DNA of 64,000 nt, from the NCBI RefSeq assembly GCF_900108305.1, contig NZ_FNUX01000001.1, positions 186,001 to 250,000 on the forward strand, read 5' to 3'. The notes under the pieces are model-generated. The model ran no database searches. It was not told the DNA's origin and saw only the letters and a list, made by a program, of their open reading frames with translations. This document shows, piece after piece, positions 1 to 64,000 of the stretch. Origin of the DNA: Nitrosomonas ureae (GTDB taxonomy: Bacteria; Pseudomonadota; Gammaproteobacteria; Burkholderiales; Nitrosomonadaceae). Position 1 is the first letter of the stretch; each line of letters begins with the position of its first letter. Position numbers and translations under genes: made by a program.

Positions 1-1
1 C

Positions 2-589
2 TATCCGGATATGCTGCCGATGCATACCCATGCGATGCTGATGATTGAGGTCGATGGCTCTGACCAGGACATTTCCACTTCAATTACCGCCATCCTGGAA
101 GCATGCCGTAGCGATGGATTGATTAGCGCTCAGCAGGCTCATGATACGGCAGCACTGTGGCAGGCACGCAAAGCCTTATCACCCTTACTGAAAGAAATTG
201 CACCGAAAAAAATCAATGAAGATGTCGTGGTACCGGTAAGCACCTTACCGCAATTTTTGGCGGGCTTGAAAAGGCTTAGCGATCACTATCAATTACATAA
301 TGTCAATTTTGGCCATGCAGGTAATGGCAATATTCACGTCAATCTGTTAATCAACCCTGACAATGCGGAAGAAGTATCTCGCGCTGAACGCTGTCTGGAC
401 GAGATATTTGATTTGGTGATCAAGCTGCGCGGCACATTATCGGGCGAGCACGGTATCGGCAGCGAGAAGCGCGCTTTTGTGACAAAAGAAATTGATCGTG
501 TAACGCTTGATCTAATGAGAAATATTAAGCAGGTATTCGACCCAAACAACATCTTGAATCCGGGAAAAATATTTCCCGCCGGGTCTTAA
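2..589 (+). CDS. FAD-linked oxidase, GlcD/D-lactate dehydrogenase type (3' end only)
   Basis: The reading frame is open from the left edge, so only the last ~195 residues are present. They are the C-terminal cap and FAD-binding part of the GlcD/DLD flavoprotein family, which oxidises 2-hydroxy acids such as glycolate or D-lactate. Family hallmarks are visible: GHAGNGNIH at about residues 101-109 of the visible part, GTLSGEHGIG near 143-152, and the terminal DPNNILNPGKIF. The N-terminal FAD-binding PCMH domain lies outside the window, so glycolate oxidase GlcD, D-lactate dehydrogenase and D-2-hydroxyglutarate dehydrogenase cannot be told apart. The gene converges on ctaB and ends before a shared inverted repeat. 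Confidence 0.9.
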   Translation, partial: YPDMLPMHTHAMLMIEVDGSDQDISTSITAILEACRSDGLISAQQAHDTAALWQARKALSPLLKEIAPKKINEDVVVPVSTLPQFLAGLKRLSDHYQLHNVNFGHAGNGNIHVNLLINPDNAEEVSRAERCLDEIFDLVIKLRGTLSGEHGIGSEKRAFVTKEIDRVTLDLMRNIKQVFDPNNILNPGKIFPAGS

Positions 590-604
590 ATTAAATTCTA
601 TTTT

Positions 605-660
605 TCTACGTTTGCAATACTTACCGATTGCTTGTGTAATCGAGGTATTGCAAACGTAGA
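605..660. terminator. Inverted repeat between convergent glcD-like gene and ctaB
   Basis: A perfect 16-bp inverted repeat (605-620 and 645-660) contains a second short complementary pair inside its loop (cgatt at 625-629 with aatcg at 638-642). It sits between two convergent stop codons, as a bidirectional terminator would. Neither strand has a strong U-run right after the stem, so termination is inferred from position and stem length. Confidence 0.6.
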
Positions 661-685
661 ATAAGCTTCTTCTTATAATACTGAT

Positions 686-1579
686 CTAGAAAAAGAAATA
701 GTGATCTACCAATAACGCAACAAACAGCAGCGCTAGATAAAGGATCGAATAACGAAATGCTTCTCGTGCCAATTTATCACTATAGTTACGATAAATTTCT
801 ATCGCGTAATACATGAAAACACCGTTTAACAAAATAGAGCTGACCAAGTAGATCAGACCGCTCATCTGCGTGATATAAGGCAAGGTAGTTACCAAACACA
901 AGATAATTGTATACAGCACTACATGTAATTTCGTGAATTGATCGCCATGGGTTACCGGCAACATAGGCATGCCAATTGAGGCATATTCTTTTTTTCTGTA
1001 GAGTGCAAGCGCCCAAAAATGCGGTGGTGTCCAAGCAAAAATAATTAGAAACAACAGCAGTGCATCGCTGGAAATCTCTCCGGTTACTGCTGTCCATCCT
1101 AATACTGGCGGCATAGCTCCCGATGCGCCGCCAATAACAATATTCTGTGGCGTTAATGGTTTCAGGATTACAGTATAAATAATGGCATATCCCACAAATG
1201 TTCCCAATGTTAACCACATCGTGAGCTCATTAATCCAGTAATACAGAATAAAAAGCCCTGTTCCACCAACAAGTAACAAAAAGAACAAAGTTTCGGGAAC
1301 GCTTACCTTACCTTGTGGCAATGGCCTGCCTTTAGTACGCGCCATTACCGCGTCCATTTTCTGCTCTACAAGGCAATTCAAGGCAGCAGCAGCCCCCGCC
1401 ACTAACGCTATGCCTAAGGTAGCCAATAACAAGATATCGATAGGTACAGCGCCCGGAACAGCCAGAAACATCCCGATTACCGCCGTAAAAACAATCAACG
1501 ATACTACGCGTGGCTTTGTCAATCGATAAAATTGATTAATTCGCGAAGCTGTTTCATGCCAAACCATACTAGTGGCCAT
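686..1579 (-). CDS. ctaB: Protoheme IX farnesyltransferase (heme O synthase)
   Basis: A 297-residue polytopic UbiA-family prenyltransferase that adds a farnesyl group to heme B to give heme O, the first step to heme A for the oxidase encoded upstream. The motif with Asn, Asp, ARTKGRPLP near residues 90-105 and the second Asp-rich region after YAIIYT fit CtaB/CyoE. The frame stays open up to 1633, but the start at 1579 is preferred because AGGAG lies about 9 bases before it and the protein then begins MATSMVW at the usual family length. It is the last gene of the cluster. The partner heme A synthase ctaA, usually adjacent, is absent. Confidence 0.93.
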
Positions 1580-1657
1580 GTCATAATCTCCTATGTTTAT
1601 TCTCAAATGTTCTTTGTTGTTGCATCGCATCATGCTGTCGCACGAAGCGCTAAATAC

Positions 1658-2239
1658 TTAATGTTCTATTTGTGAAACGTGCAACAATCGCTTCAAATCG
1701 TGCCCCATTTTGGTGCCATCAACTTTTTCAGGAAAACGCATCATTAAATTTCCCATCGGATCAATTAAATAAATATGCTTTGTTTGTGTTTCCTGAGTTT
1801 CGATATATCCGAGTATTTCGCTAACTTTTGCACTGACAAAATAAGTGCCTTCATATTGCTCTTTTAATTCATCATCAGGTTTAACATCGTCATTGATTAA
1901 CCAAAGCCGTTCAATTCGATGGCTTTGCTTTCCTTGCACCAAACGTACTTGGCGCATGAAATAAAGCTTTTCTTTACACGCCTCATCACAGTAGCCTGAA
2001 TCCACTGTTACCAGTACCCACTTGCCGTGCAGATCTTTCATACGAAGTATCGTATTATCGTTTTGATTCGTACCCGTCCCGACAACCTTGACGATAGGTA
2101 TCAAATCACCATAGTGAGTACTCTCCGGTCTGTACTCCATAAAATACAAGGCATAAGAAACCACTACGGGAGCGCACATTAAGACCAGCAATAATAGGAA
2201 CTTACGTCTATTTGACTTCTGAATTTGTACGTTTGACAT
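1658..2239 (-). CDS. SCO-like membrane-anchored thioredoxin-fold protein
   Basis: A 193-residue protein with one N-terminal membrane segment (about residues 13-32) and a periplasmic thioredoxin-like domain. It has a CxxxC pair at Cys84/Cys88 and a His155 just before YLIDP, the arrangement of copper-binding residues in SCO1/SenC proteins, although the typical CxxxCP context is changed. In betaproteobacterial oxidase clusters a protein of this kind commonly sits between SURF1 and the heme-synthesis genes. The likely role is delivery of copper, or redox preparation of the CuA site, for the aa3 oxidase. It overlaps the end of SURF1 by 32 bases, so translation is probably coupled. The exact substrate is inferred. 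Confidence 0.75.
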   Translation of the reverse strand: MSNVQIQKSNRRKFLLLLVLMCAPVVVSYALYFMEYRPESTHYGDLIPIVKVVGTGTNQNDNTILRMKDLHGKWVLVTVDSGYCDEACKEKLYFMRQVRLVQGKQSHRIERLWLINDDVKPDDELKEQYEGTYFVSAKVSEILGYIETQETQTKHIYLIDPMGNLMMRFPEKVDGTKMGHDLKRLLHVSQIEH

Positions 2240-2930
2240 TCAAAACTATGAAAATAATAAATGTTGTAATTGCTAGTGCAAACCATTGCACCGCATAGCC
2301 AATATTTTTCGATGCGCCGGATTCGGGCTTTTCCCATGCCCGCACCAAGCCGTCTTCAATTATATCTTTTTGCAAAACCATGATAGGTTGCATTTTCAAA
2401 CCTGTAATTTCCTGATACTTATCCAGACTAAATGTAGTCCATACTGGACCTTGTACTATGGTGTTTGAAATTTCAAATGTTCTTATTTCTGGAGATATCA
2501 CCGTACCAGTAATTATGACTTCCCCTGAATCAGTTGTAATCAAAGGCAATACCGATCTATCATTTCCAGTTGCCACCCAACCTCTATTAATCACCACATG
2601 CAGCGGGCTATTCGCAATTTTCAATGGGGTCATCACATGATATCCAGCACGCCCTTGATAGGTCTTATTATCTAGAAAGATCGTATGTTCAATAAGATAT
2701 TCACCTCGCATTTCAACATCACGATATTGATAGTCCGTTAATTTAACCAGACTGCCTGGTAATGTAACCGCGGGTTGCTTTGAGTACTTCTCTAGTTGCT
2801 CATGTTGCGTATTTCTCTCATCCGCTCGAGACAGCTGCCACCTACCCAATGCGACAAAAATTATTACAAACAAAATAGTCAGAACAATTGACCAAAGTCT
2901 TGGTTTAAAGCGATACCCCATTTCGATCAT
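2208..2930 (-). CDS. SURF1 family cytochrome oxidase biogenesis protein
   Basis: 240 residues with the classic SURF1 layout: a transmembrane helix at each end (about residues 13-30 and 213-232) around a periplasmic domain. Signature stretches are ALGRWQLSRADER after the first helix, NRGWVATG in the middle and the NIGYAVQWFALA segment leading into the last helix. SURF1 assists insertion of heme A into subunit I. A second Met three codons in (MGYRF) is an equally possible start; neither has a strong ribosome-binding site. It lies 192 bases downstream of ctaE, in a gap made largely of two hairpins. Confidence 0.92.
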   Translation of the reverse strand: MIEMGYRFKPRLWSIVLTILFVIIFVALGRWQLSRADERNTQHEQLEKYSKQPAVTLPGSLVKLTDYQYRDVEMRGEYLIEHTIFLDNKTYQGRAGYHVMTPLKIANSPLHVVINRGWVATGNDRSVLPLITTDSGEVIITGTVISPEIRTFEISNTIVQGPVWTTFSLDKYQEITGLKMQPIMVLQKDIIEDGLVRAWEKPESGASKNIGYAVQWFALAITTFIIFIVLNVKRTNSEVK

Positions 2931-2940
2931 TTTTCTGCTT

Positions 2941-3089
2941 GAGTCTGAGGGAGTGAATTAATTTTTTTAATCATGCTACCGTAACTAATTCAGCTTAAAT
3001 AACAAATTAATTCACATAGACTCTGAACTAATTCTAGTTTCATGAAACTTGAACACAGAGAACTAAATTACTGCTCAAGCTTCATGAAA
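2941..3089 (-). other. Two tandem stem-loops between ctaE and SURF1
   Basis: The ctaE-SURF1 gap contains two inverted repeats. One pairs 3038-3052 with 3075-3089 (15 bp, the only non-Watson-Crick position being a G-U pair in the minus-strand transcript). Its left arm overlaps a 14-bp palindrome at 3036-3049. The other pairs 2953-2964 with 3004-3015 (12 bp perfect) and continues with 2941-2946 against 3018-3023. No U-tract follows, so they look more like intercistronic stabilising or attenuating hairpins than a simple terminator. Confidence 0.55.
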
Positions 3090-3122
3090 TCCGGAATCTT
3101 GACTCCGCATGTATTAAGCTAT

Positions 3123-3980
3123 TTACATCAAATAAACGAATATAAACAGACCCAACCATACCACGTCAACAAAGTGCCAATACCAAGCCACGCCCTCGAA
3201 TCCAAAATGATGTTCTGGGGTGAAGTGTCCTGCTGCGCTACGGAAGTAAATCACAATCAACATAATCGTGCCGATTGTTACATGAAATCCATGAAAACCC
3301 GTCAGCATGAAAAATGTTGAGCCGTATGCACCCGTTGTCATTTTCAGATTCAAATCGTTATAAGCGTGCACATACTCGTAAGCCTGACAACCAATAAACA
3401 ACGCGCCTAGAGCTATCGTAGCCAACAACCACAATTTCAAACCATCACGTCTGTTTTCCTTTAATCTCCAGTGCGCTATTGTGACTGTAACACCGGAAGT
3501 CAATAGCAACAATGTATTAAAAGCCGGCAGTCCCCATGCGCCCATCGGAGTAAATGCTTCATGAACCCCAGGACCAGCGGTTGGCCAAGTACCATCGTAC
3601 GATGACCAAAACTCATTCCCTAGCACGGTGCTCTCATCTATCAACCATGGTATGGATAAATTGCGCATGTAGAATAATGCTCCAAAGAACGCACAGAAAA
3701 ACATCACTTCGGTAAAAATAAACCAGCCCATACCCCAGCGAAATGACAAATCCACTTGTTCTCCATACTTGCCACTTTCACTTTCTCTGGCAACAGTTCC
3801 AAACCATCCAAACAACATGTATATCAGAATAGCGAAACCGATCCCTAATAACCCATAGCCAAGCTCTATTTTATTCATAGTCAGTGCAGCGCCTGATCCC
3901 ATGAACAATACTGCCGTTGATCCAATAATTGGATACATCGACGGAGCTGGGACGTAATAATGTCCAGATTCTTGACTCAT
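3123..3980 (-). CDS. ctaE: Cytochrome c oxidase subunit III
   Basis: A 285-residue seven-helix membrane protein of the COX3 family, the third core subunit of the aa3-type terminal oxidase. Recognisable conserved stretches are FRWGMGWFIFTEVMFFCAF at about residues 80-98, LLLTSGVTVTIAHW near 155-170, TGFHGFHVTIG near 226-236 and the C-terminal YWHFVDVVWL. The start has a strong AGGAG about 8 bases upstream. Gene order and strand place it in the same unit as ctaC and ctaD, with the DUF2970 gene just upstream. Confidence 0.97.
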   Translation of the reverse strand: MSQESGHYYVPAPSMYPIIGSTAVLFMGSGAALTMNKIELGYGLLGIGFAILIYMLFGWFGTVARESESGKYGEQVDLSFRWGMGWFIFTEVMFFCAFFGALFYMRNLSIPWLIDESTVLGNEFWSSYDGTWPTAGPGVHEAFTPMGAWGLPAFNTLLLLTSGVTVTIAHWRLKENRRDGLKLWLLATIALGALFIGCQAYEYVHAYNDLNLKMTTGAYGSTFFMLTGFHGFHVTIGTIMLIVIYFRSAAGHFTPEHHFGFEGVAWYWHFVDVVWLGLFIFVYLM

Positions 3981-4013
3981 TCTTCTCTCCTTCTACTTAT
4001 GATTTTTCGATAT

Positions 4014-4223
4014 CTAACTAACCACTAACCTAACCACTAACATAATGCTAAGTACAAAAATAATTGCTCCGACAATCCCACCAATAATTACTTGCGCAGG
4101 TGTTAATGTTGCCGCATCATGTTCGAGATCGCTTTTTTTCCGAACTCCCATAAAAGCGAACATTACTGCTTTAGCAATTTGCCAAATACGTGCACCAGAT
4201 TGTTTTTCAGTAATCTTATTCAC
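4014..4223 (-). CDS. DUF2970 small membrane protein (GTG start)
   Basis: A 69-residue protein matching the DUF2970 pattern: a basic N-terminal part ending in FMGVRKKSDLEHD at about residues 23-35, then one C-terminal membrane helix (about 45-66). DUF2970 genes recur between ctaG and ctaE in betaproteobacterial oxidase clusters, which suggests an assembly or accessory role, but no function is established. The start is GTG, preceded by AGGA. It lies 11 bases after ctaG. Confidence 0.8.
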   Translation of the reverse strand: MNKITEKQSGARIWQIAKAVMFAFMGVRKKSDLEHDAATLTPAQVIIGGIVGAIIFVLSIMLVVRLVVS

Positions 4224-4234
4224 CTTTCGATTTC

Positions 4235-4780
4235 CTATTTTTTGACCGGGCTTGCGCCAGCAGGCAACTCAAAAAATGTATATGAAATCGTCACAGTATT
4301 TATTTCTGCTGGCAATTCTGAATCAATCACGAACTGAACAGGCATTTGCAGAGTTTCATTTGGCTTTAGCACTTGTTTTGTAAAACAAAAACATTCAAAT
4401 TTCTTTAAATGCTTATCCAGAAAACGGGGGCTGTAACTGGGGATTGCTTGCCCAGTTACTTCCCGATCTGAATTGTTTGTAATCTCATACATCACATTAA
4501 TCGGCTCACCTGGGTGTATGCGAGCACTGGTTTGCAACGGCTTAAATTGCCAAGGTAATCCTCTTACATTGGCATCAAACTCAATTGCTATCCAGCGATC
4601 TTCATCCACCCGGTTATCTTTAGCCAGTACATCCGGCTGTAACAAATTATTAATCCCGGTCACTTCGCAGAACTTTTCATAAAATGGCACTAAAGCATAG
4701 CCAAATACAAACATTATCAATGTGAAAATCAACAACTTTTTCATCATTAAGATATTCGATTTTGAATTAGCTTCTACCAT
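4235..4780 (-). CDS. ctaG: Cytochrome c oxidase assembly protein CtaG/Cox11
   Basis: 181 residues: a cytoplasmic N-terminus, one membrane anchor (about 14-31) and a periplasmic immunoglobulin-like copper-binding domain. The copper ligands are the CFCF pair Cys130/Cys132, plus a third conserved Cys at about residue 38 (EKFCEVTG). Cox11 delivers copper to the CuB site in subunit I. The start codon overlaps the end of the 34-residue gene upstream (TATGGTAG), indicating coupled translation. Confidence 0.95.
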   Translation of the reverse strand: MVEANSKSNILMMKKLLIFTLIMFVFGYALVPFYEKFCEVTGINNLLQPDVLAKDNRVDEDRWIAIEFDANVRGLPWQFKPLQTSARIHPGEPINVMYEITNNSDREVTGQAIPSYSPRFLDKHLKKFECFCFTKQVLKPNETLQMPVQFVIDSELPAEINTVTISYTFFELPAGASPVKK

Positions 4781-4878
4781 ACTTTTAATATAACCGTTAT
4801 ATAAATTGCTACAACCGTAGCGAACAGAATAATTGCCGTTACAAGTTTCTTACGCTTTTTATCCGTTTCTTGTGACAT
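4774..4878 (-). CDS. 34-residue cytochrome oxidase small assembly protein
   Basis: A very short open frame in the ctaD-ctaG gap: MSQETDKKRKK, then one hydrophobic helix (about residues 12-31) ending LKVW. Its stop codon overlaps the ctaG start by 7 bases. A lysine-rich head plus a single helix, placed between ctaD and ctaG, is the pattern annotated as cytochrome oxidase small assembly protein in other betaproteobacteria. The ribosome-binding site is weak. Its position, overlap and hydrophobic helix support a real gene; its function is inferred from location. Confidence 0.7.
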   Translation of the reverse strand: MSQETDKKRKKLVTAIILFATVVAIYITVILKVW

Positions 4879-4896
4879 ATGTTTTCTATTATCGCT

Positions 4897-6477
4897 TTAC
4901 TTAACAATCGGTGGTTTCTCAAAACTATGGTACGGAGCTGGACATGGTAAATGTGTCCATTCCAAAGTTGTTGCACCATCCCAAGGTTTCTCTGGTGATT
5001 TTTCTCCACTACGAATGCAACTAATCACAATGTATAGGAAAAGCAATTGTGTCAATCCAAACCCAAATGCACCTATGCTAGATACCATATTAAAATCAGC
5101 GAATTGCAGATTATAATCCGGGATTCTTCGTGGCATACCGGCCAAGCCCAAGAAATGCTGCACAAAGAATGTCAAGTTAAAGAAGAACATTGACAACCAG
5201 AAATGCCATTTACCTAGCGTTTCGTTGTACATATTACCGGTCCATTTTGGCAACCAGTAATATACGCCTGCAAACAATGAGAACAATGCTCCCGATACCA
5301 ATACATAATGAAAATGAGCTATTACGTAGTAGGTATCTTGAACCTGTATGTCAATTGGCACAATGGCGCAAATTACGCCGCTAAATCCACCAATCACAAA
5401 CAAGAAAATAAAACCAATCGCAAATAACATCGGTGTTTCAAACGTCATCGAACCACGCCACATCGTAGCTGTCCAGTTAAATACTTTAACGCCTGTTGGC
5501 ACAGCAATCAGCATCGTTGCATACATGAAGAATAACTGTCCTACTGTTGGCATACCTGCAGTAAACATGTGATGCGCCCATACGACACAAGACAAAATTG
5601 CGATTGATGCCGTTGCATAAACCATTGAAGAATAACCAAACAGTGGTTTACGCGCAAAAGTTGGAATAATTTCCGATACGATACCGAATGCGGGCAAAAT
5701 CATGATGTAAACTTCTGGATGACCAAAGAACCAAAAGATATGCTGGAACATTACAGGATCGCCACCACCGGCTGCATTAAAGAAGCTGGTACCAAAATGA
5801 CGATCTGTCAACAACATGGTTACCACACCAGCCAAAACAGGCATAACCAGAACCAGCAAATAAGCTGTAATCAACCATGTCCACACAAACATTGGCATTT
5901 TCATCAATGTCATGCCAGGTGCACGCATATTCAAAATGGTTGTAATGATATTGATCGATCCCATGATTGAGGAAGCGCCCAAGATATGAACCGCAAAAAT
6001 CATCAAATCAACGCCCAATCCACCTTGCGTCGAAAGCGGAGGATAAAATGTCCAGCCACCTGCTGCGGCACCACCCGGCACGAAGAAAGAACTCACAAGC
6101 AAAGTTCCCGCTACTGGCAATAACCAAAAACTCCAGTTATTCATCCGCGCAAATGCCATGTCGGGGGCTCCGATCATCAACGGCACCTGCCAGTTAGCGA
6201 AACCCACAAAAGCCGGCATGATGGCACCAAATACCATTATCAAACCGTGCAAGGTTGTAAATTGATTAAATAACTCTGGTTGCAGAATCTGAATACCCGG
6301 TTGATATAACTCTGCACGAATCCCCATTGCCAGAAATCCACCAATCAGGAACATCGTAAAACTAAACCACAAATACATTGTACCAATGTCTTTATGATTG
6401 GTAGTTGTAACCCAACGCATTATTCCACTGGGATGATGATCATCATGTCCGTGTGCGTCACCATGTACTGCTGCCAT
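4897..6477 (-). CDS. ctaD: Cytochrome c oxidase subunit I (aa3 type)
   Basis: 526 residues with 12 membrane helices: the catalytic subunit that reduces O2 at the heme a3-CuB centre. Visible ligands and pathway residues include His77 (low-spin heme), the His253-Pro-Glu255-Val-Tyr257 motif (CuB ligand, proton gate, cross-linked Tyr), His302/His303 (CuB), Lys331 (K channel) and His388/His390 (heme ligands), so it is an A-type enzyme. The N-terminus is unusually His-rich (residues 5-15, [11 protein letters not shown]). The start is preceded by AGGAG. It lies 12 bases downstream of ctaC. Confidence 0.98.
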
Positions 6478-6489
6478 AATTATCTCCTT

Positions 6490-7317
6490 TTACTTATTTT
6501 CTACATGCATTGATGTTTTAACTGCAGATGCACTTTGCTGAGCCGCTACCCACTGAGTGTAGTCATCCGCCTCCATCACCTCTACCACAATTGGCATAAA
6601 TCCATGATCTTTTCCACACAATTCAGCGCATTGACCACGATAAATTCCTGCCTTATCAGCCGTGAACCATGAATCACGAATAAAACCCGGAATAGCATCT
6701 TGCTTGACGCCTAACGCGGGCACCCACCAAGCATGAATCACATCATTGGCGGTTAGGATAACACGCACTTTCTTACCCACGGGTACTACGACGCGATTAT
6801 CAACTTCCAAGAGATAGTGCTCACCCTTTGGCTCTTTATTTTCGTATTGCGCTCTAGGCGTAGATAATTTACTAAAAAAACTTATACCCTCGCCCTCTCC
6901 CTGAAGGTAATCGTACCCCCACATCCACTGATAACCCGTCGCTTTAATGGTCATATCAGGGCTTGAAGTATCTTTCATCGCAATAACTGTTTTTGTTGCC
7001 GGATACGCCATAAAAATAAGTATAAGACATGGTATTACAGTCCATACTATCTCAACCGCAGTACTATGATGAAAATTTGCTGCCTTATAGCCCAAAGATT
7101 TCCGATGCTTGAGTATTGAGTAAAACATAACACCGAACACACCAATAAAAATGACCAAGCAAATCCACATGAGCATTATATGCTGATCATAGATATCTTG
7201 TGCTATGACACTCTGCGGTTCGGGAAAATTATACTTAGATTGCTGCCCCACCGCCATGCTTGAGTACAAAGTAAAAGCGGACACCCCCGCCCAGGTTATT
7301 ACTGATTTACTTCCCAT
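6490..7317 (-). CDS. ctaC: Cytochrome c oxidase subunit II
   Basis: 275 residues: a signal peptide (about 1-25), two membrane helices (about 48-68 and 88-112) and a periplasmic cupredoxin domain carrying the dinuclear CuA centre. The CuA ligands are visible: His195, Cys230, Cys234, His238 and Met241, with Glu232 between the cysteines. There is no C-terminal cytochrome c extension, so electrons must come from a separate cytochrome c. GGGGG lies shortly before the start. This is the first gene of the oxidase unit, so the promoter should lie upstream of 7317. Confidence 0.97.
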   Translation of the reverse strand: MGSKSVITWAGVSAFTLYSSMAVGQQSKYNFPEPQSVIAQDIYDQHIMLMWICLVIFIGVFGVMFYSILKHRKSLGYKAANFHHSTAVEIVWTVIPCLILIFMAYPATKTVIAMKDTSSPDMTIKATGYQWMWGYDYLQGEGEGISFFSKLSTPRAQYENKEPKGEHYLLEVDNRVVVPVGKKVRVILTANDVIHAWWVPALGVKQDAIPGFIRDSWFTADKAGIYRGQCAELCGKDHGFMPIVVEVMEADDYTQWVAAQQSASAVKTSMHVENK

Positions 7318-7738
7318 ATTTCCCCCACATGATTACTAATTTTACAGACTTCAGGTACAACTATGAACGCTACAAACCTGAACCATTATCTTGCTCGGCC
7401 AGCTTACGAGCCCCATACGCCACAATCTTGTTTTGTTAAAACCATATCGCGATTGACGACAATCATATTTTTTGGCCGAATTTCCTTATTATCCGCAACT
7501 TAGATTTTCTTAGTTATAGATACCTTCTACGTGCTAATTAATCAAGTAGAAATTCTAGCATGCCACTGTTGCCCAAACAAGGAAAATTCATGATTTTTAT
7601 AGGAATATTCCCATGCTTATAAAATGGTATTGCTATAAAGGGACATCTAAAAACATTGCATAAGCAAAAAATTTCATCCCCATTCATAACGCAGCTTACT
7701 GCTTTTCTTATAAAAGAACTTACTCGAAAATTCAACGA
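7318..7738. other. Gene-free region upstream of ctaC
   Basis: An AT-rich stretch between the ctaC start and the transposase remnant. It should hold the oxidase operon promoter on the minus strand, but I could not pick out a convincing -35/-10 pair. A 65-codon open frame at 7538-7735 (minus) has no ribosome-binding site or family resemblance and is not called. Confidence 0.4.
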
Positions 7739-8591
7739 TCAGTTATGCGCTGCCAAGTAAAAATTCCGGTTTGAGAATGAATTAGCAGGTACGGGAAAAC
7801 CCAATTTTTCTGGGCATGCTCTTTCTGTCGCCCAGCGTGCTGTTTTGACAGTAAGATTCCTCGGACAAATAAAAACCCGCGCCAAGATGAACAGATTCAT
7901 GACCAGGAAGTTACTATTAATCCATGCGACAGATGTATCAGCGCACCTGTTCGAATATTGTTGATTCGATATCCATACTTTCCTTGGCCAAACTTCCCTT
8001 CAATTGGAATGCGCTCGCGATATCCCTGTCGACGCTGTGCTTTCTGACGCATCAATTCATCTTTGTTTTCAGGTGTAATAGTGAACGTCCCAGTGCAGCT
8101 TGTCGACATGCACCAACTCTTCGTCAATCAGATTCACGCTTATCTTTGCGCCAAACTCTGCTGTCTTGCTTTCCCTCTGATGAATAGGCCTGATACAGCT
8201 GATTGATACTGACAATGCGATCATTACAGCGTCTGACGTTGGCTTTGTATATCTCATAGCGTTGTCGGTATAGATGGAGCAAATATCCAGTAGCTGCGTA
8301 ATAACTCACTGGGTAACGGTACGGGTGCGCCAAGTGGATATTCTGTCAACATTTCTTCAATATGCTTTAAATTTCGCTGCAAAAACTGCAATTTCTGCCT
8401 AATACCGACACGGCGTTTTTTGTTGCATGGTCGCCTCAGTTTGACCATCTTGAGGTAGGCTTTTCCGGCAATCTCGCCCGCAGTATCCAATCTCTCAGTT
8501 TTACCCGACGATTATTGGAATCAAGAATCACGCCGGGCGGTGCATCAAATCCCTCGAGAGGCAGCTGCTTCTGACTGACAGAGCGAGGCAT
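7739..8591 (-). pseudogene. Decayed IS5-like DDE transposase
   Basis: Transposase sequence is readable on the minus strand but spread over several frames. It starts MPRSVSQKQLPLEGFDAPPG at 8591, continues in other frames with the segments EIAGKAYLKM and RQKLQFLQRNLKHIEEML, then RIVSINQLYQ, EFGAKISVNLIDE, and finally ERIPIEGKFGQGKYGYR around the catalytic Glu and NSNFLVMNL near the end. At least three frameshifts are needed, and the middle of the catalytic domain with the second Asp (about 60-90 residues) is deleted. Terminal inverted repeats and a target duplication could not be found. The element cannot move by itself. Confidence 0.8.
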
Positions 8592-9154
8592 AGCGCACAG
8601 TTTTTTTATATTAATTCAAATACTTATTTATCTATTCTACCAAAAACATGCTCTTATTAAGCTTAATCAGATGCTTATACTTTTTGAGTAAACTCTCATT
8701 AAGATTCGCCGGAACCGATTGACAGAACAAGGCAGTAAAGAAATAAGCGATAGACTCTTTTGGGTTACAGATAGAGATGAGGAAAAACTTTATGTCAGAT
8801 GTTACCAAGCAACCAACGGATTAGCGGAGTCAAGCTACATCAGCAAAGGTTCATCCAGATCATTAGATTAATGGACACTCTATATTTACATTTATCATTC
8901 GATCAATAATATTGGGGCATCCATTGCTTTTTTTGTTTTTAGGACATCATTGATAATTATTACAAAACAAATTATGCCTATGAATTATTTTCAGCTTAAC
9001 AGAATAAGGGATTAAGTGATGAAAGGGAAAGAGCTGAATTATCATCCAAACTCCTTAATACGTGTCTGATCCAGACTCAAGTGAAAGTGATATAAATGCA
9101 TAAATAAATTATGGACAATCTGCTCCAAATACTTATGCGTATCTCATCAAACAA
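8592..9154. other. Gene-free region beside the IS remnant
   Basis: An AT-rich stretch between the transposase remnant and the 59-residue membrane protein gene. I found no open frame with a credible start, no RNA gene and no clear repeat. Confidence 0.4.
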
Positions 9155-9334
9155 TCAAACCAATTTAACCAGTAACAGAATAAATAGTACTATCACAACA
9201 ATCGGAATAACGAAACTCATCCAATCGGAAGATGTACCTTTTGGACTATTTTTCATCATATGCCGAGTTGCTGGAAACAAGACAACAATAAACATGACTA
9301 ATGCCAAAGCAGAAATAATTTGCATCCAATCCAT
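9155..9334 (-). CDS. 59-residue membrane protein of unknown function
   Basis: A short frame starting MDWMQIISAL with a good AAGGA ribosome-binding site 8-9 bases upstream. It encodes two hydrophobic helices (about residues 5-21 and 40-58) joined by a polar loop with HMMKNSPKG and a Trp. No known family can be assigned with certainty. It lies downstream of yccA on the same strand but beyond a strong terminator, so it either has its own promoter or depends on read-through. The helix-loop-helix layout and the ribosome-binding site favour a real gene. Confidence 0.65.
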   Translation of the reverse strand: MDWMQIISALALVMFIVVLFPATRHMMKNSPKGTSSDWMSFVIPIVVIVLFILLLVKLV

Positions 9335-9370
9335 GATTCATCCTTCTCTTTTAAATTCCTTTGTTCAAAA

Positions 9371-9397
9371 CAAAACCCCGGCTAAACCGGGGTTTTG
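9371..9397 (-). terminator. Intrinsic terminator of yccA
   Basis: A perfect 11-bp stem (9371-9381 with 9387-9397) around the 5-base loop ctaaa. It has a GC-rich core (ccccgg/ccgggg) followed on the minus strand by a T-rich stretch. It lies 24 bases past the yccA stop. Confidence 0.88.
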
Positions 9398-9420
9398 AGA
9401 GTTATTCTAAGATCTGGAAA

Positions 9421-10092
9421 CTAATCGTCATTACCCATGATACCCAGTATTTGCAGCAAGCTAATGAAGATATTAAAAATTGTCATATATAAACCAATAG
9501 TAGCCAGCACGTAATTGGTCTCGCCACCATGGATGATGCGGCTCGTGTCATACAAAATAAAACCACTCATAATCATGATGACAACAGCAGATATCATCAA
9601 TGACATAGCCGGTATTTGCAGAAATATATTAGCCAGGGCTGCTAGTAACACTAGCAAAAATCCCACCATCAAAAATCCACCGAGAAAGCTGAAATCCTTC
9701 CGTGTAGTCAATACATACACCGACAGTCCCATGAATATGGCTCCTGTTCCAGCAAGCGACAATGTAATAATATTTCCACCATTAGGAAGAGACGCATACA
9801 TGGTTAATATCGGCCCCAGTCCAAATCCTAACAAACCAGTAATCAGAAATACAATCCCAATCCCAGCTGGCGAATTTGCAAAGCGAGGCAATACAAACAT
9901 TGCAATTACCATCCCGCCAATCACTGATATTAAATAAGTCATTGGCGGCATATTCATAAACATTGATATGGCAGCAGTTAATCCGCTGAACAATAATGTT
10001 AGGGACAACAGCATATACGTATTACGCAATACTTTATTTGTTGCTATCGCAGAAGTTGATCTTTGCGAAACGGTTGATAAATTTTGATTCAT
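9421..10092 (-). CDS. Bax inhibitor-1 / YccA family membrane protein
   Basis: 223 residues with about seven membrane helices. It is typical of the BI-1-like family (YccA, YbhL), which in E. coli includes a modulator of the FtsH membrane protease. The conserved C-terminal region contains SGFILYDTSRIIHG and ends IFISLLQILGIMG. The frame is open up to 10173, but the start at 10092 (MNQNLSTVS) is chosen because GGAGG lies about 11 bases before it and the upstream part is not conserved-looking. A monocistronic unit is likely, with a terminator just after it. Confidence 0.88.
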   Translation of the reverse strand: MNQNLSTVSQRSTSAIATNKVLRNTYMLLSLTLLFSGLTAAISMFMNMPPMTYLISVIGGMVIAMFVLPRFANSPAGIGIVFLITGLLGFGLGPILTMYASLPNGGNIITLSLAGTGAIFMGLSVYVLTTRKDFSFLGGFLMVGFLLVLLAALANIFLQIPAMSLMISAVVIMIMSGFILYDTSRIIHGGETNYVLATIGLYMTIFNIFISLLQILGIMGNDD

Positions 10093-10210
10093 TATTAAAT
10101 AGCCTCCACTGTAAAATTTATAACAAACGATTCTAACGATCGATAAGACTACTATATACATAACATAGTTCAAAACACAATATCATGAATTATGCCGTAT
10201 TTTTTGGATT

Positions 10211-10651
10211 TTACTCGTTTAAAGCTCTTGCTAAAGTAAAATTATACACAACAAAAAAACCTCCTCGCTCTATCAAAGTAATATTTAAACTAATTGGTCC
10301 CGCATCAAAATTGGCAATTCCTGAATAATTAATGCGCTTTTCTCCAACCAACGAGAATGCGCTAACAGTACGAGAAAAATTAAGCGCCTCAATGGATTGA
10401 AACCGACCGAAGCTGCGATACAAATCCATCAGCTTATCAAGTTGATCATCGCTTATGGTTTGCTTAGCTTCTGGAGCCAAATGATGCAAAAATACTTGCT
10501 TTTCCCAACTCGAAATTTCAGTTAATATTTGAGCAATAGCAGGTTCAGCACTCTTACTGTAAAAATCCTTTTCGCGGTTGGTATAAAAATACAGCATAAC
10601 CACGAGTGTCAGTAATACGGCTACAATAAATCGCAATGTTTGAATTTGCAT
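10211..10651 (-). CDS. Single-pass membrane protein of unknown function, downstream of ruvB
   Basis: 146 residues: an N-terminal membrane anchor (about 5-25) and a predicted periplasmic domain ending in a beta-rich stretch (about 100-140). I do not recognise the family. The chosen start MQIQTLRF lies 24 bases past the ruvB stop; a TTG at 10696 inside the end of ruvB would add 15 residues. Neither has a clear ribosome-binding site. It is last in the yebC-ruvC-ruvA-ruvB run, and nothing in its sequence suggests DNA repair. Confidence 0.65.
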   Translation of the reverse strand: MQIQTLRFIVAVLLTLVVMLYFYTNREKDFYSKSAEPAIAQILTEISSWEKQVFLHHLAPEAKQTISDDQLDKLMDLYRSFGRFQSIEALNFSRTVSAFSLVGEKRINYSGIANFDAGPISLNITLIERGGFFVVYNFTLARALNE

Positions 10652-10674
10652 GTGTTGATAAGCAATAGAATTAA

Positions 10675-11721
10675 TTATAAATTTCTTTCTTCCCAAAGTT
10701 CACCGCTTAATCCGCTGCTTAGTTGCGCAATACCAAAATGCTGATAAGCCGCTGTCGTTGCCATACGCCCCCTTGATGTACGCTTCAGAAATCCTTGCTG
10801 AATTAAGTAAGGCTCTAGCACATCTTCAATCGTGTCGCGCTCTTCACTAATCGCAGCAGCGAGATTGTCAACTCCGACCGGACCGCCGTCAAACTTCTCC
10901 AATACTGCTAATAACAGTTTCCGGTCCATTACATCCAATCCAATCGCATCGACATCCAACATGCTCAAAGCGGCATCCGCCACAAGACGAGTAATATGCC
11001 CATCCGCCTTCACCTGAGCATAATCACGTACCCGGCGCAGTAACCGATTAACAATTCGTGGTGTACCACGCGAACGGCGAGCAATCTCCAGTGCGCCATC
11101 AGATGAAATCTCTACTTTTAACAACCCGGCAGAACGAATAACTATTTTGCCAAGTTCTTCCGATGTATAAAACTCTAAGCGTGACACAATACCGAAACGG
11201 TCACGCAATGGATTTGTAAGCATGCCAGCGCGCGTCGTTGCACCTACCAATGTAAATGAAGGCAAGTCGAGCTTCACAGACCGAGCTGCCGGCCCCTCTC
11301 CTATCATAATATCCAATTGATAATCTTCCAGGGCTGGATAAAGAATTTCTTCCACTATCGGTGAAAGACGATGAATCTCATCGATAAACAGGACATCATT
11401 AGGTTCCAGATTAGTCAATAGAGCCGCCAAATCACCTGGACGTTCCAGTACTGGACCAGAAGTTTGTCGCAGATTAACGCCCATTTCGCTGGCGATAATA
11501 TGCGCAAGTGTCGTCTTACCTAATCCGGGCGGCCCGAATAATAAAACATGATCAAGTGCCTCGCGTCGATTCCTGGCGGCCTCAATGAATATCTGCAGTT
11601 GCCCGCGAATTTTTTCCTGACCGACATACTCATTAAGTTGCTTAGGACGTAATGCTCGCTCTAATATTTCTTCTTGTGAAGACGAGGAAATAGCAGTTAC
11701 AAGCCGATCGGTTTCAATCAT
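10675..11721 (-). CDS. ruvB: Holliday junction branch migration ATPase RuvB
   Basis: A 348-residue AAA+ motor that drives branch migration of Holliday junctions with RuvA. The Walker A motif GPPGLGKT is at residues 63-70, Walker B is LFIDEIHRL near 115, sensor GATTRAG near 160, and the C-terminal winged helix includes [11 protein letters not shown]. The length matches the family. It follows ruvA after 21 bases in the same operon. Confidence 0.98.
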
Positions 11722-11742
11722 TCATACCCTCGTGATTATTTA

Positions 11743-12324
11743 CTATCTTTCTTTAGATAATAATTGCAACGCTTGCCGTATGCCATCGGACACCATCGCA
11801 TTCGGAGAAATCTGCTTCATAGCCCAACTGGCTTCACGATCGCTATATCCCAATGATAATAATGCATTAAGAATGTCACTCTCACTGGTTGACGATAGAA
11901 CCCGATCGGAACTGAGCAACGCCAAGTCCAATTTATCCCGCAACTCTAGTAATAAACGCTCCGCCGTCTTTTTCCCAATACCAGGCACTTTGACTAATTG
12001 TGCACTATCCTGAATACTCACTGCATGATGCAAATCAGCTACGCTCAAACCAGATAAAAGTGCTAATGCTGTTCTTGCGCCTATGCCAGATATTTTTATC
12101 AACTGCCGAAATGTCTGGCGCTCCGGCTCTGTCGCAAAGCCAAACAGTAAGTGCATATCTTCACGTATTACCAGGTGGGTATACAATGTAATTTCGACTC
12201 CGATTGCAGGAAGATCATAAAAAGTACTCATCGGTACATCAATTTCATAACCAACCCCCTGCACTTCCAGCAACACCTGAGGCGGGTGTTTTTCCAACAG
12301 TTTTCCGGTTAATCGCCCAATCAA
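11743..12324 (-). CDS. ruvA: Holliday junction DNA-binding protein RuvA (TTG start)
   Basis: 193 residues beginning (M)[11 protein letters not shown], the standard RuvA N-terminus. This requires a TTG start at 12324 although the frame is open further upstream. The TTG overlaps the ruvC stop (TTGA), so translation is coupled to ruvC. The helix-hairpin-helix motifs [13 protein letters not shown] (about 79-91) and [13 protein letters not shown] (about 114-126) bind junction DNA. The C-terminal domain ends with LQLLSKER and contacts RuvB. Confidence 0.95.
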
Positions 12325-12839
12325 ACTAACCGCCCGCGCTTCATTCGATAGCCAATTGTCGCAATTTTTCCCAAGCCTAGCCCGCCATTTGCATGACAGA
12401 TCGCACAAGCCAAAGCATCAGCTGCATCCGCACCTGGACTCCCACTCAACTTAAGCAATCGCACCACCATTTCTTGTACTTGATCTTTTTTTGCATGACC
12501 GTTTCCAACAACTGCTTGCTTAATTTGCAAAGCAGTATATTCAGCCACCATCAGATCATTCATTACTGCTGCACAAATCGCCGCGCCACGTGCCTGACCC
12601 AGCAATAATGTTGATTTAGGATTGATATTGACAAAAACCTGCTCTATGGAAACATGTTGTGGACGATACCGATTAATAATTTCAGATAAATTATCTAAAA
12701 TCAACTTAAGACGGAACGGCAGCTCACCTTTTGAGGTTTTAACACTGCCACTGCTGACGTAGGTTAGATTGCTTCCATTCTTATCTATCACGCCAAAGCC
12801 AGTAATACATAACCCAGGATCTATGCCAAGAATGCGGAT
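12321..12839 (-). CDS. ruvC: Crossover junction endonuclease RuvC with a non-ATG/GTG/TTG start
   Basis: RuvC resolves Holliday junctions. Read from the ATC codon at 12839 the protein begins (M)RILGIDPGL, is 172 residues long, and has all four catalytic acids at the same positions as E. coli RuvC: Asp7, Glu66, Asp138 and Asp141. Upstream in this frame come AAA, GGG, GGT and then a TGA stop (12849-12851), so no ATG, GTG or TTG is available before the catalytic Asp7. The possible starts are ATC (12839) or ATT (12833), with AGGTGG 4 or 10 bases upstream. Starting at the GTG at 12791 would delete Asp7. The alternative explanation is a missing base in the aaaa run of the sequence. Confidence 0.85.
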
Positions 12840-12863
12840 TTTCCCACCTCATGATGGCTTAAC

Positions 12864-13592
12864 TTATTGCTCTTCAAGCACGGCTGTAGTATATACATTT
12901 TGCACATCGTCCAAATTTTCCAGCGCATCCAATAATTTCTGCATTTTTATCGCCTCATCACCCGAGAGTACTGTTTCATTTCCTGGCTTCATAGTCACTT
13001 CGGCTAATTCTGCTTTAAAACCCGCTTTCTCTAAAGCATCTTTTATATTTATGAACTCATAAGGCGCAGTAACTACTTCGATACTACCATCTTCACTACC
13101 AATCACGTCTTCAGCTCCATTCTCCAATGCTGCTTCTATAATCTCATCTTCATTTGTTCCTGGTGCAAAAATTAACTGACCACAGTGTTTGAATAGAAAA
13201 CTAACGGAACCATCCGTCCCCAGGTTTCCACCATATTTGGTAAATGCATGGCGCACATCAGCCACGGTTCGAACGCGATTATCGGTCATGCAATCCACCA
13301 TCACCGCAGCCCCTGCTATTCCATATCCTTCATAACGAATTTCTTCATAATCGACGCCATCCAACGCACCGCAGCCTCGTTTAATCGCACGCTCAATGTT
13401 ATCTTTTGGCATATTCTGACCATATGCTTTATCCATCGCCAAACGCAGGCGCGGATTACTGTCCGGATCTCCACCGCCCATCCGCGCAGCCACTGTAATC
13501 TCCTTAATAAGTCGGGTAAATATTTTGCCGCGCTTGGCATCCTGCGCTGCTTTCTTATGCTTAATATTCGCCCACTTGCTATGGCCAGCCAT
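12864..13592 (-). CDS. YebC/TACO1 family protein
   Basis: 242 residues with the invariant N-terminus [22 protein letters not shown] and the central [21 protein letters not shown] stretch seen here in shortened form as GPGG-like GYGIAG. Members act in translation (relief of stalled ribosomes at proline runs, as known for YebC2/TACO1-like proteins) or have been described as regulators. Which applies here is not visible. It sits directly upstream of ruvC, the common arrangement, and is separated from glmS by about 158 bases. Confidence 0.95.
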
Positions 13593-13750
13593 TTATTAAC
13601 ACCCTTAACTAAAGTAAGTTGATATTACCATTCTCTATTCTGTGGATAAAGTGCCTAGCTTCGCAGCGATAAAGATAAGAACATGTTATTCAGTCCCGCG
13701 TGAAGATTCTTAGCCGCATATATTCCACTTTCTATTCATCCCAGCCAATG

Positions 13751-15607
13751 CTACTCAACCGTCACAGCTTTCGCAAGATTCCGCGGCTTATCAACATCAG
13801 TATCCTTCACTAAGGCCACATGATAAGCCAGTAACTGTAATGGTATGGTATGTAAGATCGGACTCAGCAAACCCGCATGCTCAGATAGGCGTATTACATG
13901 CAGATTCTCGCTTTGTGTTATTTGAGAATCTGCATCTGCAAATACATAGAGTTCACCACCCCGTGCATGCACTTCTTGCAAATTTGATTTAAGTTTACCT
14001 ATCAATTGATCATTAGGCGCAATTGCTACAACAGGCATTTCATTATCAACCAAAGCCAGCGGTCCATGCTTCAACTCTCCTGCTGCATAAGCTTCGGCAT
14101 GAATGTATGAAATTTCTTTAAGCTTAAGCGCTCCTTCCATCGCAATAGGGTAATGAACCCCACGCCCAAGAAATAATGCATGACGCTTCTGTGCAAAACT
14201 TTTTGCCCAAACCTTCACTTGCGGCTCGATTTGCAATGCATGCTGCAGAGCCATCGGTAAATGTCGAAGCGCCATAATCATCTGCCGCTCATTCTTAGCT
14301 GATAATTTATGACGCATTTTTGCCAATACCATTGTCAACAACAATAATGAAGCCAATTGTGCAGTAAATGCTTTCGTTGAAGCCACTCCAATCTCTGGAC
14401 CTGCATGTGTGAGAAAGCACAAGTCAGCTTGCCGTATTAAGGCACTCTCCGGTACATTACAAATAGCAAGACTATATTGATGGCCTAACTTTTTAGCATA
14501 ACTTATCGCCGCCAGAGTATCTGCAGTTTCACCGGACTGAGAAATACCGACCACTAAGGCAGCCTGATCTGCCATGGGGTTACGGTAACGGTATTCGCTG
14601 GCAATTTCAACATTGCAAGGAATTCCAGCCACAGTTTCCAGCCAATACCTTGCCACTAAACCTGCATGATAACTAGTTCCACAAGTCAAAATCAGAACAT
14701 CCTTGGTTCCAGAAAATACTTCTTCAGCCTTGTTACCAAATAAATTGGGTGAAATTGATTTAGCATCTAAAATCATTTCTAGAGTATTAGCTACAGCGCT
14801 GGGTTGCTCGAAAATTTCTTTCTGCATGAAATGTGCATAGGGCCCCAATTCAATTGCCTCACTTGATAAATTACTTTCGTGAATAGAACGCTTCACTTCT
14901 TTCATTAAGTTCGTATTTAGACAATTGACAATACGATATCTGTCGCAGGTAAGTTCAGCCACATCGCCTTCTTCCAAATAAATCATATTTCTAGTTGCTT
15001 TTAGCAAAGCAGATGCATCAGAAGCTGCATAATTACCGCTTTCACCTAGACCCAATAATAGCGGCGCCCCATTACGTGCAACAACAATCCTTTCTGGCCG
15101 GGCTTCTTCCATAACCGCTATCGCATAAGCGCCCTGTAATTCAGCAATGGAGGCGCAAACTGCTGCTATCAAATCGCCGGTATGCTTAAGGTTAAAAGAA
15201 ATTAAATGTGCAATTACTTCAGAGTCAGTATCAGAAATAAATTCAAATCCTTCTACCTGCAGGCGTTTTCGCATTGCTTCATGGTTCTCAATTATCCCAT
15301 TGTGCGTAATGGCTATTCGTGCAAGAGATTCTGATATTTTGGAAAAATGAGGGTGTGCATTACGCTCGGAAGGATCTCCATGCGTCGCCCAGCGAGTATG
15401 TGCAATACCGGCGAAACCTTGTATATTCTTTTCATGGGCAAGCTTTTGTAACTCGGCTACACGGCCTGTTGTGCGCAATCTTTGCAGACCATTACAAGTC
15501 ACCACGAGACCAGCGGAATCATACCCTCGGTATTCTAAATGTAATAATCCACCCAACAACATTGGAACAATATTATTATTTGCTACTGCACCCACTATCC
15601 CACACAT
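13751..15607 (-). CDS. glmS: Glutamine-fructose-6-phosphate aminotransferase (isomerizing)
   Basis: A 618-residue enzyme that makes glucosamine-6-phosphate, the first step to UDP-GlcNAc. The N-terminal Ntn glutaminase domain begins MCGIVGAV, where Cys after Met removal is the nucleophile, and contains HTRWATHG and THNGIIEN. Two SIS sugar-isomerase domains follow (about 295-600) with TCGTSYHAG and SQSGETADT, and the protein ends KPRNLAKAVTVE as in all GlmS. AGGA lies before the start. It follows glmU after 61 bases, so both late and early UDP-GlcNAc steps are co-expressed. Confidence 0.98.
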   Translation of the reverse strand: MCGIVGAVANNNIVPMLLGGLLHLEYRGYDSAGLVVTCNGLQRLRTTGRVAELQKLAHEKNIQGFAGIAHTRWATHGDPSERNAHPHFSKISESLARIAITHNGIIENHEAMRKRLQVEGFEFISDTDSEVIAHLISFNLKHTGDLIAAVCASIAELQGAYAIAVMEEARPERIVVARNGAPLLLGLGESGNYAASDASALLKATRNMIYLEEGDVAELTCDRYRIVNCLNTNLMKEVKRSIHESNLSSEAIELGPYAHFMQKEIFEQPSAVANTLEMILDAKSISPNLFGNKAEEVFSGTKDVLILTCGTSYHAGLVARYWLETVAGIPCNVEIASEYRYRNPMADQAALVVGISQSGETADTLAAISYAKKLGHQYSLAICNVPESALIRQADLCFLTHAGPEIGVASTKAFTAQLASLLLLTMVLAKMRHKLSAKNERQMIMALRHLPMALQHALQIEPQVKVWAKSFAQKRHALFLGRGVHYPIAMEGALKLKEISYIHAEAYAAGELKHGPLALVDNEMPVVAIAPNDQLIGKLKSNLQEVHARGGELYVFADADSQITQSENLHVIRLSEHAGLLSPILHTIPLQLLAYHVALVKDTDVDKPRNLAKAVTVE

Positions 15608-15668
15608 ATCGCATTTTCCTGCTGCTCAGGCTGACAAAAAAACTACTTAGATAGTAGAAAATACCATT

Positions 15669-17045
15669 CTATTTTTTGATTTTTGGAGGGCGCTTCCATC
15701 CACTAACGCTGATCTGCTTGGATCTGGATAAAGTAAGTTGATTCTCGGGTGTTTCTTTTGTAATCGTTGATCCAGCACCAATTGTTGAACCTTTTGATAT
15801 CTTAACCGGCGCAACAAGTTGCGTATCCGATCCAATAAATACATCATCCTCGACAATGGTAGTGTGTTTGTTAGCACCATCGTAATTACAAGTAATTGTT
15901 CCAGCACCGATATTGACATTTTTCCCTACGCATGAATCGCCAATATAACTTAAATGGTTTGCTTTGCTCTCCACGCCAATCTGGCTATTTTTAACTTCAA
16001 CGAAATTACCGATCTGTACTTTACTGGAAAGTCTAGTTCCAGGTCGGATGCGAGCATAAGGGCCTATCTTGCAATTTTCACTAATTTCCGCCCCCTCTAT
16101 CATGCTATATGGATGAATAATACTCCCGGCCGCTACTGTTACGTTCCTGAGTATGCAATGAGCGCCTACCCGCACAAAATTGCCTAGCTTTACAGTTCCT
16201 TCAAAAATACAATTAATATCAATCTCAACATCGGATTCACAGATGAGTTCACCCCGTATATCAATTCGTGCGGGATCAATTAAACTAACCCCTGCACTCA
16301 ATAACTCATTGGCACAATGTCTCTGAAATAATCTTTCAAGTTCTGCCAATTGGTATTTATTATTAACACCCATTACTTCCCAGAAATTCTTAACCTGCGA
16401 GGTTGCCACATGCACACCATCTTTAACAGCCATCGCAATAATATCTGTTAAGTAATATTCATGTTGAGTATTTTTATTTCTTATCTTAGGTAACCATTTG
16501 TGTAAATACACATTGGGTATAAGCATAATACCCGTGTTAATTTCATGTATATCTTGCTGTTCAGCGCTAGCATCTTTTTGTTCAACAATTGCAGTAATTG
16601 CCCTGGTATCTACATCACGCACAATTCTGCCATAGCCAAAAGGATTTTCTACGATTGTGGATAACACAGCACAGCTTTTCCCATCTACCACGATCAATAA
16701 TAATTGGCACAACTCTTGCTCGCTGATTAATGGAACATCCCCATAAAGAACAAGCGTCAAACCATCATCATCAAGCTGAGACAATGCTTGCGTTAACGCA
16801 TGCCCGGTACCCAATTGTTGCTCCTGTATTACCCACGTCAAATCATCTCCGATGATTGATTGTTTTATTTTTTCTCCACCATGACCAATAACCACACAAA
16901 TTTTATTAGGCGATAGCTTTCGGGCCGTATTGATAACATGCGTGAGCAGGGGCCGACCTGCCAAAGTATGCAATACTTTTGGAAGAGAAGAATACATACG
17001 CTTTCCAGCGCCTGCTGCGAGAATTACTACATTAAGCTTCAACAT
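15669..17045 (-). CDS. glmU: Bifunctional GlmU (GlcNAc-1-P uridyltransferase / GlcN-1-P acetyltransferase)
   Basis: 458 residues. The N-terminal nucleotidyltransferase carries LAAGAGKRMYSSLPKVLH (about residues 9-26). The C-terminal left-handed beta-helix (from about 255) carries hexapeptide repeats and the acetyltransferase segment NHLSYIGDS followed by GAGTITCNYDG. It performs the last two steps to UDP-GlcNAc. It follows atpC on the same strand, but a 70-bp palindrome in the gap probably makes it a separate or attenuated unit. Confidence 0.98.
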   Translation of the reverse strand: MLKLNVVILAAGAGKRMYSSLPKVLHTLAGRPLLTHVINTARKLSPNKICVVIGHGGEKIKQSIIGDDLTWVIQEQQLGTGHALTQALSQLDDDGLTLVLYGDVPLISEQELCQLLLIVVDGKSCAVLSTIVENPFGYGRIVRDVDTRAITAIVEQKDASAEQQDIHEINTGIMLIPNVYLHKWLPKIRNKNTQHEYYLTDIIAMAVKDGVHVATSQVKNFWEVMGVNNKYQLAELERLFQRHCANELLSAGVSLIDPARIDIRGELICESDVEIDINCIFEGTVKLGNFVRVGAHCILRNVTVAAGSIIHPYSMIEGAEISENCKIGPYARIRPGTRLSSKVQIGNFVEVKNSQIGVESKANHLSYIGDSCVGKNVNIGAGTITCNYDGANKHTTIVEDDVFIGSDTQLVAPVKISKGSTIGAGSTITKETPENQLTLSRSKQISVSGWKRPPKIKK

Positions 17046-17137
17046 AATTATGAACGATTTTAAAATAAATATTGCAATCTAATTGAATGAAATAGCTTTT
17101 GTAAATTAGCTGATTGCTCATTTTAAATATTTTCCAC

Positions 17138-17207
17138 TTTACTTTAGAAAGAAGACACAAAAAAGGCGACATATGTCGCCTTTTTTGTGTCTTCTTTCTA
17201 AAGTAAA
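17138..17207. terminator. 70-bp perfect palindrome with terminator core between atpC and glmU
   Basis: Two 35-base arms (17138-17172 and 17173-17207) are exact reverse complements with no spacer; the centre is catatg. The core ggcgac/gtcgcc is flanked by six A on one side and six T on the other, so on either strand it forms a GC stem followed by a U-tract, as in an intrinsic terminator. It lies 95 bases past the atpC stop and 92 bases before the glmU start. Confidence 0.85.
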
Positions 17208-17301
17208 TATACCACAAGCAAATTGAATAACAATTGCACTCCTCGATTCACTTTTATTCAGTCACTTTTCAACAAAAAATGAAAATCGATCTATATATCA
17301 A

Positions 17302-17727
17302 CTAATGCCTGCGTTTTCTTAGTTTATCTATTGCAGCAAGCTGTGCCATTGCTTCTATCAATTCAGCCTGTGCTTTGACATAATCTAATTCTGACTCTTT
17401 ATTTTTCATAGCTTCCTCAGCAGCTCGTTTTACTTCAAGCGCTTTGGCTTCATCAAGATCGTGGCTTCGCACAGCGGTATCAGCTAATATTGTAACAATA
17501 TCCGGCTGAACCTCCAGCATGCCTCCAGATACATATATTAGCTCTTCTTCCTTTAATTGAGCTTTTATACGCACCATTCCAGATTTTATTTTTGTCAACA
17601 TCGGTGTGTGCCGTGGATAGATTCCCACCTCGCCCATCTGAGCCGGAGCGACCATAAACTCTACAGGTCCAGAATAAATTGACTCTTCAGCACTAACTAT
17701 ATCAAGATGAAAAATGGTACCCATCAT
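17302..17727 (-). CDS. atpC: ATP synthase F1 epsilon subunit
   Basis: 141 residues: an N-terminal beta-sandwich (about 1-88, with [16 protein letters not shown] and [14 protein letters not shown]) and a C-terminal helical hairpin (about 90-138). It belongs to the central stalk and inhibits ATP hydrolysis. The start may be either of two adjacent Met codons. Last gene of the atp operon, 14 bases after atpD. Confidence 0.97.
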
Positions 17728-17741
17728 TATTTTCTCTGAAA

Positions 17742-19130
<1,389 letters not shown>

Positions 19131-19149
19131 CTAAACTAATACAAAATTT

Positions 19150-20034
19150 TTAAACAGCTGCAGCGCCTCCGACAATCTCAGACAATTCCTTCGTGATCGC
19201 TGCTTGCCTTGATTTGTTATAAATCAATGTCAATTCATCAATAACGTTACCGGCATTGTCGGAAGCAGCCTTCATCGCCACCATTCTTGCTGATTGCTCT
19301 GATGCCATATTCTCAGCAACAGCCTGATATATCAATGCCTCAACGTACCGAACCATAACATCATCAATGACCGACTTCGCTTCTGGCTCATAGATATAAT
19401 CCCATGACGTTTTCTGCTTTTCATCGCTCCCAGCTTCGCTCTGCATAAGCTCATCAGTTAAAGGCAGCAGTTGCTCCATAACTGGTTGTTGCTTCATGGT
19501 ATTGATAAAACGATTATAAAAAATATATACTTGATCAAACTTATCATGTGTATAACCGTCCAACACCACTTTAACCGCGCCAATGAGTCTAGTAATATCT
19601 GGTGTATCACCAAGTCCCACAACTTGAGACGTGATATTCGCACCAATCCGGCTCATAAAACCTAATCCTTTGTTACCAATACAACAAACCTCAATCTGCT
19701 CCCCCTCATTATTCCATAGCTTCATTTGACTCAGAGTCTTGCGCAAAACGTTAGTATTCAATCCGCCACATAACCCTTTGTCTGAGGTTACGACAATAAT
19801 GCCAATCCTTTTGACGGTATCCCGCTCGATCAAGAATGGATGTCTATACTCAGTATTCGCCCGACTCATATGCGCAGCTACATTGCGTATTTTTTCTCCA
19901 TAGGGGCGCGCCTTCTTCATACGATCTTGAGCCTTACGCATTTTTGATGCCGCAACCATCTCCATGGCACGCGTTATTTTTTGCGTATTTTTTACACTCT
20001 TTATTTTATTGCGTATTTCTCTGCTACCGGCCAT
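19150..20034 (-). CDS. atpG: ATP synthase F1 gamma subunit
   Basis: A 294-residue rotor shaft subunit. The N-terminal helix begins [20 protein letters not shown] and the C-terminal helix has [20 protein letters not shown] followed by [13 protein letters not shown], both diagnostic. DKGLCGGLN near residue 90 is conserved. It starts 4 bases after the atpA stop. Confidence 0.98.
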
Positions 20035-20038
20035 TTGC

Positions 20039-21580
20039 TTAATATGTTCCGCTTTGCTTAAATTCCAGGATTGCTGCTGTCAATTCCTTTTCAGTTCCAG
20101 CATCAAGCTCTTTATTTCTCTCAATATTATCAAGAATATTTCCATGTTGGCCGCGAATATAGCTTTTCAGTGCCGACTCGAATGCCAAAGCACGAGCGAC
20201 TTCAACATCATCGAAATAGCCATTATTAATAGCAAATAAAGTAAGTGCCATATCTGAAACGCTAAGAGTCGCATATTGAGGTTGCTTCATAAGCTCAGTC
20301 GCCATTTTCCCACGCTCCAGCTGTTTGCGCGTTGCTTCATCCAAATCAGATGCAAATTGAGCAAACGCCGCTAGTTCGCGATATTGTGCTAGAGCCAAAC
20401 GTATGCCACCACCAAGCTTTTTTATCACTTTGGTTTGCGCTGCACCGCCTACACGAGAGACAGAAACACCTGCATTAATTGCCGGACGTATACCTGCATT
20501 AAACAAATCTGTTTCAAGGAAAATTTGCCCATCCGTGATAGAAATTACATTAGTTGGCACGAAAGCGGTTACGTCACCCGCTTGCGTTTCAATGATCGGC
20601 AATGCCGTTAAAGAACCTGTCTTTCCTTTTACCGCACCATTTGTTGCTTTTTCAACATAAGCCGCACTCACTCGCGCCGCTCTTTCTAACAAACGCGAAT
20701 GAAGATAAAAAACATCGCCCGGATATGCTTCACGACCCGGAGGTCGTCTCAGAAGTAAAGAAATCTGCCTATAGGCCCATGCTTGTTTAGTTAAATCATC
20801 ATAAACAATCAAAGCATCTTGACCTTTGTCTCGGAAGTACTCACCCATAGTACAACCTGAATAAGGCGCAATAAATTGCATTGCCGCTGATTCTGATGCC
20901 GTCGCTGCCACCACAATGGTATATTCCATTGCGCCATGCTCTTCAAGTTTGCGCACTACGTTTGCAATCGATGATGCTTTCTGTCCGACCGCAACATATA
21001 TACAGAGCATATCTTGACCTTTCTGATTCAGGATCGCATCAATTGCAACAGCAGTTTTACCTGTCTGACGATCACCGATGATCAATTCCCGCTGCCCCCG
21101 ACCAATCGGCACCATGGAATCCACTGACTTCAATCCAGTTTGCACTGGCTGATCAACAGATTGCCTCCATATAACACCCGGTGCAATTTTCTCAATTGGC
21201 TCCGACCTAGCGGCTGTAACAGGACCCTTTCCATCTATCGGCTGCCCCAGTGCATTCACGACACGCCCCAACAAACCTTCTCCAACTGGAACCTCGAGAA
21301 TACGCCCAGTACATTTGACTATATCACCTTCACGGATATGCTCATAGGCTCCCATAATAACTGCGCCCACTGAGTCCCTTTCAAGATTCAATGCCAGACC
21401 AAAAGTATTGCCCGGAAACTCCAACATTTCTCCTTGCATTACATCTGACAGTCCATGTATACGCACAATACCGTCTGTTACAGAAACGATAGTTCCTTGC
21501 GTACGAATCTCTGCCGTATCCGCAAGTCCCTCAATCCTTTTTTTAATCAGCTCACTGATTTCGGATGGATTTAACTGCAT
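20039..21580 (-). CDS. atpA: ATP synthase F1 alpha subunit
   Basis: A 513-residue subunit forming the alpha3-beta3 hexamer and carrying regulatory nucleotide sites. The P-loop GDRQTGKT is at residues 169-176. The alpha signature [14 protein letters not shown] is present near residue 365. Length is typical. It follows atpH after 12 bases. Confidence 0.99.
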
Positions 21581-21592
21581 TTAATTTAACTC

Positions 21593-22129
21593 CTAGCTTT
21601 TAAGGGCAACAGCCATGGCTTCTAGTTTCCCGCGAACTGATGCATCCAAAGTTTCATCACCAATTTCCACTTTGACACCACCTATCAATTCGGGATCAAC
21701 ACTCACTTGAGCTTCTATCTTACGATTAAACTTTCGCTCTAAATTATTAATCAATCTATCAACTTGATCGCTCTGCATTTTAAATGCACTTATGATTTTA
21801 GCCTCTAAAACACCTTCATGCTGCGCTTTTAGCTGCTCAAACAGTTGACTCACTTGAGATAACAGCAGCACACGTTTATTTTCAACCAGCAACATGATTA
21901 GATTCCGCGCATCAGCAGGGAATTTTTTTCCACCAATATCCAGAATCAATTCACTTAACTGACTAACTGATATCCGCGGATTCCCGACAAGAAGCTTCAT
22001 TTGACCATCTTCTGCTATCGAAGCCGCAAGCTGCAATATTTTTGACCATTGAGATAATTCTTTTTTTTCAACAGCGAACTTATATGCCGCTTCCGCATAC
22101 GGTCTTGCAACAGTAATTGCTTCAGCCAT
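21593..22129 (-). CDS. atpH: ATP synthase F1 delta subunit
   Basis: A 178-residue peripheral-stalk cap. The N-terminal helical domain begins ARPYAEAAYKFA and the C-terminal part contains VDPELIGGVKVEIGDETLDASVRGKL, the delta signature (quoted here as two parts: VDPELIGG and LDASVRGKL). The start overlaps the atpF stop by one base (TAATG), so translation is coupled. Confidence 0.97.
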   Translation of the reverse strand: MAEAITVARPYAEAAYKFAVEKKELSQWSKILQLAASIAEDGQMKLLVGNPRISVSQLSELILDIGGKKFPADARNLIMLLVENKRVLLLSQVSQLFEQLKAQHEGVLEAKIISAFKMQSDQVDRLINNLERKFNRKIEAQVSVDPELIGGVKVEIGDETLDASVRGKLEAMAVALKS

Positions 22130-22602
22130 TATTTTAAATCTTCCCGTATTGCAGCAAGCAGATCAGCATGCGCTTTGGCATCCACTTCGCGACGTAAAAT
22201 TTTTGCCGCTCCCGCCACTGCCAATTCCGAAACTTGCTGCCTTAGCACTTCTTTTGCACTGAAAATTTCATGCTCTATATCCGCTTTAGCACCAGCAACT
22301 ATTCGATCACCTTCCTCTTTTGCAGACTTTTTTGCCTCTTCAATAACTTCTGCGGCACGTTTCTCAGCTTGAATAATTATCTCTGAAGCACGTTGTTTCG
22401 CATCTCTCAGCACATCCGAAGAACGTTGACTGGCCAATTCCAGTTCATGACGTCCACGCTCACCAGCAGCCAAGCCGTCAGCAATCGTTTTTTGCCGTTC
22501 TTCTATTGCGCGCAACAATGGTGGCCATACATACCTGACAGTAAACCAAATGAAGACTGAAAAGGCTATCGCCTGAGAAATTAAAGTAAAGTTAATATTC
22601 AT
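22129..22602 (-). CDS. atpF: ATP synthase F0 b subunit
   Basis: 157 residues: one N-terminal membrane helix (about 6-26) with the conserved VRYVWPPL just after it, then a long charged amphipathic helix that dimerises to form the peripheral stalk. One copy only; no b-prime gene is present in the operon. Confidence 0.97.
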
Positions 22603-22642
22603 TACAAGCCTGTATTATCTGATCTAAACAGCAATGACATTA

Positions 22643-22927
<285 letters not shown>

Positions 22928-22968
22928 CTATAAGATTAAAAATATGCAACAACAAAAAAAACCAGAAC

Positions 22969-23778
22969 TTAATGCGATTCATGCGCCATCGACAGATACA
23001 CAACCGTCAACATCATGAAGATAAATGCTTGCAAAGTTACAATCAAGATATGGAATATCGCCCAACCCGCTCCCAATACTGCGCCAAAGATTGTACCCGA
23101 TATACCGGTTGCTGCCCACATGCCCAACAATAGGAAAATAATTTCGCCAGCGTATATATTTCCAAAAAGCCGCAGAGAGTGGGATAATGGTTTTGATACA
23201 TATTCAATAAAATTGAATAATAAATTCAATGGCCATAGCAATGGGTTTTTTCCAAATGGCGTGCAGAAAAGCTCATGCATCCAACCACCCAACCCCTTAA
23301 CCTTTACATTGAAGAAAAGCATAAGCAGCCAGATTGATAGAGCCAACGCAAAAGTTGTATTAACATCTGTTGTTGGCACTATCTTCCAATTGTGCAAACC
23401 AAATGCATGCTCCATAATCCATGCCATAATATCGATGGGCAGAATATCCATGGCATTCATCATCAAAACCCACACAAAAATTGTTAATGCTGCAGGCGCA
23501 ACAAATACATGCCGATTGCCGTGAAATGTATTCTTGACTTCATTATCAATGAACTCAACAGCCAGCTCGACAAAAGCTTGAGTCTTGGACGGCACCCCAG
23601 AAGTTGCTTTACGTACCACCAGCCATATAAATCCCAGGCTTATAACACCCAGAACAATGGATGTCACCAAGGTATCGACATGAAGAACCCAGAATGCCCC
23701 TTCCCGGACTTGCGTTGTTAAATAGGTGAGATGATGCTCAATGTATGACGTGGGTGTAAGTTCTGTATCGGATGCCAT
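22969..23778 (-). CDS. atpB: ATP synthase F0 a subunit
   Basis: A 269-residue membrane subunit forming the proton half-channels. The essential Arg is in [15 protein letters not shown] at about residues 199-213, and conserved late-helix residues occur in [14 protein letters not shown]. The C-terminus ends MAHESH. It follows atpI by 24 bases. Confidence 0.98.
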
Positions 23779-23802
23779 GTGCTGCCTGCTTTACTTATGA
23801 AT

Positions 23803-24186
23803 TTATCTTATCTTCTTAGTATTGTCTGCTACGAATAACACCATGCTATAAACCAAAACCATGAGAATGAACGTTCCAATAAATACAAGCGCATTAACGC
23901 TTGCATAAAACTTGAATACCATCCATAACAAGCCAACTATTAATATTATTTTAGCCGCCTCGGCTCTTAGCGCAGTTCTAATCGCATCGCCTGCCGTATA
24001 TCCTTGATGACGCGATACAATTAATGCAAATACTGCTGATGAAATTACGCTTATCCCTCCACCCAGCATCGCTGAAATTGCGCCGTGCTTGCCAAGAGCA
24101 AGCAAAAAGACAATTACTAACGCAAATGTAACCAGCAATTGCACAAGCAGAACAACCCTAAGCGATCTACTCTTTATCCAAGACAT
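23803..24186 (-). CDS. atpI: ATP synthase assembly protein I
   Basis: 127 residues with four membrane helices, typical of AtpI (assembly/insertion of the c-ring). Low sequence conservation is normal for this subunit; the identification rests on topology and its place before atpB. AGG lies upstream of the start, and a strong promoter is located about 52 bases before it. Confidence 0.88.
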   Translation of the reverse strand: MSWIKSRSLRVVLLVQLLVTFALVIVFLLALGKHGAISAMLGGGISVISSAVFALIVSRHQGYTAGDAIRTALRAEAAKIILIVGLLWMVFKFYASVNALVFIGTFILMVLVYSMVLFVADNTKKIR

Positions 24187-24237
24187 TCTTTACCTGCCCT
24201 TGGAACAGACAGCATATCTGCACTTAAAAAAGGCGCA

Positions 24238-24266
24238 ACTATAGCCTAATTGTCCCCTTCAGTCAA
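24238..24266 (-). promoter_or_regulatory. Sigma-70 promoter of the atp operon
   Basis: Read on the minus strand: TTGACT (24266-24261), 17-base spacer, TATAGT (24243-24238). Each hexamer differs from consensus by one base and the spacing is ideal. Transcription would begin near 24231, about 45 bases before the atpI start. Confidence 0.75.
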
Positions 24267-24352
24267 CGCAAACTCGCATTTAACTTTTATGATGTATACG
24301 ATTATTACGCTTCTTTTTTTACCAGGCATCAAGCAAACCCTACACCGCACCG

Positions 24353-25534
24353 CTATTCATGTTTTTCAAAGATTGCCGCAATCCCTTGACCGCCTCCAAT
24401 GCACATAGTTACCAATGCATAGCGCCCACCAGTGCGCTGCAATTCATGCAGCGCCTTGATTGTTAAAATACAACCTGTCGCACCTATCGGGTGGCCTAAT
24501 GCCACCGCCCCTCCATTCGGATTAGTTTTGTCCGGATCAAATTGCAATTCTTTTGCGACCGCACAAGCTTGTACAGCAAATGCTTCATTGGACTCAATTA
24601 CATCCAGCTCAGCTAGCTTGATATTTGCACGCTGCAATGCCATTTGCACAGCGGGTACCGGTCCGATGCCCATAAATTTAGGATCTACACCGGCATGACC
24701 ATAGGCAACCAACCGCGCCATCGGTTTTAAACCCATTTTCCGTGCCGCATCACTCTCCATCAAAACCACTGCAGCTGCACTATCGTTTATACCGGAGGCA
24801 TTACCTGCGGTTACCGTGCCCTCTTTTTTAAAAATAGATCGAAGCTTGCCCAAACTCTCTAAACTCGCATCTTCACGAGGATGCTCATCAGTATCAAAAA
24901 AAATTGTTTTTTTACCGACAACTATTTCAACAGGCAATATTTGCTCTTTGAAATAGCCATTATTAATCGCATGCAAGGCACGACGATGACTTTCCAGTGC
25001 AAATGCATCTTGCTCCGCTCTGCTAATTTGCCATTTTTCTGCAATATTCTCGGCTGTGACTCCCATATGCACGAGATCGAATGGATCAGTAAGTGCACCA
25101 ACCATCATGTCCACGGTATCTCCGTTATTCATGCGCTGCCCCCAACGCAATGCCGGCAATAAATAACCACCTCGACTCATGGATTCCGCACCGCCCGCGA
25201 CTGCCACATCAGTATCATTAAGCATAATACTTTGGCTGGCCGAAATAATGGCTTGCAAACCGCTCCCGCACAAACGATTAACTGCCAGCGCCGAAGTATG
25301 TTGCGACAAGCCGCCATTGATACAGGCCACACGTGCCAGATACATATCGCGCGATTCTCCGTGAATCACATTACCAAAAATCAGATGCCCAACATCATTA
25401 GGATCAATTTTTGCTCGCAATACGGCTTCTCGCACTACTTTTGCCGCTAGATCAGCCGGAGCAATCTGCCGCAATGAACCACCATAATCACCTATGGCTG
25501 TTCGTACCCCACTTAAAACCACTACATTTCTCAT
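24353..25534 (-). CDS. Acetyl-CoA C-acetyltransferase (thiolase II)
   Basis: 393 residues. It condenses two acetyl-CoA to acetoacetyl-CoA or runs in reverse. The nucleophilic Cys89 lies in NRLCGSGLQ, the His is in GGAVALGHPIGATG and the second catalytic Cys in MCIGGGQG. The frame is open to 25606, but the start at 25534 (MRNVVVLSG) is supported by AAGGA and by family length. Neighbours give no hint of polyhydroxybutyrate genes (no phaB or phaC here), so biosynthetic and degradative roles stay open. Confidence 0.93.
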   Translation of the reverse strand: MRNVVVLSGVRTAIGDYGGSLRQIAPADLAAKVVREAVLRAKIDPNDVGHLIFGNVIHGESRDMYLARVACINGGLSQHTSALAVNRLCGSGLQAIISASQSIMLNDTDVAVAGGAESMSRGGYLLPALRWGQRMNNGDTVDMMVGALTDPFDLVHMGVTAENIAEKWQISRAEQDAFALESHRRALHAINNGYFKEQILPVEIVVGKKTIFFDTDEHPREDASLESLGKLRSIFKKEGTVTAGNASGINDSAAAVVLMESDAARKMGLKPMARLVAYGHAGVDPKFMGIGPVPAVQMALQRANIKLAELDVIESNEAFAVQACAVAKELQFDPDKTNPNGGAVALGHPIGATGCILTIKALHELQRTGGRYALVTMCIGGGQGIAAIFEKHE

Positions 25535-25877
25535 GTATTTTCCTTGGTTAAAACGCACAGAGCAGTCATAATTCAGTACAACGATTATTTGGGTAGCAAC
25601 CCCCATAGCAAACGATAGCTTGCAATAACTTCAAGAATGAAATTGCAAATACCGACGGGCCGACTTCTATTATAATAATAGTGGCACATTTAGCATCATC
25701 TATGCATGCCCCTCGCCCCGGTTCCTGGTTTTAACTCTTACTCCTAACCTATTAACATACATTGCATGGATTATGTCGTTTTGCCAATAATTAGCGTATC
25801 ATAAGCTTCCAATAAATTAGGTATAATCAGCTTGGCTTCTTGGCGCGTACGATTAATTCGCTCCAATCCGGTTTCTT
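25535..25877. other. Divergent intergenic region between thiolase and the exported-protein gene
   Basis: A gap of 343 bases between divergent genes. A tataat hexamer at 25822-25827 on the plus strand would give a ~45-base leader for the gene at 25878, but no matching -35 is seen. A small AT-only palindrome occurs near 25665. No gene is apparent. Confidence 0.4.
25822..25827 (+). promoter_or_regulatory. Possible -10 box upstream of the exported-protein/miaB genes
   Basis: An exact TATAAT placed 50 bases before the start codon at 25878. No consensus -35 is found 16-18 bases upstream, so this is only a candidate. Confidence 0.3.
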
Positions 25878-26222
25878 ATGAACAAAACTCGGGGAATATC
25901 TCTACTACTGATAACTGTATTGATGGCAATGTCACCATCAATATTTAGTCAGCAAACCAGAAAATTTCCTGTCAATAGTCAACTAGGGAATTTAACCGCC
26001 GTTTCCTTTCCTTTATTCGTTATTAATAACCAGCAAATGCAAATAGGACCAGGCGGACAAATCCGAGGGATAGATAATTTGATCATTTTACCCAATGCCG
26101 CGAACTATGTTGGCCTCGTCCGTTATCAGTTGGATATTATGGGAAATCTGCATCGCGTTTGGATTTTGACCCCGGAAGAAGCCAAGGAAGCTGAAAACCA
26201 AGGACAGCAAATACCTCGATAA
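25878..26222 (+). CDS. Exported protein of unknown function, upstream of miaB
   Basis: 114 residues with a signal peptide (about 1-24, cut after SIFSQQ) and a small beta-rich domain containing QIGPGGQIRGIDNLIIL and a C-terminal VWILTPEEAKEA. Proteins of this general shape occur upstream of miaB in other betaproteobacteria; no function is known to me. It probably shares a transcript with miaB, 33 bases downstream. Confidence 0.8.
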   Translation: MNKTRGISLLLITVLMAMSPSIFSQQTRKFPVNSQLGNLTAVSFPLFVINNQQMQIGPGGQIRGIDNLIILPNAANYVGLVRYQLDIMGNLHRVWILTPEEAKEAENQGQQIPR

Positions 26223-26255
26223 CACGTAACCTTTTTACACTTCAAGAGCCAATCC

Positions 26256-27584
26256 GTGAGCAATAAACTTTATATCAAAACCTTTGGATGCCAAATGAAC
26301 GAGTACGACTCGGAAAAAATGGCTGATGTGCTGCATGCCGCTTATGGCATGGAATCGACCAATGACCCGGCTGAAGCTGATATGATATTATTCAATACCT
26401 GCTCTGTGCGCGAGAAAGCACAAGAAAAAGTATTCCATGACCTTGGGCGGGTACGGCACTTGAAAGAACGCAATCCTGATTTGTTGATCGGGGTGGGTGG
26501 ATGTGTCGCCAGCCAGGAAGGCAAAGCGATTGTCAGCCGAGCGCCATTTGTCGACATCGTATTTGGTCCGCAAACCTTGCACCGATTGCCGCAACTCATA
26601 GAAACACGCAAAGCAACCGGGCGCTCGCAAGTTGATATCTCTTTTCCTGAGATAGAAAAATTCGACCATCTACCTCCTGCCCGCACTGAAGGTGTCACAG
26701 CGTTTGTCTCAATCATGGAAGGTTGCAGCAAATACTGTAGTTTCTGCGTGGTTCCTTACACGCGAGGCGAAGAAGTTTCCCGCCCGCTGGATGATGTACT
26801 GACAGAAATCGCCGTACTTGCCGATCAGGGCATTAAAGAAATCACTTTGCTAGGACAGAATGTCAATGCTTACCTGGGGATGATGACTGATGGTGAAATT
26901 GCTGATTTCGCCTTGCTACTCGAGTACCTTCATGAAATACCAGGAATTGAGCGCATCCGCTACACGACATCTCATCCTAAAGAGTTTACTACGCGCCTGA
27001 TTCAGACTTACAACCAGTTACCCAAGCTGGTCAATCACTTGCATCTGCCGGTGCAATCCGGCTCTGACCGTATACTGGCGGCCATGAAACGAGGTTATAG
27101 CGTATTGGAATACAAATCCATTATCAGGAAGCTGCGAACTATACGTCCAGATATTTCATTATCATCAGATTTCATTGTTGGCTTCCCCGGAGAAACCGAG
27201 GCGGATTTCCAAGCAACGCTGAAGCTGGTCGAAGAGATGAATTTTGACGATTCATACAGTTTCGTATACAGTCCTCGCCCCGGTACGCCCGCAGCCGACT
27301 TACCCGATGATTTGCCACAGGAAAAGAAACTGGAACGGCTGCATCGCTTACAAGCGCAGTTGAGTTTGCAATCCCGCAAAATCAGCCTGCAAATGATCGG
27401 CACGGTTCAGCGAGTGTTGCTGGAAGGTGCATCTAAAAAGAACCTCGATGAACTGAGTGGGCGCACGGATAACAACCGTGTCGTCAATTTAGCCGGCAAT
27501 TCTGAATTGATTGGGCAATTTGTCAACGTACTGATCACTGAAGCCCGCGCGCATTCTCTGCGCGGAGATCTCGTATATGAATAA
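26256..27584 (+). CDS. miaB: tRNA-2-methylthio-N6-dimethylallyladenosine synthase (GTG start)
   Basis: A 442-residue radical-SAM methylthiotransferase acting on i6A37 of tRNA. The N-terminal UPF0004 domain holds cluster ligands Cys12, Cys49 and Cys83; the radical-SAM cluster ligands are Cys157, Cys161 and Cys164 (CSKYCSFC). A C-terminal TRAM domain (about 375-440) binds RNA. GTG start with a weak ribosome-binding site. Confidence 0.97.
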
Positions 27585-27667
27585 ACATATATCCATAGCA
27601 TGAGTTTTACTTGCAAAGTATCCCGTGCGCTGCGAAAATCATCCTATCAAAACAGCATTCTCCGACA

Positions 27668-28666
27668 TTGAAACCAACTCCCTTAGAAATTTCTTTTACA
27701 CCCACCGACAACCAACGCCTTGCCAATCTGTGCGGTGCGCTGGATGAAAATTTAAAACAAGTTGAAACTGCGCTGGATGTCACCATTTCCCGGCGTGGCG
27801 AACACTTCAGCTTATCGGGCAAATCCGGTCAAACAAAGCTTGCGGCAAAAGTGCTGCGCAATTTTTACAACCAATCACAACACCACTTAAGCCTGGAGCA
27901 TATTCAACTCGGCTTGATCGAAGCGATGAATCCACATTACACAACGGAGGACGACAGTGTCACCGCCGATAGTACCGGCATTGCACAACCAGAAACATCC
28001 GGGCTGCTGACACGCCGCACCAATTTATATGGCCGAACACCGCATCAAATTCAATATCTGCAGCAAATTCAGGAGCACGACATCACCTTCGCCATCGGTC
28101 CCGCCGGTACCGGAAAAACTTATCTAGCGGTAGCCAGCGCAGTCGATGCACTTGAACGCGGCCTGGTATCCCGCTTGATTCTGGTTCGCCCGGCTGTTGA
28201 GGCTGGTGAACGTTTAGGTTTTTTACCCGGTGATATGACTCAAAAGGTCGATCCGTATTTACGTCCGCTGTATGATGCGCTATATGATTTAATGGGCTTT
28301 GATAAGACAAGCAAACAATTTGAGCGCAATACCATCGAAATCGCGCCACTGGCTTTTATGCGTGGACGCACGCTGAATCAGTCATTCATTATTCTGGATG
28401 AGGCGCAAAACACTACACCGGAACAAATGAAAATGTTTCTAACTCGCATGGGGCTTGGCTCAAAAGCAGTCATCACCGGCGATATCACACAAATTGATCT
28501 GCCAAAACACCAGAAAAGCGGTTTAATCGAGGCCCAGCACATTCTAAAAAACATACGCGGCATCGCCTTTACCCATTTTCTGTCTGAAGATGTAGTAAGG
28601 CATCCGCTCGTTCAACGCATTGTCACCGCCTATGAAAAGCACGGCAAACAAACCCGGCAATCCTGA
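27668..28666 (+). CDS. PhoH family ATPase (YbeZ type)
   Basis: 332 residues from a TTG at 27668, giving the N-terminus (M)KPTPLEISFTP. No ATG is available before the conserved domain; another in-frame TTG at 27611 would add 19 residues. The P-loop GPAGTGKT is at about residues 144-151, and FIILDEAQN is the Walker B motif near 255. YbeZ partners YbeY in rRNA maturation and ribosome quality control, and its gene here directly precedes ybeY, as is usual. Confidence 0.93.
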   Translation: MKPTPLEISFTPTDNQRLANLCGALDENLKQVETALDVTISRRGEHFSLSGKSGQTKLAAKVLRNFYNQSQHHLSLEHIQLGLIEAMNPHYTTEDDSVTADSTGIAQPETSGLLTRRTNLYGRTPHQIQYLQQIQEHDITFAIGPAGTGKTYLAVASAVDALERGLVSRLILVRPAVEAGERLGFLPGDMTQKVDPYLRPLYDALYDLMGFDKTSKQFERNTIEIAPLAFMRGRTLNQSFIILDEAQNTTPEQMKMFLTRMGLGSKAVITGDITQIDLPKHQKSGLIEAQHILKNIRGIAFTHFLSEDVVRHPLVQRIVTAYEKHGKQTRQS

Positions 28667-28700
28667 TCATCTTGTACAGAAAACAAATTCATTCAGGCTG

Positions 28701-29141
28701 ATGGTGCAATACGCAACAGAATGCACAACAGTACCCAGCCGACCGCAATTTCGCCGTTGGACCAAAGTTGCATTGATGCAAGAAGCCGAGGTTGTTTTAC
28801 GGCTCGTCGATGAAAATGAAGGACGAGAGCTTAATCAGCAATTTCGTAATAAAAATTACGCCACTAACGTGCTAACCTTTGTTTATGACGATGCAAAGCC
28901 TTTAACGGGCGATATCATACTATGCGCGCCTGTAATTAACGAAGAGGCGCAACAACAGGACAAAAACCTAATGGCGCATTACGCCCATTTAACCATTCAT
29001 GGCCTGTTACATTTACAAGGCTATGATCACATTGAAGATTCAGATGCTGCATCAATGGAACAATTGGAAATACAAATATTGACCAAACTTGGTTTTACAA
29101 ACCCTTATCTGGAATATGGCAATGCAAATTTTGTGTCATAG
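28701..29141 (+). CDS. ybeY: Endoribonuclease YbeY
   Basis: 146 residues from ATG 28701 (MVQYATECT), chosen because the sequence resembles the family from there on. Starts at 28632 or 28620, inside the end of phoH, are possible. The metal-binding motif is HLTIHGLLHLQGYDH, with the spacing H-x3-H-x5-x-YDH usual for this enzyme. YbeY takes part in 16S rRNA 3' end maturation. Confidence 0.93.
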   Translation: MVQYATECTTVPSRPQFRRWTKVALMQEAEVVLRLVDENEGRELNQQFRNKNYATNVLTFVYDDAKPLTGDIILCAPVINEEAQQQDKNLMAHYAHLTIHGLLHLQGYDHIEDSDAASMEQLEIQILTKLGFTNPYLEYGNANFVS

Positions 29142-29227
29142 TCCTGTAATACTCTTATCCCCGCGAAGCTGCCAAAGAAAATTTCTGCTTCATTTTTTTT
29201 TCACATCCACTGGATTTCAAATACATC

Positions 29228-30076
29228 ATGGACGAACCCCCACCTAAAAGCGGTTGGTTGGAGCGATTAAGCGCAATGCTCATCCGCAAACCGGAGGATC
29301 GCGAACAACTGATCACACTGTTGCACTCTGCTTTTGAGCGCAATTTACTCGATTCCGATGCACTCAGCATGATCGAAGGCGTCATGCAGGTTTCCGAAAT
29401 GCAGGCACGCGATATCATGGTGCCATGCTCGCAAATGGATGTTGTCGACATCAGCAAGAAACCGGAGCAATTCATTCCATTTGTCATTGAAGCCGCGCAT
29501 TCCCGTTTTCCGGTTACAGAAGGCTGCGAAGATGAAATTATCGGTATTCTGTTGGCCAAGGATTTACTGCGCTATTACGCCGATCCGGAAGAATTCAATA
29601 TCCGCGGCATGTTGCGTCCGGCTGTATTCATCCCCGAATCCAAGCGGCTCAATATCCTGCTTAAGGAATTCCGCAGTAATCGCAATCACATGGCCATCGT
29701 CGTAAATGAATACGGAGGGGTGGCCGGCCTGGTGACGATTGAAGATGTACTCGAACAGATCGTGGGAGAAATTGAAGACGAATACGACTTTGATGATGAG
29801 GAAGATAACATCGTCATGGAGTCGGATGGACTATACCGTGTCAAGGCAATCACCGAGATTGACAGCTTCAACGAAGTACTTGGCGCGCACTTCAGCAACG
29901 AAGATTTCGATACCATAGGCGGGCTGGTACTCAACAAATTTGGCCGCTTGCCTAATCGCGGCGAAACTGTCGTGATCGGTCACTTTACATTCACCGTGCA
30001 ACGGGTTGATAGCCGCCGCTTGCACGTTCTTAAAGTGGAAAAACTTGCAGCAGAGGCAGAAATACCTGCAGAATAA
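29228..30076 (+). CDS. CorC/HlyC family CBS-domain protein
   Basis: 282 residues: two CBS domains (about 60-180) followed by a transporter-associated domain (about 195-272) with FDTIGGLVLNKFGRLPNRGE. Such proteins are linked to magnesium/cobalt homeostasis and follow ybeY in many proteobacteria. The apolipoprotein N-acyltransferase gene that often comes next is not present here; recJ follows instead. Confidence 0.92.
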   Translation: MDEPPPKSGWLERLSAMLIRKPEDREQLITLLHSAFERNLLDSDALSMIEGVMQVSEMQARDIMVPCSQMDVVDISKKPEQFIPFVIEAAHSRFPVTEGCEDEIIGILLAKDLLRYYADPEEFNIRGMLRPAVFIPESKRLNILLKEFRSNRNHMAIVVNEYGGVAGLVTIEDVLEQIVGEIEDEYDFDDEEDNIVMESDGLYRVKAITEIDSFNEVLGAHFSNEDFDTIGGLVLNKFGRLPNRGETVVIGHFTFTVQRVDSRRLHVLKVEKLAAEAEIPAE

Positions 30077-30116
30077 ATTCGTTCTTAAATTTTGCGCACT
30101 ATTACTTCTTCGATAC

Positions 30117-31889
30117 ATGACCAGGATCACTACCCGTTCATATAATTTACAGTCTTTCCAAATGCTGCATGACTGCGGATTACCTCCGGTACTTGCACGT
30201 ATTTTTGCTGCACGGGGCATTGAAGACTCAAGCCAGCTCGAAACCGAACTGATACGCCTGATTCCATTCGGGCAACTCAAAAACATCACGGTGACCGCGG
30301 CCCTGCTTGCCGATGCCATTGCCGCAAAAAAGCGTCTGCTGATAATAGCTGATTACGACTCCGATGGCGCTACGGCATGTGCGGTCGGTATGCGCATTTT
30401 ACGCAAGTTTGGCGCCACCATTGACTATCTGGTACCCAATCGGTTTGAATTCGGATATGGCCTGACTCCGGAAATCGTACATCTGGCACACGAAACTAAG
30501 CAGCCTGATCTACTGATTACCGTCGATAACGGCATCGCCAGCGTTGAAGGCGTATCAGCCGCCAACCGCCTGGGCATGCAAGTAATCATCACCGATCATC
30601 ACTTGCCCGGCAATGAATTGCCTGCGGCCATGGCTATTATCAATCCCAATCAACCGAGCTGTCTCTTTCCCAGCAAAAGTATTGCCGGTGTAGGCGTCAT
30701 TTTTTATCTAATGCTGGCGCTACGCGCAGAATTGCGTCAACGTGGCGCTTTCGCAACAAGCCAGGAGCCGAATCTTGCCGGTTTCCTCGATCTGGTCGCA
30801 CTAGGTACCGTCGCCGATGTCGTCAAACTGGATAGTAATAACCGCATCCTGGTACAGCAGGGCTTAGAGCGGATCCGGAAGGGACGCGCTTGCGCGGGCA
30901 TCAATGCGCTATTGCAAGTATCACGGCGCGACTATGCGCAAATCTCCACCTATGAACTGGGCTTTATGCTGGGACCGCGACTCAATGCAGCGGGGAGATT
31001 GGACGATATGTCACTCGGCATTGAATGCTTGATTACCGATGATGAAGCCTATGCATTGGAAATTGCCAAACAGTTGGATGAACTGAACCGGCAACGCCGG
31101 GAAATTGAATCCACCATGCAGGAAAGCGCGTTGATCAAGCTGGAGGAAACCCTCAAAACCCGCGATGAACAAATTCAGACCGCCTATAGCATCTGCCTGT
31201 TCGATCAAGATTGGCACCAAGGCGTCATCGGCATACTCGCATCACGCATCAAGGATAAATATCACCGGCCGGTAATCATTTTTGCACCCGGCAGTCACGG
31301 CGAAATCAAAGGTTCCGGGCGATCAATCAACGGTTTTCATTTGCGCGATGCACTGGATCTGGTCGCTAAACGACACCCCGAGCTGATTAGAAAATTCGGC
31401 GGTCACGCTGCTGCTGCGGGATTGACTATCAATACCGGCGATCTTGAGAAATTCCGCGATGCTTTTGAGCGGGTGGCGCAAATCTTGCTGACACCCGCCA
31501 ATTTGACACAAGTCATCGAAACCGATGGTGATCTGGAGCCTGCAGAAATCAACCTGGAATTGGCGGCATACCTTGATCGTCAGGTGTGGGGGCAAGGTTT
31601 TCCTCAACCTTCGTTCAATGCCCGGTTTTATGTCGAAAGTCAACGCATTGTCGGCGAAAAACACTTGAAATTGAAGCTCAGAAAACTGGATTGCGCAGAC
31701 AACGATCAATTACGAAAATCGGATAATACTTTCGACGGCATCCTGTTTTTTCAGAACGACCCGCTGCCTGAGATCATCGACGCGGTGTATCGATTACAAC
31801 TCAATGAATACAATGGCAAAACATCTCTACAATTTCTGCTTGAACACTGGTTTCAAGCAGACTTACCCATAATCGGCAATGCATCCTGA
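30117..31889 (+). CDS. recJ: Single-stranded-DNA-specific exonuclease RecJ
   Basis: A 590-residue 5'-3' exonuclease of the DHH family. Motifs: IIADYDSDGATA (metal-binding Asp residues), ITVDNG, IITDHHLPG (DHH) and the C-terminal DHHA1 motif KFGGHAAAAGLTI. The frame is open from 30006, but the upstream part overlaps corC and looks non-conserved; the Met at 30117 is preferred although it lacks a clear ribosome-binding site. Confidence 0.96.
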   Translation: MTRITTRSYNLQSFQMLHDCGLPPVLARIFAARGIEDSSQLETELIRLIPFGQLKNITVTAALLADAIAAKKRLLIIADYDSDGATACAVGMRILRKFGATIDYLVPNRFEFGYGLTPEIVHLAHETKQPDLLITVDNGIASVEGVSAANRLGMQVIITDHHLPGNELPAAMAIINPNQPSCLFPSKSIAGVGVIFYLMLALRAELRQRGAFATSQEPNLAGFLDLVALGTVADVVKLDSNNRILVQQGLERIRKGRACAGINALLQVSRRDYAQISTYELGFMLGPRLNAAGRLDDMSLGIECLITDDEAYALEIAKQLDELNRQRREIESTMQESALIKLEETLKTRDEQIQTAYSICLFDQDWHQGVIGILASRIKDKYHRPVIIFAPGSHGEIKGSGRSINGFHLRDALDLVAKRHPELIRKFGGHAAAAGLTINTGDLEKFRDAFERVAQILLTPANLTQVIETDGDLEPAEINLELAAYLDRQVWGQGFPQPSFNARFYVESQRIVGEKHLKLKLRKLDCADNDQLRKSDNTFDGILFFQNDPLPEIIDAVYRLQLNEYNGKTSLQFLLEHWFQADLPIIGNAS

Positions 31890-33153
31890 ATTCACACTTA
31901 ATGGCGAATTAGCGGCTTTGCCGCATTTTCTAACCAGCCTGGCGATCGGCTTGCTGATCGGGTTGGAACGTGAGCGTAGCCCGGGATCTCGAGCAGGATT
32001 AAGAACTTTTGCGCTGGTTGCATTATTCGGCACGCTGGCTGCCATGCTGTCGGAAAAAGCCACGCCCTGGCTGCTGCCGAGCGGCTTGGTGATTGTCGGT
32101 CTGATGACCATCTCCGCTTATCTCCGCGCCAAAGACAAAAACGCGGATCCGGGCACTACGACAGTAGCCGCGATCCTGGTCTGCTATGGCCTGGGTGCCG
32201 CAGTGTGGTACGGTTACAATAACCTGGCCGTCATGCTGGCGATTATCACCACAATATTGCTGTATTTCAAAGCGGAATTGCACGGCATCACGCAGAATCT
32301 GAGCCGGCGCGATTTGATTTCGGTATTACAGTTTGCCGTACTGTCGTTTATTATCCTGCCGATCCTGCCGGATAAGAATTTTGGGCCTTATGAGGCAACC
32401 AATCCTCATCAGATCTGGCTCATGGTGGTATTGATATCGGGCGTCAGCCTGGCGGGGTATATCGCACTGCGGCTCATCAGGCAACGTCATGGCGGCGCTA
32501 TTTTGGGGTTATTCGGCGGACTGGTTTCCAGTACCGCCACAACGCTGGTATACGCGCGCCGCAGCGTTGAAAATCAGAGTTTCACTCAACTGGCCGTCGT
32601 GGTTATCCTGATCGCCAACCTGACCGTGTTGATCCGTTTGGCCATTATCAGCACGGTGGTTTCTCCCGCCATATTGCCGCAATTGCTACCCGTTCTGGGC
32701 AGCGGCTTTCTATTAGGGGCAAGTGTTACGGCTTACTGGTGGCACAAACTCAGCAGGCTGCAAGAAGATGCACCCATGCCGGAAATCAAGAATCCTACCG
32801 AGATTCGCACCGCAGCGACTTTTGGGCTGATTTATGGCGTTGTTCTGTTCTGTGCCGCATGGCTTTCCGACATCGCAGGCAGCCGAGGATTATACGTGGT
32901 CGCGCTGATCTCCGGCTTAACCGATGTCGATGCCATCACCTTGTCAAGCTTGCGTTTATACGAACTGGGCAAACTGGAAATCTCGCAAACCGTCATAGCC
33001 ATTTCATTGGGATTGCTCTCCAACATCGGCTTCAAACTGGGGCTTATTTTTTTCTTCGGCCACCGTTTATTAGCGAAACAATGTATTTCGGGCATGCTGG
33101 CAACGGCTGGCGGCATTGGACTGGCGTTGCTGTTTTTGATTGAGCCGATCTGA
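31879..33153 (+). CDS. MgtC/SapB-type membrane protein with DUF4010 domain
   Basis: 424 residues with about 12 hydrophobic segments. The N-terminal third resembles MgtC (AIGLLIGLERER, RTFALVALFGTLAAML); the remainder fits DUF4010 (GLFGGLVSSTATTLVYARRS and GLTDVDAITLS). Function is unknown, and ion transport is only a guess. It overlaps recJ by 11 bases, so it is co-translated. Confidence 0.82.
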   Translation: MHPEFTLNGELAALPHFLTSLAIGLLIGLERERSPGSRAGLRTFALVALFGTLAAMLSEKATPWLLPSGLVIVGLMTISAYLRAKDKNADPGTTTVAAILVCYGLGAAVWYGYNNLAVMLAIITTILLYFKAELHGITQNLSRRDLISVLQFAVLSFIILPILPDKNFGPYEATNPHQIWLMVVLISGVSLAGYIALRLIRQRHGGAILGLFGGLVSSTATTLVYARRSVENQSFTQLAVVVILIANLTVLIRLAIISTVVSPAILPQLLPVLGSGFLLGASVTAYWWHKLSRLQEDAPMPEIKNPTEIRTAATFGLIYGVVLFCAAWLSDIAGSRGLYVVALISGLTDVDAITLSSLRLYELGKLEISQTVIAISLGLLSNIGFKLGLIFFFGHRLLAKQCISGMLATAGGIGLALLFLIEPI

Positions 33154-33169
33154 CAAGAAATTTCCGCAC

Positions 33170-33925
33170 ATGAGTTTTCCCATCGATATCCGTGAACAAG
33201 CCGGGGTGCGCACATTGCATTTCGGCTCCGACTGGATCCAGGGCGCGATGCGCATTGCGCGCCCCTGGCGCTTGGAACTCGACTACACCCGGGAAATGAT
33301 GGCCAGCCTGCTGCTGAGAGACCATGCGAACTTTCCGCGCACCGTGCTGTTGATCGGCCTTGGCGCAGCATCACTGACCAAATTTATTTATCGTCACTAT
33401 CCGCTAGCGGAACTCACCGTGGTCGAAATCGAACCGAGCGTGGTAGCCGCAGCCAGGCAATTCTTCAAACTGCCGCAAGACCCGTCACGCCTCAATATCG
33501 TAATTGCAGACGGCTCACAGTATATCGCCGGTCATGACACGACTTACGACCTGATCCTGGTGGATGGTTTCGATGCCAATGCGCGCCCCGGTGAACTGAA
33601 TAGGCTGCCGTTTTACCGGATGTGCCGCGCGCGATTGAACCATAACGGCATTCTTGCAGTGAATTTACTCGGGCGCAGCCGCGGGTACCAGTCCAGCCTG
33701 GAGCGCATCAAAACATCGTTCGGCGAACGCGCCCTGGCTTTCCCTTCGTGCGACAGCGGCAACGTCATAGCGCTGGCCACAACCGGAGAGAAAATAGAAA
33801 TCACACTGAATGAACTCAGGAAACAGGCTCTCGAACTGAAAGAAAGAACCGACCTCAACCTGCTGCCGACGCTGGTGCGCCTGGAGCAGGCAAAATCCTG
33901 TCCGGGTGGAATTCTGACTATTTAA
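33170..33925 (+). CDS. Spermidine synthase-like methyltransferase-fold protein
   Basis: 251 residues with the spermidine synthase/Rossmann fold: VLLIGLGAASLTKF (cofactor loop), VVEIEPSVV, IADGSQYI and DLILVDGFDA. It lacks a clear aminopropyltransferase N-terminal tetramerisation domain, so true polyamine synthesis is doubtful. The chosen start is ATG 33170; a TTG at 33140 inside the upstream gene is possible. Confidence 0.78.
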   Translation: MSFPIDIREQAGVRTLHFGSDWIQGAMRIARPWRLELDYTREMMASLLLRDHANFPRTVLLIGLGAASLTKFIYRHYPLAELTVVEIEPSVVAAARQFFKLPQDPSRLNIVIADGSQYIAGHDTTYDLILVDGFDANARPGELNRLPFYRMCRARLNHNGILAVNLLGRSRGYQSSLERIKTSFGERALAFPSCDSGNVIALATTGEKIEITLNELRKQALELKERTDLNLLPTLVRLEQAKSCPGGILTI

Positions 33926-33962
33926 CAAAAGGTAAAAAGAACTCTGCTGACCCCGTTTTCTG

Positions 33963-34739
33963 CTAATCACACACTCCCAAATTTTGCAATGGATTATCCA
34001 ATTCAAAAACAATGTTTCCATTTTGTGATAACTCAGGAGCAAAACGCAGTGATGCCCAATATTCGTTAACATTACCATCCTGACTAATCACAGTGACTCT
34101 TGGAATATGCAGACGGAAATTATCATCCACTAGAGAACCGGTTCGAACACAACCGTCTTTTTCTACAACCACACCAGTCAATTGACTGCACTGATCTTCT
34201 TTATTTCCCCCAACCACATTGCCCCCTCCTGTAGGAGCCGGCGCATTCTCTTTACATTGTAGATTACCTTTAATTTTATTCTGCTGGATTTCAATGCTGG
34301 CGGTATTCTGAAAAACCTGCACACTACCTCCTACCTGGTTACGCAATGCTTTGAATGGCGACGCGTTGCTCTCGAATTGGATATCGCCATCAATGATGCT
34401 GTCGCTAATGACGCTGCCTCCCCCTTGCTTCAACTGAACTGATCCACCAATCCTGGAATTATCCAGGATATTGATTTGTTGTGAATTATCAGCCTGAATA
34501 TTACCGATCACCACTATTCTCTGTGCGACCAGTGTTGCATTATTTTCAATCTTGATGGTGCCTAAAACTCGCGTGCTATCCAAACTACAGTTCGTATTAC
34601 TAGGCACCAGCAAATTATCAACCGTGGTAACACCAAGACTACTGCTACAAATCGTTTCTTCAGCAATTGCCGTGGCAGTCAGCATGATCAATACAAAACC
34701 AAGAAGTTTTGGATGGCTATTGAGGATAAATCTATACAT
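33963..34739 (-). CDS. Secreted repeat protein, predicted right-handed beta-helix
   Basis: 258 residues with a signal peptide (about 1-26). Residues about 60-175 contain roughly five imperfect ~20-residue units beginning with patterns such as GNIQADN, GSVQLKQ, GDIQFES, GSVQVFQ and GNLQCKE, the kind of periodicity expected of a beta-helix. Six or seven cysteines suggest disulfides in the periplasm or outside. The function is unknown. AAGGAG lies 9 bases before the start. It converges with the spermidine-synthase-like gene. Confidence 0.75.
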   Translation of the reverse strand: MYRFILNSHPKLLGFVLIMLTATAIAEETICSSSLGVTTVDNLLVPSNTNCSLDSTRVLGTIKIENNATLVAQRIVVIGNIQADNSQQINILDNSRIGGSVQLKQGGGSVISDSIIDGDIQFESNASPFKALRNQVGGSVQVFQNTASIEIQQNKIKGNLQCKENAPAPTGGGNVVGGNKEDQCSQLTGVVVEKDGCVRTGSLVDDNFRLHIPRVTVISQDGNVNEYWASLRFAPELSQNGNIVFELDNPLQNLGVCD

Positions 34740-34906
34740 AGTTTTAACTCCTTATAAAATACATACATTTAATGCCGAAACACAATGATAACAAGAATGT
34801 CAGAGACCGAATTAGTTTAGTTTTTGAGCTCATAAAATGAGCAGAATCCGAGAGCGTCAAGCAAATAAAATTAACAGATTTGCCAGTTCACAAACAAAAA
34901 GTGCAG

Positions 34907-34946
34907 AATCAAGAATATAGATTGTCAAGCTTAAATATTTGCGATT
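34907..34946 (+). repeat. AT-rich repeat, copy A
   Basis: A 40-base element whose sequence (aatcaagaatatagattgtc at its start) matches the element at 36698-36737 at about 80 percent. Its ends are imperfect inverted repeats of each other (aatc...aatat versus atatt...gatt). Confidence 0.5.
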
Positions 34947-35003
34947 CATCGACAACGTGATTCGGTGCCTGAACTCGTTCTCAGAGTTTCTTTCGATGCG
35001 GAG

Positions 35004-35627
35004 TCACTGATAGATAGCATTATTATGGAAGATCCAGCCATTCACATGAATTCCTTCAGGATCATCATGTGTCCAATGAATGACTCCACCTTTATCATTC
35101 CATTCATATTCCCCGAAAAATTCAATTTTATCATTTAGGGATAATCCATCAATTCTTGGCGCTAAATCTATATTATGAGCGATCAGCAGCGTCTGCTTTG
35201 ATTTTAACTCAATGATAAATCTTTGATGACGGCTGCCGTCGAGATCATCCGATAAAATGGAAATCACAACACCTGATCCATAAACTTGCACATTACTCTG
35301 ACCACTTCCGAATAATTGAGCGAGTAATTCATCGCTATCAGGCTCCAACGCTATAAAATTCGAAATTACTCCGACTTTTAAAAGCCCATTGAAAACATCA
35401 CCATAAGCATAGACATCTTCTCCGACAGTTCCAAGATAATTGCCTGTATCGGGATAGTAGCGCACCAAATAATTATTTAAACTAAACGTTCCTGTGTTAG
35501 CAGGACTAAAAAACTCCGGATAAGATTCTTCAGCAAAATTAAATAATTTATTACTATTCACCAAGAGGTTTTCAGCACATGCAATTACCGGAGCTAATAT
35601 TAAAAACAATAAAATAGTAAATCTCAT
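35004..35627 (-). CDS. Exported protein with C-terminal DUF3465 domain
   Basis: 207 residues: a signal peptide (about 1-18), an N-terminal module (about 20-85) with FAEESYPEFF and YYPDTGNYLG followed by VYAYGDVF, and a C-terminal DUF3465 domain (about 115-205) marked by SRHQRFIIEL, IAHNIDLAPR and the end motif GGVIHWTHDDPEG. DUF3465 alone is usually a short exported protein; here it is joined to a second domain. Function is unknown. The ribosome-binding site is weak. Confidence 0.8.
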   Translation of the reverse strand: MRFTILLFLILAPVIACAENLLVNSNKLFNFAEESYPEFFSPANTGTFSLNNYLVRYYPDTGNYLGTVGEDVYAYGDVFNGLLKVGVISNFIALEPDSDELLAQLFGSGQSNVQVYGSGVVISILSDDLDGSRHQRFIIELKSKQTLLIAHNIDLAPRIDGLSLNDKIEFFGEYEWNDKGGVIHWTHDDPEGIHVNGWIFHNNAIYQ

Positions 35628-35886
35628 GGCTAGGCGTTGATTCCCAATATAACTAACTCATAAACAATCAAGGATATTTTTCTCATAAAAAGCATTCATA
35701 TAAAAAATGAATGGGTAGATTCGTTACGGCAGGATTTTATGAATCTAAACTCTCACGCAGACACAACAGCGCCGCTCTTGTGTAGTATTGATGACAGATT
35801 GGCTAGGTGGATTGCTAAATTTCCTATATAGTCCGACTCATGGATGAAAATCGAGATCCGGATAGCGGCTTACCACGATACAAATT

Positions 35887-36648
35887 ATGACAAATTCGGA
35901 TTTACTGTATTCGCAAATACCTATAGAAAGAATTGATTCGATTGGTCATCAAACACTGCTACAGGAATTTCAGGAAGTTGGTGAAGCTTTTCTAAGGGAA
36001 TTTAAGATACGCTGCAATCTCCTTCCAAACAGTAGTTTTATGGATATTGGCTGTGGTATAGGACGGCTCGCGATTCCGTTGACCGATTATCTGGATGCTA
36101 CAGGCCGCTATGAGGGATTCGACATAACACCAGAGAATATCAAATGGTGTCAACATCATATTACGACTTGCCGCTCGAATTTCAGCTTTCAGGTAGCAGA
36201 TATCTTCAATCATCGTTATAACCCAAAGGGACGTTATCCAGCCCGAGAGTATCTGTTTCCTTATCAAGAAAATACATTCGATGTTGCCTGCGCTGCATCT
36301 GTTTTCACTCATCTTCTTGCAGAAGATAGTGAGCATTATCTTTCTGAAATAACAAGAGTTCTAAAACCAGATGGTTATTTTCTTGGAACATACTTTTTAC
36401 TCAATGAGCCATCTGTTAAAGCACTCAAAGAGCAAAAAAGTAGCCAGCCGTTTTTTCATGAGATTAAGAATTGCTGGGTCATTGATCCACAGATTCCGGA
36501 AGCTGCCGTCGCATACGATGAAGCTTTTATAGCTGAGATTTATCGTAAGGCTGGATTAGAAATTAAGGAAATACACTATGGTTTATGGTCTGGAAGAGAA
36601 CCGACAGTTTATGGCGGCTATCAAGATATGATCATAGCAAAAAAATGA
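35887..36648 (+). CDS. Class I SAM-dependent methyltransferase
   Basis: 253 residues with the Rossmann methyltransferase motifs: FMDIGCGIGRLAIPL (motif I, about 51-65), YEGFDITPENIKW, and VFTHLLAEDSEHYLSEITRVLKPDG (shown here in parts: VFTHLL and RVLKPDGYF). The substrate cannot be deduced. It stands alone on the plus strand between gene-poor gaps, which suggests an accessory gene. Confidence 0.85.
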   Translation: MTNSDLLYSQIPIERIDSIGHQTLLQEFQEVGEAFLREFKIRCNLLPNSSFMDIGCGIGRLAIPLTDYLDATGRYEGFDITPENIKWCQHHITTCRSNFSFQVADIFNHRYNPKGRYPAREYLFPYQENTFDVACAASVFTHLLAEDSEHYLSEITRVLKPDGYFLGTYFLLNEPSVKALKEQKSSQPFFHEIKNCWVIDPQIPEAAVAYDEAFIAEIYRKAGLEIKEIHYGLWSGREPTVYGGYQDMIIAKK

Positions 36649-37020
36649 CATCGTAATTATTGTTTCAAAATAAACAAAGGGGCAAGGGCAAGCACAAAAT
36701 CGAAAATATAGATTATCGAACATAAATATTTTCGATTAACGATTTCCCATGATGATAAATTCAAGCAATTGATATTAATATAGAATTCTATTATAATCTA
36801 CGATCTCTCCGAACCGCCTTCCAATACATTCCATTCTCATGTCGGCATGTGAATTCTAAAATTTCATAAGCAACAAGAGTATTATTCACCCTGTTCTGAA
36901 TGTTGGGTGAGTTAATATTGGAACCCAAGCTATAAGATACTTACCGGTATCGGGTTCTGCTGCCATTAGCTCTCAGTCAAATCAATATCATACAGTTAAT
37001 CAATTTATAACCAAGGCATT
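36649..37020. other. Gene-free region upstream of the ABC-F gene
   Basis: An AT-rich gap of 372 bases. It holds the repeat copy B at 36698-36737 and presumably the promoter of the ABC-F gene. No other gene is seen. Confidence 0.4.
36698..36737 (+). repeat. AT-rich repeat, copy B, with 12-bp inverted ends
   Basis: Arms 36698-36709 (aatcgaaaatat) and 36726-36737 (atattttcgatt) are perfect reverse complements around a 16-base loop. The whole element resembles copy A at 34907-34946 in the same orientation. Confidence 0.55.
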
Positions 37021-38874
37021 GTGTTAGACATTCAATCTTTAACCTACTTACAGGGTGGCATGCCGTTGCTGGAGAATTGCAATTTGCAAATTTTTTCCAA
37101 TCAGCGCGTGGGCCTGGTCGGTAAGAATGGCAGCGGCAAATCGACTTTGTTCCGGTTGATTCGCGGCGTGCTCAAACCGGATAGTGGAGAAGTGAGCTTC
37201 CAATCCGGGAAAACGGTCGCTTTTGTCGAACAGGAGATCATCGATTCTGATCAATCGGCTATTGCATTCGTGTTGGATGGCGATGTAGAGCTGTGTCAGC
37301 TGGAGAAAATTCTGGCGCAGGTCGAACATGATGCAGCCTGGTTTGAAGCGCAGCAACGCTACGAAACGATTGGTGGCTATAGCGCACGATCACGGGCAGC
37401 GCAGTTATTGAATGGATTGGGATTCGCTCATTCTATATTGGAGAAACCGGTCAATCATTTTTCCGGCGGCTGGCGCATGCGTCTGAATCTGGCCCGTGCC
37501 TTAATGCATCGCGCTGACTTGTTGTTGCTGGATGAGCCTACCAATCACCTGGATCTCGAAGCCATTCTTTGGCTGGAGCAGTATTTGGCACGCTATCCGG
37601 GAAGTGTGATCGTTGTTTCTCACGATCGTGAGTTTCTCAATGCTTGCGTGCAGCGCATTGCGCATATCAACAACCGGAAAATTGATAGCTATAGCGGCAA
37701 CTACGATGATTTCGAGCGCGCGCGGGCTGAACATCTTGCGCAACATGTCCAGGCGTTTCAACAACAACAGAAACAGATTGCGCACATGGAAGATTTTGTG
37801 CGGCGCTTTCGTGCCAAGGCAACCAAAGCCAAACAGGCGCAAAGCCGGATCAAGGCCTTGGATCGGCTGGCGCGTCTTGCACCGGTGCACATTGAAGACG
37901 GTCATTTTGGGCTACAGATTGAAGCGCCTGAACGCAGCCCTGATGTTTTGCTGCGGATAAAAGACATGAGCTTTGGTTACGGTGATCATCAGCTATTCCA
38001 GCATGTCAATCTTGTGCTGCAAGCCGGTGCGCGCATTGCATTACTGGGACCGAACGGTGCTGGAAAATCCACCTTGATAAAATTAATGACCGGGGAAATC
38101 AAGCCCACTTCAGGTTTTATTGAGCAAGCGCCTAACATCGGGATTGGCTACTTTGCCCAGCATCAGCTGGAAAATCTCGATAGTGAATCCACACCTTTGC
38201 AACATATGAAACGGCTTGATCCGGCGCAAACCGAATTGAGTTTGCGTAATTTTCTGGGCAGGTTTGGTCTGGGCGGGGATCACGAAGATCGTCCGGTAGC
38301 AACCTTCTCCGGTGGAGAAAAGAGCCGCTTGGCGCTGGCAATGCTGGCATGGCAAAAACCCCATTTTCTATTGCTGGATGAACCCACTAATCATTTGGAT
38401 CTGGATATGCGCGATGCCCTAACGCTGGCGTTGGAGGCCTATACCGGGGCTGTGGTGCTGGTTTCGCATGATCGCAGCCTGGTGCGTGCGGTAGCGGATG
38501 AATTGTGGCTGGTGGCGGATGGTCAAGCGCAATTGCTGGATGGCGATTTGGAAGATTATAAACGCTGGATAGAGGCTCGCCGTGCCAGAGAAGCTGAAGA
38601 ATTACGCTCAGCCGCACCCAAAACGCAAGTTAAGGTAGCAGCCAGACCAAACAAGAAGATTCTGCTGTCCAGGCAATCAAAACTTGAAGCTGCTTTGACG
38701 ATTGCACAGAAAGAATTGACCGAGGCAAACCGCCGCTTGGCAGATCCGGCTACTTATGCGAACTGTTCCCGGAATGAAATTGATCAACTGAGTGAGACGC
38801 TCGTCACACTCGAGAAAAAAGTAGCGGAATTGGAGGAAAATTGGCTGGAGCTGGAAATGGCGCTGGAAGAATAG
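37021..38874 (+). CDS. ABC-F family ATPase (YheS-like; GTG start)
   Basis: 617 residues with two ABC domains and no membrane part. Walker A motifs: GKNGSGKS at 34-41 and GPNGAGKS near 345; signatures FSGGWRMRLNLARAL and FSGGEKSRLALAML; LLLDEPTNHLDL occurs twice. A charged linker between the domains and a C-terminal coiled-coil (about 540-615) match the YheS/Uup group of ABC-F proteins, which act on ribosomes. AAGG lies before the GTG start. Confidence 0.93.
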   Translation: MLDIQSLTYLQGGMPLLENCNLQIFSNQRVGLVGKNGSGKSTLFRLIRGVLKPDSGEVSFQSGKTVAFVEQEIIDSDQSAIAFVLDGDVELCQLEKILAQVEHDAAWFEAQQRYETIGGYSARSRAAQLLNGLGFAHSILEKPVNHFSGGWRMRLNLARALMHRADLLLLDEPTNHLDLEAILWLEQYLARYPGSVIVVSHDREFLNACVQRIAHINNRKIDSYSGNYDDFERARAEHLAQHVQAFQQQQKQIAHMEDFVRRFRAKATKAKQAQSRIKALDRLARLAPVHIEDGHFGLQIEAPERSPDVLLRIKDMSFGYGDHQLFQHVNLVLQAGARIALLGPNGAGKSTLIKLMTGEIKPTSGFIEQAPNIGIGYFAQHQLENLDSESTPLQHMKRLDPAQTELSLRNFLGRFGLGGDHEDRPVATFSGGEKSRLALAMLAWQKPHFLLLDEPTNHLDLDMRDALTLALEAYTGAVVLVSHDRSLVRAVADELWLVADGQAQLLDGDLEDYKRWIEARRAREAEELRSAAPKTQVKVAARPNKKILLSRQSKLEAALTIAQKELTEANRRLADPATYANCSRNEIDQLSETLVTLEKKVAELEENWLELEMALEE

Positions 38875-38912
38875 CGCAAGCGATATCTGCACCGCCTGCG
38901 GGCAGAGTCCGG

Positions 38913-39236
38913 TTAAACCTGCATATTCATAATTTCCTGGTAGGCGGTTACCAGCTTGTTTCTGACTTGAACCATCGATTGAAAGGAAACGTTGGCCTTT
39001 TGCAGTGAAATCATTACCTCATGCAAATCCACATTGGATTGGTCGCTGACAAACTGTTCGCTCAATCTGTCAGCACTCACCTGCGATTTATTGACTTGAT
39101 CAATAGCGGATTTAAGCTTTTCGCTAAAATCAACGCTGGCTACTTCATCATTGCCCAATTGTTTTTTGGTGCCGGAAGCAAGCGCTGAAGCCGCTTGCAA
39201 CTGCTGCAAAATATTATCAATTCCGTTCTTGTCCAT
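38913..39236 (-). CDS. fliE: Flagellar hook-basal body protein FliE
   Basis: A 107-residue rod-MS ring adaptor. The C-terminal helix with [21 protein letters not shown] (parts: [12 protein letters not shown] and [13 protein letters not shown]) is diagnostic. It is on the minus strand, downstream of the fleR-like gene and about 3 kb from fliF, which is divergent, instead of heading a fliE-fliF operon. Confidence 0.95.
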
Positions 39237-39334
39237 GATTCACCTCAACATCAATTTTTCAAACTATCGCTCAGAATCCAGAAATGCTCAAATATTATAT
39301 AAAGTTGCGCGTAACTGTCTATAGGCAATAGGTG

Positions 39335-40648
39335 TTACGTTGTCATACGATATTGTTGTAATTTATAGCGCAAGGTTCGCTCTGAAATACCTAACCTTTT
39401 AACGGCCAGTTTACGCGAACCATTAACAGCTTCAAGCGTTTCCAGAATATGCTTTCGTTCGAGCGCCTTGATATCCTGAATCGATGATTCTGCAGTCATT
39501 TGATTTTTTTCATGCGCTGAAGCTGTTTCCGGCAAATGGATATGTTCGCTCTCAATGGTGTTATCCATTGCCAGAATGATGGCGCGCTGCATGACATTCT
39601 CCAGCTCTCGGACATTGCCTGGCCAGTAATATCGGGTCAACTTTTTAATGGCTGGCTGGGTCATTCTGCAAGATGGTTTTTCTGAGCCGATTGCCGCTGC
39701 CGCCAGTATACGCTGCGCCAAGGGCTCTATATCCAGCGGCCGTTCACGCAGCGATGGAATTTCGATAGGAAACACATTGAGCCTGTAATACAGATCTTCA
39801 CGGAATCGGCCATTTTTTACCATTGCCATCATGTCACGGTTCGAGGTTGCCAAAACGCGGATATCCAGTTTGATTGTTTTATGTCCGCCTACTCTCTCCA
39901 CTTCTCTTTCCTGCAATACGCGTAATAGTTTTGCCTGCAACTCCAAAGGCATTTCAGAAATTTCATCCAATAGCAGCGTACCGCCTTGCGCTTGCTCAAA
40001 TTTTCCGGGTTGAGCCTGTACCGCACCGGTAAAAGAACCCTTTTCATATCCAAATAGAGTGGCCTCCAGAAGATTCTCCGGAATAGCCGCACAATTGATC
40101 GCCACAAACGGTTTAGCGGAACGTACTGAATGTTGATGAATAAAACGTGCAATCACTTCCTTTCCGCAGCCGCTTTCACCTGTCAGCATGACGGTCGCCG
40201 GTGATTGCGCAACGCGTTTGGCCAGTGACAATAATGATCGTGTGCGCGGATCTTTAGCCACTACTTTATCGTCCTGTCCGGATTCGGATAATGCATAGCG
40301 TTTGATTTGAACCAGCAGACTATCCGGATCAAAAGGTTTCAGCAGATAATCGCAAGCACCGACACGCATCGCGGCAACCGCCTTTTCGATATCTGCGTAA
40401 GCGGTCATTAGCAATACGGGCAATTCCGGATCGAATGCTTTGGCTTTTGTTAACAATGTAAATCCATCGATAGGCTGCATTTGGACATCACTGACAACCA
40501 TCCCTATCTGGCGCTCTTGCAGCACTTGCATGGCATCGTTTCCATTGCACGCGGCGGAGGTCTCATAGCCGCTTAATTTCAGGGAGGTGCAAATCGCTTC
40601 CAATAAATCCTGATCGTCTTCTACGACTAGAATAGGTAATGTTTTCAT
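39335..40648 (-). CDS. Sigma-54-dependent response regulator, FleR/FlrC type
   Basis: 437 residues: a receiver domain (phospho-acceptor Asp54), an AAA+ sigma-54 activation domain (Walker A GESGCGKE at 157-164; Walker B LLLDEISEM) and a C-terminal Fis-type helix-turn-helix (about 400-435). The sigma-54-contacting loop reads GSFTGA (204-209) instead of GAFTGA. The start at 40648 has GGAG before it and lies 4 bases past the histidine kinase stop. In Pseudomonas and Vibrio this regulator turns on middle flagellar genes, consistent with the neighbours. Confidence 0.88.
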   Translation of the reverse strand: MKTLPILVVEDDQDLLEAICTSLKLSGYETSAACNGNDAMQVLQERQIGMVVSDVQMQPIDGFTLLTKAKAFDPELPVLLMTAYADIEKAVAAMRVGACDYLLKPFDPDSLLVQIKRYALSESGQDDKVVAKDPRTRSLLSLAKRVAQSPATVMLTGESGCGKEVIARFIHQHSVRSAKPFVAINCAAIPENLLEATLFGYEKGSFTGAVQAQPGKFEQAQGGTLLLDEISEMPLELQAKLLRVLQEREVERVGGHKTIKLDIRVLATSNRDMMAMVKNGRFREDLYYRLNVFPIEIPSLRERPLDIEPLAQRILAAAAIGSEKPSCRMTQPAIKKLTRYYWPGNVRELENVMQRAIILAMDNTIESEHIHLPETASAHEKNQMTAESSIQDIKALERKHILETLEAVNGSRKLAVKRLGISERTLRYKLQQYRMTT

Positions 40649-40652
40649 TGTT

Positions 40653-41843
40653 TCAATCTCCATTGCATCTGGGCAGATGTATTACAAACTCGGTACCCGT
40701 CCCGGTTGAGGAGTTGATCTGTATACTGCCGCCCATAGACTGTATAACGCTTCTAGCAATGGCCAAACCCAAGCCGGTGCCTTCGGAGCGAGTGGTAAAG
40801 AAAGGCTCGAACAGCCTTTCCTGCAGCATCGAATCAATACCTGGCCCGTTATCCAGGACGCTGAAAACGATATTTGATTTTTCCAAGCGGATTGTGAAAC
40901 AAATCCGGCCACCCGCAGGCGATGCCTGAACTGCATTTTCCAGAAGATTAATCAGTGCGCCGCACAAGGCTTGGCGATCAGTTACCAGAAATTCGTCCGC
41001 ACTATAATCATTCACCGTAAATTGCAAATCATGTTGCTTCATTTGTGGCTCGATAACTTGTTGCAACTCTGCTATTAAGCTACTAATGACAATAGTCTCA
41101 AGTTGGTTTGTCTCACCTTTTACAAAACGCAGCATATCTTTGGTTAAATGCTCCAGATGATGCAAGCGTTCAATCGTTTTTGCAGCAAGCTTGTTACGCT
41201 CGCTCGGAGCCAGGGCATCACCTCCCAAGTGATTGGCATAGATTAATGCGGTTGAGAGTGGAGTACGCAGTTGATGCGCAAGATTCGCCGCCATTTCTCC
41301 CATGGCGGTTAGCCGTTGATTTCGTCTGATTTGCTCCTGTACCGCATAGGCTTCGGTAATATCGTTGATTAACAGAATTCTTCTTCCGGCTGAATCGGCC
41401 GCGCTGCTCTCGATACGGATACGCCGCTGCTCGGATGTTTTTTGCAACTTAACGTACCATTCATTAACAAGTCCCGTCGATGTTAACCGCTTCTGCAGCA
41501 CCTGTTGCCATGTCATACCCAGCAAGGGGACGCCAAGCATATGGGTTGCTGCAGGATTGACTTGCTCGATGCGTTCTTGTGCACTAAGAGAGACTACTCC
41601 GCCCGGCAAGGCATTTAACAGCAGGCTTAATTGCTGAGACAAATTTTCTTTCGCAATGAGTTGTTTATGCAACTCACCATTAGCCAGCGCCAACTCCTGA
41701 GTCAATTCCGCGACTTGATGCTGCAATTCCTGATAAGCGCCGGACAATTGCTCTGATGCCTCATTAAATGCGGCAAATGCAAGCTGCAGCTGCTCCGGAT
41801 CCAATGGTACCGATTGCGTCTCAGTAGATTCTCTTGTTTGCAC
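40653..41843 (-). CDS. Sensor histidine kinase, FleS/FlrB type
   Basis: A 396-residue soluble kinase. It has a coiled-coil N-terminus (about 20-75), a PAS domain (about 75-170), a HisKA domain with His190 in NLAHQLRTPLSTA, and a HATPase domain with NLLENAVQASP, DNGPGID and GTGLGLAI. No membrane segment or signal peptide, matching cytoplasmic FlrB/FleS. It forms an operon with the response regulator. Confidence 0.88.
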   Translation of the reverse strand: MQTRESTETQSVPLDPEQLQLAFAAFNEASEQLSGAYQELQHQVAELTQELALANGELHKQLIAKENLSQQLSLLLNALPGGVVSLSAQERIEQVNPAATHMLGVPLLGMTWQQVLQKRLTSTGLVNEWYVKLQKTSEQRRIRIESSAADSAGRRILLINDITEAYAVQEQIRRNQRLTAMGEMAANLAHQLRTPLSTALIYANHLGGDALAPSERNKLAAKTIERLHHLEHLTKDMLRFVKGETNQLETIVISSLIAELQQVIEPQMKQHDLQFTVNDYSADEFLVTDRQALCGALINLLENAVQASPAGGRICFTIRLEKSNIVFSVLDNGPGIDSMLQERLFEPFFTTRSEGTGLGLAIARSVIQSMGGSIQINSSTGTGTEFVIHLPRCNGD

Positions 41844-42182
41844 TGGTTTGAATTAGCCATTAGTAGAAATTGCCGGTAGCTTAACATTGTTACCAGCTCT
41901 GATAATGATACGAATAGGGCAGGCAAACCTATTCTTTTTAAGCGATCAGATTTTGCGAATTTATCGATAATCATCACACTAATAAAAATCTATTCAGAAC
42001 TTGCGCAATCTGGATATAAATAAAATAAATATTTTTACGGAATCATGAATGCCGAACATATTGCTTGTTAAATAAGCACCCAATGACAGCAGTTTCTTGC
42101 AAACATAAGATAAGTAATTTTCTTGAAAAAAATATCACTTTTACTGATAAGTGAACTGGAAATATAAGTAGGAGAATAGTAC
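41844..42182. other. Divergent control region between the fleSR-like operon and fliF
   Basis: 339 bases with no gene. It must hold the promoters of both flagellar units. One imperfect sigma-54-like site is listed separately; AT-rich tracts cover much of the rest. Confidence 0.45.
42050..42066 (+). promoter_or_regulatory. Weak sigma-54-like site upstream of fliF
   Basis: The sequence tgccgaacatattgctt has a perfect -12 element (TTGCT) at correct spacing from a TG-C -24 element, but the essential GG is GC. The adjacent sigma-54 activator gene makes it plausible. Evidence is weak. Confidence 0.25.
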
Positions 42183-43898
42183 GTGGCAACAGTACCTAGT
42201 GAATCCAATGCAGCAAGCCCCGCGCCAACCAATAGACTGGAACACCTCAGTTCCCTGTCTAATCAAAAGAAACTTGGATTGATTACTTCTGCAGCCGCGG
42301 TTATTGCCTTATTAGTGGGTGCTTTGATGTGGAGCCAGGCCCCAGAGTACCGCGCCCTTTATAATAATCTATCGGATCATGATGGTGCGGCCATTATCAG
42401 CGCATTGCAGCAAATGAACGTACCTTATCAGTTTTCCGCAGGCGGCGGCACGATTCTGATTCCTGAAAAACAGGTTCATGAAGTCCGTCTGAAACTGGCG
42501 GGCCAAGGGTTACCTAAAGGAGGACTGGTTGGATTTGAATTAATGGAAAACCAGAAATTTGGCTCCAGTCAATTTCTTGAGCAAGTCAATTATCAGCGTG
42601 CACTGGAAGGCGAATTGGCACGTTCGGTTCAATCACTGTCGGCAGTGCAAAGTGCGCGCGTACATTTAGCCATAGCTAAACCCTCCGTCTTTTCGAGAGA
42701 AAAACAACAACCGAGCGTCTCTGTATTGCTTAATTTATATCCTGGCCGTGTACTGAGTATTGAACAGGTCAGTGCGATCGTACATTTGATGGCCAGCAGT
42801 GTACCGGGTCTGCCGGTAAAAAATGTAACTGTCATAGATCAAAATGGAAATTTGCTAAGCTCCCAAAACGACAAAAAAGAAGATTCCCGGTTTGATGCCA
42901 AACAATTAGCGTATATACAGGAGCTTGAAGAAAATTATATCCGGCGTATTGAAACCATATTAACCCCCATCACCGGAGCCACTAATGTTCGCGCGCAGGT
43001 GACGGCTGATGTCGATTTTTCCCGTATCAAACGCGCGGAAGAAACATACCGCCCTAATAACACAGAGGCGGACCGTGCCTCGATTCGCAGTCAGCAAACC
43101 CATGAATCTATATCCATAGGTTCAAAATTCGATGGAGGAATCCCTGGAGCATTGACAAACCGGCCACCAGAGCCTGCGATCGCACCCATCGAAGCAGGTG
43201 GAAAAAAACCTGCCGGAGATAAAGCTGAGGGTGATGAAGAGGAGACTGACAGCGCTCCCCCGCTACCCACCGACAAAAAGAAAGAATCAACAATTAACTA
43301 TGAAGTTGATAAAACTGTTCAGCACATCCAACAATCAACCGGAAATATCAAACGGCTATCTGCCGCAGTGGTCGTCAATTACCGCAAGAAAGTAGATGAA
43401 AACGGGGAAATCACTTATGAACCATTAAGCGCCGAAGAAATTAAAGAAATTAATAATCTCGTGCGGGAAGCCATGGGCTATAACGAGAAACGGGGGGATT
43501 CGCTAACTGTTACGAACGGTTTATTCACGGGAGAAACTGCAACAGCCCTGGAAGTTCCGTTCTGGAAAGATCCAGATGTCATCATGCTGGCAAAGGATTT
43601 TGCGAAACAGCTGTTAATCATAGGCGTTGTCTTATTTTTCCTGCTAAAAATTCTGCGGCCATTTCTCAAAAGTCTGGCGCCGCCACCACCGGTCCCGGCC
43701 TTGACTGATAATACAACACAAGTTGCCGTTGATGGAGCTGCGCTGGAACAATTTCCGGGGCAAACGGATGGAACTGCGATGCAGGCTATTCAAAAATCGA
43801 TGTTTGATGAGAATCTCAAGCGTGCTAAACAATTGGCCATAGATGAGCCAGCCATAGTCGCTAACGTTGTTAAGGATTGGATAGTTAAAAATGGATGA
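42183..43898 (+). CDS. fliF: Flagellar MS-ring protein FliF (GTG start)
   Basis: 571 residues: membrane helices near 35-52 and 465-485 flank the large periplasmic ring-building domain (YscJ/FliF fold). The C-terminal tail ending EPAIVANVVKDWIVKNG binds FliG. AGGAG lies before the GTG start. It overlaps fliG by 8 bases and heads the fli operon. Confidence 0.97.
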   Translation: MATVPSESNAASPAPTNRLEHLSSLSNQKKLGLITSAAAVIALLVGALMWSQAPEYRALYNNLSDHDGAAIISALQQMNVPYQFSAGGGTILIPEKQVHEVRLKLAGQGLPKGGLVGFELMENQKFGSSQFLEQVNYQRALEGELARSVQSLSAVQSARVHLAIAKPSVFSREKQQPSVSVLLNLYPGRVLSIEQVSAIVHLMASSVPGLPVKNVTVIDQNGNLLSSQNDKKEDSRFDAKQLAYIQELEENYIRRIETILTPITGATNVRAQVTADVDFSRIKRAEETYRPNNTEADRASIRSQQTHESISIGSKFDGGIPGALTNRPPEPAIAPIEAGGKKPAGDKAEGDEEETDSAPPLPTDKKKESTINYEVDKTVQHIQQSTGNIKRLSAAVVVNYRKKVDENGEITYEPLSAEEIKEINNLVREAMGYNEKRGDSLTVTNGLFTGETATALEVPFWKDPDVIMLAKDFAKQLLIIGVVLFFLLKILRPFLKSLAPPPPVPALTDNTTQVAVDGAALEQFPGQTDGTAMQAIQKSMFDENLKRAKQLAIDEPAIVANVVKDWIVKNG

Positions 43899-44886
43899 CG
43901 AAGGACTCAAGAAAAGTGCCATTCTGCTGATGACCTTGGGTGAACAGGAAGCAGCATCGGTCATTAAATTATTAGGCCCGAAAGAAGTGCAAAGACTGGG
44001 TGAAACCATGTCCACACTGCAGAATATTACGCGGTCAGAAATTGAAAACATCGTATCCGAGTTTTGTGATGAGGCTGAAGGCAGGACTACCTTAGGACAA
44101 AATTCATCAGATTATATTCGTAAAGTTTTAACCAGCGCACTGGGTGACGAAAAAGCGGCCAATCTGATAGATAGAATCCTGCAAGGCGGGGATACCAGCG
44201 GTATTGAAGGACTGAAATGGATGGATGCAGTATCGGCGGCTGAGATGATTAAGAACGAGCATCCGCAAATTATTGCGACTATCCTCGTTCATCTGGAGCG
44301 CGATCACGCTTGTGAGATTTTAAGCCTGTTTACCGAACGCTTGCGCAACGATACGTTACTGCGCATTGCTACGCTCGATAGCATTCAGCCCGATGCGTTA
44401 CGTGAACTCAACGATGTATTAACAAAATTGCTATCGGGTAGCGCCAATGTCCGCAAAGCAGCTATGGGCGGAGTCCGCGCGGCTGCCGAAATTCTCAATT
44501 TTTCCCCATCGGCTCAAGAAGCCAGCGTTATTGAAAACATTAAGCAGTACGATGAAGAATTAGCGCAAAAAATCATGGATGAAATGTTTGTATTTGATAA
44601 CCTGATTGACATTGACGATCATGGCATTCAACTACTGCTCAGAGAAGTTCAATCGGAATCTTTAATAGTCGCCTTGAAAGGAGCGCAGGAGGAATTGCGC
44701 AAGAAAATTTTCAAGAATATGTCGCAACGTGCCGCGGAAGCTCTTCGTGAAGACCTTGAAAGTAAAGGTCCAGTGCGTATTTCTGAAGTTGAAGCGGAAC
44801 AAAAAGAAATTCTTAAGATTGTGCGTCAATTGGCGGACGATGGGCAAATTGTTCTGGGTGGAAAGGGTGATGACGGTTTTATCTAA
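43891..44886 (+). CDS. fliG: Flagellar motor switch protein FliG
   Basis: 331 residues with N, middle and C domains. The EHPQ motif (KNEHPQIIATIL) lies at about residues 123-134, and the C-terminal torque helix contains MSQRAAEALREDLE. It couples rotor and stator in the motor. All expected regions are intact. Confidence 0.98.
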   Translation: MDDEGLKKSAILLMTLGEQEAASVIKLLGPKEVQRLGETMSTLQNITRSEIENIVSEFCDEAEGRTTLGQNSSDYIRKVLTSALGDEKAANLIDRILQGGDTSGIEGLKWMDAVSAAEMIKNEHPQIIATILVHLERDHACEILSLFTERLRNDTLLRIATLDSIQPDALRELNDVLTKLLSGSANVRKAAMGGVRAAAEILNFSPSAQEASVIENIKQYDEELAQKIMDEMFVFDNLIDIDDHGIQLLLREVQSESLIVALKGAQEELRKKIFKNMSQRAAEALREDLESKGPVRISEVEAEQKEILKIVRQLADDGQIVLGGKGDDGFI

Positions 44887-44941
44887 CGAAACGCTGAATA
44901 AATGGCTTCTTACTATTTAGTTCAAAACTCAAGGCTTACCG

Positions 44942-45652
44942 ATGATAACCAATAATTTTGTTCCAAAAGAGGAACTCAACGCTTATCAACGCTGGGAAAT
45001 GGATTCTTTGGAAGAATCTGATTTATTGATAAAACCACCGGAAACTGAAAATCATTCCCTAGAAGAAGATAACGCTGAACAGGAAGCGGTCGCACTACCC
45101 AATGAAGAAGAAATTTCTGCCGTCTATCAGCATGCCCAGGAAACAGGCTATGCAGCGGGACTTCAACAAGGCCACGCAGCCGGATATGCAGAAGGTAAAA
45201 AAGCAGCGGAAATAGAAGTAAAGGTCGAAGTAGCGCACATTCATTCACTACTCACGCAGTTGTCTCAAGATCTTCATAAGATGGATCAACAGGTTGCTGA
45301 CAGTTTACTGGACTTGTCGATTGCGCTTGCAAAGAAGCTGGTTACGACAGCATTAAAGATAAAACCTGAATTGATCATACCTATCGTGCAAGAAGCTATT
45401 CGTAATTTGTCGCATTCGATGCAACATTCACGGCTCTATTTACACCCTGAAGACGCCAAGCTTGTCGCCGCACACCTGCAAGCGCAAGTGGAACAGGATA
45501 ACTGGTGCATCCGTGAAGATGAACAATTATCCCGGGGTAGTTGCCGCATTGAAGCGGATGGCAGCGAGATCGACGGCAGCATGGAAATGCGTTGGCACAA
45601 AACCCTATCGACCATTGGTCACGATAACCAATGGCTTGAGATGAAAGACTAG
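44942..45652 (+). CDS. fliH: Flagellar export apparatus protein FliH
   Basis: 236 residues: an acidic N-terminus with Trp19 (QRWEMDSL), a Gly-containing helical stretch ([21 protein letters not shown], seen in parts as GYAAGLQQG and HAAGYAEGK) and a C-terminal ATPase-binding domain. FliH regulates FliI and docks it to the FliN ring. Confidence 0.94.
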
Positions 45653-45653
45653 A

Positions 45654-47054
45654 ATGTCACGGCATGAACAATGGAGCAATTTTTTAAAAAATTGCACGCA
45701 AGTCATTAATCCCGCCAGTTCCTTCTTACTCAGCGGAACAGTAACTAAGGTTACAGGATTGGTTATGGAAGCAGTCGGGCTCAGGTTGGCGGTTGGGAGC
45801 AGTTGTACCGTTTTCTTATCGAACGGGCAGAGCGTTTCAGCTGAGGTTGTAGGGTTCTCGGGAGAACGTTTATTTTTGATGCCATCAAGTGATGTTTATG
45901 GATTATCACCCGGTGCCAGAGTATTTCCTTCCGAAGTTCTCAACGAGCCTCCCCGCATCGGCAGTGTTCAACATCCACGAAGACGCGCTGCAGATCGCGC
46001 AAAGCATGTAATCGTTGGGCCAGAGTTGCTGGGCCGTGTATTAAATGGCGTGGGTGAACCACTCGACCGGCTAGGATCGACCCACGCGGAACATAGCGTA
46101 CCGCTCTACAGCCGTCCTTTTAATCCATTAGAACGCACCCCTGTCAGCGAACCGCTTGATGTTGGAGTAAGGGCCATTAATACGCTGCTTACCGTCGGAA
46201 GAGGACAGCGCATGGGTTTGTTTGCGGGAAGCGGGGTGGGAAAAAGCGTATTACTTGGAATGATGGCGCGTTACACCACTGCCGATGTGATTGTCGTCGG
46301 TTTAATCGGAGAACGGGGGCGCGAGGTTAAGGAATTTATTGAAAATATTCTCGGCAAGGAAGGGCTCGCGCGCTCAGTGGTTGTTGCCGCACCGGCGGAT
46401 ACATCACCATTATTACGTTTACAAGGCGCTGCCTATGCAACGGCCATTGCCGAATATTTCCGGGATAGCGGCAAGCATGTATTGCTCATTATGGACTCAT
46501 TGACTCGTTATGCCATGGCACAGAGAGAAATATCGTTGGCTATCGGCGAGCCTCCCGCCACTAAAGGTTATCCGCCATCGGTATTTGCGAAACTACCCCA
46601 ATTAGTGGAACGCGCCGGCAACGGCAACCAAGCTGGCGGTTCAATTACAGCCTTTTATACTGTGCTGGCGGAAGGAGACGACCAGAATGATCCGATTGTA
46701 GATAGCGCCCGCGCCATTCTTGATGGGCATATCGTTTTATCACGAAGATTGGCGGAAGCGGGACATTATCCAGCAATCGATATTGAGGCCTCGATTAGTC
46801 GCGTGATGACCAGTGTGGTGCCACAGAAACAAATTGATATGGCGCGGCAATTTAAAAGCCTGTATGCACGCTATCAGCGTAGTCATGATTTGATCAGTGT
46901 TGGCGCGTATGTCGCTGGCACAGACCCGGAGCTTGATCGAGCCATCAGGCTTTACCCGGCATTTGAAAGATTTTTACACCAGACCATGTCGCAATACGAG
47001 AATTTTGCCGATAGCCTTGTGAAACTCACAAAATTATTTGAAATTGAAGGATAG
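45654..47054 (+). CDS. fliI: Flagellum-specific export ATPase FliI
   Basis: A 466-residue F1-beta-like ATPase powering the flagellar type III exporter. P-loop AGSGVGKS at 191-198; [12 protein letters not shown] and [17 protein letters not shown] are conserved. It starts 1 base after the fliH stop. Confidence 0.98.
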
Positions 47055-47083
47055 AAAATACGGCACTCAAGGAAAGCATTCTT

Positions 47084-47542
47084 ATGTCAACAAAGTCATC
47101 GCTAAAAATTCTTCTGGATTTGGCGCAACAGAAAACCGATGCGTCAGCAAGAAAACTGGGGAAGCTGAATACCCAACAGCAAGAGGCAGAAAAAAAATTA
47201 AATCTGCTTCTGCAGTATCGCCATAGTTATCAATCCTATATGCAGGATTCAACAAGAACCGGACTCGATCATATTGAGTGGCTCAATTTTATTGCTTTCA
47301 TAAACAAGCTTGAGGCCGCTATAACAGAGCAGCGCCAGGCCGTATTATTTGCCCAGAATAAAAAGATTGCCGGAGGTGATGAGTTTCTATCCAGCCAACA
47401 AAAATTAAAATCCTACGATACGTTATCGCAACGAAAAAGAAGTGCGGAAGATTTAATACAAGCAAAGAATGAACAGAAAATACAGGATGAATTCACCTCA
47501 AACTCCTTTTATCGCAATTCATATCCATCCAAAAATGGTTAA
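47084..47542 (+). CDS. fliJ: Flagellar export chaperone FliJ
   Basis: A 152-residue coiled-coil protein, helical along most of its length. Weakly conserved as usual, but position after fliI, size and the basic/glutamine-rich helices fit FliJ, the rotor-like factor of the export ATPase. The C-terminal 15 residues are polar and irregular. Confidence 0.88.
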   Translation: MSTKSSLKILLDLAQQKTDASARKLGKLNTQQQEAEKKLNLLLQYRHSYQSYMQDSTRTGLDHIEWLNFIAFINKLEAAITEQRQAVLFAQNKKIAGGDEFLSSQQKLKSYDTLSQRKRSAEDLIQAKNEQKIQDEFTSNSFYRNSYPSKNG

Positions 47543-47622
47543 CCGCATCCAGTGCTTATCACACTGGTATGAATATTGCTTTTTGATTGGTAGCATTATT
47601 AATCGTATGAGACCAGAAACTT

Positions 47623-48804
47623 ATGTTAAACCTATCTGTTGCAACGCAAATCAGCTCTTCAACTGAAAATAATATTGCAGTAACGAGCAATTCGAATCCA
47701 TCAGGAAAGAATGAATCCGACGGTGAAGAGTTTGGAAAAGTCTTGCAGCGTGAAGTCTCCGAAGCAGCAAACAAGCATGAGAAAAACGATACGCCCACTA
47801 CCAATGAACGCTCCGACAGTCCAATATCCCTGGAAGAAAGTAATAATAACGATACCATCTTAACCGTACCTGAACCGGTAACTGCGGGTGATACGGTTAG
47901 CTTTATTCATACTCTGCTGAATAATTCGACACATCCAGCCAACCTTAATCACTCACAACTTCCAGTGGATTCAATGTTCGATCACCCTGCAAAGACTGCA
48001 TCATCGAATATGCCACAAGTATCAGCCATGATATTTTCGAATTCATTGATTCCACAGGACGGTAAGCAGACTCTGAGTATTATGGTTCCAACCGCGAATC
48101 CAATGCTTCAGCAAAAACTGACACAACATAACTTAATGGCGAATGATTATTTCTCGCTGTCCAATAATATCTGGCAGTCATTGAGTGCGGAAAATTCTGC
48201 CGTTGACGGCAATTTATTGCCATTTCCTTCAGAAATGAGCTTAATCACGCCGAGTACTGTGGAAGAATCGATATTTTCTGCGCATAACGAGCCACTCACA
48301 TCACAATCATTTGCATCACAATCACTTAGCCTAAGCAGTACTGGTACGGTAAACACTGCACCGCAGGATATTCATGTTGACCTTCCAATAAATCAGCCAA
48401 AGTGGGGAGGTGAATTCGCCCAGAAAGTAGTTTGGTTGACTTCTCAGCAAAATCAAGTGGCTGAGATTCATCTGAATCCAGCGCATTTGGGCCCTGTCGA
48501 AGTGATGTTGACCATCACGCAGGATCAGGCAACCGCCCAATTTGTATCCCCGCACTTAGCGGTACGCGAAGCTATCCAGGAAGCCTTACCAAGGCTAAGA
48601 GAGATGATGGCCGATAACGGCATCCAACTGGGCAATGTCATGGTCGGTGCTGATTCATTCCAGCAAGAAAACAAACAACAGCAGAGTTATCAATCAGCAA
48701 AAAATACAACTAACATACTTGACCAGGAAGCGGAAACCGGAAAACATGTTGAGACAGTCACCATACCTGGGAGGCATCTGGGCATGGTCAATACTTATGC
48801 GTAA
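47623..48804 (+). CDS. fliK: Flagellar hook-length control protein FliK
   Basis: 393 residues: a long, Ser/Asn/Thr-rich unstructured N-terminal part (about 1-255) that acts as molecular ruler and a C-terminal domain with the FliK_C signature IHLNPAHLGPVEVMLTI and REAIQEALPRLREMM. It controls the switch from hook to filament export. Confidence 0.94.
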   Translation: MLNLSVATQISSSTENNIAVTSNSNPSGKNESDGEEFGKVLQREVSEAANKHEKNDTPTTNERSDSPISLEESNNNDTILTVPEPVTAGDTVSFIHTLLNNSTHPANLNHSQLPVDSMFDHPAKTASSNMPQVSAMIFSNSLIPQDGKQTLSIMVPTANPMLQQKLTQHNLMANDYFSLSNNIWQSLSAENSAVDGNLLPFPSEMSLITPSTVEESIFSAHNEPLTSQSFASQSLSLSSTGTVNTAPQDIHVDLPINQPKWGGEFAQKVVWLTSQQNQVAEIHLNPAHLGPVEVMLTITQDQATAQFVSPHLAVREAIQEALPRLREMMADNGIQLGNVMVGADSFQQENKQQQSYQSAKNTTNILDQEAETGKHVETVTIPGRHLGMVNTYA

Positions 48805-49138
48805 TATTTCATTAGACCCGCGCCATTCGGTTTCCAGATATTTACCCCTCATGCATTAAGTATCGGATTGCCGGAAAATAGCCAAGACAGCGCTTATCCG
48901 ACAATCCTGCTCTATCCATCACGCAAACAAAATCGAATTGAATTGTGTGGTAAAAAATTTTGTTTTCATATCCCTGCGACTACGATTTCCTTCCAGAAAC
49001 CGGAATCTTTAAATACTTGAGACTCTCCAACGAGTTTGGGTATCTGAAAATAGCGACACTATTTCACTGTTATTTGGCATATCGATTTATTGTTACGTCG
49101 AAGATAATAAATTTCGTCAAATAGCGGAGTTGAACCAA
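48805..49138. other. Gap between fliK and fliL
   Basis: 334 bases without a gene, an unusually long spacer inside this otherwise tight operon, so fliL-R may have an additional promoter. A half-matching sigma-54 -24 element (tggca near 49077) lacks a -12 partner. No clear terminator is seen. Confidence 0.4.
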
Positions 49139-49633
49139 ATGTCAAAATCTAGTGCAACACCCCCTGCCGCAGAGGGAAAAAATAACAAAAAGGGGCTGAT
49201 AATTATTATTCTGATTGCGATCATCGCAATCTGTGCCGGTGCCGGGGGGACCTGGTACTTCATGCAGATGTCGGGAGACGGCGAAGGCGAAACTGAGAAA
49301 CCAAGGCCAAAAGCAAAACCGACAACCTTCATAGATCTCGATATTTTTACCGTCAATCTTCAACCGGAAGAAAACAATCAATACTTGCAAGTGGGATTAA
49401 CTATCAAAGCCAGAGAAACCGAAGTCGTGCAAGAAATAACCAAACAAATGCCACTGATTCGAAATCGTATTCTTATGTTACTTTCCAGTAAGAAGGCGGC
49501 TGATATTTCGAGCATTGCCGGCAAACAACAATTAAGCCAACAGGTTTCTGATGAAATCAGACAATCCATTGATTCCGAAGATCTGCAAGAAGACGTGCGA
49601 GAAGTATTATTCACCTCGTTTGTGATTCAGTAA
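49139..49633 (+). CDS. fliL: Flagellar basal body-associated protein FliL
   Basis: 164 residues: a short cytoplasmic N-terminus, one membrane helix (about 18-38) and a periplasmic domain with TTFIDLDIFTVNL and the C-terminal EVLFTSFVIQ. It supports stator function. The ATG at 49139 has GGAG at proper distance; an upstream TTG at 49130 is less likely. Confidence 0.95.
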   Translation: MSKSSATPPAAEGKNNKKGLIIIILIAIIAICAGAGGTWYFMQMSGDGEGETEKPRPKAKPTTFIDLDIFTVNLQPEENNQYLQVGLTIKARETEVVQEITKQMPLIRNRILMLLSSKKAADISSIAGKQQLSQQVSDEIRQSIDSEDLQEDVREVLFTSFVIQ

Positions 49634-49640
49634 ATCGAAC

Positions 49641-50618
49641 ATGGCCGAAGATTTTCTCTCACAAGATGAAGTTGACGCGCTTCTGAAAAGTACCACGGGT
49701 GAAACCGATGAGGTAACCGAAGAGGCAGAGAAAGGGGGTATCCGCAATTATAATCTTGCGACACAAGAGCGCATTGTCCGGGGACGGATGCCCACTTATG
49801 AGATTATCAATGAACGGTTTGCAAGATTACTGCGTATCGGCTTATTCAATTTTATGCGCCGCACTGTGGATATCGCGGTTGGTCCGGTTAAAGTAATCAA
49901 GTTCAGCGAATTTGTACGTAACCTGGTTGTGCCCACTAATCTCAATATGGTTCATATGAAACCATTACGCGGCACAGCGCTGTTTGTTTTCGATCCCGAA
50001 CTTATTTTTCTGATTGTGGATAACCTGTTTGGTGGCGACGGCAGATATCACACGCGCGTTGAAGGAAGAGATTTTACTCAGACAGAGCAGCGAATTATCC
50101 AGCGCTTATTAGGTGTGGTTTTTGACGAGTATGAAAAGTCGTGGAAATCCGTTTACCCGATTCAGTTCGAATACATCCGATCCGAGATGAATCCCCAGTT
50201 TGCTACGATCGCTACACCAAACGAAGTGGTGGTTTGCGTGACATTTGATATTGATATGGGAAATAAAGGCGGGGGATTGCATGTCTGTATTCCCTACTCC
50301 ATGGTCGAACCGATTCGAGATACTTTATATAGCGCATTGCAAGGGGATCATTTGGAAGTCGACAAACGCTGGATTAAGTTATTGTCGCAGCAGGTTCAAG
50401 GCGCTGAGGTGGAATTGGTTGCCAACCTCGGGGAGGCAAAAGTTACATTTGAACAAATTCTGAGCATGCAATCCGGGGATATTATTCCACTGGAAATCCC
50501 AAAATCCATTTCGGTATGCGTTGATGGGGTGCCCGTAATGGATTGTCGCTACGGCACTATGAACGGGCGCTATGCACTTAGGGTGAATTCAATGATTTCC
50601 AGATCGGAATTCGAATAA
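49641..50618 (+). CDS. fliM: Flagellar motor switch protein FliM
   Basis: 325 residues. The N-terminal LSQDEVDALLKS segment is the CheY-P docking site, followed by the FliM middle domain (GGDGR, TQTEQRIIQRLL) and a C-terminal SpoA domain (about 250-320). The gene is 7 bases after fliL. Confidence 0.98.
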   Translation: MAEDFLSQDEVDALLKSTTGETDEVTEEAEKGGIRNYNLATQERIVRGRMPTYEIINERFARLLRIGLFNFMRRTVDIAVGPVKVIKFSEFVRNLVVPTNLNMVHMKPLRGTALFVFDPELIFLIVDNLFGGDGRYHTRVEGRDFTQTEQRIIQRLLGVVFDEYEKSWKSVYPIQFEYIRSEMNPQFATIATPNEVVVCVTFDIDMGNKGGGLHVCIPYSMVEPIRDTLYSALQGDHLEVDKRWIKLLSQQVQGAEVELVANLGEAKVTFEQILSMQSGDIIPLEIPKSISVCVDGVPVMDCRYGTMNGRYALRVNSMISRSEFE

Positions 50619-50634
50619 TTTATTGGAGAGCAAG

Positions 50635-51177
50635 ATGTCAGAGTCAACAGGAAATGAGCCAACAGAAACCGACGATTGGGCAGCTGCCATGGCTGAACAA
50701 GCGACAGCCTCACAAAGCAATGTCAGCAACGGCGATGGGGATACTACCGATGATTGGGCGGCAGCCATGGCTGAACAGGCAACTGCAGAGCAAAGTAGCG
50801 CAAATTCCCTGGCATCGGCTGACAAAGAACGGAATACATCGGTATCGGGTTCACAAAATGCCAGTCCATCAGTATTTCAGGAATTCTCAAAGGATGGCGA
50901 ATCGCATGGAACCCGTCATGACATAGATTTGATTCTGGATATTCCAGTACAGATGACGGTGGAACTCGGTCGCACCAAGATTGCCATCAAGAATCTATTA
51001 CAGCTTGCACAAGGCTCTGTAGTAGAACTTGACGGTATGGCGGGTGAACCTATGGATGTGCTGGTTAATGGTTGCCTGATTGCACAAGGCGAGGTTGTCG
51101 TAGTGAATGATAAATTCGGCATCCGCTTGACCGATATCATTACGCCAAGTGAACGGATTCGCAAACTTAACCGCTAG
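50635..51177 (+). CDS. fliN: Flagellar motor switch protein FliN with duplicated N-terminal motif
   Basis: 180 residues. The C-terminal SpoA domain (about 95-178, ILDIPVQMTVELGRT, then VLVNGCLIAQGEVVVV in the same region) is standard. The N-terminal ~90 residues are longer than usual and carry two copies of DDWAAAMAEQATA (about 13-25 and 39-51), encoded 78 bases apart at 50671 and 50749. E. coli FliN has one related segment. The ATG at 50635 has GGAG 7 bases upstream. Confidence 0.96.
   Translation: MSESTGNEPTETDDWAAAMAEQATASQSNVSNGDGDTTDDWAAAMAEQATAEQSSANSLASADKERNTSVSGSQNASPSVFQEFSKDGESHGTRHDIDLILDIPVQMTVELGRTKIAIKNLLQLAQGSVVELDGMAGEPMDVLVNGCLIAQGEVVVVNDKFGIRLTDIITPSERIRKLNR
50671..50787 (+). 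repeat. In-frame duplication inside fliN
   Basis: Two copies of the 13-codon unit for DDWAAAMAEQATA (50671-50709 and 50749-50787). They differ at several third-codon positions, so the duplication is not recent or has been maintained under selection at the protein level. Confidence 0.8.
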
Positions 51178-51187
51178 GACTCATAAA

Positions 51188-51625
51188 ATGCTAAGCCGTT
51201 ATTTATTGCTTTCTATCATGACCGTTCCGCTTCAGGCAGTGGCCGAAACTGGAAAACCAGGTTACCTCCCTCCTCCCGCCGTGATCTCAACCGAGAGTAC
51301 GTTACAAATGATGGGAGGATTACTGCTGGTATTGGCGCTTATAGGAGGAATCACTTGGCTGCTTAGGCGATTTTCACTAATACCGGCAACTTCTGCGGGC
51401 ATTGTTAAAGTTATTGCAGCTACCGGAGTGGGACAACGAGAGCGAGTGGTCGTAGTTGAAATTGATAGCACCTGGCTGGTTCTTGGCGTGGCGCCCGGCC
51501 GCGTGAGTAAATTACACGCAATGACCAAGCCTGCGGCAGAAACATCCGACCCGATATCGCAAGGATCATCTGCTGTAGCTTTTGCCGAGCAACTTAACCA
51601 GAGTATAAAAAAAGAAAATGCATAA
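51188..51625 (+). CDS. fliO: Flagellar biosynthesis protein FliO
   Basis: 145 residues: a signal-like N-terminus, a membrane helix (about 40-58) and a small cytoplasmic domain with [12 protein letters not shown] and WLVLGVAPG. FliO helps assemble the FliP ring. The frame extends upstream into fliN, but ATG 51188 fits the family. Confidence 0.93.
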
Positions 51626-51722
51626 CAAGCTTCCTGCACCGATTATTCATTTACCTTCAGATCTCACTGGGATTATCCATGGATTGTGGTCAGATCGCTT
51701 ACGGTATCTGAACAAGGCAAGA

Positions 51723-52469
51723 ATGTCCCGATTGTTGCGGATAGTATTTTTCCTCACTGGTTTCATTGCCCTGCCAGCATTTGCCCAGCAATCCGGTTTT
51801 CCAGCATTTACCAGCACCGCTAACGCCGATGGAAGCGCAACCTATACATTGAGCTTACAAACGTTATTGTTGCTCACGTCACTGACGTTCTTGCCTGCCC
51901 TGGTATTAATGATGTCAAGCTTTACCCGCATTATCATTGTATTGTCATTGCTGAGAATGGCACTGGGCACGCAATCTTCCCCACCTAACCAAGTGTTGCT
52001 TGGATTAGCATTGTTTCTAACTTTCTTCATCATGTCGCCGGTTATCGATCGTGTTTATGCGGAAGCTTACCTGCCTTTTTCTGAAGATAAGATAAGCATC
52101 ATGGAAGCGGCTGAAAAAGCGAGCGTGCCATTGAAATCATTTATGTTGCATCAAACCCGGGAAACGGATTTGGCACTTTTTGTTCAAATCTCCGAAAGCG
52201 AAGAGCTTGAAAGCCGGGATGAAGTGCCGCTGAAAATACTGGTACCGGCTTATATCACCAGCGAATTGAAAACGGCGTTCCAGATTGGTTTTGTTATCTT
52301 CATCCCTTTTCTGATTATCGATCTGGTTGTTTCCAGCGTATTGATGGCCATGGGTATGATGATGCTGTCGCCAATGATTATTTCACTACCCTTTAAATTA
52401 ATGCTTTTTGTTTTGGTCGATGGCTGGCATTTAATTATTGGTTCATTGACCCAAAGCTTTTATACTTAA
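51723..52469 (+). CDS. fliP: Flagellar export gate protein FliP
   Basis: 248 residues, with a cleavable signal peptide (about 1-21) and four membrane helices. Conserved: [35 protein letters not shown], and [21 protein letters not shown] (read in parts). The frame is open from 51618, which would add 35 residues and overlap fliO; ATG 51723 is preferred because AAGG precedes it and the signal peptide then begins properly. Confidence 0.95.
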
Positions 52470-52482
52470 AAGGAAACTTATC

Positions 52483-52755
52483 ATGACTCCAGAAGGAGCG
52501 ATGGCCATCGGTCGGCAGGCGCTTGAAATTACATTCATGATCTCTGCGCCGCTGCTGCTTGCGGCTTTAGCAACGGGTTTGCTCGTCAGCATTTTTCAAG
52601 CGGCAACTCAGATCAACGAAATGACCTTATCATTCATACCAAAATTATTAGTCATGTTCCTGGTTATGGTATTCGCCGGACCCTGGATGATCACTATCAT
52701 GACAGATTATATGCACCGTTTGTTCACAAGTATTCCGTGGTTGGCAGTTGGTTAG
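52483..52755 (+). CDS. fliQ: Flagellar export gate protein FliQ
   Basis: 90 residues with two membrane helices; conserved ATQINEMTLSFIPKL in the loop. AAGGA lies before the start. Part of the FliPQR gate. Confidence 0.97.
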   Translation: MTPEGAMAIGRQALEITFMISAPLLLAALATGLLVSIFQAATQINEMTLSFIPKLLVMFLVMVFAGPWMITIMTDYMHRLFTSIPWLAVG

Positions 52756-52813
52756 GTTAGGGCTTGATGATCAATTTAATTTTCTTTAGCCAAAAGAGCA
52801 ATGGGCTAATAGC

Positions 52814-53611
52814 ATGATCAACATAACTACCGCTGAATTCAATACATTACTGGCAGCATTTCTTTGGCCACTAAGCAGAATTCTGGCGCTGATCGCAAGC
52901 GCCCCTATTTTAGGAAACCCCAGCACTCCGGTCAGAGTAAAGCTGGGGCTGGCAATCATGATTACGATTCTGGTTCTGCCACTCGTCGAAAAATCCTTGC
53001 CGCAAATTGACCCCGCCTCCGGGATCGGTTTGGTAATCCTGTTGCAGCAAGTATTGATTGGCGTAGCCATCGGATTTGTCATGCGCATTGTTTTTGTCGC
53101 TGTTGAAATGGCGGGTGAGCTAATTGGCCTGCAAATGGGACTGGGTTTCGCAATATTCTTTGATCCCCAGAATTCCGGACAGATAGACATTATCGGACGT
53201 TTTCTGGGAGTAATCGCCAGTCTGGCATTTCTTGCCATGGATGGTCATCTGTTGATGATTGCCTTAATTTCACAAAGCTTCAGCACCTTACCGATAGGCT
53301 CAGCGGCACTGACAGAGGTTACATTTACCACGCTCGCAAACTGGGGGGGAGAAATTTTCAAATCCGGGTTGCAATTGTCACTTCCTGTCCTGACAGCATT
53401 ACTGATCACCAATCTTGCTCTCGGCATCCTGACCCGGGTCGCACCGCAACTCAATATCTTCGCAGTCGGTTTTCCATTAACCCTAGCCGTTGGCTTCCTT
53501 GTTTTAGGGCTCAGCATACCTTTTTATACCCCCATTCTGGAATATCTGGTGCACGATGGTTTGAAGTTGATGATGGGCATTCTTAATATCGATGATATCA
53601 ATATGCCATAG
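52814..53611 (+). CDS. fliR: Flagellar export gate protein FliR
   Basis: 265 residues with six membrane helices, including GEIIGLQMG-type GELIGLQMGLGF near 110-121 and LTRVAPQLNIFAVGFPL near 205-221. It completes the core gate. flhB and flhA are not in the window. Confidence 0.96.
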   Translation: MINITTAEFNTLLAAFLWPLSRILALIASAPILGNPSTPVRVKLGLAIMITILVLPLVEKSLPQIDPASGIGLVILLQQVLIGVAIGFVMRIVFVAVEMAGELIGLQMGLGFAIFFDPQNSGQIDIIGRFLGVIASLAFLAMDGHLLMIALISQSFSTLPIGSAALTEVTFTTLANWGGEIFKSGLQLSLPVLTALLITNLALGILTRVAPQLNIFAVGFPLTLAVGFLVLGLSIPFYTPILEYLVHDGLKLMMGILNIDDINMP

Positions 53612-53801
53612 AAGTTATCAGATATCGCCGAAACAAATCTTGATAGACATTAATTTAAATTTTTCTCGGATAAACAGGTAATATTTCCCTTCTTTTTCAA
53701 GGCAAATCTATTATCTAAAAACTGCTAAAGTAGTTATCCATTTTCTGGAAATCGCTTATTAACATGGATAATTCCAATAACTGCTGGTTTGGTTAAAATT
53801 T

Positions 53802-55718
53802 ATGACATTCAAGTCACGCTTATTCAATTCACTGCGTAAATTCTCTTCATCGACGGAACCGCATCCAGATGATACGTTGGTTTTATCCACCGAAGATTCA
53901 GAGTATTGCAATGTGTCGAGTGAAAATCAGCAGTTTGCATCAGCGGATGAAATTAAACAATTGTTGGATACCGCATTCCGCGATCGACTGAGTGTTGAAG
54001 ATCAAGCGATCAAAGAGGCGCATAGGCGAATTGAAGCAGAGAATATTGCCAGGGTAGCCGCTGAAGCAAGAGTCCGGGCAGAAGCCAATGCCCGAATTGC
54101 AGCTGAAACCCGGATCCAGGCTGAAGCAATGGCTACTGACCAGGCTCGCGCTAGAGCAAAGGTTGAAACACTGGCATTTAGAGAAGCCAATGCTCGCCGG
54201 GAGCTTGAAATAAAAACCAAACTACTTGCGGATGAGAAAGTAAAGGCTGAAAAAGCCTTGAATGCCTTATTGGAAGCTAAAATCAAAGCAGAAGCTTCGA
54301 TTGTTCAGAAAATGCAGGAACGTGTTGAACAAGAAGCAACGATGCTGGATAAGGCACACGCAGCCGCACAAAAAGAAAAAGAAGCCACAGAAGCAGCTAA
54401 ATATCGGACTCAAATGGCAAATGACGCGCATCTTGCCGCACTGACTGCAATCGAAGCGGAGACCAGAGCTGCTGCACTGGCAACAGCCAGAATCCAGGAA
54501 AAGCAAAAAATCATCGCATTGGCGGGAGCGCAGGAAGAAACTGAAAAGCAAGCGCTCGAAGAGTTGCAAATGCGCGCACGAATTGAGGCGCAAGTCCTGG
54601 CGCAAGCTTCTCGGCGCTTGGAAAAAGAGAAGCAGGCAAGAGAAATGGAAGAAGAAAGGCTGAAAGCCGAAACGATTGCCACAAATGCAGCACTGGAAAG
54701 AGCTGAGGTTGAGGCTGTCGCTGCAGAGCAGGCTCGAAAAAGAGCTGAGTCAGATATTCGAGCAACAATTGCCGCGCGCGATAAAATTGATGCGGAGAAA
54801 ATTGCGGCAGAAATGGCAGAGTCCATTCTTGCACAAGAAAATGCAGCGGCTGCAGCTATCCAGACCCGGCTGGCTCTGGAATCCAGGCTGCCTGAAGAAG
54901 CCAAGCAGCGGATGCAGATTGAATCAGAGGCATTGATTGCTGCCGAAATGGCTCTAAATGCAGAAAAAGAAGCTGCCGCAATTGCAAAAGAAAAGCAAAA
55001 ATCCGAAGTTGCTGCAACAAAAGAATATCAAAAACGCGCCAAGGCAGATGAGGAAGCCATCAAAGAAGCCAAAGCACGTGCCGAAGCTGAAAAATCCGCG
55101 CGGGATGCCGCGAAAAGAAAAACTGAAGCTGAAGTAAAATTAAAAGCAGCCATAGAAGCAAAGACCCAAATGGACATTTTTATCGCTCAAGAGACTAATA
55201 GCAAAGCTGATTTGGAACAACGCTTGCACGAAGATGCAGCAATTCGCGCCAAGACGATAGCGGATGCAAAGCAGGCAGCAGCGGAACGTCTTGAGATTGA
55301 ACAAAAAATTACAGGCCTGGCAATCACCCGAGCGCAAGCCAAAATTATGGCTGCCAATAAAGCCAGAGGACAACTTGAGGCCGAAAAGAATGCCACCAGA
55401 ATTGCATTGGAGAAAGCGAGAAAAGAATCCTCAGCTCTGGCCGCCATGCAAGAACGTATAGCCCTGGAATCAGCCGCACTGGAAGCTGCCGCAGCCAGAG
55501 AAGCTGTTGAGACAATGGCAAAGGAAGCACTGTTTGCCCGTTCTCAAGCCGATAAAGAGGCAACCGCCGCAGCTACTGTAAGAATACGGGCAGAAATTGC
55601 CGCTGCAGAACATTCCCGCAACAACATAACCTCAGAAACAAGAAATCAACTTCCGCATAATTCCAAGTTAACTCCCGCAACCGCAAGCTCTCTTTCCGGC
55701 GCATCGAAAGCGCAGTAA
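53802..55718 (+). CDS. Long alanine-rich coiled-coil protein of unknown function
   Basis: 638 residues. A polar head of ~45 residues is followed by one almost uninterrupted helical region (about 48-600) made of Ala, Glu, Lys, Arg and Gln with repeated patterns such as AEARVRAEANARIAAETR, and a short Ser/Thr-rich tail. There is no signal peptide, membrane segment, Gly/Pro break or enzyme motif. It resembles TolA-like or filament-forming proteins only in composition. It lies 190 bases downstream of fliR on the same strand and ends before a terminator. A structural or polar-scaffold role is a guess. Confidence 0.8.
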   Translation: MTFKSRLFNSLRKFSSSTEPHPDDTLVLSTEDSEYCNVSSENQQFASADEIKQLLDTAFRDRLSVEDQAIKEAHRRIEAENIARVAAEARVRAEANARIAAETRIQAEAMATDQARARAKVETLAFREANARRELEIKTKLLADEKVKAEKALNALLEAKIKAEASIVQKMQERVEQEATMLDKAHAAAQKEKEATEAAKYRTQMANDAHLAALTAIEAETRAAALATARIQEKQKIIALAGAQEETEKQALEELQMRARIEAQVLAQASRRLEKEKQAREMEEERLKAETIATNAALERAEVEAVAAEQARKRAESDIRATIAARDKIDAEKIAAEMAESILAQENAAAAAIQTRLALESRLPEEAKQRMQIESEALIAAEMALNAEKEAAAIAKEKQKSEVAATKEYQKRAKADEEAIKEAKARAEAEKSARDAAKRKTEAEVKLKAAIEAKTQMDIFIAQETNSKADLEQRLHEDAAIRAKTIADAKQAAAERLEIEQKITGLAITRAQAKIMAANKARGQLEAEKNATRIALEKARKESSALAAMQERIALESAALEAAAAREAVETMAKEALFARSQADKEATAAATVRIRAEIAAAEHSRNNITSETRNQLPHNSKLTPATASSLSGASKAQ

Positions 55719-55755
55719 TCGCAACTGAATCGACAGTTAACCAGATTTATCGAAA

Positions 55756-55805
55756 TATGCCTCTAAGCCATTCTCAGGTCAACCTGAGAATGGCTTAGAG
55801 GCATA
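55756..55805. terminator. Bidirectional terminator, 24-bp perfect stem
   Basis: Arms 55756-55779 and 55782-55805 are perfect reverse complements with a 2-base spacer (about 4-6 bases of loop in practice). It lies between the convergent coiled-coil and porin genes, 37 and 43 bases from their stops. Confidence 0.8.
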
Positions 55806-55848
55806 AACTAAAAAGTCTCCGGAAAATCCGGGGCGATTCATTTGCAGA

Positions 55849-57354
55849 TTATTTAAATGCTCTGATGGATACTTCAGTATAGAAAAAATTGGAGCCCCCA
55901 TCAGCTTCTCCAAATGCGGCCAGCTGTCTATTTTTCACAAACCCTCCATTCATAAAACGCGAATACCCAATCGTCACATCAACTAGAGGGGCCAGTTTGT
56001 AGTTAATACGAGCGTTAATCGATTGCCCGATAAAATCTCCACTCTGACCGGTACTGTCACGATTAAAGACGGTAGGGGTCGAAACATTCATCAGATTGTT
56101 AAAACGATCGGTAGTGCTTGCCAGCCAGAACCAGCTATAACCGCCATCTATGGATACATCTTTGTGCGGCGAGAATTCAAACACTAGTTTGGGCGCCTTA
56201 ACGTTTTCCATAATAAGATAATCATCGGGTGACCAAGGACGAGCAAACCCGAAGAACCGTTCAAAACGATTATCGGTATTGTCATTTGGATTACGATCGC
56301 CACTTACAAAGCCATAGAAGGCACTCAATCTTGGCTTCCAATCATGTTTAATGGAATATCCTACTTCCAATAAATAAGACCAGGCCGATTTCTTCCTGCC
56401 ATTATCCTGACCAAACTGGTAAATGGTACCAAAATCGAAATCAATGCCGGTATTGGGTACGACCCCGTAAACACGTATGGCAGGGGAGTAGATATCCCGC
56501 TCAGCTTGCCGCCCATGCCTGTCATCCTGCTTTAGGCCCATGAAATAAGGCTGTATTGTCATTACATCAGACCATTTGCGCCAATGTCCCACAGCACCAT
56601 AGAACCACTGGTCTTTGCTGCGCCCATCAAATTCGTTGATGTTACGAATGACAGGCTGCATTCCCCATGCATCAAGCTCCCAATCATTCGATTCTTGTCC
56701 GAAAGTGACACGAAAGCCTTCGAAATTATTGGTGGTATTACGCCATTGATTGTTGCCCAGCAATCGCCGGTCTACTGCTTCCCAGGACATGCGGCCACCT
56801 CGAATTCTGAGCGGACGATTGTTTCCCAAATCATCCTTGCCTAAAGCGTCCTTGAAATACAATTCACCATATGTCTGAATCAGCTCAAAAGGATTCCAGT
56901 CACGATTATCTTTTGGAAAATGGCTATTGTAGCCTCGAGAATCCTGAAATTCGACCGCCATACGAAAAGGGTCGAGTATATTTCTGATACCGATATAGGC
57001 ACGAGTTCGAAGCAGGAATTGATGATCAGTTAAAACTTGATTACGACGAATATCATCATTACGCAACTCATAGCGTGTTCGATGATCAATTCCAACATCT
57101 AACCAGTCAAGATTTCTGAATGCTTCATATTCAGTTTTGGCCAAGTTACGCACGTAACGGGGTGGATCCGACTCAGGGTGAGTGGAATAACTGCGGGCAC
57201 GCTGAAAATAGGTTGTTTTTTTTGTAACTTCTGATTCTGCGGTTGCTGCATGAGCAACTGGTTGAGTTGTCGGCTGATCTGCAGACACCTGAATAGGATT
57301 AATAGATATTGCACTTAAAATCGCAGTGTGTAACAAAAGCAAAAGAAACTTCAC
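55849..57354 (-). CDS. Outer-membrane porin, alginate-export (AlgE-like) family (GTG start)
   Basis: 501 residues: a signal peptide (about 1-25), a ~60-residue linker, then a beta-barrel rich in aromatic and charged alternation from about residue 85. The opening RTRYELRNDD followed by LLRTRAYIGI and FRMAVEFQDSRGY is typical of the Alginate_exp domain. The protein ends with a beta-strand (FFYTEVSIRAFK). The name describes the fold; no alginate genes are nearby, and the substrate is unknown. AGGAG precedes the GTG. Confidence 0.82.
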   Translation of the reverse strand: MKFLLLLLHTAILSAISINPIQVSADQPTTQPVAHAATAESEVTKKTTYFQRARSYSTHPESDPPRYVRNLAKTEYEAFRNLDWLDVGIDHRTRYELRNDDIRRNQVLTDHQFLLRTRAYIGIRNILDPFRMAVEFQDSRGYNSHFPKDNRDWNPFELIQTYGELYFKDALGKDDLGNNRPLRIRGGRMSWEAVDRRLLGNNQWRNTTNNFEGFRVTFGQESNDWELDAWGMQPVIRNINEFDGRSKDQWFYGAVGHWRKWSDVMTIQPYFMGLKQDDRHGRQAERDIYSPAIRVYGVVPNTGIDFDFGTIYQFGQDNGRKKSAWSYLLEVGYSIKHDWKPRLSAFYGFVSGDRNPNDNTDNRFERFFGFARPWSPDDYLIMENVKAPKLVFEFSPHKDVSIDGGYSWFWLASTTDRFNNLMNVSTPTVFNRDSTGQSGDFIGQSINARINYKLAPLVDVTIGYSRFMNGGFVKNRQLAAFGEADGGSNFFYTEVSIRAFK

Positions 57355-57947
57355 TTTATTCTCCTAAGTGAACTCTCCGCTGCTACGGTTAAGTCACTGA
57401 TATCTTATTGTTCTTTAACCTCCTATTTTTAGGTCAGTACTATATCATTGTTTTTGGGCTAATCTGATCTTAATTATCAAATCAAGAATTAATCAAGCTG
57501 GAAAAGCGCCCTACACTTGGGTATTTATTAATGGTGCTTAGTATTGTTGACTATTTACTGCTATTCCTTCAGTCGGTACCGGAAATGTTATTTAGCAAAG
57601 TAAACATTCATGTTTAATACAAGCTTGGGATACTAAGGCGAGGAACGCTTGATGTATATTGGCCAAACTATTATTATTTATAGGATACTCAATTAGATGA
57701 ACTACAACTAATACCTAGGATTTCTACGCGTTTCTATTAGATTTACTGAACGAATCAAATTGGAGAGAAATTAAGTTTTACTGGATTAATTTTTCAACAT
57801 ATTGAAATAAAATTAATTATAGTATTCAATGAAGCACTTCGATCCATTGAGCCAAGCGGCTTGTTGCGTGTCGCACGGAATCTCGACTAGCATATTTAGA
57901 TACAAAATTATCTCTAGTACCATATTTTTATTTCGGAATGGAAATAC
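57355..57947. other. Gene-free divergent region between porin and yaaA
   Basis: 593 AT-rich bases between divergent genes. A tatagt hexamer on the minus strand (about 57440) may belong to the porin promoter, without a clear -35. No open frame with a ribosome-binding site or RNA gene was found. Confidence 0.4.
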
Positions 57948-58730
57948 ATGATTATTATTATCTCACCGGCCAAAACACTGGATTTTGAAACCCCGCCCAT
58001 CACTCGGGAATATACGCAACCTGTTTTTCTCGATGACTCCGCCAAGTTGATCAGTGCGCTCAAGAAACTGGAACCGGAGCAAATCAGTCAGTTAATGTCG
58101 ATCAGCCCCAAACTGGGTATTTTGAATTCAAACCGTTATTACGCCTGGAATCGCCCATTTACGCTGAAAAACTCAAAACAAGCGATGCTTGCATTCAAAG
58201 GGGATGTTTATACCGGCCTGGATGCCGGAACTATGACTACTGCGGAATTGGCTTTTGCTCAGGATCATTTGCGTATTTTGTCCGGCTTATATGGCATGTT
58301 GCACCCACTGGACCTGATACAACCCTATCGACTGGAAATGGGTACGCAATTTAAAAATCCCCACGGCAAAAACCTGTACGAGTTCTGGGGAGATAGAATC
58401 ACTCAAGCACTGAGTCTGGATTTAAAGAAACAGAAGGACAGCATTCTGATCAACCTGGCATCCAACGAGTATTTCCAATCCATCCATGCAAAGAACCTGG
58501 AAGCGCGTATCATTACGCCTGTTTTTAAAGACGAAAAAAATGGAATTTATAAAATCATCAGTTTTTTTGCCAAGAAAGCCAGAGGCATGATGAGTCGCTA
58601 TATCATCCGAAACAAACTTACAAATCCCGAAGCCATTAAAAAATTTGATGTTGCAGGCTATCAATTTGACGCAAGAAGCAGCAATCAGGATGAATGGGTT
58701 TTCACTCGCGCAGAATCAAAAGCAGCGTAA
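57948..58730 (+). CDS. yaaA: YaaA family protein (peroxide stress)
   Basis: 260 residues with the family's N-terminus MIIIISPAKTLDF and the central GDVYTGLDAGT and LSGLYGMLHPLDLIQPYRLEMG stretches (the latter quoted as LSGLYGMLHPLD). YaaA lowers free iron under peroxide stress in E. coli and binds DNA. Full length. Confidence 0.95.
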   Translation: MIIIISPAKTLDFETPPITREYTQPVFLDDSAKLISALKKLEPEQISQLMSISPKLGILNSNRYYAWNRPFTLKNSKQAMLAFKGDVYTGLDAGTMTTAELAFAQDHLRILSGLYGMLHPLDLIQPYRLEMGTQFKNPHGKNLYEFWGDRITQALSLDLKKQKDSILINLASNEYFQSIHAKNLEARIITPVFKDEKNGIYKIISFFAKKARGMMSRYIIRNKLTNPEAIKKFDVAGYQFDARSSNQDEWVFTRAESKAA

Positions 58731-58772
58731 TTCGCAGCACACGATTTAATAGGCTTCCGGCAGGAAAATGCT

Positions 58773-59135
58773 ATGACCACCAATCTATTCATCGAACGAG
58801 CCAAAAAATACGTGACGTTATCCAACGATCATGATCTTGCACGCATAAAATGCTTGTTTGCTGATGATGCCACTTACCACTCCGATTATTTCGGTACATA
58901 CCACGGCAGCGACGCGATCCATACCATGATGACCAGCTTTTTTGCACGCTTTCCCGATGCATACTGGGAAGTCCCCGAGTATCGCGACAACGGGCAAAAT
59001 GGTATTGAATTCGCATTTGTCATGACTGGCACGGATGTCTCTACCGGCGAGCCGGTAACACGGCATGGACTGGAACGCATCTACTTCACTTCGACGGGAC
59101 TAATTCAGCATATCGCGGTCTACAAGCCGGCGTAG
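58773..59135 (+). CDS. SnoaL-like (NTF2 fold) protein
   Basis: 120 residues of the SnoaL/NTF2 type: the helix FIERAKKYVTLSNDHDLARI, the segment LFADDATYHSDYFGTYHG and a C-terminal sheet ending HIAVYKPA. Such proteins are small isomerase-like or ligand-binding domains; no substrate can be named. AGGA lies before the start, 42 bases after yaaA, so co-transcription is likely. Confidence 0.82.
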   Translation: MTTNLFIERAKKYVTLSNDHDLARIKCLFADDATYHSDYFGTYHGSDAIHTMMTSFFARFPDAYWEVPEYRDNGQNGIEFAFVMTGTDVSTGEPVTRHGLERIYFTSTGLIQHIAVYKPA

Positions 59136-59365
59136 TCGCTTGGTAAAAAAACCGCGGGCGTACACATGGCCGCAATCGCGTATTTGGTTCGATACCTCTA
59201 TCTTCCGGCAAGAATGTAATCTCCCGATTAAGCTGGGAACAGCACATGAGAAAGCTAATTCTTCCAATGGAAACCATTAGATAAAAAACAGGGTTTCCCC
59301 AATATACTCACTATATCGAGTCCATTATTATGACAGTCATGAATTCACCACTGGAGGAACTGATC

Positions 59366-59749
59366 ATGAAAGCACAAAAATTATTTGCACTAATCTCTAT
59401 TTTGGCATTCAGTTTAACTGTTTCATCAGCATTCGCAGTAGAAGGTATTGATGACAACGATCATGCCGCATTGGCGCAATATTATGAAAATGTTGCCAAG
59501 GAAACCGAAGCAAAATTACAAAAAAATAAAGCGGCACTCGATGAATACGAAGCACATTCTTACTACTATGGTAGACGAGGCCAGGATTTCAAATCACACA
59601 CAGTTGCGAATATTCGTGAATACGAAGCAGTGTTGGCAGAAAGCCTGAATAATGCAGACCTGCATAAAAGAATAGCAATGGATCAAGGTAATCCAGCAAT
59701 CAACAAAGCTCAACTTAATCTTAATCAAAGCACATCAGCAACCAGATAA
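59366..59749 (+). CDS. Small exported protein of unknown function
   Basis: 127 residues: a signal peptide (about 1-24, cut near SAFAVEG) and a helical, charged mature part with ALAQYYENVAKETEAKLQ and SYYYGRRGQDF. The ATG at 59366 has a very good GGAGGA site, better than the upstream Met at 59330. A tatact/tatatc-rich stretch 40-60 bases upstream may be its promoter; a strong terminator follows, so it is likely monocistronic and well expressed. Function is unknown. Confidence 0.8.
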   Translation: MKAQKLFALISILAFSLTVSSAFAVEGIDDNDHAALAQYYENVAKETEAKLQKNKAALDEYEAHSYYYGRRGQDFKSHTVANIREYEAVLAESLNNADLHKRIAMDQGNPAINKAQLNLNQSTSATR

Positions 59750-59788
59750 TCTAATCATACCCTAATTGGATCCGATAGGATTCAGTCG

Positions 59789-59824
59789 AAAAAACAGCCA
59801 TCAATTTATCGATGGCTGTTTTTT
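59789..59824 (+). terminator. Intrinsic terminator
   Basis: A 14-bp stem (59789-59802 with 59811-59824), 8-base loop, followed by a run of T. It lies 40 bases after the stop of the small exported protein. Confidence 0.92.
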
Positions 59825-60014
59825 TATTCCGATAACGGTATTCTCCAATCGTAATAACAAAAACCATCATAATCTTCCCTATTCATAGGTAATAGCAATT
59901 GGCATCTTATTAATATTCCTGCTTATTCCGGTATAACCGAGCGTCCCGCAACATCACATAAAAGAACGTAGCATCTCACTCGACCGCATCAATCTCATAA
60001 AGCATGATTGACGC

Positions 60015-60024
60015 CCCCCCCCCA
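60015..60024 (+). repeat. Ten-base poly-C tract
   Basis: Ten consecutive C, 73 bases before the SLC13 start codon. Homopolymers like this can change length by slippage; no promoter elements are recognised around it. Confidence 0.9.
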
Positions 60025-60096
60025 CTCCGGCATGATGCAAGTCCTTCGATGTCACAGCGTCTTTGGTAGATCTCTCATCACTAAAATTCAAATCTT

Positions 60097-61479
60097 ATGA
60101 CCATTACTCCCAATCGTGAGTGGGCTTTGATAGCCGGTCCGCTGCTTGCAATCATTATGTTCTTTGCGATGTCTCGGTCTGGTTGGGAGGAATATGCCTG
60201 CTGGACCGGAGCTGTGGCTATTTTATGCGTAATTTGGTGGATTTTTGAACCGATCCCGATTCCCGCAACATCGATTATTCCGTTAGCGGTTTTACCACTC
60301 CTCGGTGTATTGCCACAGGAAAAAGTAGCTATGGCGTATGGTAACGAGCTGATTCTACTGATGCTCGGTGGTTTTATCTTGTCAGCGGCAATGGAACGTT
60401 CCGGCGCACATCGACGGATTGCACTCGGAATGGTCAATCTAGTGGGCGGTACCAGTAGCCGCCGCATTGTGCTGGGATTCATGGTAGCTACTGCCGCGTT
60501 AAGCATGTGGATCTCAAACACGGCAACAACATTAATGATGCTGCCGATTGCACTGGCGGTCATTACGCAGAGCCCCGACAAGAAACTGGCCGTACCTCTG
60601 CTATTGGCGATTGCCTACGGCAGTAATATCGGCGGTCTGGGCACACCGATCGGTACACCGCCAAACCTGGTTTTCATGCAGCAGTATGAGAATTTTACCG
60701 GAACGGCAGTGAGTTTCTCACAGTGGATGAGTTGGGGATTACCCGTCGTGGTGATCTTTATCCCGATTGCCGGACTATGGCTCACGCGCGCATTGGATTA
60801 TCGCGGCACATTGGTAATTCCTCCAGCAGGAGATTGGCGTCCCGAAGAACGCCGCGTGCTAATCATTTTTGGTTTGACCGCTTTGGCATGGATTACGCGC
60901 CTTGAACCCCTTGGCGGCTGGAGCACCTGGTTTGATCTCAAGGGGGCGAATGATGCGATTGTCGCTTTAGTTGCTGTAGTAATTTTGTTTCTGGTACCCA
61001 ACGGTCATGGTGGCAAGCTGCTCGATTGGCAGACCGCAGAGAAAATTCCTTGGGGCATTCTCATTTTGTTTGCCGCAGGTATTTGCATTGCCCAGGCCTT
61101 TGTCGAATCCGGACTATCCCGCGCAATCGGCGATCAACTCGCAATTCTTGCCAGCTTGCATCCACTGATCATCATTGCTGTCATCGCGTTGAGCATGACT
61201 TTTCTTACTGAAACCACGAGCAATACCGCGACCACCATATTATTGATGCCGATCCTGGCGTCCGCTGCGCTAGCGGCAGGCATTGAGCCAAGCCTGTTAA
61301 TGGTGCCTGCTGCGATGAGCGCGAGCTGCGCCTTTATGCTGCCGGTTGCCACCGCACCAAACGCCATCGTCTTTGGCAGCGGTCATATTCCTATTGCTCA
61401 TATGGTGAGAGAGGGGATAGTACTGAATTTTATCGGCGCTATAGTGATTACAGTGGTGTGTTATTTATTAGTTGCATAG
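60097..61479 (+). CDS. SLC13/DASS family anion transporter
   Basis: 460 residues with about 11 membrane helices. Both SNT-type signature motifs of divalent anion:sodium symporters are visible: WISNTATTLMMLP (about 133-145) and LTETTSNTATTILLMP (about 367-382). Likely substrates are C4-dicarboxylates, citrate or sulfate; which is not evident. The start lacks a clear ribosome-binding site. Confidence 0.92.
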   Translation: MTITPNREWALIAGPLLAIIMFFAMSRSGWEEYACWTGAVAILCVIWWIFEPIPIPATSIIPLAVLPLLGVLPQEKVAMAYGNELILLMLGGFILSAAMERSGAHRRIALGMVNLVGGTSSRRIVLGFMVATAALSMWISNTATTLMMLPIALAVITQSPDKKLAVPLLLAIAYGSNIGGLGTPIGTPPNLVFMQQYENFTGTAVSFSQWMSWGLPVVVIFIPIAGLWLTRALDYRGTLVIPPAGDWRPEERRVLIIFGLTALAWITRLEPLGGWSTWFDLKGANDAIVALVAVVILFLVPNGHGGKLLDWQTAEKIPWGILILFAAGICIAQAFVESGLSRAIGDQLAILASLHPLIIIAVIALSMTFLTETTSNTATTILLMPILASAALAAGIEPSLLMVPAAMSASCAFMLPVATAPNAIVFGSGHIPIAHMVREGIVLNFIGAIVITVVCYLLVA

Positions 61480-61521
61480 CGAACCCGAAGCCGGAATGAA
61501 TAATACGAAAAATTATTGGCG

Positions 61522-62070
61522 TTAGAAATAGCCGTCAGATAACCCCCACGCTTTCCATCCGGCCAGGCACAAGAGGGTAAAGAATGCAGCCAGTAAATCA
61601 TCGAACATAACGCCAAATCCACCTTTCAGACGATTCTCGTAATAACGGATGGGCTGAGGTTTAGCGATATCGAACAGACGAAACAAGGCAAATGCGGCTA
61701 ATTGCCACGCCCAGTGATGCGGGGTAAAGTACAGCACCAAAAGAAATGCCACCGTTTCATCCCATACCATGCCGCCGTGATCGGGATCTCCCAGCGCCTT
61801 ACCGGTAATACCGCAAGCCCAGATGCCTAAGATAAAAAAAACATCAATCAGCAACAAAAGATAAGCAGGACTAAGGTAATGATTAAGTAAAGAAAATAAT
61901 GGAAAAGCAACTAATGTTCCCACTGTTCCCGGCGCAACAGGGCTTAATCCCGCCCCACCGGAGAACGCAATCATATAAGCGGGGTGGCGGTAAAGAAAAT
62001 CCACATTCGGCCGGAATGATGAAGGTGAAGCACCGGATGATTTGTGAATATCAGAATCTGAAATGGTCAT
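61522..62070 (-). CDS. pgpA: Phosphatidylglycerophosphatase A
   Basis: 182 residues. It dephosphorylates phosphatidylglycerophosphate at the inner membrane. Conserved: GGAGLSPVAPGTVGTL near 39-54, HGGMVWDETVAF with acidic residues, and the C-terminal GFGVMFDDLLAA. It overlaps thiL by 20 bases, so translation is coupled. Confidence 0.95.
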   Translation of the reverse strand: MTISDSDIHKSSGASPSSFRPNVDFLYRHPAYMIAFSGGAGLSPVAPGTVGTLVAFPLFSLLNHYLSPAYLLLLIDVFFILGIWACGITGKALGDPDHGGMVWDETVAFLLVLYFTPHHWAWQLAAFALFRLFDIAKPQPIRYYENRLKGGFGVMFDDLLAAFFTLLCLAGWKAWGLSDGYF

Positions 62071-63022
62071 AGCCTTGAATTTCCAAAGTCATTGTGCCTC
62101 CCTGTGCGTCCTTCACAATTAAGCCCTCCCCTGAATAAATCTCGCCGATGCGGGTGAGCGGGATAGCCAGCTCGGAAGAAAGCATTTCAATTTTCCGGCG
62201 ATTTATTTTCGGCGCTGTAAAGCAGAGTTCATAATCATCACCGCCAGCCAGCAGGCAATTCATTGCTACTGATTGCTGACGATATTTTTTCAATACTGAG
62301 GAACAGGGTATATCAGTCATCTTAATCCAGGCTGCTTTTCCTGAGGCAGTCAAAATATGTCCTAAATCGGCCATTAATCCATCAGAAATATCGATGGCAC
62401 TGTGTGCCAGGCCAATCAAACGTTGGCCAAGCTCTACCCTGGCGGTCGGTGCCCGTAGCGCTGGCAGACATTGCTCAATCTCAGCGGCAGGCAAAGTGAA
62501 TTGCCCCAATTCATGCTGCAGTGCCAAAGCCGCATCACCTATTTCACCGGAAACCCAGATATCGTCATCCAGCTTGGCGTCACCTCGGCGTAACGCTTTA
62601 CCTGCCGCAACCTCACCAATAATTTGTACCCCGATATTCAGCGCTCCTGCGGTAGTGTCTCCCCCGATCAACTCAATGTGATACAAATCAGCCAAGGCAA
62701 AAAAACCATCACTGAATCCAGATAACCAGGCAATATTCTGTTTCACCAAATCCTCAGGCAATGTCAGAGTCAGCAATACCCAACGTGGCTTGGCGCCCAT
62801 TGCCGCCATATCGGACAAATTAACTGCGAGGGATTTATATCCAAGATTGTAAGGATCTGTTTCAGGGAAGAAATGCTTACCACACACCAACGTATCCGTT
62901 GAAATGGCAAGCTCGATTCCTGCTGTTGATGCAATGAGCGCTGCATCGTCACCGATCCCCAGCACCGCACCTGATGCAGACCGCTTGAAATACCGGTGAA
63001 TGATATCGAATTCTGAGCACAT
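62051..63022 (-). CDS. thiL: Thiamine-monophosphate kinase
   Basis: 323 residues with the AIR-synthase-like fold: GIGDDAALI near 21-29 and SDMAAMGAKP, HSAIDISDGLMADLGH, LAGGDDYELCFTA further on. It makes thiamine pyrophosphate. The start lies 9 bases after the nusB stop. Confidence 0.97.
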   Translation of the reverse strand: MCSEFDIIHRYFKRSASGAVLGIGDDAALIASTAGIELAISTDTLVCGKHFFPETDPYNLGYKSLAVNLSDMAAMGAKPRWVLLTLTLPEDLVKQNIAWLSGFSDGFFALADLYHIELIGGDTTAGALNIGVQIIGEVAAGKALRRGDAKLDDDIWVSGEIGDAALALQHELGQFTLPAAEIEQCLPALRAPTARVELGQRLIGLAHSAIDISDGLMADLGHILTASGKAAWIKMTDIPCSSVLKKYRQQSVAMNCLLAGGDDYELCFTAPKINRRKIEMLSSELAIPLTRIGEIYSGEGLIVKDAQGGTMTLEIQGYDHFRF

Positions 63023-63031
63023 GCTGGAAAA

Positions 63032-63532
63032 TCACACGCGATTCTTAATCGCCTTTTGCATTTGAATCTCGCTGCTGCGCAATTGAATAGCCAATTTATC
63101 CAGCACACCGTTGACGTATTTGTGCCCGTCACTACCCCCGTAGGTTCTGGCTAATTCGATCGCTTCATTGAGAATGGCGCGATAAGGAATCTCTGGGTGG
63201 TGGATGAGCTCGAAAGTACTCAATAATAAAATTGCAAACTCTACCGGGCTCAGCTCATCGAGAGAGCGATCTAAACAAGGCCGGATAATCTTTTCCAGCT
63301 CGTCAACATGTTGCAGCGCACCTTGCAGCACATGGGTAAAATGCTTTTCATCGACATGTCTGAATTCGCCGGATTCACGCAACTGCTGTTCGATAAAACT
63401 CGTTGTACCACCCACAGTCCGCCATTGATATATACCCTGCAATACAAATTCACGCGCAATCCGGCGACGGCTTTTATATTTCTCCGTTTTCTTTTCTGTG
63501 GGGGAGTTTGCGTCAGGAAGTGTGCTGATCAT
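63032..63532 (-). CDS. nusB: Transcription antitermination factor NusB
   Basis: A 166-residue all-helical RNA-binding protein with [17 protein letters not shown] at the N-terminus and the C-terminal [22 protein letters not shown]. It acts with NusE in rRNA antitermination. The start overlaps the ribH stop (ATGA). Confidence 0.97.
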
Positions 63533-64000
63533 ATATCGACTTCATCAATTTTGATATGTAAATTGGCCACTTCCAGCGCAACCTGAGCGGCTTCCATGCC
63601 TTTAACGCTCATCCGAGCAATTGCTTGATCTTCATTATCGGTCGTCAATATGCCATTGGCAATAGGAATCTCAGCTTCAAGCTGCACCATGAGCAAACCA
63701 CGTGCGGACTCAGTGGCAACTATTTCGAAATGATACGTATCGCCGCGTATCACCGCGCCCAGTGCGATCAGTGCATCAAACTGATCGGACATGGCCATTC
63801 TTTTGATCGTGAGCGGAATTTCCAATGCACCCGGTACGGTTACGATGAGAATATTTGAATCCTGCATGCCATTCTTTTTCAGCTCTGCGGTACAAGCACT
63901 CAGGAGTCCTTCACCAATATCGATATTAAAACGGCTCATGACAATACCAACACGCAAATCCGACCCATCCAGATTCGGTTCAAATTCAAGAATATCGTCA
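63529..64000 (-). CDS. ribH: 6,7-dimethyl-8-ribityllumazine synthase (5' end cut off)
   Basis: Riboflavin pathway enzyme that condenses the pyrimidine with a C4 sugar phosphate. About 157 residues are visible. The frame runs to the window edge with [21 protein letters not shown], so the true start is just outside; the internal TTG at 63957 would cut off conserved N-terminal sequence. [11 protein letters not shown] and [12 protein letters not shown] are diagnostic. Confidence 0.95.

Follow-up and report, generated by a model that had tools for sequence, protein, structure and literature searches.

Sequence is a poor guide to the classification of coiled-coil proteins, since unrelated ones resemble each other. 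TolA and MukB of E. coli both have long helical segments. The coiled-coil-rich proteins (Ccrp) of Helicobacter pylori and cyanobacteria consist mostly of coiled coil, and some of them affect motility and cell shape, as far as the excerpts of PMC2776988 and PMC7002697 go; the excerpt of the latter adds that polymerisation cannot be predicted from coiled-coil-rich regions alone. Crescentin (CreS) needs a positively charged N-terminal segment, formed by its first 27 residues, for attachment to the membrane, according to the accessible parts of PMC10873595. The bactofilin BacA binds membranes via the peptide MFSKQAKS, in which F2 and K4/K7 matter, and the global consensus of the bactofilin membrane-targeting peptide is MFSKKKK, as given in the available sections of PMC12448750.

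Here we analysed a window of 64,000 nucleotides, meaning the whole stretch of DNA under study from Nitrosomonas ureae, a bacterium related to known ammonia oxidisers; it encodes a long rod protein behind flagellar genes. The locus comprises the following features:

52814..53611, plus strand: fliR, upstream neighbour of the rod gene
53671..53698, plus strand: conserved upstream element TAAACAGGTAATATTTCCCTTCTTTTTC, also found ahead of two relocated copies (L046, L047), from the alignment of upstream regions
53723..53731, plus strand: conserved extended -10-like sequence TGCTAAAGT, from the same alignment
53802..55718, plus strand: coding sequence of the 638-aa coiled-coil rod protein, from the ORF reading and the copies in relatives
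55756..55805, no strand assigned: perfect 23-bp hairpin (inverted repeat) after the rod gene, without a U-tract

In the window, the frame at 53802-55718 (plus strand) starts with ATG and is open over all 638 residues. The Ala/Glu/Lys/Arg helix that the sequence-only reading had described there is reflected in the composition of the rod, with 27% Ala, 15.5% Glu, 9% Lys and 9% Arg. The gene begins 190 bp after the end of fliR and sits behind a flagellar run with fliM, fliN, fliO, fliP, fliQ and fliR, named by position and reading. These fli names, as well as guaA, glnD, gmk, upp and the atp genes, are our own assignments, read off translations. The protein has a single match in its own genome, and its five named relatives come from Nitrosomonas (four) and from an unclassified proteobacterium (one). 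Our analysis confirms that the rod gene is a real ORF conserved throughout the genus, which is Nitrosomonas according to the named relatives. As to the window at large, GC skew ranges from -0.08 to -0.24 over the first 26 kb and from -0.12 to +0.08 beyond; up to about 25.6 kb every large ORF is on the minus strand, and most later ones are on the plus strand.

The motif TAAACAGnCAATATTTCCCTTCTTTTTC together with TGnTAAAGT is present upstream of the gene in most of 26 aligned regions, L046 and L047 included, and is less clear in L034. When the genome of the window was searched with the core of the upstream element, a mismatch-free match was obtained at the rod gene only. A search of the window and its own genome for a regulon found none: it yielded 18 other sites with two to three mismatches, and at none of the 11 that were inspected was the downstream arrangement like that of the rod gene; the reversed pattern, used as a control, returned 7 sites. 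Visual inspection of the 26 aligned upstream regions revealed neither a sigma-28 nor a sigma-54 motif. As the upstream element is conserved and was kept before relocated copies, the rod gene probably has its own promoter. At the other end of the gene, the 142-nt stretch with the hairpin folds far better than shuffled sequences (z -10.45). The strong terminator that had been proposed at this place is thus borne out only by half: the perfect inverted repeat is there, but no U-tract stands behind it.

Most of the protein is taken up by one feature:

53970..55607, plus strand: rod, residues 57-602, 39 in-register 14-residue repeats

The repeat unit reads x-x-A-x-x-R/K-A/I/L-x-A-E/D-x-x-A-x, and all 39 copies share one register. 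Over the 39 units, phase 2 is occupied by Ala in 72%, phase 5 by Arg/Lys in 82%, phase 9 by Glu/Asp in 90% and phase 12 by Ala in 72%. In the charge spectrum of the rod, peak power is 11.9 at 2.8 residues and 8.6 at 7.0 residues (95% shuffle maximum 2.9), the spectrum of Ala plus Ile/Leu/Val/Met/Phe peaks at 4.67, 3.5 and 14 residues, and all periods above the shuffle threshold are harmonics of 14. Ile, Leu, Val, Met and Phe, which together make up about 19% of the rod, show no significant period there on their own (top value 1.20, threshold 1.27), in which the rod differs from an ordinary heptad coil. No tandem repeats of period 42 were found in the DNA of the rod gene, and thus the 14-residue repeat is not a recent expansion. 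Under a 14-residue profile that penalises shifts, the window protein stays in one register over 556 residues. A single register of at least 530 residues was obtained for 52 of 70 members (69 of the genus plus G124, which belongs to another genus of the same family), and the register is broken in the other 18. Since the Nitrosomonas family and G124 served to train the profile, independent scores come only from controls and from relatives in family f24, presumably the Gallionellaceae: 15 f24 relatives score 94-210, E. coli TolA and MukB as well as FliH and FliJ of the window score 0. The periodicity analysis of the coil thus revealed stronger order than the sequence-only reading had seen.

Conservation is distributed unevenly along the protein, and three further segments can be distinguished:

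53838..53969, plus strand: variable linker, residues 13-56, of which 13-47 have no regular structure in the model
53997..54125, plus strand: N-terminal rod cap, residues 66-108, the portion common to f24 homologs
55272..55607, plus strand: C-terminal rod segment, residues 491-602, with conservation above that of the rod middle

Among 64 aligned members, phases 2, 5, 9 and 12 of the repeat are the most conserved (mean entropy 1.01, 0.87, 0.58 and 0.71; the other ten 1.17-1.79), and their 3-4-3-4 spacing is the heptad a/d pattern. The conserved stripe accordingly runs Ala, Arg, Glu, Ala, an unusual core of polar residues and alanine, in which Arg-Glu pairing would suit antiparallel helices. Indels relative to the window protein are found in the rod (546 residues) of 8 of 63 orthologs, in the linker (44 residues) of 42, in the tail (35 residues) of 61 and in the head (12 residues) of 9. 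This count covers the window protein and 63 others; it leaves aside L002-L006, whose proteins are identical to those of L009, L012, L021, L058 and L057, the fragments in G031 and G051, and L061 and L071-L075, in which the rod has another length or the start is unresolved; for the copy of G039 (L061, L189), a search for the true start yielded nothing. The rods of three relatives (L055, L057, L058) carry 4-residue insertions. Both rod ends are better conserved than the middle. Most Nitrosomonas members have rods of close to 39 repeats, unlike L071-L074, G124 and f24.

AlphaFold2 (monomer, 33 sequences) predicts a helix at residues 3-12, a disordered linker at 13-47 and helices at 48-351 and 374-609, with a mean pLDDT of 75 and a pTM of 0.21; the ten-residue mean pLDDT exceeds 80 at about 61-290 and 440-590 and is 47-80 between. 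The gap in the model helix lies around Pro364, a position held by Leu in at least 90% of the alignment rows. Hence, the coil, which had been described as uninterrupted, is continuous in its register, whereas the AlphaFold2 helix is broken. Pairs of Lys/Arg with Asp/Glu at i+4 are enriched in the rod (49 vs 18 expected), and this, together with the missing period of the large hydrophobic residues, would also suit a single alpha-helix of the charged ER/K type, that is, a monomeric spacer rather than a coiled coil. We consider such a spacer quite unlikely, as the conserved 3-4-3-4 stripe on one face and the scarcity of indels over 546 residues fit packing against a partner helix. Searches for known families agree with the initial reading, to which no family name suggested itself: the rod protein gave nothing at E<=1 in Pfam and NCBIfam, a Pfam scan of 33 members returned 0 families at E<=0.01, phmmer 0 matches at E<=1 among PDB chains and Foldseek 0 matches of the model to the PDB at E<=10, the latter being a weak fold test at this low pTM. 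A search of a collection of open-access papers with a set of terms, covering titles and the openings of abstracts, found no work about the rod protein, and the available portions of PMC10781756 and PMC9239080 do not mention it.

Ahead of the linker, the protein carries a distinct head:

53802..53837, plus strand: N-terminal amphipathic and basic peptide, residues 1-12, MTFKSRLFNSLR, a possible membrane anchor (model helix 3-12)

All 33 alignment rows share M1, F3 and K4, at least 90% keep L7 and S10, and position 4 is Arg (F3-R4) in L027. The 11 members measured have a basic, amphipathic head peptide (hydrophobic moment 0.46-0.79). Outside the genus the heads differ: the G124 protein starts with MTKKMKL, those of f24 with MSAQKKIRLV or MSALKKNIRLV.

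To what extent the rod gene accompanies flagellar genes can be followed within Nitrosomonas. The rod gene is matched in 72 of 85 genomes of the genus, a remnant in G024 included, and fliR likewise in 72 of 85. The synteny that had been noted in the window is widespread in the genus, as the rod gene comes next after fliR on the same strand in 65 of the 71 gene-carrying genomes (remnant uncounted), 62 of them according to computed gaps of at most 628 bp and three (G031, G039, G051) according to coordinates. In G020, G047, G054, G057 and G059 it lies away from fliR as assembled, and in G010 the contig ends, so that the position relative to fliR cannot be judged. In G078, fliR is 56 bases from the contig end and the rod gene therefore cannot be seen. 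The copies of G054, G057 and G059 (L046, L047, L048) lie near a gmk-like gene, with a transposase-like ORF adjoining in L047; we take this lineage to be that of N. europaea. In G047 (L059) the rod gene adjoins ATP synthase genes, named from translations.

With fliR as flagellar proxy, the rod gene is absent from 12 of the 13 genomes without fliR, and the thirteenth, G024, holds a remnant that lacks the rod, so that in the genus intact copies are confined to genomes with fliR. FliF is also absent from 12 of the 13. The exception, G053, is among the 12 of 85 genomes without both rod gene and fliR; it is 75% complete and retains FliF, and its missing fliR is thus probably due to incompleteness. 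The remnant in G024, which has neither fliR nor FliF, is 167 aa long and consists of head, linker, about three repeats and tail, the remaining rod being gone. Judged from the tail, which reads as in relatives, the deletion is in frame; its junction was set by eye, and MAFFT places a few residues elsewhere. An rpoB tree of 60 genomes calls for five losses of fliR, and the rod gene goes missing each time if the G024 remnant is counted as a loss. The tree represents 60 of the 85 genomes (8 were without a match and 17, four of them fragments, were not fetched), includes all 13 fliR-less ones, and has G078 coded as gene-bearing and G053 as lacking both genes. Five co-losses remain when G053 and G078 are left out, and four when G050 and G064 (<97% complete) are omitted as well. 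The sign test on five co-losses gives a p of 0.0625, the lowest possible with five pairs.

A deletion spanning the rod gene and fliR could explain some of the co-losses in Nitrosomonas, and the gene might then be a mere hitch-hiker beside fliR whose function is unrelated to flagella. Such a hitch-hiker is very unlikely in our view, since the gene was retained after relocation off fliR in G054, G057, G059 and G047, and since the f24 copies track fliR although they are unlinked to it. Indeed, 89 of 158 f24 genomes carry a relative and 112 carry fliR (85 have both, 4 only the relative, 27 only fliR and 42 neither). That is, fliR is present in 85 of 89 carriers vs 27 of 69 non-carriers (Fisher p 1.6e-15, ignoring relatedness). 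The carriers without fliR are G541 (73% complete), G587 (99%), G627 (53%) and G643 (69%). Carriers were called by one query, the protein of G502, at E<=1e-10, a procedure that may overlook divergent copies and may include unrelated coils among the weak hits. In the single-contig carriers G478, G525, G624, G625 and G654 the rod gene and fliR are separated by about 88 kb to 1.5 Mb, and the association therefore does not reflect close linkage. Thus, homologs away from fliR do exist, but nearly all their f24 carriers possess fliR. The proposed flagellar association is upheld by the conserved position after fliR, the co-loss, the decayed remnant and the co-occurrence without linkage in f24.

Homology of the f24 proteins to the window protein is supported by the position of the cap: the start of the window rod (66-108) has its best fit at the beginning of the rod in all 15 f24 proteins read (score 85-109 vs at most 82 elsewhere in them), these being the best-matching of the 89 carriers. 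In L195 and L201, charge periodicity over the whole length is weak. The relatives in G525, G526 and G587 are open frames of about 2,160 to 2,200 aa. Across the order, the full-rod profile detected 13 of 399 genomes (11 Nitrosomonas, G502 of f24, and G126) and the cap profile 33 of 399 (11 Nitrosomonas, 9 f24, 13 others); the matches in the 13 others, at E 1e-12 to 1e-7, might simply reflect ordinary coiled coils. Five of these loci (L225-L229) were read. In L226, L227 and L228, from three genomes of family f8, an open frame of about 1,800 aa that has a similar cap adjoins an apparent uracil phosphoribosyltransferase gene; L229, from family f42, encodes a protein of 249 aa whose start resembles the cap.

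Closer to Nitrosomonas, G124 has a 986-aa version after fliR. In genus g3, probably Nitrosospira, 22 genomes have fliR and none has the rod gene (E<=1e-5); no rod-like frame was seen behind fliR in any of ten g3 regions examined, in two of which (L140, L143) a longer antisense frame had masked fliR in the ORF listing. The presence of fliR without the rod gene in g3 indicates that the rod protein is accessory, neither a core flagellar part nor essential, and the 22 g3 and 27 f24 genomes that have fliR alone both speak against a core flagellar protein.

Two further explanations concern what the protein does for the cell. It could be a general filament for cell shape or stiffness that is mainly useful to swimming cells, its flagellar link being indirect. 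The shape and motility roles of the Ccrp in H. pylori and cyanobacteria (excerpts of PMC2776988 and PMC7002697) would be in line with this, as would the f24 gene, which is not beside fliR and has a guaA-like neighbour in 5 of the 15 loci read (L185, L193, L194, L197, L199); the position after fliR and the co-loss with it argue against such a filament, which we rate as rather unlikely. Alternatively, the protein could be exported by the flagellar apparatus as part of an external rod, sheath or ruler, given that its gene adjoins fliO-fliP-fliQ-fliR and that residues 13-47 lack regular structure in the model. However, the slot of the hook-length ruler is probably taken by the ORF at 47623-48804, by position presumably fliK, and f24 copies unlinked to fliR fit an export substrate less well, making this the least probable reading of all.

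Taken together, the data directly support the gene, its repeat, the conservation of the rod and the linkage and co-loss with fliR. As relatives without flagella are also without the rod, the protein is probably a scaffold that helps flagellated cells and not an enzyme. We favour, with moderate confidence, a membrane-tethered coiled-coil accessory scaffold of ~81 nm that serves flagellated cells. Its membrane binding, oligomerisation, location and scaffold role are what we infer. A place at the flagellar pole and the formation of filaments, both raised by the sequence-only reading, would be conjecture. The protein would reside in the cytoplasm, with the basic amphipathic N-terminal peptide sitting on the inner membrane, and a flexible linker would connect this head to the stiff rod, whose roughly 39 x 14 residues would span ~81 nm at 0.1485 nm each. 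Rods may pair via the conserved a/d stripe, forming Ala-Ala and Arg-Glu layers, and may assemble further, perhaps through contacts at the two conserved ends of the rod. Such an assembly could organise or stiffen the envelope region of the flagella, or hold a flagellar or chemotaxis partner there. More tentatively, and with considerable doubt, the protein might typify a hitherto unnamed class of bacterial cytoskeletal struts defined by the conserved rod cap and the 14-residue coiled-coil repeat with a core of alternating Ala-Ala and Arg-Glu layers: the ~39 repeats (~81 nm) of most Nitrosomonas would form a strut or ruler, tethered to the membrane, by which the flagellated part of the cell is placed or braced, and elsewhere the repeat would be extended, in frames of up to about 2,200 residues.

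In two bacterial families, the exact repeat, the conserved rod cap and the loss pattern connect a protein without a name to genomes that have flagellar genes. This makes it a target for studying how flagella are organised in Nitrosomonas, and perhaps in iron oxidisers if our identification of f24 is right. Should the near-constant length of the rod in Nitrosomonas prove functional, the protein would be a clear example of selection on protein length in bacteria.

How does the rod protein compare with the known systems? It is unlike TolA and MukB, which score 0 under the 14-residue profile. Being a mostly helical rod with no recognised catalytic domain, it falls under the Ccrp label, which is, however, descriptive and does not denote one family; the excerpts of PMC2776988 and PMC7002697 mention neither a 14-residue unit nor a position at flagellar genes. 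With crescentin, as portrayed in the accessible parts of PMC10873595, it shares the long coiled-coil rod and a short basic N-terminal segment. Crescentin has a stutter, whereas the window rod has none over 556 residues, and the Ala/Arg/Glu core gives a composition unlike that of crescentin. No PDB chain matches by sequence, and the crescentin filament entries were presumably among the chains searched, judging from the entries cited in the accessible parts of PMC10873595. The bactofilin domain is absent from the rod protein and from 33 members (0 Pfam families), and the model is all-helical. Nevertheless, the head and the bactofilin membrane-targeting peptide, as described in the available sections of PMC12448750, are both short and N-terminal with an early Phe and basic residues, and this resemblance of the rod-protein head to a membrane anchor provides a lead.
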